Program-made: the position numbers and the translations under genes
From: Dactylonectria macrodidyma
Taxonomy: Eukaryota; Ascomycota; Sordariomycetes; Hypocreales; Nectriaceae
DNA: 64,000 nt
Assembly (NCBI GenBank): GCA_020744425.1
Contig: JAGMUV010000020.1
Location: 310,001-374,000, forward strand
Direction: 5' to 3'
Shown: in pieces, positions 1-64,000 of the stretch
Layout: the number at the start of each line of letters is the position of its first letter
Numbering within the stretch: the stretch's first letter is position 1
The notes under the pieces: generated by a model
Database searches by the model: none
Told to the model about the DNA's origin: nothing
What the model saw: the letters and a program-made list of their open reading frames with translations, nothing else

Positions 1-1
1 C

Positions 2-1081
2 GCGGATCTCTTTCATGGAGCTGCCGGGGCTCTCGGCACGTTAGGACTCCTTACTATGGTTGAAATCGACTTGATCGAGGCAAAGGCATTTGTGAAGACG
101 ACATATCACTCGAAACCAACTGTCAGAGAAACCATAGATTTGATCCAGCGAGAGGGTCTCGATGAAACTCACGATTACGTCGACGGCATCATGTTCTCAA
201 AAGATCATGGTGTGGTCATCACTGGAGAGATGACGGACGAGAAACCATTGAGGGCTCAAACCTTCAGTTACTCGACAGACCCATGGTTCTTTCTCCATGT
301 TCGAGACAAGACACGTTCGTTTTCCAAACCAGTCACTGAGTTCATCCCCTTATCGGAGTATCTGTTCCGTTACGACAGAGGTGGCTTCTGGGTCGGCCAG
401 TCGGCGTTTGACTACTTCAAATTCCCATTCAGCCCGCAGACTCGATGGTTTTTGGACGACTTCCTGCACACACGCATGCTCTTCGAGGCTCTGCTTGCCA
501 GTCAAGAGTCGAGCCGATACGTGGTCCAAGACTTGGCCTTGCCGTACGCAACCGCTGGGGCCTTCATTGATTACACGGCAGACAAATTTGGCATATGGCC
601 GCTCTGGCTATGTCCAGTGCTTCAAACGCCACCTCCGACATTTCACCCGCATGTGGCCCCCACCGCGTCTCAGGCCAGGGGTACAACGGCGTCCCAGTTT
701 CTGAACATTGGGCTTTGGGGTTTTGGTCCGACAGATCGTGCTGCCTCAGAGGCTCTCAACCGGGACCTGGAGCGTCGATTATGCGAGGACTTTGGTGGGA
801 TGAAATGGCTGTATGCTCATACGTACTACACGGAAGACGAGTTCTGGCAGGTCTACGACAACAAGGCATACGATGCTTTGAGGATAAAACATAAGGCGAC
901 AACGCTCCCTTCAGTCTATGATAAGGTCAACGTTAACGTCAGGACACGTAAACGACAAGAAAGAGAAGAATGGGGGTCATGGGCGCTGTCTTTCTGGCCT
1001 CTGGGTGGTCTTTGGGGTGTGAGAAAGGCGATAGAAAGTGGGAAGTATCTTCCCAGATGTCCCCCATGGCGAGATGCTTGA
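2..1081 (+). CDS. DHCR24-like FAD-dependent sterol reductase (3' part)
   Basis: The reading frame is open to the left window edge (codons from base 2), so the ATG at 56 is internal and the 5' end is missing. The first visible residues (ADLFHGAAGALGTLG) look like the FAD-binding glycine-rich stretch of the FAD_binding_4/PCMH fold. The rest (AFVKTTYHSKPTVRETIDLIQ; later FWVGQSAFDYFKFP; GGMKWLYAHTYYTEDEFW) has the pattern of the C-terminal half of delta(24)-sterol reductase-like proteins, which reduce the sterol side-chain C24 double bond with FAD and NADPH. The frame ends in TGA at 1079-1081 without a visible intron. The family call rests on pattern recognition; true sterol specificity is inferred, since ascomycetes carry several DHCR24-like oxidoreductases of unknown substrate. 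Confidence 0.8.
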   Translation, partial: ADLFHGAAGALGTLGLLTMVEIDLIEAKAFVKTTYHSKPTVRETIDLIQREGLDETHDYVDGIMFSKDHGVVITGEMTDEKPLRAQTFSYSTDPWFFLHVRDKTRSFSKPVTEFIPLSEYLFRYDRGGFWVGQSAFDYFKFPFSPQTRWFLDDFLHTRMLFEALLASQESSRYVVQDLALPYATAGAFIDYTADKFGIWPLWLCPVLQTPPPTFHPHVAPTASQARGTTASQFLNIGLWGFGPTDRAASEALNRDLERRLCEDFGGMKWLYAHTYYTEDEFWQVYDNKAYDALRIKHKATTLPSVYDKVNVNVRTRKRQEREEWGSWALSFWPLGGLWGVRKAIESGKYLPRCPPWRDA

Positions 1082-3136
1082 CTAGGAATTCCTGCAGAGG
1101 CGGGCCATCTTAGCAGATCATACTGTGGCTTTCTGGTCATCCAGTCACTTAAATCTAGATCTGTTAGACAGCCCGAACTGTGGATGTATTTTGCCTCAGA
1201 CAATCTGGTCGAATTGCACCGTCATGTCAATTACCCATAACATGGAGGCTAGGGTAAGGCCCTCCACCATCCATCATCTACTATTTTACCGAGGTGCCTA
1301 TCTGCAATAATAAGCAGTCACAACTGATGTGGTTAAGTGGATTTCCAACGGTAAAGTGATTGTATTGAAAGAGGGTCGCGACTGTGTTTTTTTTACTTCG
1401 TGGCAGCAGCAACTCGCGCTTGATGGAACGCACAGCCTCTTACGCTAGTCAACGACCACTAGAAAGAAGGTCACGTCGTCAAACTCGACTCACCCGGGAA
1501 CTTGTTGCGAGACAAAGTCTCGCTCTTTTCTCAGCTCGTGTCCGAAGGAAGACTTGATTTGCAAGGGGGCGTTCTCGTGACACATTTCAGAGACCTGTCT
1601 ACAATTAGGTTGCAATCCTTCCCATCAGATACGCCTGCAGGATGACTGCATGATGAGATTACAGCTAATGTGAGTTACTGGGGTGATTATTAGACGCGAG
1701 CAGTAAGATAGGCAACCCGCTGACCGGTATTTCTTCTCTAAGATATAATTGGTAGCCTGATCCGCGAGGTGTGGCCAGAAATCCCGCCACGCGCCACCAG
1801 AAAAGCCACCCAGTAGTTACCCATCAGATAATGGCGCATGTGTAATGATGTGTGTGTGAGTGAATTATCATTAGTCAGTGTTCGATTGCCCCAGTGCGCA
1901 TGGTTCCTCTTGTTGAGCTCTCAGTGAGCCCTGCCAGTTGACCTTGTAGGCTTGTTATTCGTCTGCCTTGGTAGGTCACTTAGCAGGTTTTATAGATGCG
2001 AGTGTCGGCCGCCTCCTTATGCAACACTCGAAAATATGGCTGCTTTGGCGGTTTCAGCTCCCTCGAGAGGCAGTCCCAGCCTAGGAAATGGTTCGCAGCC
2101 TGTCGCATGCAGTCGCCCCGTCGAGTGTCTACTTCAAACCGGGCTGCAGCCAGGTAGTTGGCATGGGCAGCTACGCCTTGCAAGGTGAGATGACCATGAC
2201 CAAAGCCATGGCCTTCCGAGCTATCGTGTGCTTTCATTGGTGACTGAGCCTGATCAGGCTGCGCCAGTGGCTTGAGAAATATATTGGGAGTACATTTTGG
2301 ACCAAGTCATGAGGCGATGAGGCCCTTAGGCCGTAACAGTGACCCTCGAATAAATGGCGTACACTAAAGCCCAACCCCGGTTTATCACACAGCACAGAGA
2401 TTGAAGGCAGCACCCATACAGTGGTATCAACTTGGTTTATGTCGAACTAAGACACAGAATCATGGACTTGGGGAATCGTAGAGGAGACTACTGGTACACT
2501 TAGATACCTCCTATGCATGCCTCTCATGCCCTGCTCTGTCCCCGCTCAGGGGGGATTTGAGCTGTGAGACGTGTCATTTTGAGGCAGCGACAGTGATTCC
2601 CCCTTGCAGGGCTTCTCTCCCGTGCAGCAGTACCACCTAAGGTCTTTTTTTCAGAGCCGAAGCAAGTGCATCTTAGTAGGTGGAGAGAACCACTATCCAA
2701 CTGACAATAAGCTGACTCACTTCATGGCGCTTCCATTACCTTTTGAACTATCATGCTTCACACCCATGATGTGAGCTAATTATGTTGTCGCTGAAGGATT
2801 CACGACATTCTGCATTTTACTATCCACCCCACGTGTTTGAGGGCAGCTTTGTACCTAGTGGAGGCTTGACACATGGACTAAAACTCTGGGTACTCAATGT
2901 AATTAGGCGATTGCTCCAAATCGATGAGATCAACTCATTGGGATAAGTGATTGGTATGGGGCATCGACAAGCAATACGAATAGTGAATAGTAGAAACATT
3001 CCCAAACGTCAGATCAAAGCATGCGACAGACCTTGGATCCTCATACTGTAGAATAATATATTATAACATTAGCAAAACATTGCGCTATCGTTAATCGTCC
3101 CTAACATCATGTGTCTCTCGCGTCCTCGAAAGCAAA
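1082..3136. other. Gene-poor stretch of about 2 kb
   Basis: Only short, overlapping open frames without recognisable domains occur here on either strand. There is a T8 run near 1386 and mixed base composition. No tRNA, transposon end or repeat array was seen. It separates two genes that converge on it, so it holds two 3' ends. Confidence 0.5.
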
Positions 3137-4686
3137 TCACCGCAGTGCTGCAGAAACTTGATCCGACGAGCCGTCTTGAGCCATCGGTTCAGGTGCAACC
3201 TCCAAGCCAAGAACATGCCTCTTGTACCAAGGCCAGAAGACCTCAATCGACCATCTCCGAAGCCTCCTCAATCCAGCCATGATCTGGAAGACACCGACCA
3301 GAGTCATAGTTGTTCCAAACTGGTGACTCGACCAGAGCGTCTACAAAAATTAGTCTTAGTCAACAAAAGCAGCCTTTGACGAGGATATACTTACAGTCAT
3401 GCGGTCCCTCCGCGTCGTCGCAACAAATTTCCACTCGTGTCCTTGAACGATGATACCCGGCAGAAACTCCAGTTGATTGATCCCGTCTCCGGCCTGCGAC
3501 TCGAGGAACGACCACTGTGCAGCCTGCCAAGCTGCCATTTGGACGTCAGCCCTTCTTCCGTCTCCACCGTGTCTCTTAGTCTCGATGCTGAGGAAGATGG
3601 GGTACTGCGCCAGAGGCGTAAAGGCTGTGTGGTTGACTGATCCCTCTGTCGCTTCGAGTCTGGCAAGCTCATTGCGTATTGATGCATCTTCGTCGTCGGC
3701 GTCAAGATAGAGGACGTAGTCTACCTTTGTGGGCGTCATGGAGAAGTGGTGAAACCGTGGGCTAATGGATGCCGTCATGCTAATCAAGTTAGCAACTGCG
3801 AGCCGTCGACTTTTGGATAGGGTACAAACCAAGGTGAAAAGTCAACCGGCTGGTTCTGCGATGGATCCTTGTCATTGAGTACGGCGTCCAGTAAGGGCGT
3901 ATGCACCAAGTTGTTCCAGCCTGCCTCATCGTACTGCAAGTGGTGACACTGGCCAGCCCGTTTGACAAGCTTCCTGGCTGTAAGCATGAGTCTCGAGGCA
4001 TCAGCAGGTGATAAGCCTGTCTTAGCTGATTCATAGTACGCATCGCCGCGGAGCCGTCGAAGTGACCAGTCAGATGCAGATCGCTTCACAATGTCGTCCT
4101 GAAATATGATGAGCATACGACGCAAGTATAAGAGGCTCGAGGCACTCACCTTGAGAACATCAGGAATAATGTCCCTCTCTGTCGAAAAGTCGTACATGTC
4201 GTTCAAGAGGTTTGCTAAGGAAGAAGGCATATGCTTGTTATCGGGATCCATCGTCACCGAATCAAGGCGGTGGTCATTGTAGCCGTGAACTGGGAAGGCT
4301 CTTGTTGGCGAGCTTCTCCCCGAGACCTGGCTGTTACTCTGCGAAGATAAGCTTGGTGCGCTCCTGAAGACTGAGTTGCTGGAAGCTGCCTTGCTTGGCC
4401 TTGGTGTTGCATTGATGTCGACTGGTTGATCACTAGCCTGATCGGACAGTTTTCGCTTCGATGCATTTTCTGGTGTTCCCGGATAACTTGGATTCATTGA
4501 CATCTGCGCTCTGGTCCTTGAGCCGTTTGAGGATTGTGATGGTGAGATGAGATGGCTAATCTTGCGTCGCTTTGTTGATCTTCCTTCTTCGCCGCGCGCC
4601 GACGGGACGGCCGACGGAATATGCTGTGGGGCGGGAATGAGATGATCAAGCCAATTCTCAATGAATTTATCAAGCTGCGATGACAT
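3137..4686 (-). CDS. PD-(D/E)XK nuclease-like protein
   Basis: Spliced model: complement(join(3137..3340, 3395..3779, 3830..4098, 4150..4686)), 464 aa; all four exons join in frame. The 51-nt intron 4099-4149 (GTGAGT...TTTCAG) is in frame and would be missed by plain ORF reading. The 50-nt intron 3780-3829 has a GCTAAC branch and joins VDFSP to CMTASISP. Residues 1-140 are Ser/Pro-rich with a basic KRRK motif (possible nuclear signal). The C-terminal half carries the restriction-endonuclease-like core: Asp289 (KVDYVLYL) and Glu335-Thr-Lys337 (SIETK), followed by DVQMAAW. This fits the large fungal family of PD-(D/E)XK nuclease-like proteins of unknown role, in which the D...ExK residues bind metal. 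Residues 398-464 come from a terminal exon too short to show as an open frame. Function beyond the fold is not known. Confidence 0.8.
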
Positions 4687-5270
4687 TGTTTGCCGTTTTT
4701 ACCGATGCTGAGGATTCGCCAGCGTCAAAGGCCAGGCGCGTCATTACGGATGGCTTGTTGTGATGGCTGGTTGGTGGGGTAATGGGATCAATCGGTGAAA
4801 TGTTGTTCCGGGTAGCCCATCTCGCCAGTCGTCCAGGTGACGAATCAAAATGCGACATCGGCTGACATGCCCCGCCCAAAGGGTACGTACATCGCATACC
4901 TACCCTGAACAGTGGTGGTAACTGGGACTCAGTGTGACAGCGGCCTAGAAACTGGACCACTATGAAATAGAAGGGATTAAATTGCTGTTTTGTGTAGTAT
5001 ATAAAGCAGCCTCAATAATATTAGTTCATCAGGCTGGTAATGGAAAATGTTCCAGCATTCACTAGACAGTCCAAGTCAAACAATGATTTTCAATCTTGCT
5101 CCAATAAACTGGACCTCAAAAATGAATACATACATTTGTAGCGATGTAGCATCTTACAATGCAAGCAATAAAATTTTAAAGGTTCTCTTCAAATAAATTA
5201 TTAATTGTATAACTACTGCCGCTGACACCACTCAAATCATTACAAAAAATTGCGACTGAGGGCAAAAGAA
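4687..5270. other. Upstream region of nuclease-like gene, AT-rich near the tRNA
   Basis: This holds the promoter side of the gene starting at 4686. From about 4975 to 5260 it becomes AT-rich with short A/T runs. No coding signal was seen. Confidence 0.4.
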
Positions 5271-5343
5271 TGCGACCAAGGGGAATCGAACCCCTCCCTA
5301 ATGCTTGGAAGGCATCAATGCTAAACCACTACACCATGGACGC
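5271..5343 (-). tRNA. tRNA-Gly (anticodon UCC)
   Basis: Read on the minus strand, 73 nt fold as a cloverleaf. The acceptor stem GCGTCCA pairs with TGGTCGC, followed by discriminator A. The anticodon stem GATGC/GCATT encloses the loop CTTCCAA, giving anticodon TCC for GGA. The T arm is AGGGG-TTCGATT-CCCCT. No intron is present. The acceptor stem has one T-T mismatch at pair 4-69, so mild degeneration cannot be excluded. Confidence 0.85.
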
Positions 5344-5581
5344 CGCTTTTAATTGAGAAACCAATGAAGGCTGCTCTGTTGATGATTCGACTTCTCGATA
5401 ATGTGCTTATAAGTCGATGGCTGCGAAGATCTGGTCAACATTTGTGAACACACAAGGGGATTTACAGCACTCAGAACAAGTTTAGAATATGAAAGAAGTC
5501 AAATTCGTTCATACTATTATCAAAATTAAATTGCTACACATAATGCATATTCACCACCGTAAATAATTCCAGAACACCTCC

Positions 5582-8548
5582 TTAGTTCTTGCCAGTAAAG
5601 TACTTGCTGATATCGTTATCCTCGCCGCACTTCTCACACTTGTGAATGATCGGCTTGCTGGTGCCACTGATACCAGTAGTCGATGCGAAATCCCTGGTAA
5701 CTGGCTTCTCTCTCTCAAGCTCACGCTCAGTCTTGGGCTTCTCCGTTTCAATGGGCTCATCATTCTTCTCATCCTTATCTCGGGACAGGTATGCGGCCGT
5801 ACCAGCAGCTCCAGCAGCGGCAGCACCTACGCCGGCGGCACCAGCGCCGTAGTGCTTGTCTTTTGATTCCGTAGGGACCGATCGGGTGCTGTCGCGAGGA
5901 GTCGATTGAGTGTCTTCGACGTCGTCATCGATTCTTACACCGGAGGGAGTACCGGACGCAAGGGTGTTGTACTGGCCCTCGTTCGCGTGCTGTGTGAGGA
6001 TAGGAGGGTTGGAGTCGGATGATGTGCGCTTGTCGCTGAAAGAGCCACCCGTGGTAGTATCACGTCCAGTGGATGAAATACCCGACCCAGGCTGGTATCC
6101 CCGCGAGGAATCTTGAGTAAAGTCCTGGGTGTTGTCGTGCTGACCACGAGAGCCCAGAGCTCCAGCGCCGAGACCAATGGCCGCACCAGTAGCGAGCCCA
6201 GTACCTCGGTAAGAGTCGTCGCGCTGAGCGTCACTCGCAAGAGGGTTCGTAGGCTGATCGTACTGGGTGCCGGAGCCCCGGATGGGATCGACACCAGTGC
6301 TAGAAGATTGGGTACCCTGGGTACCGTAAGCGTCCTGTCTGGAGGAATCCTGCTGTCCGTGGTGCCCGTGAGAAGCGAGCGCAGCAGCACCTAGACCAGC
6401 AGCGGCACCCGTGGCAAGACCGGTACCTCTATGAGAGCCCTCGTGTTGCTGGAATGAGTCTCTAGCAAGAGGATCCGTGGGCTGAGTGCTCTGGGTACCG
6501 AATGCGCTCTGGGTGCCAAACGCGTTGGACGGTTGTTGCTGAGATGTAGCAAGGGGATCAGTGGACTGGCTACTCTGAGTGCCGAATGCGGTCTGGGTAC
6601 CAAACACGTTAGACCCTTGCTGCTGGGCCGGATCTCTGGTAAGAGGATCCGTAGACTGGCTGCTCTGGGTGCCATATGCAGGGGGATCTTGGTGTTTGCT
6701 GTTGCCGTGGTGCGAGGCGAGTGCTCCGGCTCCTAGGCCAGCAGCGGCAGCTGTACCGAGTTCGGCGCCTCGGTGGCCGTGCGAGCCCTGCTGCTGCGAA
6801 GTCGAGTCTCGGGCAAGAGGATCTTGAGACTGGCCAGTCTGGGTAGTGTAGCCCTGGCTGGTGCTGTAACCTGCGCCAGAAGGCTGGTTGACGAATGTAG
6901 TTTGACCATGCTGTCCGGTGCTCTGAGGGACACTAGAATCCTGGTATCTACCAGAAGTGGTAGTATCCTGAGTCTTGCCATCATCTCGTCGGTCCCTGGT
7001 AGCAGCATACGCAGCACCACCAGCACCGGCGGCACCCAGAGCAGCCGCAGCAGCCTTGGAGCTGTGGTGCTTATCCTCGTCCGTCCTTGTGGGCTCGACC
7101 TCGTCCTTGTCCTTGTGGCTTCGGTGGAAGAGGCCGCCAAACTTTTCCTTTGGCTCCTTCTCTTGCTTGTGCTCCTGGACCTCCTTGTCCTTGTGGTCGC
7201 GGTGGAGTAGAGGGAACGATCGACCCTTGCTCTCATGTGGCTCTTCAGTGGTCTTAGTAGCCTCGTCATCCTTGCGGTGCTTGTGATGCTCGTAGGCGCC
7301 AGCACCTGTGGTACCTGCAGTGAATCTAGTCAGACCCTCGAAGAAACGAGATCCAGTATTCTGCTCCTCGGGATTGTGGGCGGCCCTCTGGGAATCGTAA
7401 GGATCCGCAGACTGGCTTTGTCGGGCGCCGCTGCTGAGGGCCGAGTCTCCCTGAGAAGAGTAGGGCTCGGTGCCCTTAGTGATGAAGGCTGCGCGTGCAG
7501 CAGCAGTCGCAGCATCATCGCTGCCTTGATACGGGGCTGTTTTGTCGGCCTTGCGGTCCTTGCTGAGACCATATGCTCCAGCACCTAGCGCAGCACCGCC
7601 TAGACCCTCAGCGAGGTGGTGTGAGCCAGATGTTTTCTCGTCGGGGTTTCGAGTGTCTCGCTGATAAGACAAGGGATCGGTGGTCTGAGATTGAGACTGT
7701 CCCAAGGTCCCGCTACCGCTCTGAAGTCCGCTGGTGCGCTCGGTGTCTTCAGCGCTACCGTGGCCAGCAACGGTGTTGTAGACGCCTGAGCCCTGAGGAA
7801 TATCTCTCTGAGAAGAGACGGGATCAGTGGTCTGAGACTGAGAGTCTCCCAGGGTGCTGCTGAGTTGAGACGAGCCTCCAATTGGGATGGTATCTTGCGC
7901 GCCGCTGCGAAGGCCCTCAGAGCGCTGGTTGTCTTCGGCGCTGCCGTGGCCAGTCACAGTGTTGTAAACGCCTTGGCCTTGAGAAATACCGCCAATACGC
8001 TCTTTGTCTTCAGCACTGCCGTGGCCAGCCACGGTGTTGTAAGTACCTTGACCCTGAGAAATATCTCCCCAGTAGGGAGCATGCTGTTTGGTGGAATCTC
8101 CACCAAGGCCACTGGTACCCTCTGAGGTGGCAAGGTTGGTGTTGTCATCCAAGCGACGGTCGGAAACAGGCTCGGCGGTTCTCTCAAGAGACTCACTGGT
8201 CTCAAGAGGCTTGTTGGTCTCGAGAGACTCACTGGGGTTGGGGTTCGAAGAAGTCACCTCCCGGTGAGGTACAGCGGAATCGGTGAGACCAACTCCCGAG
8301 TCCTTGTATGCATGGCCTCGGGATGCCTCATCACCTTCAGACCATCCCCGAGGATCATTCGACTTGTGTAGCTTGTTGTGCTCATGGCCAGTGGTGGTGG
8401 AGCTGGTGGAGGTGGTGGTGTCCTCCTTGGGTCTCATGTCATCGACGGGGAAGGATCCGGGAGTGTGGGGGTCGACTTCTCCCCTCGCAGCAGCAGGCGA
8501 CTCGGAGGAGGAGAAAATCTCCCTGACTTTTTGGCCCAGACTGCTCAT
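5582..8548 (-). CDS. Large repetitive, disordered hydrophilic protein with C-terminal CxxC
   Basis: Single exon. The ATG at 8548 (MSSLGQKVREIFSSS) is preferred over the in-frame ATG 36 bases upstream because the latter lies within an ACAACACC-rich leader; this gives 988 aa. The protein is almost wholly low complexity. It has three copies of a unit around GVYNTVAGHGSAED (near residues 160-270), several copies of FGTQSxQSTDPLARD (near 600-720), and repeated Gly/Ala-rich hydrophobic stretches such as GLATGAAAGLGAAAL that look like glycine-zipper segments. A Lys/Glu/His-rich charged part lies near 430-500. The last 20 residues hold HKCEKCGEDNDISKYF, a possible half zinc ribbon. No catalytic domain was seen. 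Many filamentous fungi have such stress- or cell-surface-annotated repetitive proteins; a structural, scaffolding or desiccation-related role would be a guess. Confidence 0.7.
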   Translation of the reverse strand: MSSLGQKVREIFSSSESPAAARGEVDPHTPGSFPVDDMRPKEDTTTSTSSTTTGHEHNKLHKSNDPRGWSEGDEASRGHAYKDSGVGLTDSAVPHREVTSSNPNPSESLETNKPLETSESLERTAEPVSDRRLDDNTNLATSEGTSGLGGDSTKQHAPYWGDISQGQGTYNTVAGHGSAEDKERIGGISQGQGVYNTVTGHGSAEDNQRSEGLRSGAQDTIPIGGSSQLSSTLGDSQSQTTDPVSSQRDIPQGSGVYNTVAGHGSAEDTERTSGLQSGSGTLGQSQSQTTDPLSYQRDTRNPDEKTSGSHHLAEGLGGAALGAGAYGLSKDRKADKTAPYQGSDDAATAAARAAFITKGTEPYSSQGDSALSSGARQSQSADPYDSQRAAHNPEEQNTGSRFFEGLTRFTAGTTGAGAYEHHKHRKDDEATKTTEEPHESKGRSFPLLHRDHKDKEVQEHKQEKEPKEKFGGLFHRSHKDKDEVEPTRTDEDKHHSSKAAAAALGAAGAGGAAYAATRDRRDDGKTQDTTTSGRYQDSSVPQSTGQHGQTTFVNQPSGAGYSTSQGYTTQTGQSQDPLARDSTSQQQGSHGHRGAELGTAAAAGLGAGALASHHGNSKHQDPPAYGTQSSQSTDPLTRDPAQQQGSNVFGTQTAFGTQSSQSTDPLATSQQQPSNAFGTQSAFGTQSTQPTDPLARDSFQQHEGSHRGTGLATGAAAGLGAAALASHGHHGQQDSSRQDAYGTQGTQSSSTGVDPIRGSGTQYDQPTNPLASDAQRDDSYRGTGLATGAAIGLGAGALGSRGQHDNTQDFTQDSSRGYQPGSGISSTGRDTTTGGSFSDKRTSSDSNPPILTQHANEGQYNTLASGTPSGVRIDDDVEDTQSTPRDSTRSVPTESKDKHYGAGAAGVGAAAAGAAGTAAYLSRDKDEKNDEPIETEKPKTERELEREKPVTRDFASTTGISGTSKPIIHKCEKCGEDNDISKYFTGKN

Positions 8549-9884
8549 GATCGATGTTGTGGTGTTGTGTGCTGTGGGTATCAAAAAAAGGGAAATGGGA
8601 AAGGTGTGATGCGCTCTGGTGGTTGCTTAATGAATTTGAGGGTTCGGAGGTGTATTTACTGATGATAGCTCGGCCTGATATACACCTCTGCGCACATGTT
8701 AAAACAAGTTTCAAACCTTCAGCTGTGTTCAGCTACATGTCTCATCGTCATCACGATCATCACGTTCTGGAGGAAATATTCCCCACTCTGCTAGACTTAA
8801 ATCCCGGGCAGTCTGGGCGGGCAATTGCATGGGTAAGTGACTCGATATTTCTTTACGCCAATCACCCCATCTGAACCAGGGCTGAGCACCTCCACATGTT
8901 TCCCCGCAGACTACATCAGAATGGGCAAGGGAGAAGCCATTTTCGTCATTTCCAGCTGCAATACAGCTCTTAGCCCCGTTTTTGGAATCAGCCTCCAGAG
9001 TCGTTTGCGTCATGATTCTTTCACCATCCAAGCACGAAGTGGCATGTTGATTGATAGTTCCAGCCACAATTTACAGCATCAGTTGCGCCTGTGATCCATT
9101 GTGCCACATCAGGCGCTAAAAAGGCGATGACGTTCGCGACGTGGTCTGGACAAAGTGCAGGGTTCGCTCAGCGCGGGATGGAAAGAAATACATCCGCTGT
9201 ATAAGTTGCTATATCGCCCTGGCAATTATGGGTGCTGAAGCCGCGCGTCAAGATGCCCAATTATAATTGACACCTAAATCTTGGTCACCAATCTTGAGGA
9301 AGCAGCTTAGTCAGTGCGGAGCATCCAGTTGCAAGAAACGTAGAACACTCACCGCCAGGAGACAAAGCGTTTGCATTCAATGCAGTCTTGCCGAAACCTC
9401 CAGCCACCACGTTCTTAGAACGTCCACCTGTCAGCTGGGAATAAAGCAACTGACGCAGGTGGAGAACATGCTATTCTATCCTTGGCTTACCAATGCACGT
9501 TATGAGGAGTATATGCAACAGTATATCAGTCCTCATGCCAGTGGTAATGATACTATATGGGACATTCCTAGAAGTTTGAAAGCGTAATAAAGAGGAAGCG
9601 ATTTGATCCCACAACACAATGAAAAGCGTATTGGGTGTTGCTAAATTTCTAGTCAACATTTTTGGTGATGGTGCGCGGCGAGTCGCCACGGATGCAGGCA
9701 TGAGGACTTTGGATCTCACAAGAAGATCAACGACCCTGAAGGTAACTGGAGATAAACGATGCCCAACGCCTCCGTATTCCTCTGTACTATGGCATCTAGC
9801 ATTCGAGGCAATGCTGTTGATTTGCTACAGCTTCATACCTCTAGGTTCTAGCTACATTAATTTCCTAACCTGCTCCGTGGGAAC
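8549..9884. other. Intergenic region with gene relic
   Basis: This holds the promoter of the repetitive-protein gene (8549 onward; an A/C-rich leader near 8550-8580 on the minus strand) and a short dehydrogenase relic listed separately. The remainder shows only short open frames without recognisable content. Confidence 0.4.
9021..9164 (-). pseudogene. Relic of a short-chain dehydrogenase C-terminus
   Basis: A 48-codon open stretch on the minus strand reads DHVANVIAFLAPDVAQWITG and then ATDAVNCGW. This matches the well-known C-terminal pattern of classical SDR enzymes (the E-E-V-A-N...FL-x-S-D...ITG...V-D-G-G segment). Immediately upstream the frame is closed by a stop, and no Rossmann-fold N-terminus or Tyr-x-x-x-Lys motif was found in the adjacent 500 bases. 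I read it as the remains of an SDR gene. Confidence 0.4.
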
Positions 9885-10216
9885 GCCATCACTTTTTCCC
9901 TGCTAAACTCATTCCTCGCTGCAGCCAGAATAACCTGCATGATCTTAACCTCATCTCCACGCGCGCCTCCATAAGTAAAGCCATCACCTCTTTCCCGTTA
10001 ATCTGATTCCTCGTTGCAGCCAGAATAACCTCATCTGCACGCGCCTCCAGAAATAAGGCCATTATTTCCTTCCTCCTGATATTCTTTGCTGCAGCTATGA
10101 CAACCTTCTACGTGATCTTAACCTCACCTCCACGCGCCTTGAGGAGTAAGGCCATCATTTCCTCCCCCTTTAAATTCCTTGCTGCAGCTATAACAACCCT
10201 CTGCGTGATCTTAACC
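9885..10216 (-). pseudogene. Decayed extension of the NLR repeat array
   Basis: Downstream of the NLR stop codon the minus strand continues to encode the same ~32-aa repeat (for example GEEMMALLLKARGGEVKIT, then KVVIAAAKN) for about four more units. It is broken by one TAG (a CAG-to-TAG type change near 10110), a small deletion and at least one further frameshift. The array dissolves near 9885. These are 3' repeats that were lost from the coding frame. Confidence 0.7.
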
Positions 10217-11610
10217 TCATCTCCACGTGCGTCCAGGAGGAAGGCCATTATTTCCTTCCCTCATATGCTTTGCTACAGCTATAACAGCCTCCTGCGCGAT
10301 CTTAAACTTATCTTCATATGCCTGCAGCAAAGAGTCCACTGATTCCTCCCCTCTCGAATTCCTCGCTGCAGCTATGACATCCTCCTGCATAATCTTAATC
10401 CCATCTCTACGCGCCTCGAGGAGTAAGGCTATTATTTCCTTCCCCCCGATATTCTTTGCTGCAGCTTCGATAACTTTTGGCGTGATCTTGATCTCGTCTC
10501 CACGCATCTCTAGGAGTAATTCCACCATATCTGTTCCCCAAGGATTCCCCACTGCGGCCAAAACAACCTCTTCTGTGACCTTGACCTCACTCCCGCGTTT
10601 TTCTAGAAGCAAAGTCATGGTCTCCTCTCCATGAAACGCTCCCGCCGCAGCCACGACAGCCTTCGGCGTAATCTTGACCTCATCCCCGCACTTCTCTAAG
10701 AGCAAGTCCATCATCACTTTCCCTTGCCAGTTAATCCCTGCCGCAGCCTCAATGACCTCCGGTGTAATCTCAATCTCATCCCCATACTTTCCCAGGAGGA
10801 ATCCTACCATCTCATTCGAACCTCCCTTCACTGCAGCTATCATAACCTCCTGCGTGATCTCAACCTCGTCCCCACACTTCTCCAGTAGCAAGGCCATAAT
10901 GCCTTTCCCACTAATGCCATTCCCCGCCGCAGCCTTAACAACCTCTGGTGTAATCTCAACCTTATCCCCATACTTTTCCAGGAGGAAGGCCATCGTCCCA
11001 CTCGACCCTTTCTTCGCTGCAGCCATGATAACCTCTTGGGTGATCTCAACTTCGTCCCCACGCTTCCCCAGGAGTAAGGCCGTGATCTCTTTTCCACACC
11101 TCTTATTACTCGCCGCAGCCTTAACAACATCTGGCGTGATCGTAAGCTCATCCCCGCATTTCTCTAGGAGTAGCGCCACAATCTTATCCCCAATCCCATC
11201 ATTACCCGCTGCCTCCCGAAGCACGCTCTCCGTAACCTCAACCTCATCTCCGCGCTTCTCTAGTAATAAAGCCATCATCTCTTGTCCATAAAAGATATTC
11301 CCCGCTGCAGCAATGATAGCCTCCTGCGTGATCTTAACATCATCCCCATACTTCTCCAGGAGTAAGACCATTACCTCAAGCGTATTCTCCGTTGCAGTTA
11401 TAAAGACTCTCTGCGTGATCTTAACCCTATCCCCGTACTTCTCCAGTAGTACATCCATCATCTGTTTCGACTTCCTCGCCACTGCCACAACAACTTCCTC
11501 CGTGATCTCAACTTTATCCCCACACTTCTCCAGTAGTAAAGCCATCACCTCATCCCCACCCTGCCAACAGTGTGCCGCAGCCATGATGACCTCCTGTGTG
11601 ACCTGAGCCC
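10217..11610 (-). repeat. In-gene array of ~96-bp repeats encoding the NLR sensor
   Basis: There are fourteen full units plus a partial one, with highly alike segments (ALLLEKCGDEVEITQEV and close variants). Variation concentrates at the middle of each unit, between the AAA and the ALLLEK helices. High internal similarity is typical of NLR repeat domains that undergo unequal exchange. Confidence 0.85.
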
Positions 11611-14595
11611 CACTGCTGAGGAGACATCCTACAGCCCTTGTATGCCCTTTCGATGCGGCTGCTAGAAGAGGTGTTCGGAAATAACCAGCCCCAGTGTCAC
11701 AATCAGCGTCGTGTTGAAGCAGCGTTTGAACCAGCTCGCTATGGCCCTGCGCCGCTGCAGCCGTAATCGCTGTGCCGAAGTATCCGCCACGTGAGTTGAT
11801 ATCAACCTTTTCTTGGTTCACCATGTGTACAACGACCTCGAGTAAACCAAAATAGCTTGCAAGCGTTAAATCTGTCCAGCAGAACACATAGCTGAAAGGG
11901 AAATGTCTTGCCTTCCTATACACTTCAACCCATGTCGGTGTTTGTCCTCCGGAGATACGACAGAGCGCCCGGGCAATTTCGCAAGATGTAACTCTCTGAT
12001 CCCCATCCTGGGAGTTGTAGTGTAACGCCCAATTCACAGCAGCGTATGAGATGAATAGCAAAGCCTCATTGCCGGGCCTATGGTGCGCTATCATATCGAG
12101 ATCCTGAAGTATCAATAGGCGGGCGCAGGAGATAAAGACACTGCTATGCGCCAGAGGCATGTTAAAGCTACCTTGCCATGTATTTTGCGATCTAGAATTG
12201 GTGGTAAGAAACTCTCTTGCTGTCTGGTGAATGAAAGACACTTTGTTGTCATAGACATTGATGAAAAGGCCGCAGAGATTTCTCACGGCGCTCTTGAACA
12301 ATTTGTAGGGCCAGAGCTCGTTCTTGAGCTCGTCATAATTGCTGAACCCCTTTTCTTGTAACGTCAAGGAGTGGTTGAGTTCGTCGAGTGTTAGGGGTCG
12401 TGTAGCAGCGAGGATAATACGGAGGAGACATCTGGCTTGCTTTTCATCCTGGCTGCGGCTCAGAATCTTCTCGTAAGCATCAAATACTCCAGATGGGAGA
12501 TGAGATAGCAGCGTATGTATGCTCGAGGGCTTGCTGAACGCGCTCCGCTTTTCGTTGATAATACTGAGTGTAAGATGAAGCCAGAGATAGGTGCGGTTCT
12601 CCATAGCCTTCAGGCGCTTCGAAATCTCCCAACGATGTTTGTCAAGAAAGTCCTTCCCGAATTCGTTGACTCTGTGGTCAATGACGAGGTCAATCTCATG
12701 ACGAATCTCCTCGGACTTGTCATCTCCGTCAAATCGGATATACGATTCAGCGGTTGCCAAATTCTCGAAGGACATCTCCAGGTCATCATATGGACGGCTT
12801 GTGATGAGGAACTTGAGCCTCGATGAAGATAGATGCACCTGGTCGCTGAAGTAGAAAGTCTTAAGCACTTCGAGGATCCCCTGACGGCCATTCTTACTGC
12901 ATTCGTCCAAGGCATCAAGAACACAGACGATCTCTCCAGCGTCGGGGTTCCTCGCGCAATCTGTCAAGATTTGCCAAAGCTGGTGAAAGTTGTCTCGCAG
13001 CTTATCTCCATAATTCTTGAAGGAACTAGCTGCGTGGCGGATTAGAGAGCTAGTCCTGTTTTGAGTGAAGAGCTGGTGCAAGAGAGCGGACAATGCGTCA
13101 GAGCTGTTGATACGCCGATCTTCGCCATCTTTGAAAAAGAAGTAGCAGACAGTGGTGGTTGCAGTGCTTGTCGACAGTCGGCCTTCGTCGATCAAGGCCC
13201 TCGCTAGTACGGACTTGCCGCAACCAGGACCGGCGGAGACCCAGATGATGCTCGAGGCGGTGCTGTCAAGCCATTTGTGAAACCGTTGGTCCCTGAAGAA
13301 CCACTCGCACGTGCCAGCGACTCTCCTGGGGTTGAAGTTCTTATACGCGTCATGTTCAGCTGCCAGCATCTGGAGCAGTTTTGTTTCTTTCTCGTTATGT
13401 TCGGCTCGCCCTGCGAGATCTGGATTCTCGATATTCGGAACGGGGGCTAAAATCTGTTAGTGAAGACCATTGTGTTTGGGATAAGCTACCTACACTGCGT
13501 GCTAGGAGCCATTGACTTATCCGTGTGTGGATAGGATTCCAGAAGTGCCTTCGTTGTGGAAGCTGCCCTTGCTGCAGCAAAGTACTGCCATTTTTTGTTC
13601 TTGTGGCTGTCTGCGTAGTCACAAACTGCCTTGACAACTATGCACGGGATCTCGTCCCATACACCGGCTCCTTCCATTTCGAAGGCAATAAGATTGTGCT
13701 CTCTAGCAATCCTGTCGCGATCTAATCCAGACTTCATCACGGTATCGCCAGATCCCACGCGCCCAACTAACACTTGAAGTTCTTGCGCTATTATAGTATC
13801 ACATTCTTGGCTGGGATCGGCTTCTTGGTTCTGCATTTTCCGCTTCTTAAGGCGCCTCCTGGACACATGACGTCCGACATCACACTGAAGCTCCTCGCAC
13901 GAAGCACCAAGAGCGGTTTCGCAGGCACCTGATTCACTGCAGCGACAGTTCTGACAACCACGGTGCCTGTGGATATAGGCGGGTTCGAAGAGGCAGTCCT
14001 CTGCCGCCATAGGACACTTATACAAGCCATGATGTCCGGCAACCGTCGCCTTCTGCTGGATTTGCTCTAGGACCTGGCTGGCTCGCCGCTGCAGGTCGTC
14101 GCAGCCACGGGATGTCCCAAACATCGCAACAAGGGATCGAATATTCTTGCTGGGCCTTCCCAAGCTGTCCTCAACAGTGTCTTTCGTGGAGAACCTGTCG
14201 GGATACCGTCGGCCCAGGTCGTATTGTACGATGCTCTTGCTGATAACTACGTCTCCGAGGAGAAGCTCGTTTTCGGTCTCGACTCCAGGCACCCCACCAC
14301 AAATGCCAGCCAAGATGGCCAACTGGATGCCGGTATAGCTCGATCGGAGGCTGGCTGCTGCGCTTGCTGCATTGGTTTTTCCCATGCCCGGGAGGAGAAG
14401 CAGAACAACGTTATGGCTTCCGATCCGACCGGTCTTGTATTTATTATAGTCCCCAGGTGCATTTCCTAGCTGCCTTCCATCGTCTTCCGGGATCTCGTCG
14501 AAGGCAAGCACTACGGCATCGTATTCGAGGGGTAGAGCGCATATAACCGCGATCTGGAAGTCCTCGCGGCGGAGAGCTCGGGCGTGGCTAATCAT
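10217..14595 (-). CDS. STAND/NLR protein: PNP domain, NACHT, ankyrin-like repeats
   Basis: Model complement(join(10217..13446, 13494..14595)), 1443 aa. The 47-nt intron 13447-13493 (GTAGGT...CACTAACAGATTTTAG) joins the two open frames exactly in phase. Residues about 10-365 form a purine-nucleoside-phosphorylase-like domain (GICGGVPG; FEMEGAGVWD) with a Cys/His-rich insertion (CPMAAEDC...CQNCRC). A NACHT NTPase follows: Walker A GPGCGKS at 440-446 and Walker B VLDALDEC near 543-550. Next come two ankyrin-type repeats (TAITAAAAQGHSELV, TPLLAAASKGHTRAV). From about residue 975 there are 14 full repeats of 29-33 aa (T-x-E-V-V-x-A-A-A ... ALLLEKxGDEVEI) and a fifteenth that is cut off by a frameshift. 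Fungal NLRs of this build are cytosolic sensors linked to allorecognition and programmed cell death; a role here is inferred. The last 15 residues are out of the repeat frame. Confidence 0.9.
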
Positions 14596-15700
14596 GGGGA
14601 ATCGTCTTCATGCGCAATCGTCGAAAACTCGTCGCAGTAGGAAGTTGTTGTAGTAAGTTCTATCGACCAGCGTTTGGAGAAGACGAAGAGTTGGTTGATG
14701 ATGGTCGATGGTCGGCGAGACACGCTCTCAGCTGGCCGGAAGGTGTGTCAGATGCAGAATCAGGCTGGCGCTTCACCAGGGATGCCGATTGGTTCGTGTG
14801 TTTAGCCGCTCCACCCATAAATCTTTTCGTTTGTTGTGTGTTACGCTTGCTGAGATTGTCCAACACTCGTTCGAGTTACTAGCTGATCCGATTGACTGGG
14901 GGATGTTGGAGGGCTATTTTTCTTTTTAGAGTTGTGAAGTTTCTTGAGGGCCGTAACTAGGATGTATAGATATTATGTGATACAGGGGGTATCTTTCTTG
15001 AATAGTTAGTGCGCGTAAACTCCCGATCGTTCCCACTGAAAATGTCATCCGGCTCCAAAAATAGTTGCTGGTATTCTGCGCCATCATCCTCCTGTGCACA
15101 GCATCGGCTGTTAGTGCTATCATAACAATGATCAGCGGTACCTTTCGAGTACAACCAGCCAGGTTTGCACAGTCACAATTATAAAGAAATTAGCTTTCTG
15201 AAATAGTTAAACTCAAAGGCCTTCAGAGAAAATGTAATTATACTGGAATTGACCTCGAGGGCTTAAGTCATTTATCTTGACACCCATCCTTGGCGAATTC
15301 AACCACGTTCCGGGTAAATGCCCAGGTGTGTGCTTCGCGAAGATCTCGAAAAGAAGCAGGCGCTGCTTCCCGATCGATGAACAACAGTAATCCAAACAAG
15401 GCAAGCGGTTACCGTATATCAGAAGGCCCTACTTATAGGTGTTATAGTAGAGAATTTACTAAGTGTCAACATATGGAAGCTGCCACTACCCTACAGTTCC
15501 CCAATCAAGATCTACGCGGGGGATGTGGAGAACAGCTTGGTCAACTGACTGGAGTCCGGCAGTAACAAACGGGAGTTGTTGCTCCACTAATTCCCACTGT
15601 AAAACGATTATCCGCTCTATGCCCTCTCGGTTACAACGTCGGGATTAATAATTCTCATTCTGTTCAGCTTAGATTGGGAACTCCAACTGAGCGCATCATC
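14596..15700. other. Divergent promoter region, NLR / MFS
   Basis: The region lies between two divergently transcribed genes. Only short open frames without recognisable domains were seen. The leader of the MFS gene lies at its right end (ATG at 15701, context ATCATCATG). Confidence 0.4.
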
Positions 15701-17173
15701 ATGTCTGATTCTGAGAAGAACAGTCGCTCTACGTTGACGTCTGTGTCGGCGGACGAAATGGGCGGCCAAGACAAGCCTCGAAACGTCTCGACTCGAAACG
15801 ATGAGCCTCTAGTAACGGTTGGCGCCACAAAGCCAGCTTCAACGAGGAACATGGAATCCGACTCCAAAACACCCGCAAATTCTTCTGCACCTCCCGTTGA
15901 AGGAGCCGAAGAGGGGGGTTTTCTAGCCTGGCTTCAAGTCGCCGGTTGTTTCTTTTTATACTGGAATACTCTGTGCGTACATCCATATCCCAACTATCAC
16001 TGAGGTATCACCCACTAATGACGAGTCAACAGGGGACTAATTAATACTTTCGGTGTATTCCAGACCTTTTATGAGAACGATCTTCTGGCAGACATGTCCT
16101 CATCGGCGATTTCCTGGATCGGATCTATCCAGATGTTTCTTCTCATGTCTGTGGGCATCATCATCGGCCCGCTGTACGATGCCGGCCACTGCCGCCTCAT
16201 CATCATCACCGGCACGTTTCTCGTTGTCTTTGGATTCATGATGACCAGCGTGTGCAAGACCTACTGGCAAGTCTTACTAGCTCATGCCGTGTGCGTCGGC
16301 CTAGGAACTAGCTGCCTGTCCATTCCGTCCATCGCAATCGTTCCCCAATACTTCAAGATTCGGCGTGCGAGAGCCATGAGCATGGCGACACTCGGAAGCT
16401 GCGTGGGTGGAACCGTTTACCCGCTGATATTTCAAGAACTGCAGCCGCGGATAGGATTTCCATGGACTGTTCGACTCTTTGGCTTCATATCTCTGGCTAT
16501 GTGCTGCTTCTCGCTGGCGGTCTTGCGCCCACGCCTCCACGGAGGGAAGCGATTCAAGGGCGTTCAATCGCTCATCGACCCTTCAGCGTTCGCTAGTTCG
16601 TCCTTTACTGTATACGCTGTGGGCATTTTCTTTACCAACGTGGCCTGGTTCGTGCCTGTCTTCTACTTGCAAACATATGCTCTAAACCACGGTCTTGCGG
16701 GTCAAGGTATTGCATTGTATCTTGTCGCGATTTTGAATGCTGCCTCCATTCCTGGTCGAATCCTCTTGGCTATGGTCTCCGACAAAGTTGGACCACTCAA
16801 TACTCTTGCCTTCATTACAGCCGCTACCGGGATTGTTACGTTCTCATGGGCGGCGGTAGAAACCGGGGCAGGAAACATTGTTTTTTCCGTCTTCTATGGG
16901 TTCTTCTCAGGCAGTCTCGTGGCGGTCGCCCCAGTCGTGCTGGCATCTTTCACAACAGATTTAAGTCGTTTGGGGACGAGACTCGGGATGGTGGCGTTGC
17001 TGAAGGGATTCGGTTCACTGATCGGATCGCCTGTCGCTGGAGCCATTCTCGCGCGGTCTGGAGGCTACCTGGGTGTACAGCTCTTTACTGGACTCTGCTT
17101 TATGGTAACTTTTGTGTTCCTCGTAGCCTTGCGTATTATACTCGGCGGCATGACGTGGAATGTTAAGCTGTGA
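15701..17173 (+). CDS. MFS transporter, monocarboxylate-permease-like (MCT family)
   Basis: Model join(15701..15972, 16033..17173), 470 aa. The 60-nt intron (GTGCGT...CAACAG) restores the family motif NTLGLINTFGVFQTFYENDL at the first membrane helix. The start is taken at MSDSEKNS; a further in-frame ATG nine codons upstream has weaker context. Residues 1-70 are a polar Ser/Thr-rich cytosolic tail, followed by about 12 hydrophobic segments, with a cytosolic loop after TM6 (RLHGGKRFKG). The protein ends in a short tail (ILGGMTWNVKL). Fungal members of this group resemble Mch proteins and include monocarboxylate, riboflavin and metabolite permeases. Substrate is not predictable from sequence alone; plasma or vacuolar membrane is likely. 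Confidence 0.85.
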
Positions 17174-18422
17174 TGGCGTCTTCACAGGAACATTAGTATA
17201 AAAGGTTGGTTTGAGAGTGGTGGCGATTTGAAGCTTGGACTCATGGAATAGGACTTCTCTCATGCAGCACTATAGATTATAGTAGGATAGATGATGTGAT
17301 GGGTCGAGAGTGACGAGATGATGCGAAATGCATGCAAGGAATAGTAAGTATACACAGAGACTTGGACGATTGGGACAGATGCAGCGTTAGAGACAGGCAG
17401 TGAGCATTTCATCGGGAACATTTTTGTCCCAATCATTGTGTGATTCATGTATAAAGTACAAGCCCGTGGGTATTGCAAAACCGCAAGTTCAATTGTTGCA
17501 TTTAATCGATGGCATGCATCTTCAATCACGACCTCGGGAGGCGCACGTCATGTGCTACATACGGGCGTTCTTTCGCCTCGGTGTCGGCAAGGATACAAAA
17601 CAACTGGGTTCGACTTGGCTAAATGCTGGTGGCAGATGGCGCCTGACCGCTCCACATACTTGCGGCTCAATGATTTGCTTGTTCTTGCGATGGTGGAAAC
17701 AAAACGCGAATGCAAGATCGCCTCCAAATATCTCGCTTCTGTTTGCGCAGCGAATGCACACCGATATCGATGGATGCGAGAGTCCAAAACGAATACGATT
17801 GCGATCTGGTTTTGCCAAGCGTTGCCAGCATGTCTCGATCGACAGGGGGGAAATTCTGGGCTCGAGATTGGGTTGCAATTAAATGATCTGCTGAAGAATC
17901 ATGACTTGGGTTACAGTGATTGCGTACAAGCAATGCGTCTTGGCTGTGAAGATATCATGCTCTGGACTACTGAAATGTCTCTCATGCCACCCGGAACAAG
18001 GCAATCCGTCCATTGAGGCATCAAGACACGTCCAATCTCAACAACCTCCTTTTAAATCTCTCTCCACCAACAAATTTGGCCTCAATCTTGAAAGCTCCAT
18101 CTCGACACGTCCTTCCAGCCAACCAACGGCTTTGATTTAGTCAACCCTTGTCACACGCCAGACCTTTTTTGGGTTTAGTCTCGAATACGGTGCAATATTA
18201 TTGTGGGGCGGAGCTCGCGGGTTCCGATGCCTCCAACCTGGCCTGATTTTCGTGGAGTGAATTTTGCACGGTACAAACACCAAACATATAATGTCCAGCC
18301 ATCTACAACGACCCTGCTCTTGAAAAGAGAAGGCAATTGGTTTAATTATCTGGTCAATTACTCCCTCGTCCGTTCACTGCCTGTTTTGCCAGCCTGTCCC
18401 GAAGTGGGTCAGCTCATTCATC
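17174..18422. other. Intergenic, promoter side of erg24
   Basis: Two overlapping plus-strand frames of 160 and 189 codons occur at 17400-18016, but neither shows a domain, and there is an equally long frame on the other strand, so none is called. The segment just before 18423 is the erg24 leader. Confidence 0.4.
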
Positions 18423-20005
18423 ATGGCTCCTCAAAAGCATCCATACGAATTCGGTGGCCCGTAAGTCCAGACATCATTGAACGTTCTCTCAGTTCATCTG
18501 GCTCATTAAACTGACTATGGAACCCTACTCTACAGCATTGGCGCCACTGGCATCGTCTTTGGCCTTCCTGTGCTGATGAATGTTCTCTTCCTCGGGTGCA
18601 ATGACATCTCCGGATGCCCACCGCCCTCTCTCCTCAATCCGCGCAGTCTCACTTGGGAGCAGCTCAAATCTGAGATTCCGTGGCCTGAGGATGGCATTTG
18701 GGGATTTGCGAGCTGGAAAGCCACCGGCTGGTTGGCCGCCTACTACCTCCTCAGCTTGATCCTCTATCGCGTACTGCCCGCCAACGAGGTACTTGGTACA
18801 AAGCTGCGCGAGTCCGGTCGCCCGCTCAAGTACCGCTTCAATGGTATGAACTCCGAAACTGCTCAGCTACGGCTGCATATCTGTTCGTATGCTAACAAAT
18901 GTCTTCAGCTTTCCATGCCACTGTTGTTCAATTGGCTGGTTGTGCGATCGGAACCTACCTCCACGGAGCCAACTTTGCTGTCTGGACCTTCATCACAGAT
19001 AACTACCTGCAGCTCCTGACGGCAAACATCCTCTTGTCCTACGCCATCTCAATCTACGTCTACGTCGGCAGCTTTAGCGTCAAGAAGGGAAACCCGGAGC
19101 TGCGTGAGTTGGCTAGAGGAGGTCAGTCTGGAAACCTAATCTACGACTTCTTCATCGGCCGCGAACTCAACCCCCGAGTCACACTCCCTTTCTTTGGAGA
19201 AATTGATATCAAGGCTTGGCTCGAGATGCGCCCTGGCCTCACCGGCTGGGCTCTCCTGGACCTTGCCTTTATCGCGAAGCAGTACCGAACCTACGGCTAC
19301 CTTTCCGACAGCATCATCATTGTCGCCCTTGTTCAGTCCTACTATGTCCTAGAGGGACAATATGCCGAGGATGGCCTCCTGGGCATGATGGATATTACTA
19401 CGGATGGAATGGGATTCATGCTGAGCTTTGGCGACATTGTCTGGGTACCATTCCTCTACTCTACCCAATGCCGATACCTCTCGACGTACCCAGTGCACTT
19501 GGGGTGGCCTGCGGTTGCAGCCATCACAGCCGTTTTCTCCACTGGCCTATACATTTTCAGAGCCACCAACTCTCAAAAGAACTTGTTCCGCACGAACCCC
19601 ACTCACCCAGCAGTGGCCAACATGCCTTATATCCAGACCAAGCGAGGAACCAAACTTCTCACGGGTGGTTGGTGGGGAAGAGCGCGCCACATGAACTACT
19701 TTGGAGATTGGTTGCAATCCCTTCCTTTCTGTCTGCCCACCGGCATTGCCGGCTATCTCATCCTTCCGGCTGGAACGGCTCTCGCGGGTGTAGGTATCAC
19801 CAAGATGCTTGACAGTCGGGAGGTGATCCAGGGTGACGCCGCCGGATGGGGAATGCTCTTCACTTACTTCTACTCCGCTTGGTTCGGCTTTCTGTTGATC
19901 CATCGTGAGCGAAGAGATGATGTCAACTGCACCGAGAAGTACGGCGAGGATTGGGAGGAGTACAAGAGACAGGTGAAGTGGAGGATCATCCCCAAGGTTT
20001 ACTAG
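18423..20005 (+). CDS. erg24: Delta(14)-sterol reductase (ergosterol biosynthesis)
   Basis: Model join(18423..18460, 18536..18843, 18909..20005), 480 aa. The first exon is only 38 nt (MAPQKHPYEFGG). Intron 2 has a GCTAAC branch. The enzyme uses NADPH to reduce the C14=C15 double bond after C-14 demethylation in ergosterol synthesis, in the ER membrane. Both ERG4/ERG24 signatures are present: LLTGGWWGRARHMNYFGDWL near residue 365, and the C-terminal block HRERRDDVNCTEKYGEDWEEY ending RIIPKVY. About eight to ten hydrophobic segments are visible, and length is as usual for the family (about 430-500 aa). It is the target of morpholine-type fungicides in related fungi. It converges with the SLC40 gene, with 169 bp between stop codons. 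Confidence 0.95.
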
Positions 20006-20174
20006 AGAGCTGTGATATAGAATATAGACTGCTCAAGAGCTGGGATGGCTATAGCTCTATACTGAAAAAAGGAAAAATAGAAACGAGACTAATCTACCGA
20101 AACGGGGCGCCTGTGAAAGAGGTTTCCGTCTAAATTGTTATGTGGTTAACTTTTTACTCGCCCAACCGAATCGG

Positions 20175-21877
20175 TCACTGACCATATCCGTTGGATCCGG
20201 CTTCCTTCCACAGCAAGTTGGTAATCTTTTCTAAATGCAGCAAGTGGCCTCGTCGGAGGTACACGTAGAAGGTGTATGCGAAGCTTGCCGTCGTGACGGC
20301 CGTACATGAAATCATCGAAGGCCAGAAGAACTGCGAAGGACGAAAGAATACGATCGTCGAGAAGTAGGACAGCAATTCAAAGGCGTTTTGCCAAGCAGCT
20401 TCGACGGAGGAGAATGACCCACGGCTCTCTGCCTCCACTTCCTAGAAGAAGAATTAGTCGCACTATCGAAAGGTTGAGGATTGTCGGGTACATTACCTCC
20501 TGTACAATGACTTGCATGCATAGGTCAAAACCTCGAAGCCCTACTCGGCTTACTATTGTCCCGACGACGAGGCCACTAGCAGAGATAATGGAATTGCCTG
20601 TGAACAACCCGAAAACGGTGATGCCAGCGATGAGAGGTATGACCTGGCAGTTGCTCATCCAGAGGCCTGCTCGCACCGGTCCAATCCGACCTATTAGCCA
20701 AGGCGCGACCCAAGTGGCAAGAACCTCGAATGCCACGCTTAAGGTCCTCGCAATGGCGATTTGGATTGTTGTGTAGCCTGATGAGACCAGATACGTGATC
20801 ATCTGACCAGAAAAGCTTAGGACGGTGAGATATAGCAGGGCGCCGGCGATGGAAGGGAGGAATGCGCGGTGTTGAAAATAGAAGCCAAAATCAGCGAAGA
20901 AGCGGCAAAGGGTCCTCCGAGTCTTGAGGCATAGTGTGGAAAGTATATCGGTTAGTCGTGGAGTGGATGAGACGTCTGATTGCTCGACTCCAGGCCTGGT
21001 CCTATTCTCCTGCAAGGTCGGGACCTCGTAGTAGATCCAGGCTATCGCAAAGTACTCGACTACAACAGACGCAACGTTCATAGAAAAGTTCGTGATAATA
21101 GCTGCTTCTGTTGAAAACCCATCGACCAGTGCAATGCAGAGTGGTCCCAGCAGTTTGCAGAGGAGGTCAATTCGTCGCATCTGTGCGTTGAGGGTGGAAA
21201 GAGCCGTGGTATCATTCTCGGCTAGAACAACGACCTAAGATAGTGACACTGTGAGACACGACGAAGAGCGCCAAATGACCCGATCGGCACTTACCCAGTC
21301 CTTCTCAACAGAGACAAGGTTGACGATGGAGTACAGTTTTTCCACGCATGCGAGAAAAGAGACGACAGCAAGCATGCCCATACGCCCATCTTGACCCAGG
21401 GGAATGCCGATGTAGAGTATGTAAAATATGGCACAGGATGTCGCCACGGCAAGACGCTGGAAGACTGCCACATAAGAATTAGTCAATTGCCATTACACTG
21501 AGGGTACAGCCGAAATGGTAGAGAGACTTACCAATTGAAGCGCGGACAACTTGAAGCCGATCGTTGGTATCGATGTAATGCCCGATAGCGGGCGCAAATA
21601 GCACAGCCGAGAGACCCCGAGTAAGTGCATAAACCGACATCGGCAACAATGTGCCGGGGAAGATGGTCGCAAGATACAACACGGCACCAAACTCGAAGAC
21701 GCGCGAGTTCCAAGACGACAAGAAGTGAGAGAGGTATAGTCGACTGGCGATCCGGGGATTTACTCGATGCGTACAAGCAACAGAGTCGCTAGAAGTGCTC
21801 TCAGCGCTGAGAAGGGCCGTCCGCTCGTCCAGCTGGGCGGCTTCCGTATCAACATGGGGCCGACTGGGATGCTGCAT
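20175..21877 (-). CDS. Ferroportin-like SLC40 family membrane carrier
   Basis: Model complement(join(20175..20441, 20497..21234, 21295..21464, 21532..21877)), 506 aa. All introns (55, 60, 67 nt) are GT-AG and in frame. The start is ATG 21877 (MQHPSRPHVD), since the longer open frame begins with TTG; a TATAAAAG lies at 21973-21980. Family features are SWNSRVFEFGAVLYLATIFP and RGLSAVLFAPAIGHYID in TM1-2, VSVEKDWVVVLAEND spanning exons 2-3, and VQEEVEAESRGSFSSVEAAW near the C-terminus. The last resembles the conserved Q-E-x-V-x-E-x-x-R-G-x-F/V block of ferroportins. About ten hydrophobic helices are seen. Animal ferroportins export Fe2+; fungal members may move iron or another divalent metal across the plasma or vacuolar membrane, which is inferred. 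Confidence 0.85.
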
Positions 21878-22457
21878 GCTGGGCGGTGAGGAGTATGAGG
21901 CCCGGATGATGGATTGACGAGACACCGCAAATTGTAGAGAAATCTTCCATGATTTCTCCAACTCGGCTCATACTTTTATATGACAGAATGAATAGTTAGG
22001 ACCACTTCTATAGGCTGATTTTTGAGACCGACATCACTCAGCGCCATGGCATGCATCCCCGATGTGGTGACGGAGGTGTCAGAGCTCCGACCTCCGTGGC
22101 CCGTGCTGAGCAGCATTACCCCTGGCTAAACAATTGGCGCAGGGATGTATCTAGAACCTAGAGAAAGAACCATGTTCCATATAGTGAACAAAGCTATGGA
22201 ATGTTATTGGACTTGAAATTTGTATATTATGTCGTGATAAGTTTCACTGGTATAGGGAGGGCAATGCGAGGCTGGCCTAGTCCCCTGGTGTTGGCGCAGA
22301 ACCTATGAAGGAGAATCTTCAATTCAACCATGACTAGGTACTCTGTATTGCATCATCTATTATCTCTCGGCTTTGTCATTTGTTTGCTACCTGCATTCCC
22401 GCATGCACACGCCTTTTTGGAATGATCTTCGCGGTGTAAAAACTGCCAACGCCGCCA
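21878..22457. other. Promoter side of the SLC40 gene and 3' side of a regulator gene
   Basis: A TATAAAAG (minus strand, 21973-21980) lies about 100 bases before the SLC40 ATG. No coding signal was seen in the rest. Confidence 0.4.
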
Positions 22458-24713
22458 TCAGGTCGAACAATTCTGTCGCCTTTCCTCCCGCTTCGCCTTC
22501 GACATTGCACAGCTTCCGAGTCGTACCAGCTCCATTATGAAGTCAATCGTTTCCTGCACATGCTCAATTTCGTCATGAGTCAGTGCAGATGTAGGCATGC
22601 TGCGGATTATGCCGACACCCGAAACTAGCAGTTCAATGTCGATTTCTACTCGTTGGTCAAGGGGGTGCAGAAGAATGTTTGTGAACAGAGACATAGCTGC
22701 CACAGTAGAGTAGAAGATGACGTGCCTATAAGCCCAATTAGTTCTTGGCATCTTCACGTATCACGTATTACTCACCAGAATGCTTCTTCCGCCAACACTG
22801 TAATAGGAACCTTCAAGAACAGAAGTGTTGAGCGGCTAGCCTCCAGGGTCAGATCGGTGCTTGAGTGGACCACGATGTGTAAATCTTCCGGTAAATCACC
22901 AGCTTCCGGACTAGCAGCGCCGCATCTCCTGACTGTAGTATGAATGGCCGTCGTGAGATAGTGATACTCGAGCTGCAGGTTAATGTATCGCATCATCTGT
23001 GGTAGTTTCATCCCAGCCGGGATCAGTGGCCGATTTGGAGGGATAGAGAGCCGAGGACGGAAATCGGGTGGAATGGACAATCTCCAACTCTCGAGTTCAT
23101 CATCAAGTTGGCGAATGCGATGGAGAAGTTGGCTGTCGGTAATCTTGAAGGTTTGGGGTGCGTAGAGCAAGCGGCAGGTTTTTTCTTTGAGATAACTGAG
23201 GCCGGGGTCCCCGGGAAAGTGTGGCATAGAGCTGTCATCATAGATATCGCCGACCCTAGTGTCCTCATCCGAGCCGGCAGAGGAAGTATAGCAGCTCATG
23301 TAATCTTGAGGTGGCGTCAAGTCGCAATAATCCTCGGTGAGAAGAGGAGGCTGTCCGGAACGGAGTGAGATGTCTTTGTCCAGAACGTAACACAGCCAGA
23401 AGAGCGTTCGGATGTGACGGCTCTGACGTTCTGTGCATGAAGTCTCGGGGCTGCAGGACGTCAGAGGCTCGTATACATGCCCACCAAGACTACACACCAT
23501 GCGGCAGGCGACTGAATGTAGAAAGGTGGCATTTTGCCAATGACCGTTTTGTGTCTGGTGTAATTGCTAAGAACTAGGATGAGCGGATGGTGCTCAAGGG
23601 TACATGGAAGGTGAACTTACCAACATGAGGACTGTCTGGAGGTTGACCAAGCTTGCGTCTCCAGTAACATGCCCCAGCAGTTGAATCGCTTTGGCCGCAT
23701 ACCAATCGCCCTTGAGAGATGGAAGGACTTCCTCTAAGCCTTTTAGACGACATGAAATGGAAATAGCCGCGAAGACACAAGCTACCGCCGAACATTGTGC
23801 GGCTGACGCGGGCACGCCGCTATATGACTGGTATGCAGTTTCCATGGTGTCTTCGAATATTTCTTTGTCTAGAATGGGGCAATTGAATCGAACCGGCGAC
23901 TGAAATAAGCGATTGATGATGCTTTGAGTCACACTCTTCTCAGGCAGCTTCCATAGCTCTTGCGCGGAGATGGAAAGTTGAGGTGGCGAAAAAGCCGACG
24001 GTAACTGACCTGTCTGGCCTCCAAACAACCGAAACCTGCCGAGGTCGGCTTCTTGGCCCGTTCGAGTCGAAATCCATCGTTGACCTTCCTGAGAAAGAAG
24101 TGGCGTTCCTTTGTAGTACCAGTTTTGTCCCAGATGGCTTCCAGAGAAGCGAATTTGGCCAAACGAGAGATTCGTGAATTGGAGATCGGACTGCTGCGAG
24201 GGACAGTGGGGCGGTGAAGTTTCAGGGACAAATGAATGATCATCGAGACTCGATGGAGTCACGTATTGCATTGGTTCATCTTGTTCGATGGCGGGAGTTG
24301 TCTGATCTCCAGATGTTGGTGATGCTTCACTAGGTGTCTGATGACTGGATGTAGCTTGAGCCAACGCGCTTTCAAGTTGTTTAACACGGTCAAACAATTC
24401 TTGCACATCGCTCAATTTGGCTCTAGTATTAATTAAATACACATTAGACCGGAGCTTTTGTGCTACTGGTGGAAAAGAAACGCACCTGTTCTTCGTATTT
24501 TTTGGCTTGTTCCTGGTGAATTTGCAGATGAGGTTGTGATGACTGCACCAGTTGCAGGGCGTATCTGGACTGGGGATGGAACACTGGATCTGTAAATGAA
24601 AATGTTAAGGAATCATTCGAAACCATGGCGTATTTGCGATTGAGCGCACTGGGAAGATTGTGAGGGAATACCTTTCTCTTGTAGCACACATCACATGCTC
24701 GTCTAGGTGGCAT
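22458..24713 (-). CDS. Zn2Cys6 transcription factor with fungal-specific TF domain
   Basis: Model complement(join(22458..22725, 22776..23566, 23621..24422, 24486..24589, 24672..24713)), 668 aa. The first intron (82 nt) splits the zinc cluster after CDVCYKRK. Splicing recreates a perfect C-x2-C-x6-C-x8-C-x2-C-x6-C (ending PCNWCSHHNLIC). A short basic stretch and a coiled coil (VQELFDRVKQLESALAQ) follow, then a Fungal_trans domain from about residue 190 to 560 (SGVPASAAQCSAVACVFAAI; HIRTLFWLCYVLDKDISLRSGQ). The spacing of eight residues in the zinc loop is like that of XlnR-type regulators. It lies upstream of nothing obvious on its own strand. The PTR2 gene ends 398 bp before its start, so peptide or nitrogen control is possible but unproven. 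Confidence 0.88.
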
Positions 24714-25111
24714 GTTTGTTATGTATTGTTCTCGATGGACTCAATAGTATCATTCCAGAGTAGCGACTACTTGAGAGTCGTATGCAAGGTCGTCCGCCAT
24801 GTAGAAAGTTGAGATTGATCTTGTCGGAGCTATCAGAGCCAGTGTCGCTCGGCTGATTGTGAGATATCGTGGGTCGGCTGGTCAGGATCACAGACTAGAG
24901 CTAACTGAGACAAGTCTCTCCACCAAGAAAATCATCACCAATCGTAGGTGCCGTGAAGATCGATCTAGTCCTAGTTCGTGTGAGGTTGTGGGTATGATAG
25001 ACTGACTCAGCGGGGATGGAATAAATTTACACCGATTACATAACGAGCAAAATCATCTGATATTCGTCTTGGCTATTTTATTGGGTCCGTATTCCTCGAC
25101 TGTACCCCTGT
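24714..25111. other. Spacer between regulator and PTR2 genes
   Basis: 398 bases hold the promoter of the regulator and the 3' end of the transporter. Nothing else was seen. Confidence 0.4.
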
Positions 25112-27094
25112 CTAATCCTCCAACTTCTTTGCATCTGTGAGATCCGGCTGGTCTCGGTCAAGATCGTACATTTTATCCTCATCGGCATCGTAGTGGTGGA
25201 AAATCATCCAAAAGACACAGCCTGTAGCGGCTGAGAAGCATGCTACTCCAGTGTACATCCACACGAACTTGGGGTCCACGGCGACAGAAACGAGAGCCTC
25301 GGAGATGGCCGAACCGAAAGCGTTTGTGAAGAGGTAGATGCTCTGCACGAATGACTTCATGCTAGGAGGGGCCTTTGTGTAGGCGTATTCGAGACCGGTT
25401 ACGGAGATGAAGATTTCAGAAAGTCCAATGAAGACGTAGGCTGGTGTTTGAATGGCGATGTGGACGTTGTTGGAGATGGTCTTGCCCCCGACCTCACCAG
25501 CGGCGCAATTTCCAGGGGAGTCATAACAAGGGCCAGCACTATAGATGAGATGTTGGACAATGGCAGCGTAGGCGAGACAAAGAGCGGCCAGCCAGAACCC
25601 AATGGTGATGCGTAGGATGGGACGTAGTTCGATGCCGACCTTACGGAGAAGTGGGTAGACGACGCTTTCGAGGAGCGGCGTAAAGACCAAGATGGACACG
25701 GGGTCGAAGTTCTGCATAAAGTCGTTGGGCATGCCGTGGCCTCTCATCTGGCCGGCTTGGGTCACAAAGTTGGTCGAGAATTGACCGTAGCAGACCCAGA
25801 AGATGGGGTCTAGATGACCAAATTAGAACTCCTACGTTATGGAAGAGTGAGGCAACTTACAAAAGATGAAAACCTTGCAGGCTCTGAGAGCTCTCTTAAG
25901 CTCTTCAATAAAGTGATCGTTCCACGGAACCACTCTGGTCCTGCCGTTGGCCTCACGCCACGAAGGCTTCGCAGCATCCATGTTCCGGGCACAAATCATC
26001 ATCCACAGTGCCTTGAACGCATCGGTAATGACAGAACCTTGAGGCGGGCGGTCGATAAACTTGTGTCGACGTGTGACGAGGACGGTGATGCCGACGTTGA
26101 ACATGATGAAGCACATCAAGAAGGCGGTCCAGAAGCCTTCGTACTTTTCCATGAACGGCGTGGCCATTAGCGAGAGCGCGCCCAGGTTGATGCACCAGTA
26201 GAAGATCATGTAGATTCTCTGGTAGGTGATAGCGGGATCGATGATGACGCGCTCACCGTTAGCTTCGGTCTTGATAGCCATGCGGCGACGTTGATACTGG
26301 TCGGCAATGAGAGGCGCGATGTTGGACTTGATGCCACCAGTACCTAGTCCAATGACGATGATTGCAATAATGTAGCCAGGCATACTGGCGCCATGAGCCA
26401 TCGCCGTTGGCAGCGAGGTAGTCCATAGAATAAGCAAGCCGACCCAGTAGAAGCCGCAGAAGATAAGAATGGTCTTGTACTTTCCGAGGTATTGATCAGC
26501 GAGGATGGCACCGAAAATGGGCGTTACTGTTCACATATGTGAGTCCTCGGTGCAATCAATGTGTCAGGCTCAGACATACCGTAGCAGAACCACTGGAAGA
26601 ACAGGTTCAATCCAGTGGCAGCTTGACTTCCCATGCCGAGACCCTTGGGACCATCCTTTCCATCTTTACTGTTGCTAATAAAGTTCATAAAGATACCCTG
26701 GCACCCACTTTAATCTCGTCAGCTCATATTCACCATTAGGAAGGCCAAGATACATACTAGTAAGTGAATCGCTCCGTCAGCTCGACGACGGCGATGAGGT
26801 ACGCCGAAGCGGGAAGATTCTCGCCAATACGGCGCAGGGTTCCTTTTTCGTATTCATTCGGCTCCTCTCCTTCTGCAGTAGGCGCGGACTCGGCATTGGC
26901 ATTGAAGGCAGCGGCTTCCTTCTCGTCCAGGCCGTATTGGATCACGTTGCCGCTTGCAATGTCGGTTTCTGGACTGGGCGTGGATTGGTCAACGCCATCC
27001 TGGACGCGTCTAAAATTGGAGAGTTAGTAATGGATTTCTCCATCTTAGTATCGATGACGTACTGGTTACCGTCTTTTTCTTGGTTCGATGCCAT
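25112..27094 (-). CDS. PTR2-type proton-coupled oligopeptide transporter (POT family)
   Basis: Model complement(join(25112..25809, 25861..26526, 26580..26707, 26758..27009, 27063..27094)), 591 aa. The first exon is 32 nt; intron 1 ends TTACTAACTC...TTTTAG. Intron 2 uses an AAG acceptor, which avoids a stop and gives ERFTYYGCQGIFMNFI, the start of the family signature. Further features are GAILADQYLGKYKT after TM2, GTGGIKSNIAPLIADQY (second PTR2 signature), an intracellular block ARNMDAAKPSWREANG, and VFIFYPIFWVCYGQFSTNF in TM7. About 12 helices are seen. It imports di- and tripeptides with protons at the plasma membrane and in yeast relatives is induced by amino acids. A TATATAT (27161-27167) lies about 70 bases before the ATG. 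Confidence 0.93.
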
Positions 27095-28606
27095 TTTAAC
27101 TCAAACGAATCACAAGTCTACAACTGCATGGAGAGAAAGAAGCAAGCAAACGGGCCGAGATATATATGTAGCGTGTAAATCACCTCGTCATTCCAACAGC
27201 CGGACATAGAGCCATTTCTTAGCAACCGTCGCTCCCGGAACCTTTTGCTCTTCGTCGTCGTACCACCCGCAGTCACGGCTCGTCGGCAACATCGCTTCCC
27301 AAGTGGGAAGCTCCATCGAGGGACCTTTTGAAGAGCCTCCAGTTATCACCCGGGCCGAAACAAATGTCAAGCGGAGATACCGGAGCTCGAACCGTGCGTA
27401 AGGGGCAATGGGACATGAGTGAAAGGCTCAACGATCCACGGCCCGCAAATTTTCTAGAATGTCACCGCATGGCCGGACCCGCATATCTCCACCGATGCCG
27501 AGGGTCCCGGGTATGACGAGGCGTAATACGTTCGGCGTATTAAGTAATGAGTTGAGAATGGAGGCATTTAAGACGCGTTTTGTCATGGGATTGTCAGCTG
27601 AGGGGAATGGGGATGGGAAATAGGACGGAGATTGTGATTCGGTGCTGTCAGCGCCTTTATAAATAAGCATCAGTGAGAATGCAGTAGTTTGTCATCCTGA
27701 AGGTTGCGCTAATCATCATCAGGTTGTGTTTATCTTGAAGTAACATGCAATTGAAGCAACGTTCCTTTCTAAAAGAGCCTTCCTAAAACAGATCTTCAGC
27801 CTCGGGTCATTGTTGAATCTCATGCTTCTTCAAATATCTGGAGAACATGCGCGTGCGATTATATATGGGTCGCGTCACCCCACACGGCCCCGTATTGCTC
27901 CCTTTGCCTCATATTAACGAGTCGATGACGTTTGCCCGGTTTCTTTTCCCCTTTAAGTTCCAGCCTGTTCATACTCAACGGCGGTACGAAATTTTCTCCC
28001 ACCATTCCAATCGTCGGAAACCAAGAACACTCAGGTTGTTCCTCCAACCCACACCATCATTACTCATTCTCGTTTGAATGGCATGTTGAGGGAATGGGTA
28101 TTGCAGGTGACAAGGAACTTTTTTTTGCCGAGTTCGATACTGGGTAGAGATCTACCACCGACTAAACTGCTGTGCGTATTATGGCGAGGTTTGTGGACGC
28201 CACTGCCTTCTCAAAGCACATTGTACAACGTCAAGTCTCAACGAAATATTCACGGGCTTGTGACATCGTATTCTAAAATTTGTATCAATCACGTAGCCAA
28301 GGACTCCGTCGCGGGCAAGTCAGTACGGCTCTAACTGTTACTTCTACAGATTTCGAAGTGTTCGGTGAATGACATGACAGATTCGCGGACACTTTTGATG
28401 AACCCTTGTTCCAAACGCTACGCCAAACGGGCGTACATCTTCCACAAGCCTTGTAGCTCCCCCGACAAGCTATTATGGGGACCACGGCCTTCCATCACGG
28501 TTTAATTGACGTTGAACGATGTAGCTGTGACACTTGTATTCTCCTACTCTGTCCCTAAGCACTAAGCCTCTCAAGTACTACTAGCTAACATATACAATTG
28601 TGCAAA
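27095..28606. other. Intergenic, 1.5 kb
   Basis: The left end is the PTR2 promoter. The rest shows only small frames of under 90 codons with no family pattern and no repeat. Confidence 0.4.
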
Positions 28607-29425
28607 TTAGCCTTCTGGCTTCCAGAGAAGACTATTGTCGTGGCGGTATGCGTCGAAAGTAATATGCTGTGGCTTCGTATTTATAATGCATGACTCAAAG
28701 CTTCCGTCTTTAATGCCAATGTTTGCTTGCCCGAAGCTTTTCCAACTCATGAGTTTGTTTCGAAGACTAGTATTAGGCCAGCCACCGTAGCCGAGCAGGG
28801 TACCTCGGAACCAGCTGCGGCGATGGTTCTCCGGCGGCTCGTCCCCAGCATTGGCAAAACGGAAGGCGTGTGTTTTAATATCGTCTTTGTGGTAGACAAT
28901 CTTGGCATGGTGGTCCTCGAACCGAATGTCTTTCGCATGCCGCGTTTCCCATTTACCGTGCTGGCTTATAGATACGTATGAGACCTTCCAGTAGGCAGCG
29001 GCTGGGATCCAGACGGCAATGTGCTCCCAATCGTATCGATGTCCAGTGGTGGCGCCATCTTTCTCGAAGTAGTAGTCATAAACGATGACGCACCAGCCGT
29101 TGTTGCAACGTGCGCGGCTGTACACTTGGTTGTTGTCCAAATCGCTGGCATCGCGGCAGTCTTTGGCCCGATTCGAGGCCCCTTCATACAATCCCTTATC
29201 GACGTTGCCCTGCGCATCGATGGCCGGCACGTTGTAACATCCGTCCTTATCAAAGTCCATAGCCGGCTGAAAAACTGCTTCAGCCAGCGTGGACCCAGTT
29301 CTTATCGACCTGGGTGGGCTTCCGGAGCCATCTCCTGTCAAACTAGCATTGCTAATAGTGGCGAAGCCGAAGAGAGCGGCCACAATCGCCCAGGCGAAGG
29401 CTTGTTTAAACCCAGGATATCCCAT
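28607..29425 (-). CDS. Secreted NPP1-family (NLP, necrosis/ethylene-inducing-like) protein
   Basis: Single exon, 272 aa. Residues 1-27 are a signal peptide (hydrophobic core AWAIVAALFGFATIS). The NPP1 fold is recognisable by DGCYNVPAID, KDCRDASDL and CNNGWCVIVYDYYFEKD, then the hallmark heptapeptide at 128-134, which here reads GHRYDWE. Four cysteines (63, 90, 107, 112) are conserved-looking. NLPs are secreted and are known for acting on plant plasma membranes, though many are non-cytolytic. The fourth heptapeptide position is tyrosine where most family members have histidine, a residue in the metal-binding/active pocket. This makes loss or change of activity plausible. No frame break was seen; the length is as usual for the family. 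Confidence 0.9.
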   Translation of the reverse strand: MGYPGFKQAFAWAIVAALFGFATISNASLTGDGSGSPPRSIRTGSTLAEAVFQPAMDFDKDGCYNVPAIDAQGNVDKGLYEGASNRAKDCRDASDLDNNQVYSRARCNNGWCVIVYDYYFEKDGATTGHRYDWEHIAVWIPAAAYWKVSYVSISQHGKWETRHAKDIRFEDHHAKIVYHKDDIKTHAFRFANAGDEPPENHRRSWFRGTLLGYGGWPNTSLRNKLMSWKSFGQANIGIKDGSFESCIINTKPQHITFDAYRHDNSLLWKPEG

Positions 29426-31386
29426 GATTGGAATACGTCCAAGGCTTGAGAAAGGTGGTCGGCGTGTGTGGTCTGAGCCTGGATGCGAAAAAGCGCAGTT
29501 GTGATCAGTGCTGATAAGTGTTGATGATCAATAAGACCGCTAGTGGTCAGATTCAGACTGTGCCGAGGTGACTATGAGCTGAAGTGGATGGAGTTCTGGT
29601 ACATAACCTAGAGGATCTTGTGCTACTTATACTCGCCCTAGGCTAGGCGAGCTGGCTCGCCCCAGATTCCATAATGCACTTCGTCTACTCTAAATCATGC
29701 ATACAGAGTAGCTTATCCGCTTGCTGAGTCAGGTTGGTAAGCAAAAGAGATGTTAACTTCTTTAGGTTGGCCATATGTAAGATGTGTCCCAAAAAGGTCA
29801 GACGATTTGGATTCAGGGAGGCCAATTGGTGGCGTGTACAGCGCAGCTGAAGACTTGAAGCAAAAGTGCAGAAGCGCTAGGCCAATTGCTCTCCACCCAA
29901 CATGTCGATTCGCTCGATCCGAGCCTTCAAATCCTTGTCTCGTATTTTGATCGCCGAGATGCATGGGGAAACTCGCTGGTTAATTCCTAATATTCTCCTG
30001 GTGCTCTGCAGTCTTAGCGCTGACCGATTCACTAATCAGTCAGCAATACGAATAACACGTCGCAATACGGCAAGCTGTTCGTATAAACTGGTCGCCGATA
30101 GATACTGGGTCTAAGTAATCTCCTCATTTCCGCGGTCCAAGTTAGCAGAGAACTCTGCTCGAGGAAGAGACTCGGCGAGGCCGATTGAAGTGGTGTGACC
30201 TATCTATGATACGTCCTTCCTAAGACGGAGGGTATGCTGTGAGAGCTTAATACAAATGCTATTGGTGAACAGATGGTTGAATCTAACACATATCGTGGGA
30301 GGGCTCATGTCAAGATCTTAAGCCAGCCAAAATCCTTTCAAAAGGCCAAATCTGATGCTATATCAGTATCAGATTTCGAGCCTTTAGGCTATCACAGGGA
30401 AGATCTGGCCTACTAGCCAAACTTAGCACGGAAAAATGTGCTGCTAGGGCTTGACCTACACTTGCACTACATACCACCAGCCAAGAGAAATAGGCTATAT
30501 ATCGCAGGCTACATACCAGGGTCTTTGACGCGATAGCTGACATTGATATGTCATCCACGAAATAAAAATAACCTTGGGGACAGTGAGTTAACCTAGTACG
30601 AAATGGGTCACGAGATTCCAAATCACCCTCAGGGATGGCCCGATCTGCGCCTAAGCGAGTTGAGTTATGCGAGAATGCGGCGTATCTGGTGGCCCATGTG
30701 ATGTGAGCTCAATCTAGCCCACATCTATGAGCTGGCACGGCTGTTGGTATGAACAGTCGGAGCAACTCCCATCCTGTGTCCATCCAGCTACTCGGAAAAC
30801 GCATGGCTCAGTTGTCTTGCTGTCTTGGAGCCAGTTGCCACTCAACTTGTCGTCCAGGAGACACAGATACGCTGCCACTCGCCCTACTTGAACGAGGCTA
30901 TGCGTTGCAACACCATATACAAAGTTCTTATATAGTTATAACAAGCATAATACCGACTAAGACGGCATGTCATATGTGGTGGAAGTTGGTCTAACAACCT
31001 TCCAACTTGTTGGCCAGTTTTCGTAATGTAGAAATTTAGGGCAATACTGACCAAATACCAACCAGGATTTTCATTGCTGTGAAGCTCGACGGTGTCGTAT
31101 CTGGTCCCGGCCGTGGACGGTTTTGCCGAATCTGACCAGCCAACGTTTTTCGAGTGTCACGCAGAGGTTTACTGTTTGAGGCGTGGCTGTTGGCTCGTGA
31201 GGGCAACTTGAAGACGTGAACAACACCAATAAATCGGGCAGCATCAAGCATGCTCTCAATAGATGTGTCGTTAGCCAAGAGGAAGCAGAGGTGGCTCTCT
31301 AGTACTTGGCTCATAAGGACTTTGGGAAAGACGTGATGAAAGTTGCGTAAAAAGCACAAGTAGCGGTGGAGGCGAGTTTCGGGTTG
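29426..31386. other. Intergenic, about 2 kb
   Basis: This holds the promoter of the NPP1 gene and then a stretch with only short frames (the longest is 107 codons on the minus strand at 31036-31359, no recognisable family). It ends at the target duplication of the retrotransposon. Confidence 0.4.
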
Positions 31387-31391
31387 TTGAG
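31387..31391. repeat. Target-site duplication, left copy
   Basis: TTGAG directly precedes the left LTR and is repeated directly after the right LTR. Confidence 0.95.
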
Positions 31392-31691
31392 TGTTGCATC
31401 TAGGGGATGGAAGTGATCATGTGTGTGAGAAGCTCTTGCTATTCTTCCTATCTAATGAGGGTCTTTTGGGTCAGTCTTATAGATGAAGAGACTGATGATG
31501 ACCTCGGACAGCCAAGAGGGTCCGGATGCTACGGACTATTTGACTTTATCTAGCTATCCTCATGATCATAGCTTGTGACGAAGCTGATGACGAGGCCAGT
31601 GACGAGGAAAGTGGCTGTGGAACCTTATGATGAAGGGCAGAAAGCTTGACTGTTGTCATAGCTGCCAAATCCGATATCCCGAAATGTGACA
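31392..31691 (-). repeat. 3' LTR of the Copia element
   Basis: 300 bp, apparently identical to 37095-37394. In element orientation it starts TGTCACATTTCGGG and ends GATGCAACA. Confidence 0.95.
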
Positions 31692-31702
31692 TACCCCCCC
31701 AG
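31692..31702 (-). other. Polypurine tract of the Copia element
   Basis: On the minus strand the sequence CTGGGGGGGTA lies directly before the 3' LTR. It would prime plus-strand DNA synthesis. Confidence 0.75.
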
Positions 31703-31849
31703 CTTGAAGGTATTCAAGCTGTTGTTCAATCTGTTGTCTTGAAAAGAGTCCCTGTTGGAGGGATATCCTAAAACCTGCCCTGTTGAGAGGGATATTGCTA
31801 GAAAGGTCTGATAACTAGGAAATAGGAATAGAAATAGGGATAGGAAGAG

Positions 31850-34800
31850 CTAGTCTTCGATGTCTGACTCAATCTGAGACTCGATGACTGCTCTGATGTC
31901 AATAAGGCCTAGATGTCTGACGAATTCTTCAAATTTCTGGCCGGGCAGGGCCTTGGTCAGACCGTCAGCTAGCATCTGACCTGTTGGGGTGTATTTGACC
32001 CTGAATTGCTGATTGCGATAGCCCTGACGAGCCCAGCAGCTGTGGATGTCAACATGCCTGAGGGCAGTCTTGATCCTAGGGGTCTCGAGGGTCACGAGCC
32101 GGATAGTCTGTTGGTTGTCACATTCAATGATAAGTGGCTGGTCCAACTGAAGGCCTAGCTGATCAAAGAGCCGTTGGGTCGCTAGGGCTTCCTTAGCTGT
32201 GTGTGTGAAGGCAAGGAGCTCTGCTTCTGTTGACGAGGTTGTGACTGTATCCTGTTTCCCGGCTTTCCAGCTGATAGGTCCGCCGAAGAGGGATAGGATC
32301 GATCCTTGGGATGATTTCCGGCTGATCTTATCGTCTGCGAAGGATGCGTCTGATGCGATTTGAAGGTCGCTGCCGCATTGGGCTGTTACGGCTGTTTTCG
32401 AAGTCCTAGGAAAGTCAGGGTCACTGGGGACGTCAGGGTCATCAGGAAGGTCAGGATCTCTAGGAAGGTCGTCGCCAGAGACCTCGGGGTCCCTAAGATC
32501 CTTCCCTTGGAATTGAATCGCTAGGAATCGTGTGGCATAAAGGTAGCTGATGACGTTATCAGCTATGCGTTGGTGTTGGTCTGAGGGGTTGTTCAAATGC
32601 TCTGCTAGCTTTGAAGCTGCCTTTGATATGTCTGGCCGTGTGATGACGGCTGCATAGTTGATGGATCCGACCTTCTGTTGGAAAAGGAGGATCTGCGAGG
32701 CAGTGGCTTGAATAGGGCTTGGAAGCAGGTTGTTCATCGGCAGGGGGTTTCCTTTGAAGTGATCCTTAAGGGCAACTTTGAACTTGGCTGTGATATTCTC
32801 GATAAAAGAGTCCTGACAGAGCCACAGCTTTCTAGCAGGCCTGTCCCTTAGGACCCTGACGCCGAGGAACCAGCTAAGATGCCCTAGATCCTGCATCCTG
32901 TACCGCGTTTTTAGCTGTCTGATGAGACGGTCAGCGGCTAGCTGGTCTTTCTTCCTATACAGCAAGACGATGTCATCTACGAAGAAGAAGACTGTGATCC
33001 AGCTGTTGTTGCAGATGCAGGGGTCTTCATTGAGCTGGCTAAGACCTAGCTGCTCGAAGGTCTGAAGGAGGTCTCGTTGCCAAAGTAAGGGAGATCTGCG
33101 GAGCCCGTACAGAGCTTTCTGCAGCAATAGCAGCCAACCGGTCCTTTGAAATCCGTCAGGATAGCGGATGTAGATGACTTCGTCGAGGTGGCTGTTGGTG
33201 AAGGCGTTGACTGCGTCTAGCTGCCGGGCCTCGAGGTCAAATTTGGCTGTAATAGCCATCAGGATCCGGAATGACTTCCCTGCTAGGGTTGCTGCATAGG
33301 TCTCCTTGTTGTCATAGGGTTGAAGATCCCCTCGAACGCACAGCCGTGCCTTAAACCGGATGAGAAAGCCGTGCTTGTTTAGCTTATATTTGAAGACCCA
33401 GGTGACAGGCAGAGGGCTTCCTGTTGCTTTGTCTTTAGCAACAGCTTTGAAGGTCCCTTGTGCCCACAGGCTGTTCATTTCCCTGTTGGCTGCTTCCTTG
33501 AACTGTGGTCCAAATCGATGACTTTCTAGGTCTCTGAAGATCCTAGGTTCGGGAGGAAGGGACCGTCTGTGGACCTTTTCCTCTCTTCCATTGAAAAATG
33601 CTGTGAAAAAGCTAGCTGGCGGGCGGCCCTGTTGACGTTGAGAGCTCCGGGAAGCTGGTCCGTATATCTCTTCCTGCCTCCGGCGGCGCCGTCTTTCCGG
33701 CCGCTGTGGGCTCGGCTCCCTGCTAACTGATGGGCTAGCTGCCGGACTAGCTGCCGGGCTGGATGGAGAGCTTGTTGCCCTTGGGGTTATGTAGGGACCT
33801 TCTTCGTCAAAGTCAGAGGTCCCTTGGTCCTTGGATTGAGTGGTCTCAACACTAGGGTCTTCATTGAGGTCAGGGTCTTCAGAGATGTCAGAGTCTTCAG
33901 GGCTCTGGTCATCCTCTGCAACCTCAATCGTTGATCTGACGTCTTCGTCGTCTAAAAGGTCAGTATCAAGGTCATCCTCTGTAACCTCAATCGCTGATCT
34001 GACGTCTTCGTCATCTAGCAAATCGGTCTCAGAGTCGGGTTCGATGTGGTCAGGAAGTTGAAGCTGTGGTGGCTCTGGCTGATGAAGGGGATCAGGATGA
34101 TCCTTTGGATCATAGAGGATGCTTTCATTGAAGGTCACATCCCTGACTCTTCGGACCTCAGACCGGCTAGGGACCCAGATCCTATATATGTTGCTGGATT
34201 CGTATCCAACGAGGTATCCGACTTCTGCGTGGGCTGTTGTCTTGAGAGACCGTTTTTGGGTGCCCTGCAGAGCTTCCTTAGTCAAGGGATAAGCTCTGCA
34301 TCCATAGGCCTTGAGATGTGTCAGATCAGGCTGCGTTTTCCTGCTGTATCCGGTATCCCGTCCGTGGGTTTCCAGCCAGCTGTGAAGCTGCTCGAAAGGG
34401 GTCTTCCAGTTGCTGGACTGCTGGGGCGATCTGTTATGTAAATAGACCGCTGTTTTCCACGTCTCGGGCCAAAGGTCGGCTGGAAGAGAGGCTCCTAGCT
34501 GCATTGCCCTGGCCTTGGTCCCTATTACCCCCCCAGATCGCTCCGCAGAGCCATTTTGAGCAGGTGTATAAGGGGCGGTTGGTTCGTCCTCGATCCCTAG
34601 GTCCCTGATCCAGTCTTCATAACCTGACCTTAGGGCCCTATCGTTGTCTCTGTGGATCACACAGATAGGCAGCTTGTATTGCCTTCGAGTGTGATTTTCG
34701 AAGTCCTTGAGGGCGTCTAGAATAGCCTCTTGTGTCAGGTCGACTAGTAGATAGATGAAGATGATCCCTGTGTACTGGTCCTTGATCAAGATAGCTGCCT

Positions 34801-36802
34801 TTTTGCCGTTATAGCTAACAGGCAGGCTGAAGAGATCGATATAGATGCGCCAAAATGGCCGTGGAGCCTTAGACTGAGGGGTCCGGCGGGAGACTATCCG
34901 GACTGCCTTTGCTAGGGAGCAGGTTTTGCAGCTGATCTTAGTAGGTCCCTTGATATTGGTCCCTGTTGTCTGCTCAACAAGGTGCTCTAGGGCCGGGGCG
35001 TTCAGATGACCTAGTCTAAGATGCCAGAGATCTGCTTCCTCTGTCTGAGACAGCCTGGGGTTCCTAGATGTTGAAAATGCTGATCCCGGCTGTTCTGTCT
35101 GCTTGATCTCATTGAATTCAACGACCCATTGACGATGCAGTCGTCTTGTGTGGAAAGGAGTGTCTGTTCCTTTGAAGACAGCCCCTGTGGCCGGGTTCCA
35201 ATTATATCCCTTTGCAATCAGGGCATCAAGGGAGACAACGTTCGTGTGGAAGGCAGGGATGTATGCTACCTTCAGCAGTTGGAACAGACCGTCTTTTATT
35301 CGAAGATGAATTCGTCCATAGCCTAGGATTTCCATCTGGAAGCCGCCTGTGTAGATGACTTCGATCTCCCTAGAAGCTTGATATCCTAGGAACCTGGATA
35401 GGTTATTGCAGATGTGAGTGTCTGACCCGGAATCTAGGATAAAGGAATCCTTCAACGGGTAGATCATAGTGGCTGAAAATGATGATTGATCCGGCTGCGG
35501 GCCGGGCTGCTCTGTGGGCTGCTGTCCCGGCCGCTGACCGGGCTGCTGAGCCGTCTCTGAAGCTGTCTGCAGGTCGGGCTGCGAGACAGTCTGTTGTGTG
35601 GGCTGCTGTCCCGGCCGCTGACCGGGCTGCTGAGCCGTCTCTGAAGCTGTCTGCAGAACGGGCTGCAAGACAGGCTGTTGTTGCTGTTGACTTTGATAGT
35701 AGGGATAGCTGGCAAATGCAGATCCTTTGATTTCCTTGTCCTCAGAGGTCTCTGCTGTTTCGTCAGGCCTAGCTTCCTTCCTCTGGGCTTTCTCGATAGC
35801 CCTGTCAACCTGTTCCTTGATCTTGGGCTCCTCGAGCCGCCGGTTGATCTTGGCCTTGATGTCTTCTTTGGCTTTCCATCCGTTAGGTCGTATCCAGCTG
35901 ATCAGGTAATAGCATTCCGAATAGTAATGCCGTTTCCCGCATAGACAGACCGGCTTGGAAGAGCCTGATTTTGTGGGTCTTTGTCCGGTAGGTCCGGAGC
36001 CTGTGCCGGATCCACCGGATGTCTCAGGAATCCCTTGATAGCTAGAAAAGCCGGTCTTGCCAGCCTTTGACGGCATTGGGGTCTGTTTTTCGAACATGTT
36101 GCTGATCTCAATACCATCAGGGATATTTTCCTTCCAGCCCTTTTCACCGCCGCGGGCGATGTTTTCTATCATTTGCAGCCAAAAGTTGGAAAAGGCCGGA
36201 TTGATAGTACTGACAGCTTGAAGGAAATGTCGGGTAGGTCTGATCCCTTGAGCATCCGGGAGGTCGATTTTCTTAGCCTCTGTTAGGACCTTCTGCCAGC
36301 TTATGACCCATTGTGTCAGTTTGGTCCTATCTGGGCTCTTTAGAATGCTCTGAAAGCGTTCTAGGATCCTATCTTCGAGGTTCCAGCTTGTTGGTTCGAC
36401 CCTATCCTTGAGAAGGGAGAGCTGCTTAGCAACATCAGTTTCATCTTCGATAGTAGTGTGATAGCTGCCGGCAGTCTTTGTGATGTAAAGCTGGATGGAA
36501 GTCAGGGCCTTCTGCTTGTCCCGATAGACCTGGAGATCGGTCTTATATTGGTTGTGAAGGAATTCAAGTCTTCTGAACTCGTCAGTACTAAGGGCCTCTA
36601 GCCCAGCTGCTTGGGCTTTGACCGTTGTGTATGTTGGCTTCAGAGGGACAGCTAGGACGGGCTTGTCAGACTTGGAAGGGTCTAAATAGGCCCAGACATC
36701 TGAGGCGGTTGCATGCTTCTGGATGATGCTAATCCACGGTTTCCAGTCACCGGGGCCTTGGAGGGTGACCCGGGAAGAGCTTCCTAGATCTGTTGGATCC
36801 AT
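31850..36802 (-). CDS. Copia Gag-Pol polyprotein
   Basis: A single 1650-aa frame without stop or frameshift. Gag occupies about 1-300, with a short zinc knuckle CLCGKRHYYSEC (C-x-C-x3-H-x4-C, a spacing variant). The aspartic protease has DSGSDTHIC near 455. Integrase has an HLRLGHLN zinc-finger start near 595, then catalytic core pieces YIDLFSL, HRDNDRAL and NGSAERSGG. A Ser/Pro/Asp-rich linker lies at about 920-1060. Reverse transcriptase starts near 1130 (DAVNAFTNSHLDEVIYI; the active-site box is FFFVDDIVLL). RNase H lies at about 1480-1630 (IASDASFADDKISRKS; SSTEAELLA). All key acidic residues appear present, so it is likely active or recently active. Two internal duplications (a 60-bp Gln/Pro-rich one and a ~66-bp acidic one) lengthen the linkers. 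Confidence 0.95.
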   Translation of the reverse strand: MDPTDLGSSSRVTLQGPGDWKPWISIIQKHATASDVWAYLDPSKSDKPVLAVPLKPTYTTVKAQAAGLEALSTDEFRRLEFLHNQYKTDLQVYRDKQKALTSIQLYITKTAGSYHTTIEDETDVAKQLSLLKDRVEPTSWNLEDRILERFQSILKSPDRTKLTQWVISWQKVLTEAKKIDLPDAQGIRPTRHFLQAVSTINPAFSNFWLQMIENIARGGEKGWKENIPDGIEISNMFEKQTPMPSKAGKTGFSSYQGIPETSGGSGTGSGPTGQRPTKSGSSKPVCLCGKRHYYSECYYLISWIRPNGWKAKEDIKAKINRRLEEPKIKEQVDRAIEKAQRKEARPDETAETSEDKEIKGSAFASYPYYQSQQQQQPVLQPVLQTASETAQQPGQRPGQQPTQQTVSQPDLQTASETAQQPGQRPGQQPTEQPGPQPDQSSFSATMIYPLKDSFILDSGSDTHICNNLSRFLGYQASREIEVIYTGGFQMEILGYGRIHLRIKDGLFQLLKVAYIPAFHTNVVSLDALIAKGYNWNPATGAVFKGTDTPFHTRRLHRQWVVEFNEIKQTEQPGSAFSTSRNPRLSQTEEADLWHLRLGHLNAPALEHLVEQTTGTNIKGPTKISCKTCSLAKAVRIVSRRTPQSKAPRPFWRIYIDLFSLPVSYNGKKAAILIKDQYTGIIFIYLLVDLTQEAILDALKDFENHTRRQYKLPICVIHRDNDRALRSGYEDWIRDLGIEDEPTAPYTPAQNGSAERSGGVIGTKARAMQLGASLPADLWPETWKTAVYLHNRSPQQSSNWKTPFEQLHSWLETHGRDTGYSRKTQPDLTHLKAYGCRAYPLTKEALQGTQKRSLKTTAHAEVGYLVGYESSNIYRIWVPSRSEVRRVRDVTFNESILYDPKDHPDPLHQPEPPQLQLPDHIEPDSETDLLDDEDVRSAIEVTEDDLDTDLLDDEDVRSTIEVAEDDQSPEDSDISEDPDLNEDPSVETTQSKDQGTSDFDEEGPYITPRATSSPSSPAASPAASPSVSREPSPQRPERRRRRRQEEIYGPASRSSQRQQGRPPASFFTAFFNGREEKVHRRSLPPEPRIFRDLESHRFGPQFKEAANREMNSLWAQGTFKAVAKDKATGSPLPVTWVFKYKLNKHGFLIRFKARLCVRGDLQPYDNKETYAATLAGKSFRILMAITAKFDLEARQLDAVNAFTNSHLDEVIYIRYPDGFQRTGWLLLLQKALYGLRRSPLLWQRDLLQTFEQLGLSQLNEDPCICNNSWITVFFFVDDIVLLYRKKDQLAADRLIRQLKTRYRMQDLGHLSWFLGVRVLRDRPARKLWLCQDSFIENITAKFKVALKDHFKGNPLPMNNLLPSPIQATASQILLFQQKVGSINYAAVITRPDISKAASKLAEHLNNPSDQHQRIADNVISYLYATRFLAIQFQGKDLRDPEVSGDDLPRDPDLPDDPDVPSDPDFPRTSKTAVTAQCGSDLQIASDASFADDKISRKSSQGSILSLFGGPISWKAGKQDTVTTSSTEAELLAFTHTAKEALATQRLFDQLGLQLDQPLIIECDNQQTIRLVTLETPRIKTALRHVDIHSCWARQGYRNQQFRVKYTPTGQMLADGLTKALPGQKFEEFVRHLGLIDIRAVIESQIESDIED
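35513..35656 (-). repeat. In-frame 60-bp direct duplication inside gag-pol
   Basis: 35513-35572 and 35597-35656 are identical 60-mers with an offset of 84 bases (28 codons). They encode a repeated Gln/Pro-rich unit (around QTASETAQQPGQRPGQQPT). A second, less exact duplication of about 66 bases lies at about 33905-34036 and encodes DDEDVRSxIEVxEDD. Confidence 0.85.
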
Positions 36803-36901
36803 CGGATGCAGGGACAGCTGCAGTGGAAGCCGTTGATCTGACCTGATAGAGATCTCAATAGATGACAGAAAGGTCTGTCAGTAAGGGAGAAATGGAAGAA
36901 T

Positions 36902-37011
36902 AATTAGCTAGCTTGACAGCTTGGAAGACAGCTTGTCAGGTAGCTAGGAAAACAGCTGGTCAGACAGCTAGTCAGACGGCAAGTCAGACAGCCAGCTAGT
37001 CAGACAGCTAG
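36902..37011 (-). repeat. Short tandem repeats in the Copia leader
   Basis: The untranslated leader between the PBS and the gag start holds about eight degenerate copies of a 10-14 base unit (CAGACAGCTAGT and variants), most regular from 36955 to 37011. Confidence 0.7.
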
Positions 37012-37083
37012 AAAGAGGGAGCCTGAGAGGCTTTGAGAAAGGGATAGATGATGAAGGTGATCACTTGGTCAGAGGAGCCGGCC

Positions 37084-37094
37084 GGGCTCATAAC
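37084..37094 (-). other. Primer-binding site matching the initiator tRNA-Met anticodon arm
   Basis: Abutting the 5' LTR, the plus strand reads GGGCTCATAAC. This equals the anticodon arm of eukaryotic initiator tRNA-Met (anticodon CAT within CTCATAA), so the element RNA would pair with that arm. This is the half-tRNA priming known for Drosophila copia and yeast Ty5. The assignment rests on sequence match only. Confidence 0.7.
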
Positions 37095-37394
37095 TGTTGC
37101 ATCTAGGGGATGGAAGTGATCATGTGTGTGAGAAGCTCTTGCTATTCTTCCTATCTAATGAGGGTCTTTTGGGTCAGTCTTATAGATGAAGAGACTGATG
37201 ATGACCTCGGACAGCCAAGAGGGTCCGGATGCTACGGACTATTTGACTTTATCTAGCTATCCTCATGATCATAGCTTGTGACGAAGCTGATGACGAGGCC
37301 AGTGACGAGGAAAGTGGCTGTGGAACCTTATGATGAAGGGCAGAAAGCTTGACTGTTGTCATAGCTGCCAAATCCGATATCCCGAAATGTGACA
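37095..37394 (-). repeat. 5' LTR of the Copia element
   Basis: 300 bp, apparently identical to 31392-31691. It carries the element promoter. Confidence 0.95.
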
Positions 37395-37399
37395 TTGAG
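37395..37399. repeat. Target-site duplication, right copy
   Basis: TTGAG directly follows the right LTR. Confidence 0.95.
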
Positions 37400-37469
37400 G
37401 AAGTTATTGACTATTAAAATTTATTATTGTCCCTTGTGCCCTACGTATCTGACCAAACACCCTGTCTCT

Positions 37470-38639
37470 CTATACTACTTTAAACTCAACCGTCTTCTTA
37501 ATCACATTCCCCCTGGTATCCATATCTTCAAGATCAATGTCAGAAGTCCCTGTTTGGGAGGAATTACCGGGGATAATCTGCTCTTGTGACCCGTTCTTAT
37601 CCAACATGGTCTTTCCGCCATGCACCTCGACAACGTGCTCACTTCTTCCCATCGAGTAGTTATCCCTTCTACCGGTAGAAATATTCTTCGAACGACTGGA
37701 AGTAGCGCCGTTGCCATAAGATGACCCGTCGGGCGAGCTTGTGAAGCGGAGTTTGGAAGCGAGCAAGTCGATACTAAGTACAAGTTAGCATGGAAGATCT
37801 AGGATTTAGGAGGTATTTAAACACTCACAACAAAAGAGTTGGGTAGAGACAAAAGACAGTATAAAGAAAGCGGTCCAGCTGACTGGCGATGTTGTCGGCG
37901 CGCTGACCAGGGGTTTGGAAGGAGTGTGTAATGGCCCGCAAGATGCCCTGGACCGCAAGAATGCCAACTCGAACCTCAGTGCTGCGCGTGAGATAGCGGA
38001 AGAGACCGATCTTCATGGCAGCCTGGAAGGAAGTGTCTCGAGCCGTGGTAAAGATGGTGATGAGGTAATAGGCGCTGATGCACTCGAGAATTGCCATCAA
38101 GCTGAAGTAGCTGATGTGGAGGAAGTTGATGATGACTTGCAGCTGATGGTTGTCGTCGAGGATCGATCGGACGCGATAAACGGCAATGGCGACGCGCGTG
38201 ACAATGACACCAGTTAAAAGGAGCCAAAACAAGCCGGCAAAGACGCGCCAGCGAAGGCCTCGAAGGACACGGGCTAGGATCATGTAGCTGTAAAAGAGTA
38301 GACCGGCTTCTTGGATCTAGTGATAGTGAGCAGCCAGGATTAGCAAAAGAAAAGAAAGAAAAAGAAAACATGCGATGGGGTAATAGATCGACATACCAGC
38401 CAGAATATATCGCCAAACACCGAGGCCACTGCCCGACTACCCGCGGGGTATGGTAGGTAGTAGATGTAGTAACAGAGTCCGCATGCGATGGCGCCTCCAG
38501 CACTCGAGATGATGGGTACGAGAGCGAGGAGGGTGAAGCTGGTGATTCCGCACACGACACAGCCAAACAGCACATTGCACATGCAGATGACGCTGAGAAT
38601 CGACCAGCTGACCTCAAAGTATACCAAAGGCGTCGACAT
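37470..38639 (-). CDS. Multi-pass membrane protein of unknown function
   Basis: Model complement(join(37470..37773, 37829..38316, 38397..38639)), 344 aa; introns of 80 and 55 nt are in frame. The start ATG 38639 (MSTPLVYFEVSW) is chosen because the open frame upstream begins with TTG. About seven hydrophobic segments are visible in residues 10-240 (for example SILSVICMCNVLFGCVVCGI, WRVFAGLFWLLLTGVIVT, ISYFSLMAILECISAYYLI). A polar C-terminal tail of about 100 residues follows, rich in Ser/Gly and charged residues (SSRSKNISTGRRDNYSMGRS). The layout is that of a fungal seven-helix integral membrane protein, but I do not recognise a named family. The Copia element sits 70-75 bp beyond its stop codon and may affect its 3' end. 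Confidence 0.8.
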
Positions 38640-39999
38640 TGTCGCGGTTGAGTTGGGGTAGTATCCGAGGGGACGGTTTGCAGATTCGCATGCAGATTTG
38701 GACGATCTGGAGGGGGGACACGATCTGAAGAGGGGGGAGGAAGGATTAGAGGCTGCCAAGTCTGGGGCAATGCGGGTGATCAGCAGAGATATGGACTTTC
38801 ATGGAATAAGCATGCGCATGAACCGACTCTCCTGGACTGTCATTGCTGCGAGCTCTAACCACTCTCAGGATACTTGGCAAGGACGCGATTCATGATGTTA
38901 CGTTTGGCTGGCGGCTAGGAAGGACTAGAAACTCCAACGTTGGCGCTATCCCCAGCCATGGCCAGTAGTGCCGTTGTAGGATTCTGAAGCCGGTTCGGGG
39001 AATGCGGGAGATAGGACAAACGAAAGGATGGACCCGAATAATATCCAACCCCTGTGGTATTGAGTCGTATGCTCTATTGAAGGTGTTACCCTATGAGTGC
39101 TTCTTTCTTTAGCACGTCGATGGTTCTTTTCCCATAAACCAAACAGTAAAATTGAGCATGCCTTCACAACCCACATGGCGACCCCGCGTCCACTTGGGGC
39201 CCCGGATTGAGGGGGTTTGCAAGGGTCCCTGCTAACTTGCGCCATTACCAAAGGGAAGTGGACTTTTCTTCTGCGTGGCATCTCGTATTAGTCCAAGGCC
39301 CAGAGCAAGCCACGTGCCAATGGTTGAGCGTTAGATCATACCATCTGAGCAACTAACGGGACAGAACGCCTCCGCGTGGCAAATCTTCCAAAACGCCACA
39401 GAAGGCTTCATTTATTTTGCGCCCACCGCAGTTGCCGTGTTTTCTCAGCTAGCGGTAATTAAGCAAGCCACAACCACAGGGGGGGCGGGAAAACTGAGTT
39501 CTCCTTTTTCCTGCTCGACTCGCTTTCGGTTTTCAATTTGTGACATCCCCTTCCGCTAATCATCTTTCGATCTTGGCCACCTAGGCCGCTTAGCAACGGC
39601 TGGATAATGATGAGACAAATAGTGGGCTTTAAAGTGTCACGTCAGGGTAACCTGGTATCACCTGGAGACAGCCGAGACCCTGATCGAAGATCAGGCACTC
39701 TGGGCCCCAGACCCTGGTACCTACATAAGTACATCTCTGTTCCGCTAGCAGGGTTCTGAACCCCATGACCCGGAGATATTCCGCATGCTACGCTCGCGAC
39801 GCTCCTTGGTCGCGATCCAGATCCTTTCTCCTGGTGGCCTGGGGGGCATGGCTAGTGTTGCCGTGGAGCGATCAGAAAAAGAAAATTAAATATTATTTCT
39901 TGCTGCAAACAATCCATCGGTTTTGCATGGGCTTATTTGTCGCTAAATGGCCATGATGCATCTTATTATATGATTCACATCCCAACCAGATTTGGTATT
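38640..39999. other. Intergenic, 1.36 kb
   Basis: The promoter side of the preceding membrane-protein gene lies at the left. No further coding pattern, tRNA or repeat was seen. Confidence 0.4.
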
Positions 40000-41309
40000 C
40001 TACACCAAGCCATTGTCGGATCCATCTCCACTCACACGCTCAGAGTCCGATGTCTTGCTGATTTGTCGCTCTGTTGTTTTTGTAGTTTTTTGTTCTGTCG
40101 CTGGTCGAGATGTGGACTGTAGACTTTGCATGTAGAAGTTACTACTGTGCACGTTGCTGCCAGTACTGTGAGTGTGGTTGCGACTTTGCAAGTCCTTGAC
40201 GAGCGCGAAGAAGAATGCCGCGTTTGCGACGACACATGCGCACACAATCTCAATCGATGCCCACTGTTGTCTCGTTAGTTGCAAAAGTAATCAAGGTTCA
40301 AGGTGCATTGAGTCGTACCAGGGAGCGCGCGGCTTGGGTTACGGATGAGATAAGGATGAGGGGAACTCGGATGATGGTGATGGCGACGACGATAAATCCG
40401 ATTCCAAAAAGGAATGAGAGTTGGATTTTGCTTGATATTCCGTCAGTATTTCCATGGCCGTAGGCTTTGAGGTCGACATACTGTTTGCGGGAGAGCTGGG
40501 TGTTATATAACATTGGGAAGGGTAGGACGAGGAGCGCGATATCCGTTACGGCATTAAAAACGGCCATGACGAGAAGATTGACGACGCCTCGACTACAATG
40601 GTCGGCTAGAAGGATCACTGTCAGCACCTTGGATCAAGAACGACTACCAGCCTGGATATGGCAACGTACCTGGGCGATCGGCGATAAGATCCCAAGTCCT
40701 ACAAGCATGACTGTTAGCGCACGAAGAGAAGAAAGCCTTGATGATACTAACAGGTTGAGGGGTCGACATTCTGTCAGGCTCGCGATAACGACGGCGAGGA
40801 ATGAAGCAATAACGATCCACCACATAGTGATGACGGCTATTCTCCCCCATCTAAGATGACCGACTAGTCGCGAGTAAAAGGCGAGCAAGCAGAGCTTCAA
40901 TGTCCACAAACTACCGACTCTTTAGCAACCGCAAGAACCGTAGTCGACAAGGAAGAGCCTACAACAACGCGTAAAATAAACGCACCGGGACCAGAAGCTT
41001 CAGCGCCAGTATTCGATCCTGGTTTATCTGGTCCACGCTCTTCCCCAGGTCTGCTGCGTCCTGCGCCGTGGCCGGGTCACGCGATGTCGTCGGATTCAGC
41101 ACAAAGCTCATCGTCATTAGAATCGTGCGCACGACGAGCGGCAGAAGCGCAAACGTCATGTAGGTGTCGTCGACGCGCCATCGTCGGTGGCAGCGAGGAT
41201 GTTGCTTGCATGGGCAGAGGATTCGGTAGGCGCAACGGGTGAGGATGAGGACGCTGCAGATGGCCGCCGTGGCGATGACGAGGTTTACGTGTGATGGAAG
41301 GGCCACCAT
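40000..41309 (-). CDS. Rhodopsin-domain (PTH11-like) integral membrane protein
   Basis: Model complement(join(40000..40263, 40319..40617, 40670..40698, 40752..40910, 40963..41309)), 365 aa, five exons including a 29-nt micro-exon. All junctions keep frame. Splicing recreates the family layout: TM1 (VNLVIATAAICSVLILTR), the RWRVDDTYM loop, FLWTLKLCLLAFYSRLVG in TM3, ECRPLNLTWDLIADRP, then CSRGVVNLLVMAVFNAVTDI and LLVLPFPMLYNTQLSRKQ, and RSLWASIEIVCACVVANAAF in TM7. This is the fungal rhodopsin-domain family that includes PTH11-related receptors. No CFEM domain is present. The C-terminal tail of about 60 residues is Ser/Thr-rich. A receptor role is a family-level inference. Confidence 0.87.
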
Positions 41310-42165
41310 TGTCGGTGACTTGTCGTATTGAACCGCGAAAGGATTATGGGAATGCTACGGCTTCCCGTGCATGTCTGAGACATCGGGAGGATGGCGAGAT
41401 CGATTATAGATGGGAAATACCCATGACCTGGAGGCCACGAGTCATGGGACACGTCAAGTGCTCAGCTCCCATCTCATAGTCTGAGCTAGAAAGGAAGCGA
41501 TCCAATTGTGGCTTTTCGTCCCCTCTCGAGCCCCTGGCAAACCTAAGTTGACCCCTGTAATTGTCAGTGCGGGGGTTTTGATTCCAGGGGAGCAACTCCT
41601 CAAGCTTGTACTTATTCGTAGAACATCTCCGTGCGTATTAGCCTTTGTCTGAGCGCACCCATCGCTTCGGTAGCAAGGCACCAGAACAGGTGACAGCCGC
41701 GGTGCCACGACGAGCTGATGTGCTAATGTGAAAGTGGCTTTTGGCCACATGCCACGCATAGGTCGATCTAGGTCTAAGTGTTTAGCGTGTGTCATATCGA
41801 GTTTCTGACAGCAGCGGAGAAGGACATGCCGAGGTCGGAATCAGAAGACGAAGGCCGCGACACACAGAGGATATTGATATCCGGGTATGAGGATCTTTTA
41901 GAAGAAGAAAACCGGCATACTCATAGCCCGTGTTTCGGTATCCCCACAACCTAGACGGGCCGAGCAGCAGCAGTCCAAGATGAAAACAACCATCAAGACG
42001 GAGAGAAGGCGCCAGTCCACGACCTGGTAGGCTTCGTCTAGCCCAATTGCGCATGTAGCACATGGTCTCAGTCGAAGAAACCATGCATGTAACCAATTTT
42101 AGACTGCCAAGACGTGAATTGATGGTTACGAGGTTGAAAAGAATCGCGAGAACGTATTGAGGGTA
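41310..42165. other. Intergenic, about 0.86 kb
   Basis: The promoter of the rhodopsin-domain gene and the 3' side of the CHAT gene. Two minus-strand frames of about 105-113 codons show no recognisable pattern. Confidence 0.4.
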
Positions 42166-45100
42166 CTAATCTCTGTCATGAAGCACTAAGCCACCATGAC
42201 CTATCAAAACAAACGGAGCCCAGAAATAAGGATGCGTATAGTCCAAACCCATGTCCTGGATGTCTTCGATCGCAATATCAATCTGACTCCTTACCCACGA
42301 AGGGATCTCGTTAAGAATATTCCCTTTCCTACCCTCCATGTCCCAAACGTTTCCCATTTCTTCCAATAGTTCGATAGCGCGACGTTGATCCATTCTATAC
42401 AGCTCAATCTGCGCGTTACGCCAGCATGTAGCGAAAGAGACACCGGGCTCACAATTCTTAAGTCGGCGGCAGAAGAGGTGTGTCAACAGCATAGTCGCCA
42501 GGTCATTGACGTTCCATAGTCCACCAAGATAGGATGAAGCCCCGGAAGCAAGCACAGCGTGCGAGAATCCAAGGATGTCGTTTCCAACTGTTTCCTTTCC
42601 AAGCCCGCTGACGCACGCCGCGAAGATGACGATCGCGGCTTTGCTACGCAACTCGGCAAGCTCTAGGACGCGAAATGGTTGCTGCAACAGAATGGAAGAT
42701 TGCCATGGGGACGTTCCCGTATGCAGGCCGTGAGTGGCAATAAAGACAACGTCTGACGATTGATAGAGGTCTTTGAACTCTTCCCGACTGACGTTATTCG
42801 CGTTCCTTGTAGTGGATCCAAATACCTGGCCAAGGTTAACACCCCCAATTCCAGCGAATGGTAGAGGGCTCCCTCCAACACTACCGTCCCTGACTCCTGG
42901 TTTTACAATCACAGAAGTTGCAATCTCGTTGCTAGTATTTTGCTTGTCGACCAGGCGCTGCAGAGAACATAGGCTGGGTATGAGCGAGACGGCTGCCTTG
43001 AGGAATAGCGGCTCTCCGTCAAAAATCAATGCAGAAAAAGGGAATTTGTTGAAAGAGTGGGATGGGGCAAAGATGATATGGTTCTTCCGTCTGATGAGAG
43101 GTGCAAGCGGTTCGACGATAATTGCGGATATTGGCTCTAGGAGCGCCATCCATTCTGCGGGGGCTGGAGGTTCGCCTTGTGTTTTAGGGGTTCCCAGCAA
43201 TTTCAGGCAGGCTAGGACAGTCTTTTGTATCTCAAGGTCAGTCAAATCGCTCTGGTGCACAATCTCGATTCCACTGCAAGTGACACCAAGGAGCAGAAGA
43301 CCTTCCCTCGACAAGGTGATGTATGCTACCGCCGCGTCCTGGGGAATACAGCGATACAACCCTTCCGCATCGGAAGAAAACCCTGACTCGGACAGCATGG
43401 AAGCTATACCCTTTGACTGAGTCTCCAGCTTGGCTTGTATGGCTGACAGCTTCGTCTTTTCAACTCCCAATCTCTCCGCCACATCAGTAGCAGCCTTGTC
43501 GCGCTCGTCACCGCGAGGGGCTAGGGATTCAGATAGCAAACGTATCCGGTACGACTCGTCTGACCATGCCTTCAAGGCCTCCCTGGTAACTTTCTTTTCC
43601 ATTATCAAGAGGTCGAGTAACCCCCGTGCGCGGCCTTGCTCGAGGAAAAGAAGGGCTTGGTCCTTCCAGGTTGGCCCAGGGAGATTCCATTTCCTCAAGC
43701 GCCCCCGGCTTCCTTCAGGCTCACGAATGGCGTCGAACCGCAAGGCAATTCTAGCAAGCCCTGAAATCAGCTCCCCGGAATTGATAGTGCTGAGGACGTC
43801 ACGGCGGGCGTCCGGATCCTGCATCTGACTGCGTTGCGATTCCACGAGTCGAAGTGTAGCCAGATACCACTCGAAAGCGGTATCCAGATTCCCATTGTTC
43901 TCTTCAATACAGGCGATCCAAACCATCAACGTCCAATTGTCAGCATCCTTCGGCAAATTCTCTAGCTTGAGGAGCTCTGGAAAGAGCCTTCTAGTGTTCT
44001 CGAGAACTGTCGCGCCCTGCCGCCACGCTTTTGCAATGAAGCACTTCCCGATGTAGTCCTTGACATTGCCTTCTTGCCTCTGTTGCTCAGCAAGACGGAG
44101 GTCTAAAGCAGCGCCACTGGGAAGTGGTAGGCTAAACGGATCACTGGCTTTGCCGCCATAGACGACCGGGAGGATGCTGTCTAAAATGCTCTGTGCCCTT
44201 CCAAACTCCCCGAGATGGTGTAGTGTGGCTAGTTTAAGCGTATCAAGAAGTTTAGACTTGAACCCGGAGACATTATCAAGACTGGAAATGAAGTCTCTAA
44301 AGATCCTTTCTGATGCATCTGCGTCAGCATCCTGTAGAAGAGCCTCTTGGCTTTGACGGATCACCTCGAAATATTCCGATTGCAAATCCCCAAGCTCTTT
44401 GGCGGGGTTTGCAATTGCGTTCTCGAACTGTGAACTCAATCCCGGATAGTTTGACATCATTCTTGCGAGAGCTGCGACTACAGCTGGAAGTGACGAGCCT
44501 CCGGTGAGGCGTTGATGAGCTCCCCGACTTGCAAAGGCGGAAGTGCTGGACTGCTCAATCGAGTTCATCACCCGATTGAAACCCTGGTGATAGTTTGTTT
44601 TCATGAACTGGATCGTCTGAGCATCTGGGGCGCAAGTCTTTCCAGAAACAGCTTCGATCAATGAGTCCAGCTGTGCGAGCGATTGCGGAAATAGCTGTCT
44701 GCCTTGATCTGCGAGAACACGAGCTACACCAAGGTTTCCGCAATCTCTCTGGAGCTCCGCGTGTGCGACCAGGGCATGCAACTCGAGAACTTTGTCACCA
44801 AGTCCACGAAAGCAAGCCTTCGCACAAGCACAACATTTCAAGGCCGCATCCGTGCTCCCTTTCTCCGCGTACAGTTTCCGGCCAAAGCGGAGGACTAGTA
44901 AACCGATGAATCGGGACACGGAATTGTTGTCTGCTTGAAGGCCCCAGGAACCAAGATTGGTGGCCCTCTCGACCAAGTCCGAACTGTCGCAACCAGTGGC
45001 AATGTCGAGAAGCAAGCGGTGGCCGGCAACCAATTGTGTGTTTGTGAAGTCTCCTCTAAAGAGGTCGTGTGCATTATTGAGACTGCCGAGCGTTGGCTGA

Positions 45101-46143
45101 AGAAATTCCGGCCGAGCCCGCCCATCGGGGCTTTGGAAAATGGCTTCCGCGTGCATGACACATGCCATGCGCAGGTAGACGGCTCCCTGTCCACGGGGTT
45201 TGCCGGCTCTCTCAAAGAGGTTCAGTGCCTCTTCATAGTGTGAACTTGCTGTATCGTTGTGTCTAAGCGTGAACTGCGGTTCGAGCCGATCCCAAGTGCT
45301 GTTACTCCAGCTTAGACCATGGTCCAGCGGCATAAGATTGAGAGCGAGAGGGCTTGTATATGGCGGAGAAAGAATGTGATCGGCTTGCAGAAGTCTGAAA
45401 TTAGCTGCCCCTGCGAGATCGCCCGCCGAGATACATGTCTCATAAAACTGTTGCAGCAACGCAGATATCCCCTCGGTTCCTCCAGCCTGTTGATACTCTG
45501 TTTGAATCCGATCTAGGTAAACCTTGAGTGTAGGAAGCTCCAAAGTAACAGCCAGGGTAGGGGTCTCAGGGGGATAAATTTCCGTCGAGTCGAATGTAAA
45601 ACCCCACGTGCTGTTGGGGTAACTTTGGTTATGGTCGTATGCCTTCCATAGATTGTCGTAGTACCAAAAAGAGCTCCAGATCAAGTTGCTCTCGAGCTCC
45701 TCAACCACGGACCAGCTCGAAGCCCTATTTCTCCGCTCGCTCCTTAGCTGCTGCTTGCTTTCAAACATCTGAAGTTTCGCGTCCCTCAACTGCCCCGACT
45801 GGCTTTCCACGTCCGGCCAAAATCGCAAGATTGCAGGGGCTCTCTTCAGAGACAGCAAGTACGATTGATAAGTCCGACAACGCGAGAGCCAAGCACTGTC
45901 CAATCCGCTCTGTGCCAAACATTGCAAATCCGCCAAATACCTGTCGGCACCGGAAAGATTTCCACGCAATGCATCTTGTATCGCTCTCAGGAGAAGAAGA
46001 GCAGCACGTTCCTCGTTTGTTGGGATGTTGGAAGTGGCGGATTCAAACGCCTGGATCCAGTCTTCAGAATCCTTGAAGTTAGTACGATACTCTTCCGCGA
46101 ATATTGTGCCGCCGAACACCTCGAGCACTTGGGTGAAGTCCAT
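42166..46143 (-). CDS. TPR-CHAT caspase-like protease
   Basis: Single exon, 1325 aa. Residues about 1-900 are helical and TPR-like (for example ERAALLLLRAIQDALRGNLSGADRYLADL; ALNLFERAGKPRGQGAVYLRMACV; AFEWYLATLRLVESQRSQMQDP), as expected for a sensor or scaffold. The C-terminal CHAT domain covers about 960-1320 with FAPSHSFNKFPFSALIFDGE, a catalytic histidine at 1138 (VFIATHG) and a catalytic cysteine at 1177 (FAACVSG), then GNDILGFSHAVLASGASSYL and GGLWNVND. Both dyad residues are therefore present. CHAT domains are caspase/separase-like cysteine proteases. It is divergently transcribed from the gasdermin-like gene 619 bp away, an arrangement reported for fungal gasdermins and their activating proteases. 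Substrate is inferred, not shown. Confidence 0.9.
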   Translation of the reverse strand: MDFTQVLEVFGGTIFAEEYRTNFKDSEDWIQAFESATSNIPTNEERAALLLLRAIQDALRGNLSGADRYLADLQCLAQSGLDSAWLSRCRTYQSYLLSLKRAPAILRFWPDVESQSGQLRDAKLQMFESKQQLRSERRNRASSWSVVEELESNLIWSSFWYYDNLWKAYDHNQSYPNSTWGFTFDSTEIYPPETPTLAVTLELPTLKVYLDRIQTEYQQAGGTEGISALLQQFYETCISAGDLAGAANFRLLQADHILSPPYTSPLALNLMPLDHGLSWSNSTWDRLEPQFTLRHNDTASSHYEEALNLFERAGKPRGQGAVYLRMACVMHAEAIFQSPDGRARPEFLQPTLGSLNNAHDLFRGDFTNTQLVAGHRLLLDIATGCDSSDLVERATNLGSWGLQADNNSVSRFIGLLVLRFGRKLYAEKGSTDAALKCCACAKACFRGLGDKVLELHALVAHAELQRDCGNLGVARVLADQGRQLFPQSLAQLDSLIEAVSGKTCAPDAQTIQFMKTNYHQGFNRVMNSIEQSSTSAFASRGAHQRLTGGSSLPAVVAALARMMSNYPGLSSQFENAIANPAKELGDLQSEYFEVIRQSQEALLQDADADASERIFRDFISSLDNVSGFKSKLLDTLKLATLHHLGEFGRAQSILDSILPVVYGGKASDPFSLPLPSGAALDLRLAEQQRQEGNVKDYIGKCFIAKAWRQGATVLENTRRLFPELLKLENLPKDADNWTLMVWIACIEENNGNLDTAFEWYLATLRLVESQRSQMQDPDARRDVLSTINSGELISGLARIALRFDAIREPEGSRGRLRKWNLPGPTWKDQALLFLEQGRARGLLDLLIMEKKVTREALKAWSDESYRIRLLSESLAPRGDERDKAATDVAERLGVEKTKLSAIQAKLETQSKGIASMLSESGFSSDAEGLYRCIPQDAAVAYITLSREGLLLLGVTCSGIEIVHQSDLTDLEIQKTVLACLKLLGTPKTQGEPPAPAEWMALLEPISAIIVEPLAPLIRRKNHIIFAPSHSFNKFPFSALIFDGEPLFLKAAVSLIPSLCSLQRLVDKQNTSNEIATSVIVKPGVRDGSVGGSPLPFAGIGGVNLGQVFGSTTRNANNVSREEFKDLYQSSDVVFIATHGLHTGTSPWQSSILLQQPFRVLELAELRSKAAIVIFAACVSGLGKETVGNDILGFSHAVLASGASSYLGGLWNVNDLATMLLTHLFCRRLKNCEPGVSFATCWRNAQIELYRMDQRRAIELLEEMGNVWDMEGRKGNILNEIPSWVRSQIDIAIEDIQDMGLDYTHPYFWAPFVLIGHGGLVLHDRD

Positions 46144-46762
46144 TGTAGGGGTTTAGGATTGGCGCGAATATCAGGAAGTTGAATTTGTAAACTCGAAGCT
46201 CTAGACAAGTTCGTGCAGGCCCAGGCGGCTAAGGTGCATGTGGGAGACAACAAGCCGTATCGTCCCCAGCAGGTTGAAATTGCAGAGTTGCGTACTTGTC
46301 AGAGATGATGATCATGTGGTTTAAAATCTTCGAGTGTGTGGCAATATTGGGTAAGTGATAAATTCACACGTATTTGGCCAATTCCTCTGGTTGCCAAAGA
46401 GCTCTTTTGCGGGCTTAGAACTGCTGGGGAGTGGCTGGGCTAGGTGACGTAGGAGAATTGTCATGCAATGCACATTGCCACATGCGGAGGCCGCCACATA
46501 TGCAAAGGCGCCCACCACATTTCAGGAGCTTTTCAGCATGCAGAAGTCTGTCTAGCCCAAAGCCCTCTCGGGTTAGCATCGAACTTTGATATTTCGGCAT
46601 CATCTTGCAGCGAGCTAGGGATTATATGTTGGCTTGGGGGGGTATTAAGGGGCTTGGAAGGTTGGCCTGCTTTCTCTCAAGCCACACTAAGCATCCATAT
46701 ATTAACTAACCTGCGGTCCGTTGCAAAAATATCTAGACTATCAATCTCTATATGCCTGCAAA
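46144..46762. promoter_or_regulatory. Shared divergent promoter of the CHAT and gasdermin-like genes
   Basis: 619 bp lie between the two start codons. AT-rich elements near the right gene include ATATATTAACTAAC (about 46697-46710) and CTATATGCC (about 46748). Otherwise no gene is seen. Sharing one promoter region would allow joint control. Confidence 0.5.
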
Positions 46763-47762
46763 ATGTCTCCCAAAGACGAACCAACATTTTACCTCTATGG
46801 GACGGGATATCATCTAGAGCAGCTTACACTGGGCACGCTTGTATATGGCAATTATGCCCAACCCGATGTTCGATTTTGCACTTTCCCAAGATTGAGGTAA
46901 ATTTCGGTGCCTAGTGATGACGCCTTCTACCAGAGCATGCTAACATGTCTAGCGAGGACGACCTTGACAACACTGAACTGGTGTTCTCACAACCGATCAG
47001 TGGCTCTTTTACTCCTAAATCTAATCGCAAGTTCGGCTTTGGAATCGAAGCCATCGATATGGCCACGATGAACATTGAAATTGCGAGGCAACGAAGCAAA
47101 ATCATTGTCGCTGAAAGCGGTCGCCGTATTACCTTGAAAAAGTGAGTCGCCTGGCAAAGTTTAGTCCTGCTATTAATTGTGAGGATCCGAAAAGCCCGGG
47201 AGCGTTCTTTCTTGAGAGGGTTATCAAAGCGCCAGAGACACGAGACGCCCTGGCTAGATGGCTCACTGTAGCAAGAAGCGCTTACCTAGTGTGGAAGAAG
47301 GTCACACTTTGTAAGCCCAAGATATACTGCGTCACGGGAATATACGAACTCCGAAACGTCCAGGCCAAAACATCCGAAGGAGGAACAGGCTCGTTCACCA
47401 TCGGCTCCGCAGCTCTGGGTGCTGCGGCTGGCATACCCCTAGGAATTACCCTTGGGCCGTTTGAGGGAGGCAAAACACTCGACGTCGACATTTCTATGCC
47501 AGGGCCTAGCGTATGGGCAGCAAGATTTCAACAACTGGATGCCGAGTACATCAAGAAAATAGCAACACAAGAGGTAACACCGCTGCAGACGATTAAGCTT
47601 CGTGCAGACATTACTTTGCCATCTGCGGGGGTCCGAGCAGACGCAGAAGTTGAAGGCGCTGTTGTGAAGATGCGGGGGCCTGAGGAAATGCCAGATGAGG
47701 CGGACGATGTCGTTGACGAACAATATTGGGAGGCATTCAGCAGGGCTGAAAAGCGCCTGTGA
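46763..47762 (+). CDS. Putative fungal gasdermin-like pore-forming protein
   Basis: Model join(46763..46896, 46953..47141, 47195..47762), 296 aa. Exon 1 (MSPKDEPTFYLYGTGYHLEQ) is joined by a 56-nt intron with a GCTAACATG branch. The second intron (53 nt, AAG acceptor) is the only in-frame choice of normal length and gives SGRRITLKNPGAFFLERVI. The pattern LTLGTLVYGNY, then KPKIYCVTGIYELRNV, a Gly-rich hydrophobic run (ALGAAAGIPLGITLG) and VWAARFQQLDAEYI resembles fungal gasdermin-like proteins in length (about 250-300 aa) and beta-strand alternation. The last ~29 residues are an acidic linker plus a short helix, where an inhibitory C-terminal tail would be. Neighbouring the CHAT protease supports the call. 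I rely on recognition, not on a search; another uncharacterised beta-rich fungal family is possible. Confidence 0.6.
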
Positions 47763-49010
47763 TAGAATAGGGCATCTGACGTGGAGAAATTTAGGGAGTT
47801 GGGGTTTGTGTTGCTGACTAGGTATCGTAAGAAAGTAGTAGTGATGAAGAGTGCATCTAGTTGTTGGGAAATGGGAGAAGGCGAATGGCGGAATATGTTG
47901 TTCATTGAACTTTTGTTTGTGCCGATGAATAATCTGCAGAACCAGAGCTTCCACAAAGCTGAGGTAAACTTGGAAATACGGGCTGAGGCTGATTCAAAAG
48001 GTGTGGGAGGGTGCGAGAAGGCAAGATACCCCTCTAATCCAGTCAATGTCGCAAGGGCTTATTCACGATGGGCGTCTGCATTCGTATTTGTAGCAGGCAA
48101 GCCATGGAAAAGATTGTTGTGTTGTCCTATCGAACCCGTGGATTTGCCTTATTCTCTGGAGATTGTGGTTTTCGGTTCGTCCCGCTCGATTGTGGCTGTT
48201 AACCTCCGTCGCGTAACGGAGAACAGAGCGCCAGATGTGTAGGCCTGACCTATCAGTATTCCTTGGAAACTAGGTTCGCACCGGCCATGTGTAGCAGATT
48301 TAACAAGCGCCCCGTCCCGGTCGCTGCCGTTAATGGCAGCGGTTTGTCACCAGTCGCTAAGTATTGGCTCGTTTCTTAGCTTCCTCTCAGCTGCCTCAAG
48401 CGTGGCAGACTCCATCCAATGATTACAGGATGGTCACGCAACTAACTTGAGGCCTGCTAGACTTTGTGACGTGGCTGTTCAGCCAGCCACATTGCCGTGA
48501 GAAGACCTGCGCGCTTTTGCAAGGCCATTAACTATGTCATAAGCTATCAAGAAACCGTTCCGTTGCGGAAGGGCAATCCCTCTCAGGACTAGGACTTGCT
48601 CAGCTCTCACAGTTTTCTTTTCTCCTTCGCGCTATGTCTTTCATCTAGAATCCCTCCTGTGGGGTCTTTGCAATCAAGGTTCTATTCAATTTCAAGAATC
48701 AACCCATCGTAATACATGCCATTAAACCCCATGTAACCGAGAAAGCACTACGGCTTACCCCAGGTCCACAATCTCCGTGGTAGCCTCGACTACCAGGATT
48801 CTAGGCTAGGTCCGCGAACTAAAATCGCATGCAGGCCTCGTCTAGATGACCGAACGGTGCTTGAGATCAAGCAGAAATGTCTATAAACCTATCAAAGCTG
48901 AGACAAAGTATATAAACTCTTCGGCTCGCATCCACATTGACATCATTATCCCAAGCTTTCGTCATCTTGCACTGCCATTTCATACGATAACTTCACAACG
49001 TTCATACAAG
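47763..49010. other. Intergenic, about 1.25 kb
   Basis: A 153-codon plus-strand frame (47781-48242) has no family pattern and is opposed by frames on the other strand, so it is not called. A small palindrome GCTGCC-N6-GGCAGC occurs at about 48325-48342. Nothing else was seen. Confidence 0.4.
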
Positions 49011-50296
49011 TTAGAGAATTACGCACCCCGCCGCCATTGGGCTTCCAACCATGTAGGATGACAAAATCGCAGCCCCGTTCATGGCCATATTCCCTTCTGG
49101 GGGAAAGGGTATGCCCTCTTGTCCATATGTGCCGTTACCGTCAAGCCAATATCTCTTGCCTGGTAGTGGGAAAAGGCCCATTTTGTGCAAATAACTAAGG
49201 TCAGCTGCGTGTATCTCCCGGCCATTGATATACACATTCGTGCTAGAGTAACCAGAAGCGTTCGATGCAAGCGTGCCACCGAGGTTCATCCCAGGAAGAA
49301 TCTGTCCAATACAAGGTCCGCCGTGGGTGCCATAAAGACCAGAACGCGTGTCGTACCTAGCAGGGTTACAAGTTATTAAGCAGAGCGACTTATTGACTCA
49401 GATGGATGGGCGTTACCAGTAATTTCCTGGCACAACTCTTACACCAGCGCTGACTAGTTGGATGTATTGGGCAGTGTCAAGCGGCGCACCATTGACCGTG
49501 ACGCCGTAGGGGGAGGTTATGGGCTGAGCCTGCCGTTGGGGAATGGGAGCAGTATAGGTGGGAGTCGGACTGTTCGCAGTGGGTTCTGAGACATTGTGTG
49601 AGAATTTCATCCCCGCCAAAGTGAAATGGGAGGGCGGTTACGCTGGTAATAGATATAATTGTTGATGGTGTTTGCAAATTGCGGAGCTCTGTGAACTGGG
49701 CTATTTGAGGGCTGGCCAAAGAGCAGCGCGTCGAGACTGGAAGACGCTGGTCTAAACGCAGGCCTTGCCGGAACACTCTCTTCCTCTGGCTCAGCCCACA
49801 GCGGTGTAAGGACGCGTGGCGTACTATGTCCTATGGCAAAAGGTGATCTAGGAATGCGTAGGACTTCCTCAGCTGGCTCGGGGGCTGTGACGTGTGGGGG
49901 GTCAGGCAATGGAGTCGTTGGGATCGGATGCTGAAACGTGTCTGTTAGGAACGGCACCGAAGGTGAAATATCGGTCCTAGGTTGGTAAGTATCTCTGCGA
50001 CTGGCTTTTTCTGTCTCAGGTACAGCCTTGTCAGGGTTGTCTGTTGAGTAGGCCTCAGCAAGATTGTTGATGATGCGATCAGTAGTTACAGCCCGTGGGA
50101 CTATTCGACAATGGGGACAAGATGCGCTTGGACTTGACAGCCAGGTCTTGATGCAGGCGCCACAGTATATGTGCTGGCAGTCGAGGAGCTTGACAGGGTC
50201 AAAGAAGATAGACTGGCAGATCTAAGGAGGCCATGAGTAGTTGTGCAAAGGGTTAGACTATCGTAAACCTACCCCGCAAGTAAGTTCTTGCTCCAT
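49011..50296 (-). CDS. RING-finger protein, probable E3 ubiquitin ligase
   Basis: Model complement(join(49011..49356, 49417..49585, 49642..50221, 50273..50296)), 372 aa. A 24-nt first exon (MEQELTCG) supplies the first RING cysteine; the 51-nt intron follows. The C3HC4 RING spans residues 7-45: C-x2-C (TCGICQSIF), C-x-H (LDCQHIYC), C-x2-C (CGAC) and CPHC. A proline-rich disordered middle (about 60-200) follows. The C-terminal block after PGNYWYDTRSGLYGTHGGPC and GQILPGMNLGGTLASNAS ... VYINGREIHAADL is the conserved tail seen in fungal RING proteins of this type. It would transfer ubiquitin to unknown targets. Exons 2-4 join in frame with normal GT-AG sites. Confidence 0.85.
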
Positions 50297-51398
50297 TTTG
50301 CTGAAGGAAGAACATTTGAAAGATGGCAAGTCATCTGGCAGGAAGTGGATCATGGATCATCTCCAAACATTTTAATACTAACATTTAGTAATCGTGCATC
50401 CCTTTATGTGGTCGACCTTGTAGGGTGCCACGCAATCCTGAAGTGGCGACGGTCACGTTGTGCAGAAAACACGTCTGTGGCGATAGAGTTCCAAGCCACA
50501 GTGACGACAACTCGCCCTTCCTTGATGGAGCGAGCAACTTCTTCATCGTTACGAGCCATAACCAAGCCGGTCTTTACCAGTTCGATGCAGCTGGCAATTT
50601 CCTTGAAGCTAACCTCTAACCGAGTCGGAGGTTCATAATGGGGAAGTAAGTTAACCCAGTTGCAATTCTTAGAGTAGTTACAATTAATTCTACCAAAAGT
50701 ACAAGGGGGAGTTATGAATTATCTCGATGCGCTTTGTCAGGTATGTGAACGAGAGATTGACAAAAGTGACCCAGTTGTGTATAGATATTATGAGTTATTT
50801 CAGCACTTAAAACTGTGTTTTTCCATTGTGCTAGCAAATCGCCCTTGACGAATTGGACAGTAATTCAATAGTTATCACTCGCATTATTCATGAGATTCTT
50901 CGCTGTAAGATATGTTAACCAATTTTTTCAGGGCCGCAGGGTAGGCTGCGAAGTGGAGTACCGTAGGATCGCCAAGCCGGAAGTGCCGGGATTAAGCGGA
51001 GGACCGCAACGAGGACCGTCGGGAGGACCGCAAGGACACGTAAGCACCGCACGGAAAACTCCAAGGACCGCATGGAATGGCTGTGTTGAACGGCGTATCG
51101 AAGATGTTTCACGCCCGCAAATGGGACTCTGGAGCGGATTAGTCACAATCACGTCAACTTGCTATTCCACACCCCACGTCCAGGAGTATAAAACAGCTAG
51201 GCTTATCAGCTGAAAAGAAAAGAAAAGAAAAACTGTTCACGACTTACTATCAGCCAGTACTCAACAGAGCTACAATACCGATCCAACCTTTGTCGAACGG
51301 TTAGTCCCCCAATTGTAAGTCAAGACTGGCTTTTTCCTCCATTAGTTTGTGTCCATATTGACCAAATCACTCAGCTCCACCCCATTCACCGCTTCAAA
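50297..51398. other. Divergent promoter region of the RING and ABM genes
   Basis: Contains a purine-rich (GAAAA)n microsatellite at about 51213-51232 and several GGACCG-type words at 50998-51075, which may be regulator sites. No coding pattern was seen. Confidence 0.4.
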
Positions 51399-52137
51399 AT
51401 GCCTGTCACGGAGCTTCTATTCCCTCAATACAAGCAAGGCCTGAAGACGCTTGCAGGGCTAAAAGAAAACGGCCCTAAAATCTTTGCGACTTTCAAGGGA
51501 GTAGAAGGTCTTCAGTCGGGGTTCAGAGGCCGTTTGCTCGAGGAGAATGGCAACCACATTGACCCGAGCGCCATGAGAAGCGTTCTGATCCTTGGTAAGA
51601 ATGCCCAGTCATCTCGTGCTCAATCACTAGTTGCTCAACGTATCATTAGAGTGGGCCAAGGCATCGCACTTCCACGACTTCTTCCCAAACTCAGATCGAT
51701 TTAAGGGTCTTCTCGAGCTCTTAAAGCCATTGAGTGCGGCTCCAGCGATTCCGATCTTGTTCGAATCTGCCGAATGGTCAACTCCAGGGAGCGCAGCTTC
51801 GAAAATCACACAAATCATCAGAGTTGAGCAGAACAATGCTACCGGCGAGGCATGGGAAAAGCTCAAAGAGTCTATTCAGGAGTTTCCCATCAGCGCACCG
51901 AGTTTTCATCATGCGACTGGGGTGGAAAAGGCCGACGGAACCTTCCTGGGACTGATAGGGTGGAAGAGTTTGGAGGTTCGCATGAGCGACTCGATTAGAA
52001 GGCTTTGAGCTAACTAGATGCAGGACTATGAAAAAGTTGGAAAGCATTCAACTGTCCTTGAACGCATCCAGAAACTGAACGAGAGCGGATCCGTCGACAG
52101 TGTTGTCGCAGAGCTGGAGCAAATCGACACGGCTTAG
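51399..52137 (+). CDS. ABM-like (dimeric alpha/beta barrel) protein
   Basis: Model join(51399..51594, 51650..51975, 52024..52137), 211 aa. Intron 2 begins with a rarer GTTCGC donor but has a clear GAGCTAACTAG branch, and the exons join in frame (GWKSLEDYEKVGKHSTVLERI). Two ferredoxin-like halves are visible: residues about 5-110 (SHFHDFFPNSDRFKGLLELL) and 110-190 (FHHATGVEKADGTFLGLIGW). This build is typical of fungal antibiotic-biosynthesis-monooxygenase-like or stress-response barrel proteins, which act on small aromatic or polyketide compounds or have no known substrate. The neighbourhood (two regulators, an efflux carrier) favours metabolite or detoxification duty, which is inferred. Confidence 0.7.
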
Positions 52138-52332
52138 GGAGTGGGCGGGCTTCTCTCACACCCAGAGTGATCTCACGACATCATTTCAGCCTACGGTCTG
52201 ATTATGCGAACAGAGTTGAATACTGAGTTTTATGGAACATCTGTTTTAGATACTCCGATGTCTGGTCAAGTTACATTGTACAATAGAAGAACGTATATCG
52301 CCAATCATTTCTCCAGGCTTTGACGCAACGGC

Positions 52333-53448
52333 CTAGTCCATCATTGCAATTGAATCATCGTCCGGTATACTAAAGGTATCAACTGATTGGAGCCCTTTGC
52401 AAGCCACAACAATCAACTTCTCAAACGGGTCAAGTCTCCGTGGTGGCGAAGCAAGCCAAAGTGCCGTAAAGTCGGTGTAGGTAATCGTTTCGTCCTCGTG
52501 AGACTGCCGCATAAAATCCTCTTTAGAGTTCCAGAAAGATTGATTCGCTGAAAGAGGCAAGATTGCTAACGTTGGAATCTCAGGGCAGATATCGTGTTTG
52601 AAAATCGTGTCAACGCCAAGGAGAATGAATGCCACTATAACGGTCCTGTGTACCATCTCGGTAAGGATCCAAGTCTTCCAATCTAAGAGATTGTGTCCTA
52701 GATCAGTCTTTGCTCGCTGCAAGAGCTTTAAAGCTCGCACTCTCAAGCCATCCCGTTGCTGTTCCGCAAGCGCTTTCTCTTCGAGTCCGCCGTCGAATAG
52801 CCTTATGGTTCGGTAAAGAATCAATGCCTGCGTGCTTGCTAAGTCTTCAAGGAGCGCCGGATACTGAGGTGTGTTGAATATTTCGGATACTTCAGCATTC
52901 AGTAGTCGAAATACTGTCGGTCGGTTGGTGTCATTCATGCTAGCATATGCAGAGCAGACGCCAAAAGCTGCCCGTATGGGTCGAGGAAATGTGTCTTGGA
53001 TTAGACTCTTGTGAATGAAGGGCGTTTCTATGTCTTGAGCAAAAGCCTTTGGATAGCCTTTTAGCTGCTCTAGGACCCATTTCCAACTTTTTGTTCGCCC
53101 TGTCACGGGCTGGAAATCGCCCAGTGGACCGACCATGTTTGGCACGCTGGCGTTGAGCAACTCTCCCACGAGCCTGGTGTCATTGAGGCTGAAGTCAAGG
53201 AGATCTGGAGAGTATCCAGCCCCTGTCGAGTTGACTGAGATAGATCCGCTCAGTGGCTGGCCATCCGAAACTGCGAGACTATGGCTGGCGCTGTTCTCTG
53301 GCGATTCCGGCGTTCGGAGCGTTCGAGCCGATGAAGAGTAACGGCATTCTCTCTTGTTCCTTTGGCATCGTGTGCAAATGGGATTGACAAGATCACATCT
53401 TCGTCTCCCTTTGAAGCATGCATCGCAAGATTTGCGAGGCATTGGCAT
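52333..53448 (-). CDS. Zn2Cys6 transcription factor (short type)
   Basis: Single exon, 371 aa from ATG 53448 (MPMPRKSCDACFKGRRRCDL); the longer frame starts with TTG. The zinc cluster is C-x2-C-x6-C-x6-C-x2-C-x6-C (CDAC, CDLVNPICTRC, CRY), near the N-terminus. The rest is helical (ALAEQQRDGLRVRALKLLQRAKTDL) without a clear Fungal_trans core, as in many regulators of secondary-metabolite or efflux clusters. It converges with the ABM gene and lies directly downstream of a second Zn2Cys6 gene on the same strand (331 bp). Confidence 0.85.
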   Translation of the reverse strand: MPMPRKSCDACFKGRRRCDLVNPICTRCQRNKRECRYSSSARTLRTPESPENSASHSLAVSDGQPLSGSISVNSTGAGYSPDLLDFSLNDTRLVGELLNASVPNMVGPLGDFQPVTGRTKSWKWVLEQLKGYPKAFAQDIETPFIHKSLIQDTFPRPIRAAFGVCSAYASMNDTNRPTVFRLLNAEVSEIFNTPQYPALLEDLASTQALILYRTIRLFDGGLEEKALAEQQRDGLRVRALKLLQRAKTDLGHNLLDWKTWILTEMVHRTVIVAFILLGVDTIFKHDICPEIPTLAILPLSANQSFWNSKEDFMRQSHEDETITYTDFTALWLASPPRRLDPFEKLIVVACKGLQSVDTFSIPDDDSIAMMD

Positions 53449-53779
53449 ATTGCACGGTATATCTGAATGCAATAATTGTGAATGATTAGTAAGAAGATGT
53501 GGATGAGAAGAAACCCGAAAACACAATTGCTGCGGGGCTCATGATGAGCGATCTGACTGCTGACTAATGGGAGACTGGCTGTGTACATTGATGGAAACAG
53601 ATTATTCGCGCGCCATGTTGTTCGAAACGAGTGGTTACTGACAACTGCAGTCAATCTGAGGTTTGCCCATAGTTCTAGATGTCTCATAGTGGACAGGGCG
53701 AATCACGATGTATGGTGATATTTCCGCCGAAGAAGGGCATTCTTATTGTCTGGGATCAAGATTGTGACCAGGGTTGAAT
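53449..53779. other. Promoter side of the short regulator gene
   Basis: 331 bp between two same-strand regulator genes. No other signal was seen. Confidence 0.4.
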
Positions 53780-55470
53780 CTAAACAAGTAAAAAGTTGAC
53801 TTTTGGGTCTTTTAAAACCTGCAACCAGCTCCGCCTCTCTCCATCCTCCGCAGTGAGCTTCCAGATTATTGGCAGCGTGTCAATGGCAGTATAGACGAAG
53901 CCCCACGGTAGAAAAGTGGCAATTTTCTGCATTCGATCCATGGCCCAAGCCTGTTGTTCGTCTGACTTGGCTAGTGCGCCTGCAATGAAACTTGGCCATA
54001 GTGTTAACTTGAAGTTAAAATCCTCGCTGGGTATTGAGTCCAAGTGAAATGTGAGGTCACGCTGAAATGTCTGCTCAGCATCTGTGGGCAGAAACGCTCT
54101 AGTGGAGGGAACGGCGTAGAGGATGTATAAGCAGCAGGCCATTTGAAACGTGGCACCGGCATTCTTGCGACTTTCGATGGCCATGACCTGGCGGCCCATG
54201 TTTTTGCTTTTGATGTTGCTTGCCCACACGTCGAGGTCGAAAGAGATGGTGCGAGACATCAAGCTGACACCTGCCTCGGTCACCTTGGCTGAAGACTCCT
54301 TGCCGTCATCTTGTTCGTTTGATAGCTGTGCAGCAGCTAACAAGATTTGCAGAATCTCAGCGGGGCAACAGATAAGACTGTTGTCTGCAGCGCAGTGTAT
54401 GGCAGATGCAGCTTGGTCAGTGCGGTGATAGGCTGACAGGACAAGTGCATCCCGTGTGAAGACTGATGCGAAGGTGTAGTACCTAAATATAGTTAATAAG
54501 TCTGTAGGCACAATTAAGATCGAAACTGACATGTAGAAGTCTGATACTATACACTCTATGAAGGTTTCGCTCGTGACAGCAGTTGATGGAAGATGCTCCA
54601 ACAGCCTACCGCAACCTTCGATGTGTGCCTTCCAGCCATGTTTTCCAGATTCAATGCACTCGAGGCTTATGAAGAACACTACAGCTGTGAGAACAATGTC
54701 GCTCCCCACGGTTTCGATGTTTTGAAGCGCCGAGGACAGCAGCCGCAGTGCCTTTTGTTTGGCGGTCAGGGCGTCTATCCGGGCGCGGAGAGATGCTTCC
54801 ATGTTGACATGATCCATGGCGTTTGTGCCCTTGGTCAAACCATACGCTGTAGGTGGTTTTAGTGAGTTCGCCATGTGTGCTGCTGATGAGGCCACAATTA
54901 TGTAGCGAAGAAGCGGATTCGACTTGGTGACTGGGATCAACTGGCGGAACGGATTGTCTGGGAGGTCTACTGCCATCATATCTTGGCATAGACGGTCGGC
55001 ATCTTTGGATATTGAGCAAGGGTGTCAGCCTACAATAAAAGATGGTCTGGTCATAATTGAATAGGTGTTAACTAACAATATGAAACGTAATAGCGATGCA
55101 TGTAATTGTCGTCATTGAAAAGGGGATCAGTCAATATTCGAGGGATGGTGATATTGGCCAGCATTGCGGGCTCTGGTATCCTATCCCAGCTTGTATATGC
55201 TTGCCTGTCTGCCAGGACAACCGAGCTGTCAACAGCAGCAGGTGTTGTGCAACCAAAGGGGGCCGCAAATTCATCAGTAAGCACAGGGATCTTTTTACCA
55301 GCCAACTTCCCACGGCTGGCCACGGCGTCTGTGAACTTGAACTGCGTCCCATACCCGAGACAGACCTGTCCTGAGGTGATGCATTTGCGACAGCTGGGGA
55401 TTGAACGGTCGCAGCGTAGTTTGCGGGGACGACAATTGTGGCAAGCCTTTCTTGGAACCCGAGGGTCCAT
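53780..55470 (-). CDS. Zn2Cys6 transcription factor with fungal-specific TF domain
   Basis: Model complement(join(53780..54482, 54531..55002, 55077..55470)), 522 aa; start ATG 55470 (MDPRVPRKACHNC). The zinc cluster is C-x2-C-x6-C-x5-C-x2-C-x6-C (ACHNCRPRKLRCDRSIPSC). Intron 1 (74 nt) uses an AAG acceptor after a GCTGAC branch, because the nearer TAG acceptor would bring a stop; the join reads RYYVSYYADRLCQDMM. Intron 2 is 48 nt and in frame, so it is easily missed (FYMYYTFASVF after splicing). The C-terminal part (NPFRQLIPVTKSNPLLRYIIVA; VFFISLECIESGKHGWKAHI) is the usual fungal TF regulatory region. It is divergent to the DHA2 carrier at 56150, so that is a likely target. Confidence 0.87.
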
Positions 55471-56149
55471 GCTGACTGATTGGCTGTGGCAAGTGGCGAG
55501 GCGATGGGAATAACCCTGGCTAGTGGAGCGAGTACAAGCGGTAACTCGATTGGATGGTCTGGTCAATGGGTGCACGAAAGGGACAAGGGCTGAACTGAAG
55601 CAGCCTTGGAGATGGAATAGAGTCAGTCAATCGACGGTAGTTGAAATCCGCAAAGTTGGGAATGCTTTCTCCACCAGAAACAGAGAGTTGGTCTCCACTC
55701 CACCGGACAACCGAGGGTTTAAGGTCCGAGATGGAGTCATCTCGCTAGCCCCAAATAGGAAGATAAAATACCATGTCCTGCATTAGGTCTGGCGATTCAT
55801 GACGATGATTCGCCACAGGCCTTGGCCGTCATCGAACCCGGTACATTCCTCACTTGCTTTTGTTTCTCAACAAGTTAACCACGAGGTGCCCGCGGATTCC
55901 GTATGCTCTTCGATTACGCATCATCTTGTGCCAGATTCGGAAGATAAAATCTAAGCTCTTGCATTAGCTTTGCGGTTGCCGATTTTGAGTCAAGGGCTGA
56001 TTCGTCATGATTGCATTGATTGATAAGCCTGACTTATCTCGACTCCATCTAGCAGATATATAACCGGGTGTCTTTTCACTTTCGAAGGCCAGCATATATT
56101 CTTTTGCAGTAATTATCCCGCCAACTCTTCATTCGTTGCGCCTGCAAAC
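55471..56149. promoter_or_regulatory. Divergent promoter of regulator and DHA2 carrier
   Basis: 679 bp. A TATATAA box at 56057-56063 lies about 90 bases before the carrier ATG. A repeated motif GGAAGATAAAAT occurs twice (55758-55769, 55938-55949) and could be a regulator site. Confidence 0.5.
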
Positions 56150-57800
56150 ATGATACACGACAATCCTCCCAGGATCGACATCGACGACCCAGAAGGACTT
56201 GCCACGGACGACGCCTACGATGTCGAGAAACTTGGTCGACAGCGTCCGGCTGTGTTTACTACTATTTGGACCGAGTTGGGTTTCCTTGCCTCTTTACTAG
56301 GTTCTATGGCCATGGCTGTACGTGTAGACTTCCCCTTCCACTCAATCTAGGACACTCCTCCAACCCACCATCCAATGCCAACAATGCTTACTAAACGATC
56401 AGGAATTCTTCGTCTCGGGATTCCACATTATTCTCCCCCCTCTCGTTGAACAACTTAATATCCCCAAAGCGTCTCAAACATGGCCGTCCAGCGTTTTCTC
56501 CCTCGTCACGGGGGCCCTGCTGCTACCACTCGGCCGATTAAGCGACATGTACGGCGCATACATCATCTTTACCAGCGGGCTTGCTTGGTTCTGTCTCTGG
56601 TGTCTGGTGGCAGGATTCAGCCAGAACTACATCACGCTGATCATTTGCCGCGCCTTGCAGGGTCTTGGGTCTGCTGCTTTTCTCCCGGCGGGTATTACGC
56701 TGCTGGGTAAAACGTATCGACCTGGGCCGCGAAAGAACCTCGCTTTTGCACTTTACGGAGCATTCGCGCCACTGGGATTTTTCATTGGCATCCTGGTTGG
56801 AGGTATCTCCGGCGAGGTCTTGTCATGGAGATGGTACTTTTGGATCGGATGCATGATTTTGGCCGTCATCTGCATCATCGCCTTTCTGTGCGTGCCGCGA
56901 GACTTCCAGACTCATCCCCCAGCCGGCCTAAAGATGGACTGGTTGGGAACAGCAACTATTGTCCCTGGGTTGATACTGCTGGTCTATGCCATCACGGATA
57001 GCTCGCAGGCACCAAACGGCTGGGCAAGCCCGCAGATACTAGTCGCCATCATCGCAGGCGCATGCTTTCTCGCGGCAGCCGTTTACGTCGAGGGCTGGGT
57101 CGTTTCTAACCCGTTGGTCCCCTTTGATCTCTTCTCCCCGCCATATATGAAGCCTCTGGTGGTGGCGCTTTTCTTTGCCTACGGAGCATATGGACTGTTT
57201 CTCTTTTACTCGAGTTTCTATATTGAACTCGTGTTACACAAGTCTCCATTACAGACCGCTTTGTGGTACATACCGCTGATCGTCGGTGGACTTATTCTTG
57301 GCACTGTTGGGGGCTTTACGTTACACCGCCTCCCTGGTCGTGTGCTACTGATTATTTCCGGAGTCGGCTATATCATCAGCTGCCTCTTGTTCGCCCTCAT
57401 GCCGGACGATCCAAATTATTGGGCTTGGGTCATGCCAGCAATGATCGCATCAACCATCGGCATCGACATTACCTTTACGGTCAGCAATGTCTTCATCACA
57501 ACCAATCTCCCAGCAAAGCGTCAAGGTCTAGCTGGTGCGCTCATCAATAGCACGCTGTTCTTGGGCATGAGCAGCTTCTTGGGTTTTGGCGAGGTTGCTG
57601 TCAGTCAGACGTCAGACCTCCCGCTGAAACAAAATTATCAGGTTGCTTTCTGGCTGGGTGTCGGAGTGTCAGCCATAGCCCTTATTATTTTTGCATTTAT
57701 TGATGTCGGTCAAGCAAAGAGCGACCTGACGTTAGAGGAGAGAAACGCCGCCGTGAATGACTCACACGGCTGCCCTGTGACAGAAGCACAAGCCTTATGA
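56150..57800 (+). CDS. MFS drug/metabolite efflux carrier (DHA2 family)
   Basis: Model join(56150..56317, 56403..57800), 521 aa. The 85-nt intron (GTACGT...GATCAG) joins LLGSMAMA to EFFVSGFHIILPPL, the first helix and loop. Features of the 14-helix DHA2 group: WPSSVFSLVTGALLLPLGRL and SDMYG (motif A), RALQGLGSAAFLPAGITLLG (motif C-like GxxxA/P run), and GAFAPLGFFIGILVGG. Roughly fourteen hydrophobic segments fit residues 35-500. The nearest kinds are aflatoxin-pump- and QacA-like carriers that export drugs or fungal metabolites with proton antiport at the plasma membrane. It stands divergent to a Zn2Cys6 regulator and close to an ABM-like enzyme, which suggests a small regulated export or resistance cluster. 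Confidence 0.88.
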
Positions 57801-58080
57801 TAGATTAATTATAGAATGTAAATGAATAACTCAACTCTACTATTCTACAATACTGCGCCCTGAAGCTCCTACAGTGTCAGGTTATGGTGTTAAAGACACA
57901 CTGCACTTCATGGAGAGAAAGAAACCACAACACCTCAAAGCTCACTGGCTTTTGAATCCCTTTACTCTCAGATATTGGCCTTGACTATCGCCGTGGCATT
58001 CGTGGGCCCATCTTCAAAAGCCTTTCTACCGCTATTTGCTAGCCCAGAGAAATCCTCGTAGTCGAGTACGCCTATAGCAT

Positions 58081-59115
58081 CTAGGCGCCTCTTGAATGCG
58101 GTAGGGACATGGTCGCGATTCTTGATTTGTATGTACCCCAGCACCAAAACAAGAACACAGCCGTCCCGCTGAATAAAGCGAAAGCCTGGTCCAGCTCCGA
58201 TATCGAGTTTCCCGACAGATGAAAGGGGTTATGGAGTTGAGGCAGATATTGTCCAAGATCCCCACCGATAAATTGGCCAGCAATCGCGAAAAGATGCGGC
58301 ACGACCATTGAGTTGTAGATATTCACACGTATTATTCTCTCGTTGAGAATAGCCACCAGTACTGCATTGAGAACAGAAACAGGACGAGACGCGAATTCTC
58401 CTTCGCGCCAATTGAGACGGTACGCCAGAGCCGCTTGCATTGATGCAAACAAAGAGCATGCCAAACTTATGGCTTGTCCGATAAAAAAGAGCCATGGTAA
58501 GAGATATAGACTGGATCCGATGCCCCAAAAACAGCGGTAAGTGGCACTGTAGCGATCGTGATCACTCTCCACCAAGATCCACATGTTCATGATCCAAGAG
58601 CGATACGTCGCTCCTCCAAACGGCCTTAGGCGTTCATGATCATCTTCCTCGTTGGGTCCCCGAAAATATCTTACCACCCAGGCTACGATGCATATGATCC
58701 AAGTCATGTAAACAGCCGTTGATCTTTTCTGAACTCGTCGTTTATTGGGGGTCCTGTGCCGTGAAATTCGTCCACGCTGATTATTCATAACCATCCAAGG
58801 AGCAATATCGCAGAATAAGGCGATGACCGAGAATGGGGCCTGCATGCTGAGGAGATGTTGAATGTGGGCAAGCTCTGGGTCATCTGCGGATTCAAAGTCT
58901 CGTGGATAATGCACAACCTGGTACATGACATCGCAAGCGGCGATGAAGGGGAATGCGAGTGCTAGTATGAGATCGACGTTGAGGGAATCGCGGTTGCGGT
59001 AATCCCTATGCAGGGTCCATGAAATGAAAACGGATGCCACAGATAATACCCAGCAACCGAGAGTTCCAGGGCCATATTGAGACGATACAAGGTCGAATTG
59101 ACCTGTGCCGCTCAT
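58081..59115 (-). CDS. Multi-pass membrane protein of unknown function
   Basis: Single exon, 344 aa, ATG 59115 (MSGTGQFDLVSSQYGPGTLG). About seven to eight hydrophobic segments (CWVLSVASVFISWTL, VDLILALAFPFIAACDVMY, FSVIALFCDIAPWMVM, MTWIICIVAWVVRYF, YLLPWLFFIGQAISLACSLF, VPHLFAIAGQFIGG, ALFSGTAVFLFWCWG) with a basic loop (RHRTPNKRRVQKRS). The spacing resembles uncharacterised fungal polytopic proteins; no transport signature was seen. It converges with the DHA2 carrier (280 bp between stops). Confidence 0.7.
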   Translation of the reverse strand: MSGTGQFDLVSSQYGPGTLGCWVLSVASVFISWTLHRDYRNRDSLNVDLILALAFPFIAACDVMYQVVHYPRDFESADDPELAHIQHLLSMQAPFSVIALFCDIAPWMVMNNQRGRISRHRTPNKRRVQKRSTAVYMTWIICIVAWVVRYFRGPNEEDDHERLRPFGGATYRSWIMNMWILVESDHDRYSATYRCFWGIGSSLYLLPWLFFIGQAISLACSLFASMQAALAYRLNWREGEFASRPVSVLNAVLVAILNERIIRVNIYNSMVVPHLFAIAGQFIGGDLGQYLPQLHNPFHLSGNSISELDQAFALFSGTAVFLFWCWGTYKSRIATMSLPHSRGA

Positions 59116-59953
59116 GACTGGACCAGGCTGTGTGAGCCAGTGTCAGTCGAGGAGTGTCGAATTGAGTGCCGAGATGGTGGGCAACCGACACGATGAAAAG
59201 AGAGATGGCCTTTTGAGATATGACTATGTGTCAAAAATTGGTTGTTATCGTCAAAGGTGAATAGAAACACAGATGTGAATGTGGCTGTGCAAGATAAAAC
59301 CCCGCGTCTGACAGAGGGCTGACTGATGACAGCCTCGCGCGGCTAACACTTGGAGATTGAATGCAGCACGTAGGTGCATGGGTTGGAGAGGCTGTGTTTC
59401 TCGGCGCGTTATGTAGGTTGTTGGCGAACAAGATGAACTGGTACTGTAAGACGAAACTCAAGCGACATATAAGTTAGTGCATGTAACTACTTTTAGAGTC
59501 TGTTCCCTCCCGGCTCAGCCTCAGCTCAGCCTTCCATCAGCCCCTCATCAGTCTTCCTCCCCATCCTTTAGCTGAGCAGCTGTCTGAGTCCTTCCAAGTC
59601 CCATTTCCGAGCTCTCAGCCTTCAATTCATCCCTTGTTGGCTTCCCTTGTTAGCTCCTGCGTATACCCTCTCAAGTTACAGTAAATGTCACGAAGTCTGG
59701 CCCCCCTCGCTTGTATGGCCACCGCCTAATTATTATCACCACACCTTTAACGAAGGATTGCATAACCTAATAAAGGTCAATTATATTAAATAATATGCCA
59801 TTATGAAGCTCTCGTCTTGAAGTTCAAGTTCCCCAGTTCTTTTGATTCCTCATCCCGCTGCGCACAGCTCTCCTCATTCTTGCGGGCCAACTCATGTCAT
59901 TCGCTCCATAACAGGTCTTGTGGTAGACCAATCCATCTCTCAATGATTAAGGA
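59116..59953. other. Intergenic, about 0.84 kb
   Basis: The promoter of the membrane-protein gene, then an AT-rich patch at about 59725-59800. Nothing coding was seen. Confidence 0.4.
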
Positions 59954-61941
59954 TTAGTAGATATGGAACTCCTCCTTCACAGGACCACTTTCAAGATACT
60001 CGCCTTGCATGATGCCATCGACGTAGGCATCTCCACGAAAGTAGAATCCTCCGTCACGCCGCGGTCGCAAGATGATCGGCGAACACGCGCCCCCGACTAG
60101 AGAGAGACTATATCATCAGCCTCAATCACCGCATGGCCAAGCCCAAGCATCCCTTTCCTTGTCTTGAATAGTGTCCGGTTCCTGTTCTGGGAACCCAAAA
60201 CCTCTCTCCAAAGACTTGCAAACGACGCAACCTGCTCGTCATTAAGAGCCTGAGAGTCCGAGCCAAAGCCCATCGAAATAGGACCGTTACGGATAAATTC
60301 AGCTTGCATATTTGTCAAACTCCCCGCATCGACAAATTGCACACGCATTATCTTGCGACAGAGCGCAAGAGTCCCTTCAGTAAGGGGCACGAGCTTCTGT
60401 CTAGGAACATGAATGTTCCTGTGAAGCTCGTTGCGCATAACGGTCCGCCAGATATAGTCCTCTCCAGGACCAGATTCGGATCCTAATCCGACGAAGGTAG
60501 CAATGGACCGAAACCAATTGTCTGCATCCTTAATCCAGGATGGATCATAGGGAGTCGCTTGAATCCACTCCGGCAACTGCATGACTTCCGTTATTACGTC
60601 TACTCGGCACCCAAAGCAGCGAAGAACATTGCCATCTCCTTCAACGCTTAACGCAGGTACTGGCGCAAAGACGCTGCCGGTAGCGTTGAACGTTTTGCGG
60701 TTGTTGATACGGAAATTTTGAACGCCATACATTCCAATCTCCCGCCAGTCAGGAACCCACGTAGGTAAAAGCCCGGTAGTCTCCCCAGGATTGCAGCAGT
60801 CCAAGTGAAAGGAAATGTGATCGTCATCTCCAGAGGAGATCAAAACTTTGGTTAACATCGTGAAGACGTCAACAGTTGATTTGCTATAGTCTGCACGTAT
60901 GCCTCGAGTTTTTTCTTCTGCCATTATACCGAGCAGCCCAAAAAGTATATCTCTAGAGTCTGTTGCAGTATAGTAGGGGCGTCTTGGTGCACCGCCAAGT
61001 TCCCAGAGGACGTCTGCCAACCCCAAGGCTTTCGGGGAGGAATTTTGTCGCAGATGACGCCGCATATCCAAGGACTTGATTCGGTAGAGATTGCCTTGCA
61101 AGCCAATGCAAAAACCTTCCCATTCTGGGCGCATCAGGTTCCGAGGTAAGCCTCTGCAATACCATATTGCTGTGAGAGTCGCATCGAAGAATTCAAGCGA
61201 CACGCTCTTTGTGCCAGCGACAACAAGAGCTTCTTTCGCCAGAACCACCTCTTGGATAATCCAGATTCGGTGCCAGTAGTCCCTTTGAAGAATGTTACGT
61301 ATACCAGCTTGCAATGGAGACCACGCCCATAGAGCATCCTCATTCAGAAGGTCGTAGATAAACGGCCCCAATTTAGACTCTGCAGGCGCATTTCTATCAG
61401 CTTATTGAAGGGAAGCCTTCTTCTCGATATAGGAGCTGATCTCCTGTCTTCTCGTCATATTGTTCCATAAGGTCGTGGCATCGCAGGTTTGTGCCCTGGG
61501 TCCGACACGAGAGATGAAGTCCATCATTGAGTCGCTCTCGATGCATCCAGTCCCTAGCCATAGATAAACAGTGTTTGCGCGGCCGAAGACCTCCGGCATT
61601 CCCATAATTTGCCAGGATTTTTCGAGGCCATTCGACTGTTCAATACAGATCGCATCAATCCAAAGCCAGGACTCGATCCGATCTCTTCGGAATTGTCGCA
61701 GAGCCTCATGCAAGTTCTGGGTAATCCCAAATTGACACCCGTTTACCTCAATTTCCGCAGAACCCGTGGCGCTTCCCCAGGTGTATGAAACTGCTGCGTA
61801 CGAGATGTCATCGTTCAGTGATACATGTTGCAGCTCAAGTGAGGTCGTTTCGAGGATGTCTACTGGCCCGTTTGCAGCACTAACAAATCGGACGAGCCTG
61901 ATCTCGCGACGATCCTGGCTTAGAGGGCTGTGAGTGAGCAT
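59954..61941 (-). pseudogene. HET-domain (heterokaryon-incompatibility) gene, disabled
   Basis: A HET protein frame of about 660 codons is interrupted twice. The N-terminal HET domain is clear (VSYTWGSATG, WLWIDAICIEQ, VYLWLGTG). At 61402-61404 a TAA stops the frame, and reading continues in the same frame afterwards (GPFIYDLLNEDALW, HRIWIIQEVVLAKEAL, TDSRDILFGLLGI), with no usable intron donor in this part. Near 60095-60105 a CT-repeat (GTCTCTCTCTAG) shifts the frame by two bases and gives a TAG at 60097-60099. The next frame carries the family's C-terminal block (SPIILRPRR, YVDGIMQGEY) to a stop at 59954. HET proteins trigger incompatibility cell death; as read, this copy would give only a truncated product. 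Confidence 0.85.
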
Positions 61942-63237
61942 AGTGGTCCGTTAGATTCAATGAATGAACTGCTTCGAATTGTGTCACAATAGACCCGAGG
62001 GTTTCAGCAGCAGGAAGTAGCCAGAAGGTTAATCAAGGTCCGCCTTGGGAAAGAAAGAAAGGCCAGGCGCGAAGTAGTTGCTACCCCATACCAGACACGT
62101 GACTAGTGGTGAGACATTCACATGGTCTAGAGTAGAGATACAATATAATAAATTGAGAATAAATATATATTTGATAAATTAGAAAATAGATACAAAATAT
62201 TTATTAAAAACAAAAATGAAGTTTGTTTTTGATATCAAAATTCACCTCAGCCCCAAGCTCAATCCGCGTCGAGCGTTAGGTTCTAGGGTAGCAGAAGCAA
62301 TCTGCAGTGTGGGGGAAGGGTCTTCTAAAGTGTGATTTAGGAACAAATACTGTGATTATGGACTGTGCTGTTATGGCATCCGTAACCAGCGACAGCTTAG
62401 CGATGATGCATTTCAAGCTGGAGCCTTTGTCATGGCGTGTTTCGTCGTATGCGTGACGAGCAGTGCTGTCGTCACCAACTGAGAGATAAACGGACACCTG
62501 ACACAACTGGCAATAATTAGTATGCCATGTATTAGGTGTTATCACGAGCTAGAGGCGTTGGCTGCATCGATCGGAAAACGGGCGCGATATATCCGTAAAT
62601 GCGAGAATGGGCTTATCAATGCGAAAGCGCTTATCGATGCGAGCTGGTCTCTTATCAATGCGAGAATGGCAAATGACATTCGATGTTAAAGTGGTGCGTT
62701 TTTCCACTTTTGGGTGGCTCCACTCGGCCTCTTCCTTCCCCGAACTTGGAGGGGCCGGACCGTGTAGGTAACAAGTCCGACTCAAAGTCCGTTGGCCAAC
62801 TACTGAGCCATGGGAATTTATAAAACAGCCCTGTGCATATTAATAGTACGCTGGGTTTAAGACGGGCCACCTCAGCCGGAGCCGCTGCGAGATGCGGGTG
62901 CGAATCCGGCGCGGCTTAATTTCCATGCCGCTTTGGACGATTCCGATGACTCGACCATGTCCGTTGGAGAGAGTCTCGCTTAATGGTACACTTGAGGCAA
63001 AGGCAAGCGAGATGGTGTAGGTGACTGGAATGCTATATACTTGAGTTGTGGCCTGGGAAGTCAAAGATAGACAGACTGCCTTTTGCCTTCAACAGCACAC
63101 TCTTATCTCCTTGATTCAATATCTCACTCCTACCTTCTCGATTCAATACCACACATACCACCCACTCATCTAGCTCCATTCAGCTCCATCTCTCTACAAC
63201 CCCTACTCCCCTCATCGTACATCTCACTCTTCCCACC
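61942..63237. other. Intergenic, about 1.3 kb
   Basis: The promoter of the HET copy, an AT-rich block at about 62135-62225, a short repeat cluster (listed separately), and a C/T-rich leader before 63238. No gene was seen. Confidence 0.4.
62597..62670 (+). repeat. Short tandem repeats, TTATCAATGCGA-type
   Basis: Four degenerate copies of an 18-20 base unit: starting near 62597 (AATGCGAGAATGGGC), 62613 (TTATCAATGCGAAAGCGC), 62631 (TTATCGATGCGAGCTGG) and 62652 (TTATCAATGCGAGAATGG). Confidence 0.65.
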
Positions 63238-64000
63238 ATGAAAGCCCTTGTATCCACCCACACCCTCTTCTCCAGAATCGGCAAGATTGCCCTTGGCAAA
63301 TCCTACCGAGGACGCGGCGCCGAGGTCAAGGAGCTCCCCATGCCGGACTTCTCCGACGACGAAGTCCTCGTCCGCGTCCTAGCAGTCGCCCTGAACCCGA
63401 CTGACTTCAAACACATCGATTTCATCTCTCCCAAAAATGCCATCGTCGGCTGCGACTATGCCGGCGAGGTCGCTGCCGTCGGCGCCAAGGCCGCTGAGAA
63501 GTGGAAGGCCGGCGATCGCATCGCTGGTGTTGTGCATGGAGGGTTGTATCTCGACTTTGGGTCTTTTGCAGAGTATCTCAAGGTGCCGTATGATATCGCT
63601 TGGAAGATTCCGACGGGTATGAGCGATGCCGAGGCTTCAACGTATGGCGTGTCGGCCATCACTGCTTCATTAGCACTCAACAACCGTCTTGGACTGCCCT
63701 GGGCCAACGAGAGCCACAAGACCGATCAGACACAACCCCGAGACCATCCAACCATCCTCATTTACGCAGGATCTACTTCTGCCGGTCTCTTCCACATACA
63801 AATGGCCAAGGCAGCTGGACTCACCGTCGTCACAACAGCATCGCCCCATTCCTTCGCCCTCGTCAAGAAATACGGCGCAGACAGCGCCTTCGACTACCGG
63901 TCGCCTACAGTCGCGGCAGACATTGTCAAGCTGTTTCCCAACATCTCTATGGCTGTCGACTGCTTCTCCGAGGGAAACTCGACGGAAATCTGTGGCCAAG
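63238..64000 (+). CDS. MDR-superfamily zinc-free enoyl-reductase-like oxidoreductase (5' part)
   Basis: The frame starts at ATG 63238 and is open to the right window edge, so the 3' end is missing; 254 codons are seen without intron. The N-terminal GroES-like part (MKALVSTHTLFSRIGKIA; VLAVALNPTDFKHIDF; GCDYAGEVAAVG) is followed by the cofactor part with ILIYAGSTSAGLFHIQMAKA, the nucleotide-binding Gly-rich turn, and AVDCFSEGNS. This is the fungal group of trans-acting enoyl reductases and quinone-oxidoreductase-like enzymes, which use NADPH and lack the structural zinc site. Many occur near polyketide synthases; none is seen here. The Pro-rich C/T leader (about 63180-63237) is a typical strong 5' UTR. 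Confidence 0.85.
   Translation, partial: MKALVSTHTLFSRIGKIALGKSYRGRGAEVKELPMPDFSDDEVLVRVLAVALNPTDFKHIDFISPKNAIVGCDYAGEVAAVGAKAAEKWKAGDRIAGVVHGGLYLDFGSFAEYLKVPYDIAWKIPTGMSDAEASTYGVSAITASLALNNRLGLPWANESHKTDQTQPRDHPTILIYAGSTSAGLFHIQMAKAAGLTVVTTASPHSFALVKKYGADSAFDYRSPTVAADIVKLFPNISMAVDCFSEGNSTEICGQ

Follow-up and report, generated by a model that had tools for sequence, protein, structure and literature searches.

Within the analyzed window, a stretch of 64,000 nucleotides from the genome of Dactylonectria macrodidyma, the gene of a CHAT-domain protein and the gene of a predicted gasdermin lie back to back. They very probably form a two-gene unit in which the protease would cut off the C-terminal tail of its neighbor, so that pores would be formed and the cell would die. 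The initial annotation had suggested a cell-death module of this kind, and the proposal is supported as a candidate, with none of the comparisons of structure, pairing, and splice frame speaking against it. The work adds a CHAT–gasdermin pair in a Nectriaceae fungus that is backed by profile, fold, and neighborhood.

The CHAT gene (42166–46143, minus strand; protein P0004) encodes 1325 amino acids in a single open frame on a contig of 1,404,641 bases. The CHAT domain spans residues 1003–1315 (42199–43137, minus strand) and was recognized by the Pfam family PF12770 at 125.5 bits, far above the cut-off of 24 (E 3.8e-36); the whole-genome search agreed on its place. The codons of the catalytic residues His1138 and Cys1177 are located at 42730–42732 and 42613–42615 (both minus strand), and both residues were invariant in 13 of 13 aligned CHAT proteins, namely the window's own and 12 homologues with 27–86% identity. 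This alignment comprised 13 of the 17 closest matches (P0004–P0020), as P0011, P0012, P0018, and P0019 were omitted because they are partial or over-long. The intact frame, the domain, and the dyad were thus confirmed, and the protein is a predicted caspase-like protease. In the earlier label as a TPR-CHAT protein, the TPR part is weak. The TPR_12 match reached 20.1 bits and remained below the curated Pfam cut-off of 30.1, a TPR match was present in one of the 13 CHAT family members, and the N-terminal part of approximately 1000 residues showed no Pfam family above cut-off, so a TPR sensor role can be assigned only by analogy. The CHAT family profile found no relative at E 0.01 among solved structures, and the NCBIfam model Csx29 gave a weak local match far under its threshold (18.4 bits vs. 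300). No PADLOC model matched either the CHAT protein or the small protein. The organism-named entries among the 17 closest CHAT matches are fungi, and we take the named members of this lineage of approximately 1,320 amino acids to fall in several classes of the Pezizomycotina.

On the opposite strand, beyond a shared divergent intergenic region of 619 bp (46144–46762, computed from sequence), the small gene consists of three plus-strand exons at 46763–46896, 46953–47141, and 47195–47762, the last including the stop codon, which together encode 296 amino acids. Both introns, of 56 bp (46897–46952) and 53 bp (47142–47194) on the same strand, start with GT and end with AG, and the first one contains CTAAC, presumably a branch-like motif. 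The intergenic distance and the three-exon model originally described were borne out by these data. The deposited D. macrodidyma protein EDB81DRAFT_889602 is identical except for splicing: its third exon begins at 47276 instead of 47195, which leaves 269 amino acids, 27 residues fewer. In the alignment, the skipped block is present in P0002 from Thelonectria olida and in two more distant relatives, P0049 and P0050 from Emericellopsis (in the latter, the residues directly before it are absent), and the profile alignment places it against a segment of the wider family. Because relatives carry the 27-residue block, the 296-aa model is the better one; it is taken as the correct frame on the basis of this comparison, and the deposited model was rejected and mended. 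Regarding the splice sites, the sequences of the relatives favor the exon 3 start at 47195. At the first intron, the T. olida model P0002 is longer by 12 residues, perhaps a piece of intron that was retained. Both window proteins share 85–89% identity with their T. olida counterparts. Residues 247–296 of the small protein (47610–47759, plus strand) comprise a low-confidence linker followed by the acidic C-terminal tail, which is predicted to be inhibitory and whose YW-containing end is conserved within the clade.

The relationship of the small protein to gasdermins became visible with a profile of the pooled family (A4), which matched Neurospora RCD-1-1 at E 2.8e-4, while a profile built from the paralogues alone gave RCD-1-2 at E 1.1. 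With the profile restricted to the window clade, no gasdermin was found among the PDB sequences, and the single hit was a chance antibody match (E 0.69). A first AlphaFold model built from three sequences was set aside due to a mean pLDDT of 28.1. The fold comparison was instead carried out with the predicted model of the 85%-identical orthologue from T. olida (P0002), and its best 25 rows were gasdermins at moderate Z values (best 8.2). No other fold was returned in these rows, in agreement with the gasdermin-like label given initially. By profile and predicted fold, the window protein is therefore a predicted fungal gasdermin, and it belongs to a small, divergent clade of which five sequences were found, including its own.

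To assess the pairing in relatives, the gasdermin search yielded three proteins, the window's own among them, and the profile search added P0049 and P0050; the gasdermin search requires common five-residue words, and divergent members can escape it. For two of the four relatives of the small protein, CHAT and gasdermin homologues were found on contigs of the same size, from which, and not from reading the DNA, their linkage was deduced. These are P0002 and P0005 (CHAT, 86% identity) of T. olida, both on 88,725-base contigs, and P0003 and P0008 (CHAT, 37% identity) of a JGI contig, both on 14,943-base contigs. One further relative is encoded on a 1,202-base contig, which is too short to show a neighbor, and for the Emericellopsis relative (183,694-base contig) there was no CHAT homologue among the listed CHAT matches. 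Seen from the protease side, only P0005 and P0008 among the 16 other closest CHAT matches (P0005–P0020) have a gasdermin match on a contig of equal size. The conserved pairing that had been anticipated was hence found in two of four cases, which indicates that the pair was kept in Thelonectria and in one distant relative, as far as equal contig size can tell.

The D. macrodidyma genome (77 Mb in 77 contigs) was searched as well. No second copy of the small protein was detected in the whole-genome search, and the genome searches retrieved 17 gasdermin-like loci and 49 CHAT matches, with fragments and stop-ridden copies of the former counted and none removed (weakest locus on C56, E 0.0016). A CHAT match lies within 10 kb of eight of these 17 loci (on C13, C9, C24, C17, C1, C76, C21, and C43), six of them in divergent orientation, with C21 convergent and C43 tandem. 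If the starting loci on C13 and C9 are excluded, 6 of 15 loci have such a neighbor. Random placement would predict 0.013 (approximately 1.3%) per locus, corresponding to binomial values of 1.8e-11 (8/17) and 2.2e-8 (6/15), in which the genomic clustering of such genes is ignored. The frequency with which distant paralogues adjoin CHAT matches is thus far above the chance level. For comparison, S8 subtilisin-like peptidases gave 45 matches, and one of the 17 gasdermin-like loci, that on C56, had one within 10 kb.

This locus is a serine-protease-type pair in the same genome, with the gasdermin-like frame (C56:3312654–3313208) located 2.6 kb from a divergent S8 match (C56:3309390–3310094). Two other loci attracted attention by their state. 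The gasdermin-like gene at C24:519440–519994, beside the CHAT gene at C24:523638, is broken off and followed by a different frame, which resembles what we assume to be a Helitron-type protein. The match at C45:14509–15276 contains 10 TAG and 6 TAA stops and zero TGA, a pattern that looks to us like repeat-induced point mutation.

With regards to the mechanism, we infer by analogy that the N-terminal part of the CHAT protein, approximately 1000 amino acids long, would sense a trigger, upon which the CHAT domain would cut the neighboring gasdermin in the linker around residues 247–258, a stretch of low confidence in the orthologue model (residues 257–268 of P0002). With the cut placed anywhere from residue 258 back to residue 245, an acidic tail of 4.4–5.7 kDa would come off. 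The released gasdermin part would then make pores in the membrane and the cell would die, and the likely output would be a regulated cell death that serves defence or the recognition of non-self. In PMC10989679, HET-Q1 of Podospora anserina, a fungal gasdermin (fGSDM) of similar size (278 aa), is described to lose approximately 5 kDa from its C-terminus when it is cut by HET-Q2. HET-Q2, however, belongs to the S8 serine proteases (388 aa), and its gene and that of HET-Q1 are idiomorphic, whereas the window encodes a CHAT protein and holds both genes in one haplotype.

Two-gene clusters of an fGSDM and a TPR-bearing CHAT protease were described by Clave et al. 2022, as reviewed in PMC12881547 and PMC10197012. 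According to the literature consulted, which comprised these reviews, PMC9815663, PMC10989679, and PMC11138114, approximately 80% of fungal gasdermin genes cluster with protease genes, approximately 17–19% of cases with CHAT, and a TPR-bearing CHAT protease activates the neighboring gasdermin in Podospora anserina. Since such clusters and the activation in Podospora have been published, the kind of pair is already known, and the window pair, with the same adjacency of CHAT protease and fGSDM genes, is a further example. It differs from the published clusters in an N-terminal part without TPR above threshold, in a CHAT lineage of its own (approximately 1,320 aa), and in a gasdermin that falls into a small divergent clade. 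Our literature search for D. macrodidyma and gasdermin found no published account of this pair. Bacterial gasdermin systems with CHAT proteases (PMC10197012; structures 7n51 and 7n52) likewise encode a gasdermin of similar fold together with a protease; they are bacterial, however, whereas the window proteins match no PADLOC model.

An unlikely reading takes the pair for a het locus, which would serve allorecognition instead of sensing pathogens, with alternative alleles in some strains and death after hyphal fusion, as for het-Q1/het-Q2 or hetB. In the portion of PMC11138114 dealing with hetB of Aspergillus fumigatus, one allele is reported to encode a 1,327-residue CHAT protein and its idiomorph a short protein, predicted at 149 residues, in the opposite direction. 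Transformation showed that the CHAT allele causes incompatibility, and either strain grew in a disturbed manner once it had received the opposite allele; the question of gasdermin involvement was raised by the authors. The protease allele was present in 6 of 6 A. udagawae assemblies in the same text, and the A. udagawae protein P0020 (1316 aa) could be aligned to the entire window CHAT protein at 27% identity, by which the lineage of the latter extends to a relative of A. fumigatus. Against a het locus stands that both genes occur within one haplotype of a single genome and therefore must coexist without killing. The hetB alleles are idiomorphic, while the likeness to the window pair comprises only the near-equal length and the A. 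udagawae homologue; the window pair was consequently not adopted as a hetB orthologue. We would give only a low probability to the idea that the lineage of approximately 1,320 aa is the hetB lineage, that the short hetB idiomorph is a gasdermin partner split between alleles, and that the Dactylonectria unit may add a RING/PGxYW gene. The window pair provides a concrete and testable lead for the target of the A. fumigatus hetB protease.

Less probable still is a gasdermin that is no substrate of the neighboring CHAT protein: the small protein would be activated either without cleavage, like RCD-1, or by another protease, and the neighborhood would be historical. RCD-1 is described in PMC12881547 as not controlled by proteolysis and as existing in two antagonistic allelic variants. 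The initial annotation had counted it among the protease-activated gasdermins, a notion that was rejected on this source. The likeness of RCD-1-1/RCD-1-2 from Neurospora crassa (8jyz) to the window protein thus concerns the gasdermin fold and the detectable profile similarity, and not the allelic, proteolysis-free mode of action. The Emericellopsis relative without a CHAT match on a contig of its size and the 9 of 17 gasdermin-like loci without a CHAT match within 10 kb would fit a gasdermin independent of its neighbor as well. Against this reading stand the contigs of equal size, by which homologues of both genes are tied in T. olida and on the JGI contig (approximately 40% identity), and the excess of CHAT neighbors at gasdermin-like loci.

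That the small protein is another pore former of the MACPF/CDC superfamily, or of an unrelated fold, is very unlikely. On its own it matched no PDB sequence and no Pfam family, and the search against NCBIfam gave nothing beyond a chance match; the pooled profile and the fold comparison point to gasdermins. A decaying locus with one gene no longer functional is hardly to be expected. Broken copies do occur elsewhere in the genome (that on C24 interrupted, that on C45 with 16 stops), but at this locus nothing interrupts the frame of 1325 aa, the dyad is intact, and both proteins are highly similar to those of T. olida.

Several neighboring genes deserve mention. At a distance of 1.25 kb beyond the gasdermin gene, at about 49014–50221 (minus strand), lies a RING-finger gene (PF00097, E 2e-8) with two VNG/ING...PGxYW-like modules, and it is possible that this gene is a third partner of the unit. 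For the exon with the PGxYW module, one other match was found in the genome, C15:646084–646368, which adjoins the CHAT gene at C15:650577, the best paralogue of the window CHAT protein. No RING was present in the two frames scanned of this module gene. Beside it and the CHAT gene, a 700-aa frame (positions 2793–4892 of the C15 stretch L004, minus strand) was noticed, which by its motifs we take to be caspase-like (C14).

At a distance of 28 kb from the pair, a frame with PNP_UDP_1 and, after it, one with NPHP3_N, ankyrin, and DUF7104 (10220–14607, minus strand) have the look of an NLR-type gene. Finally, the 1675-aa frame at 31853–36877 (minus strand), with RVT_2 and other Pol domains, is presumably a Copia-like retroelement.
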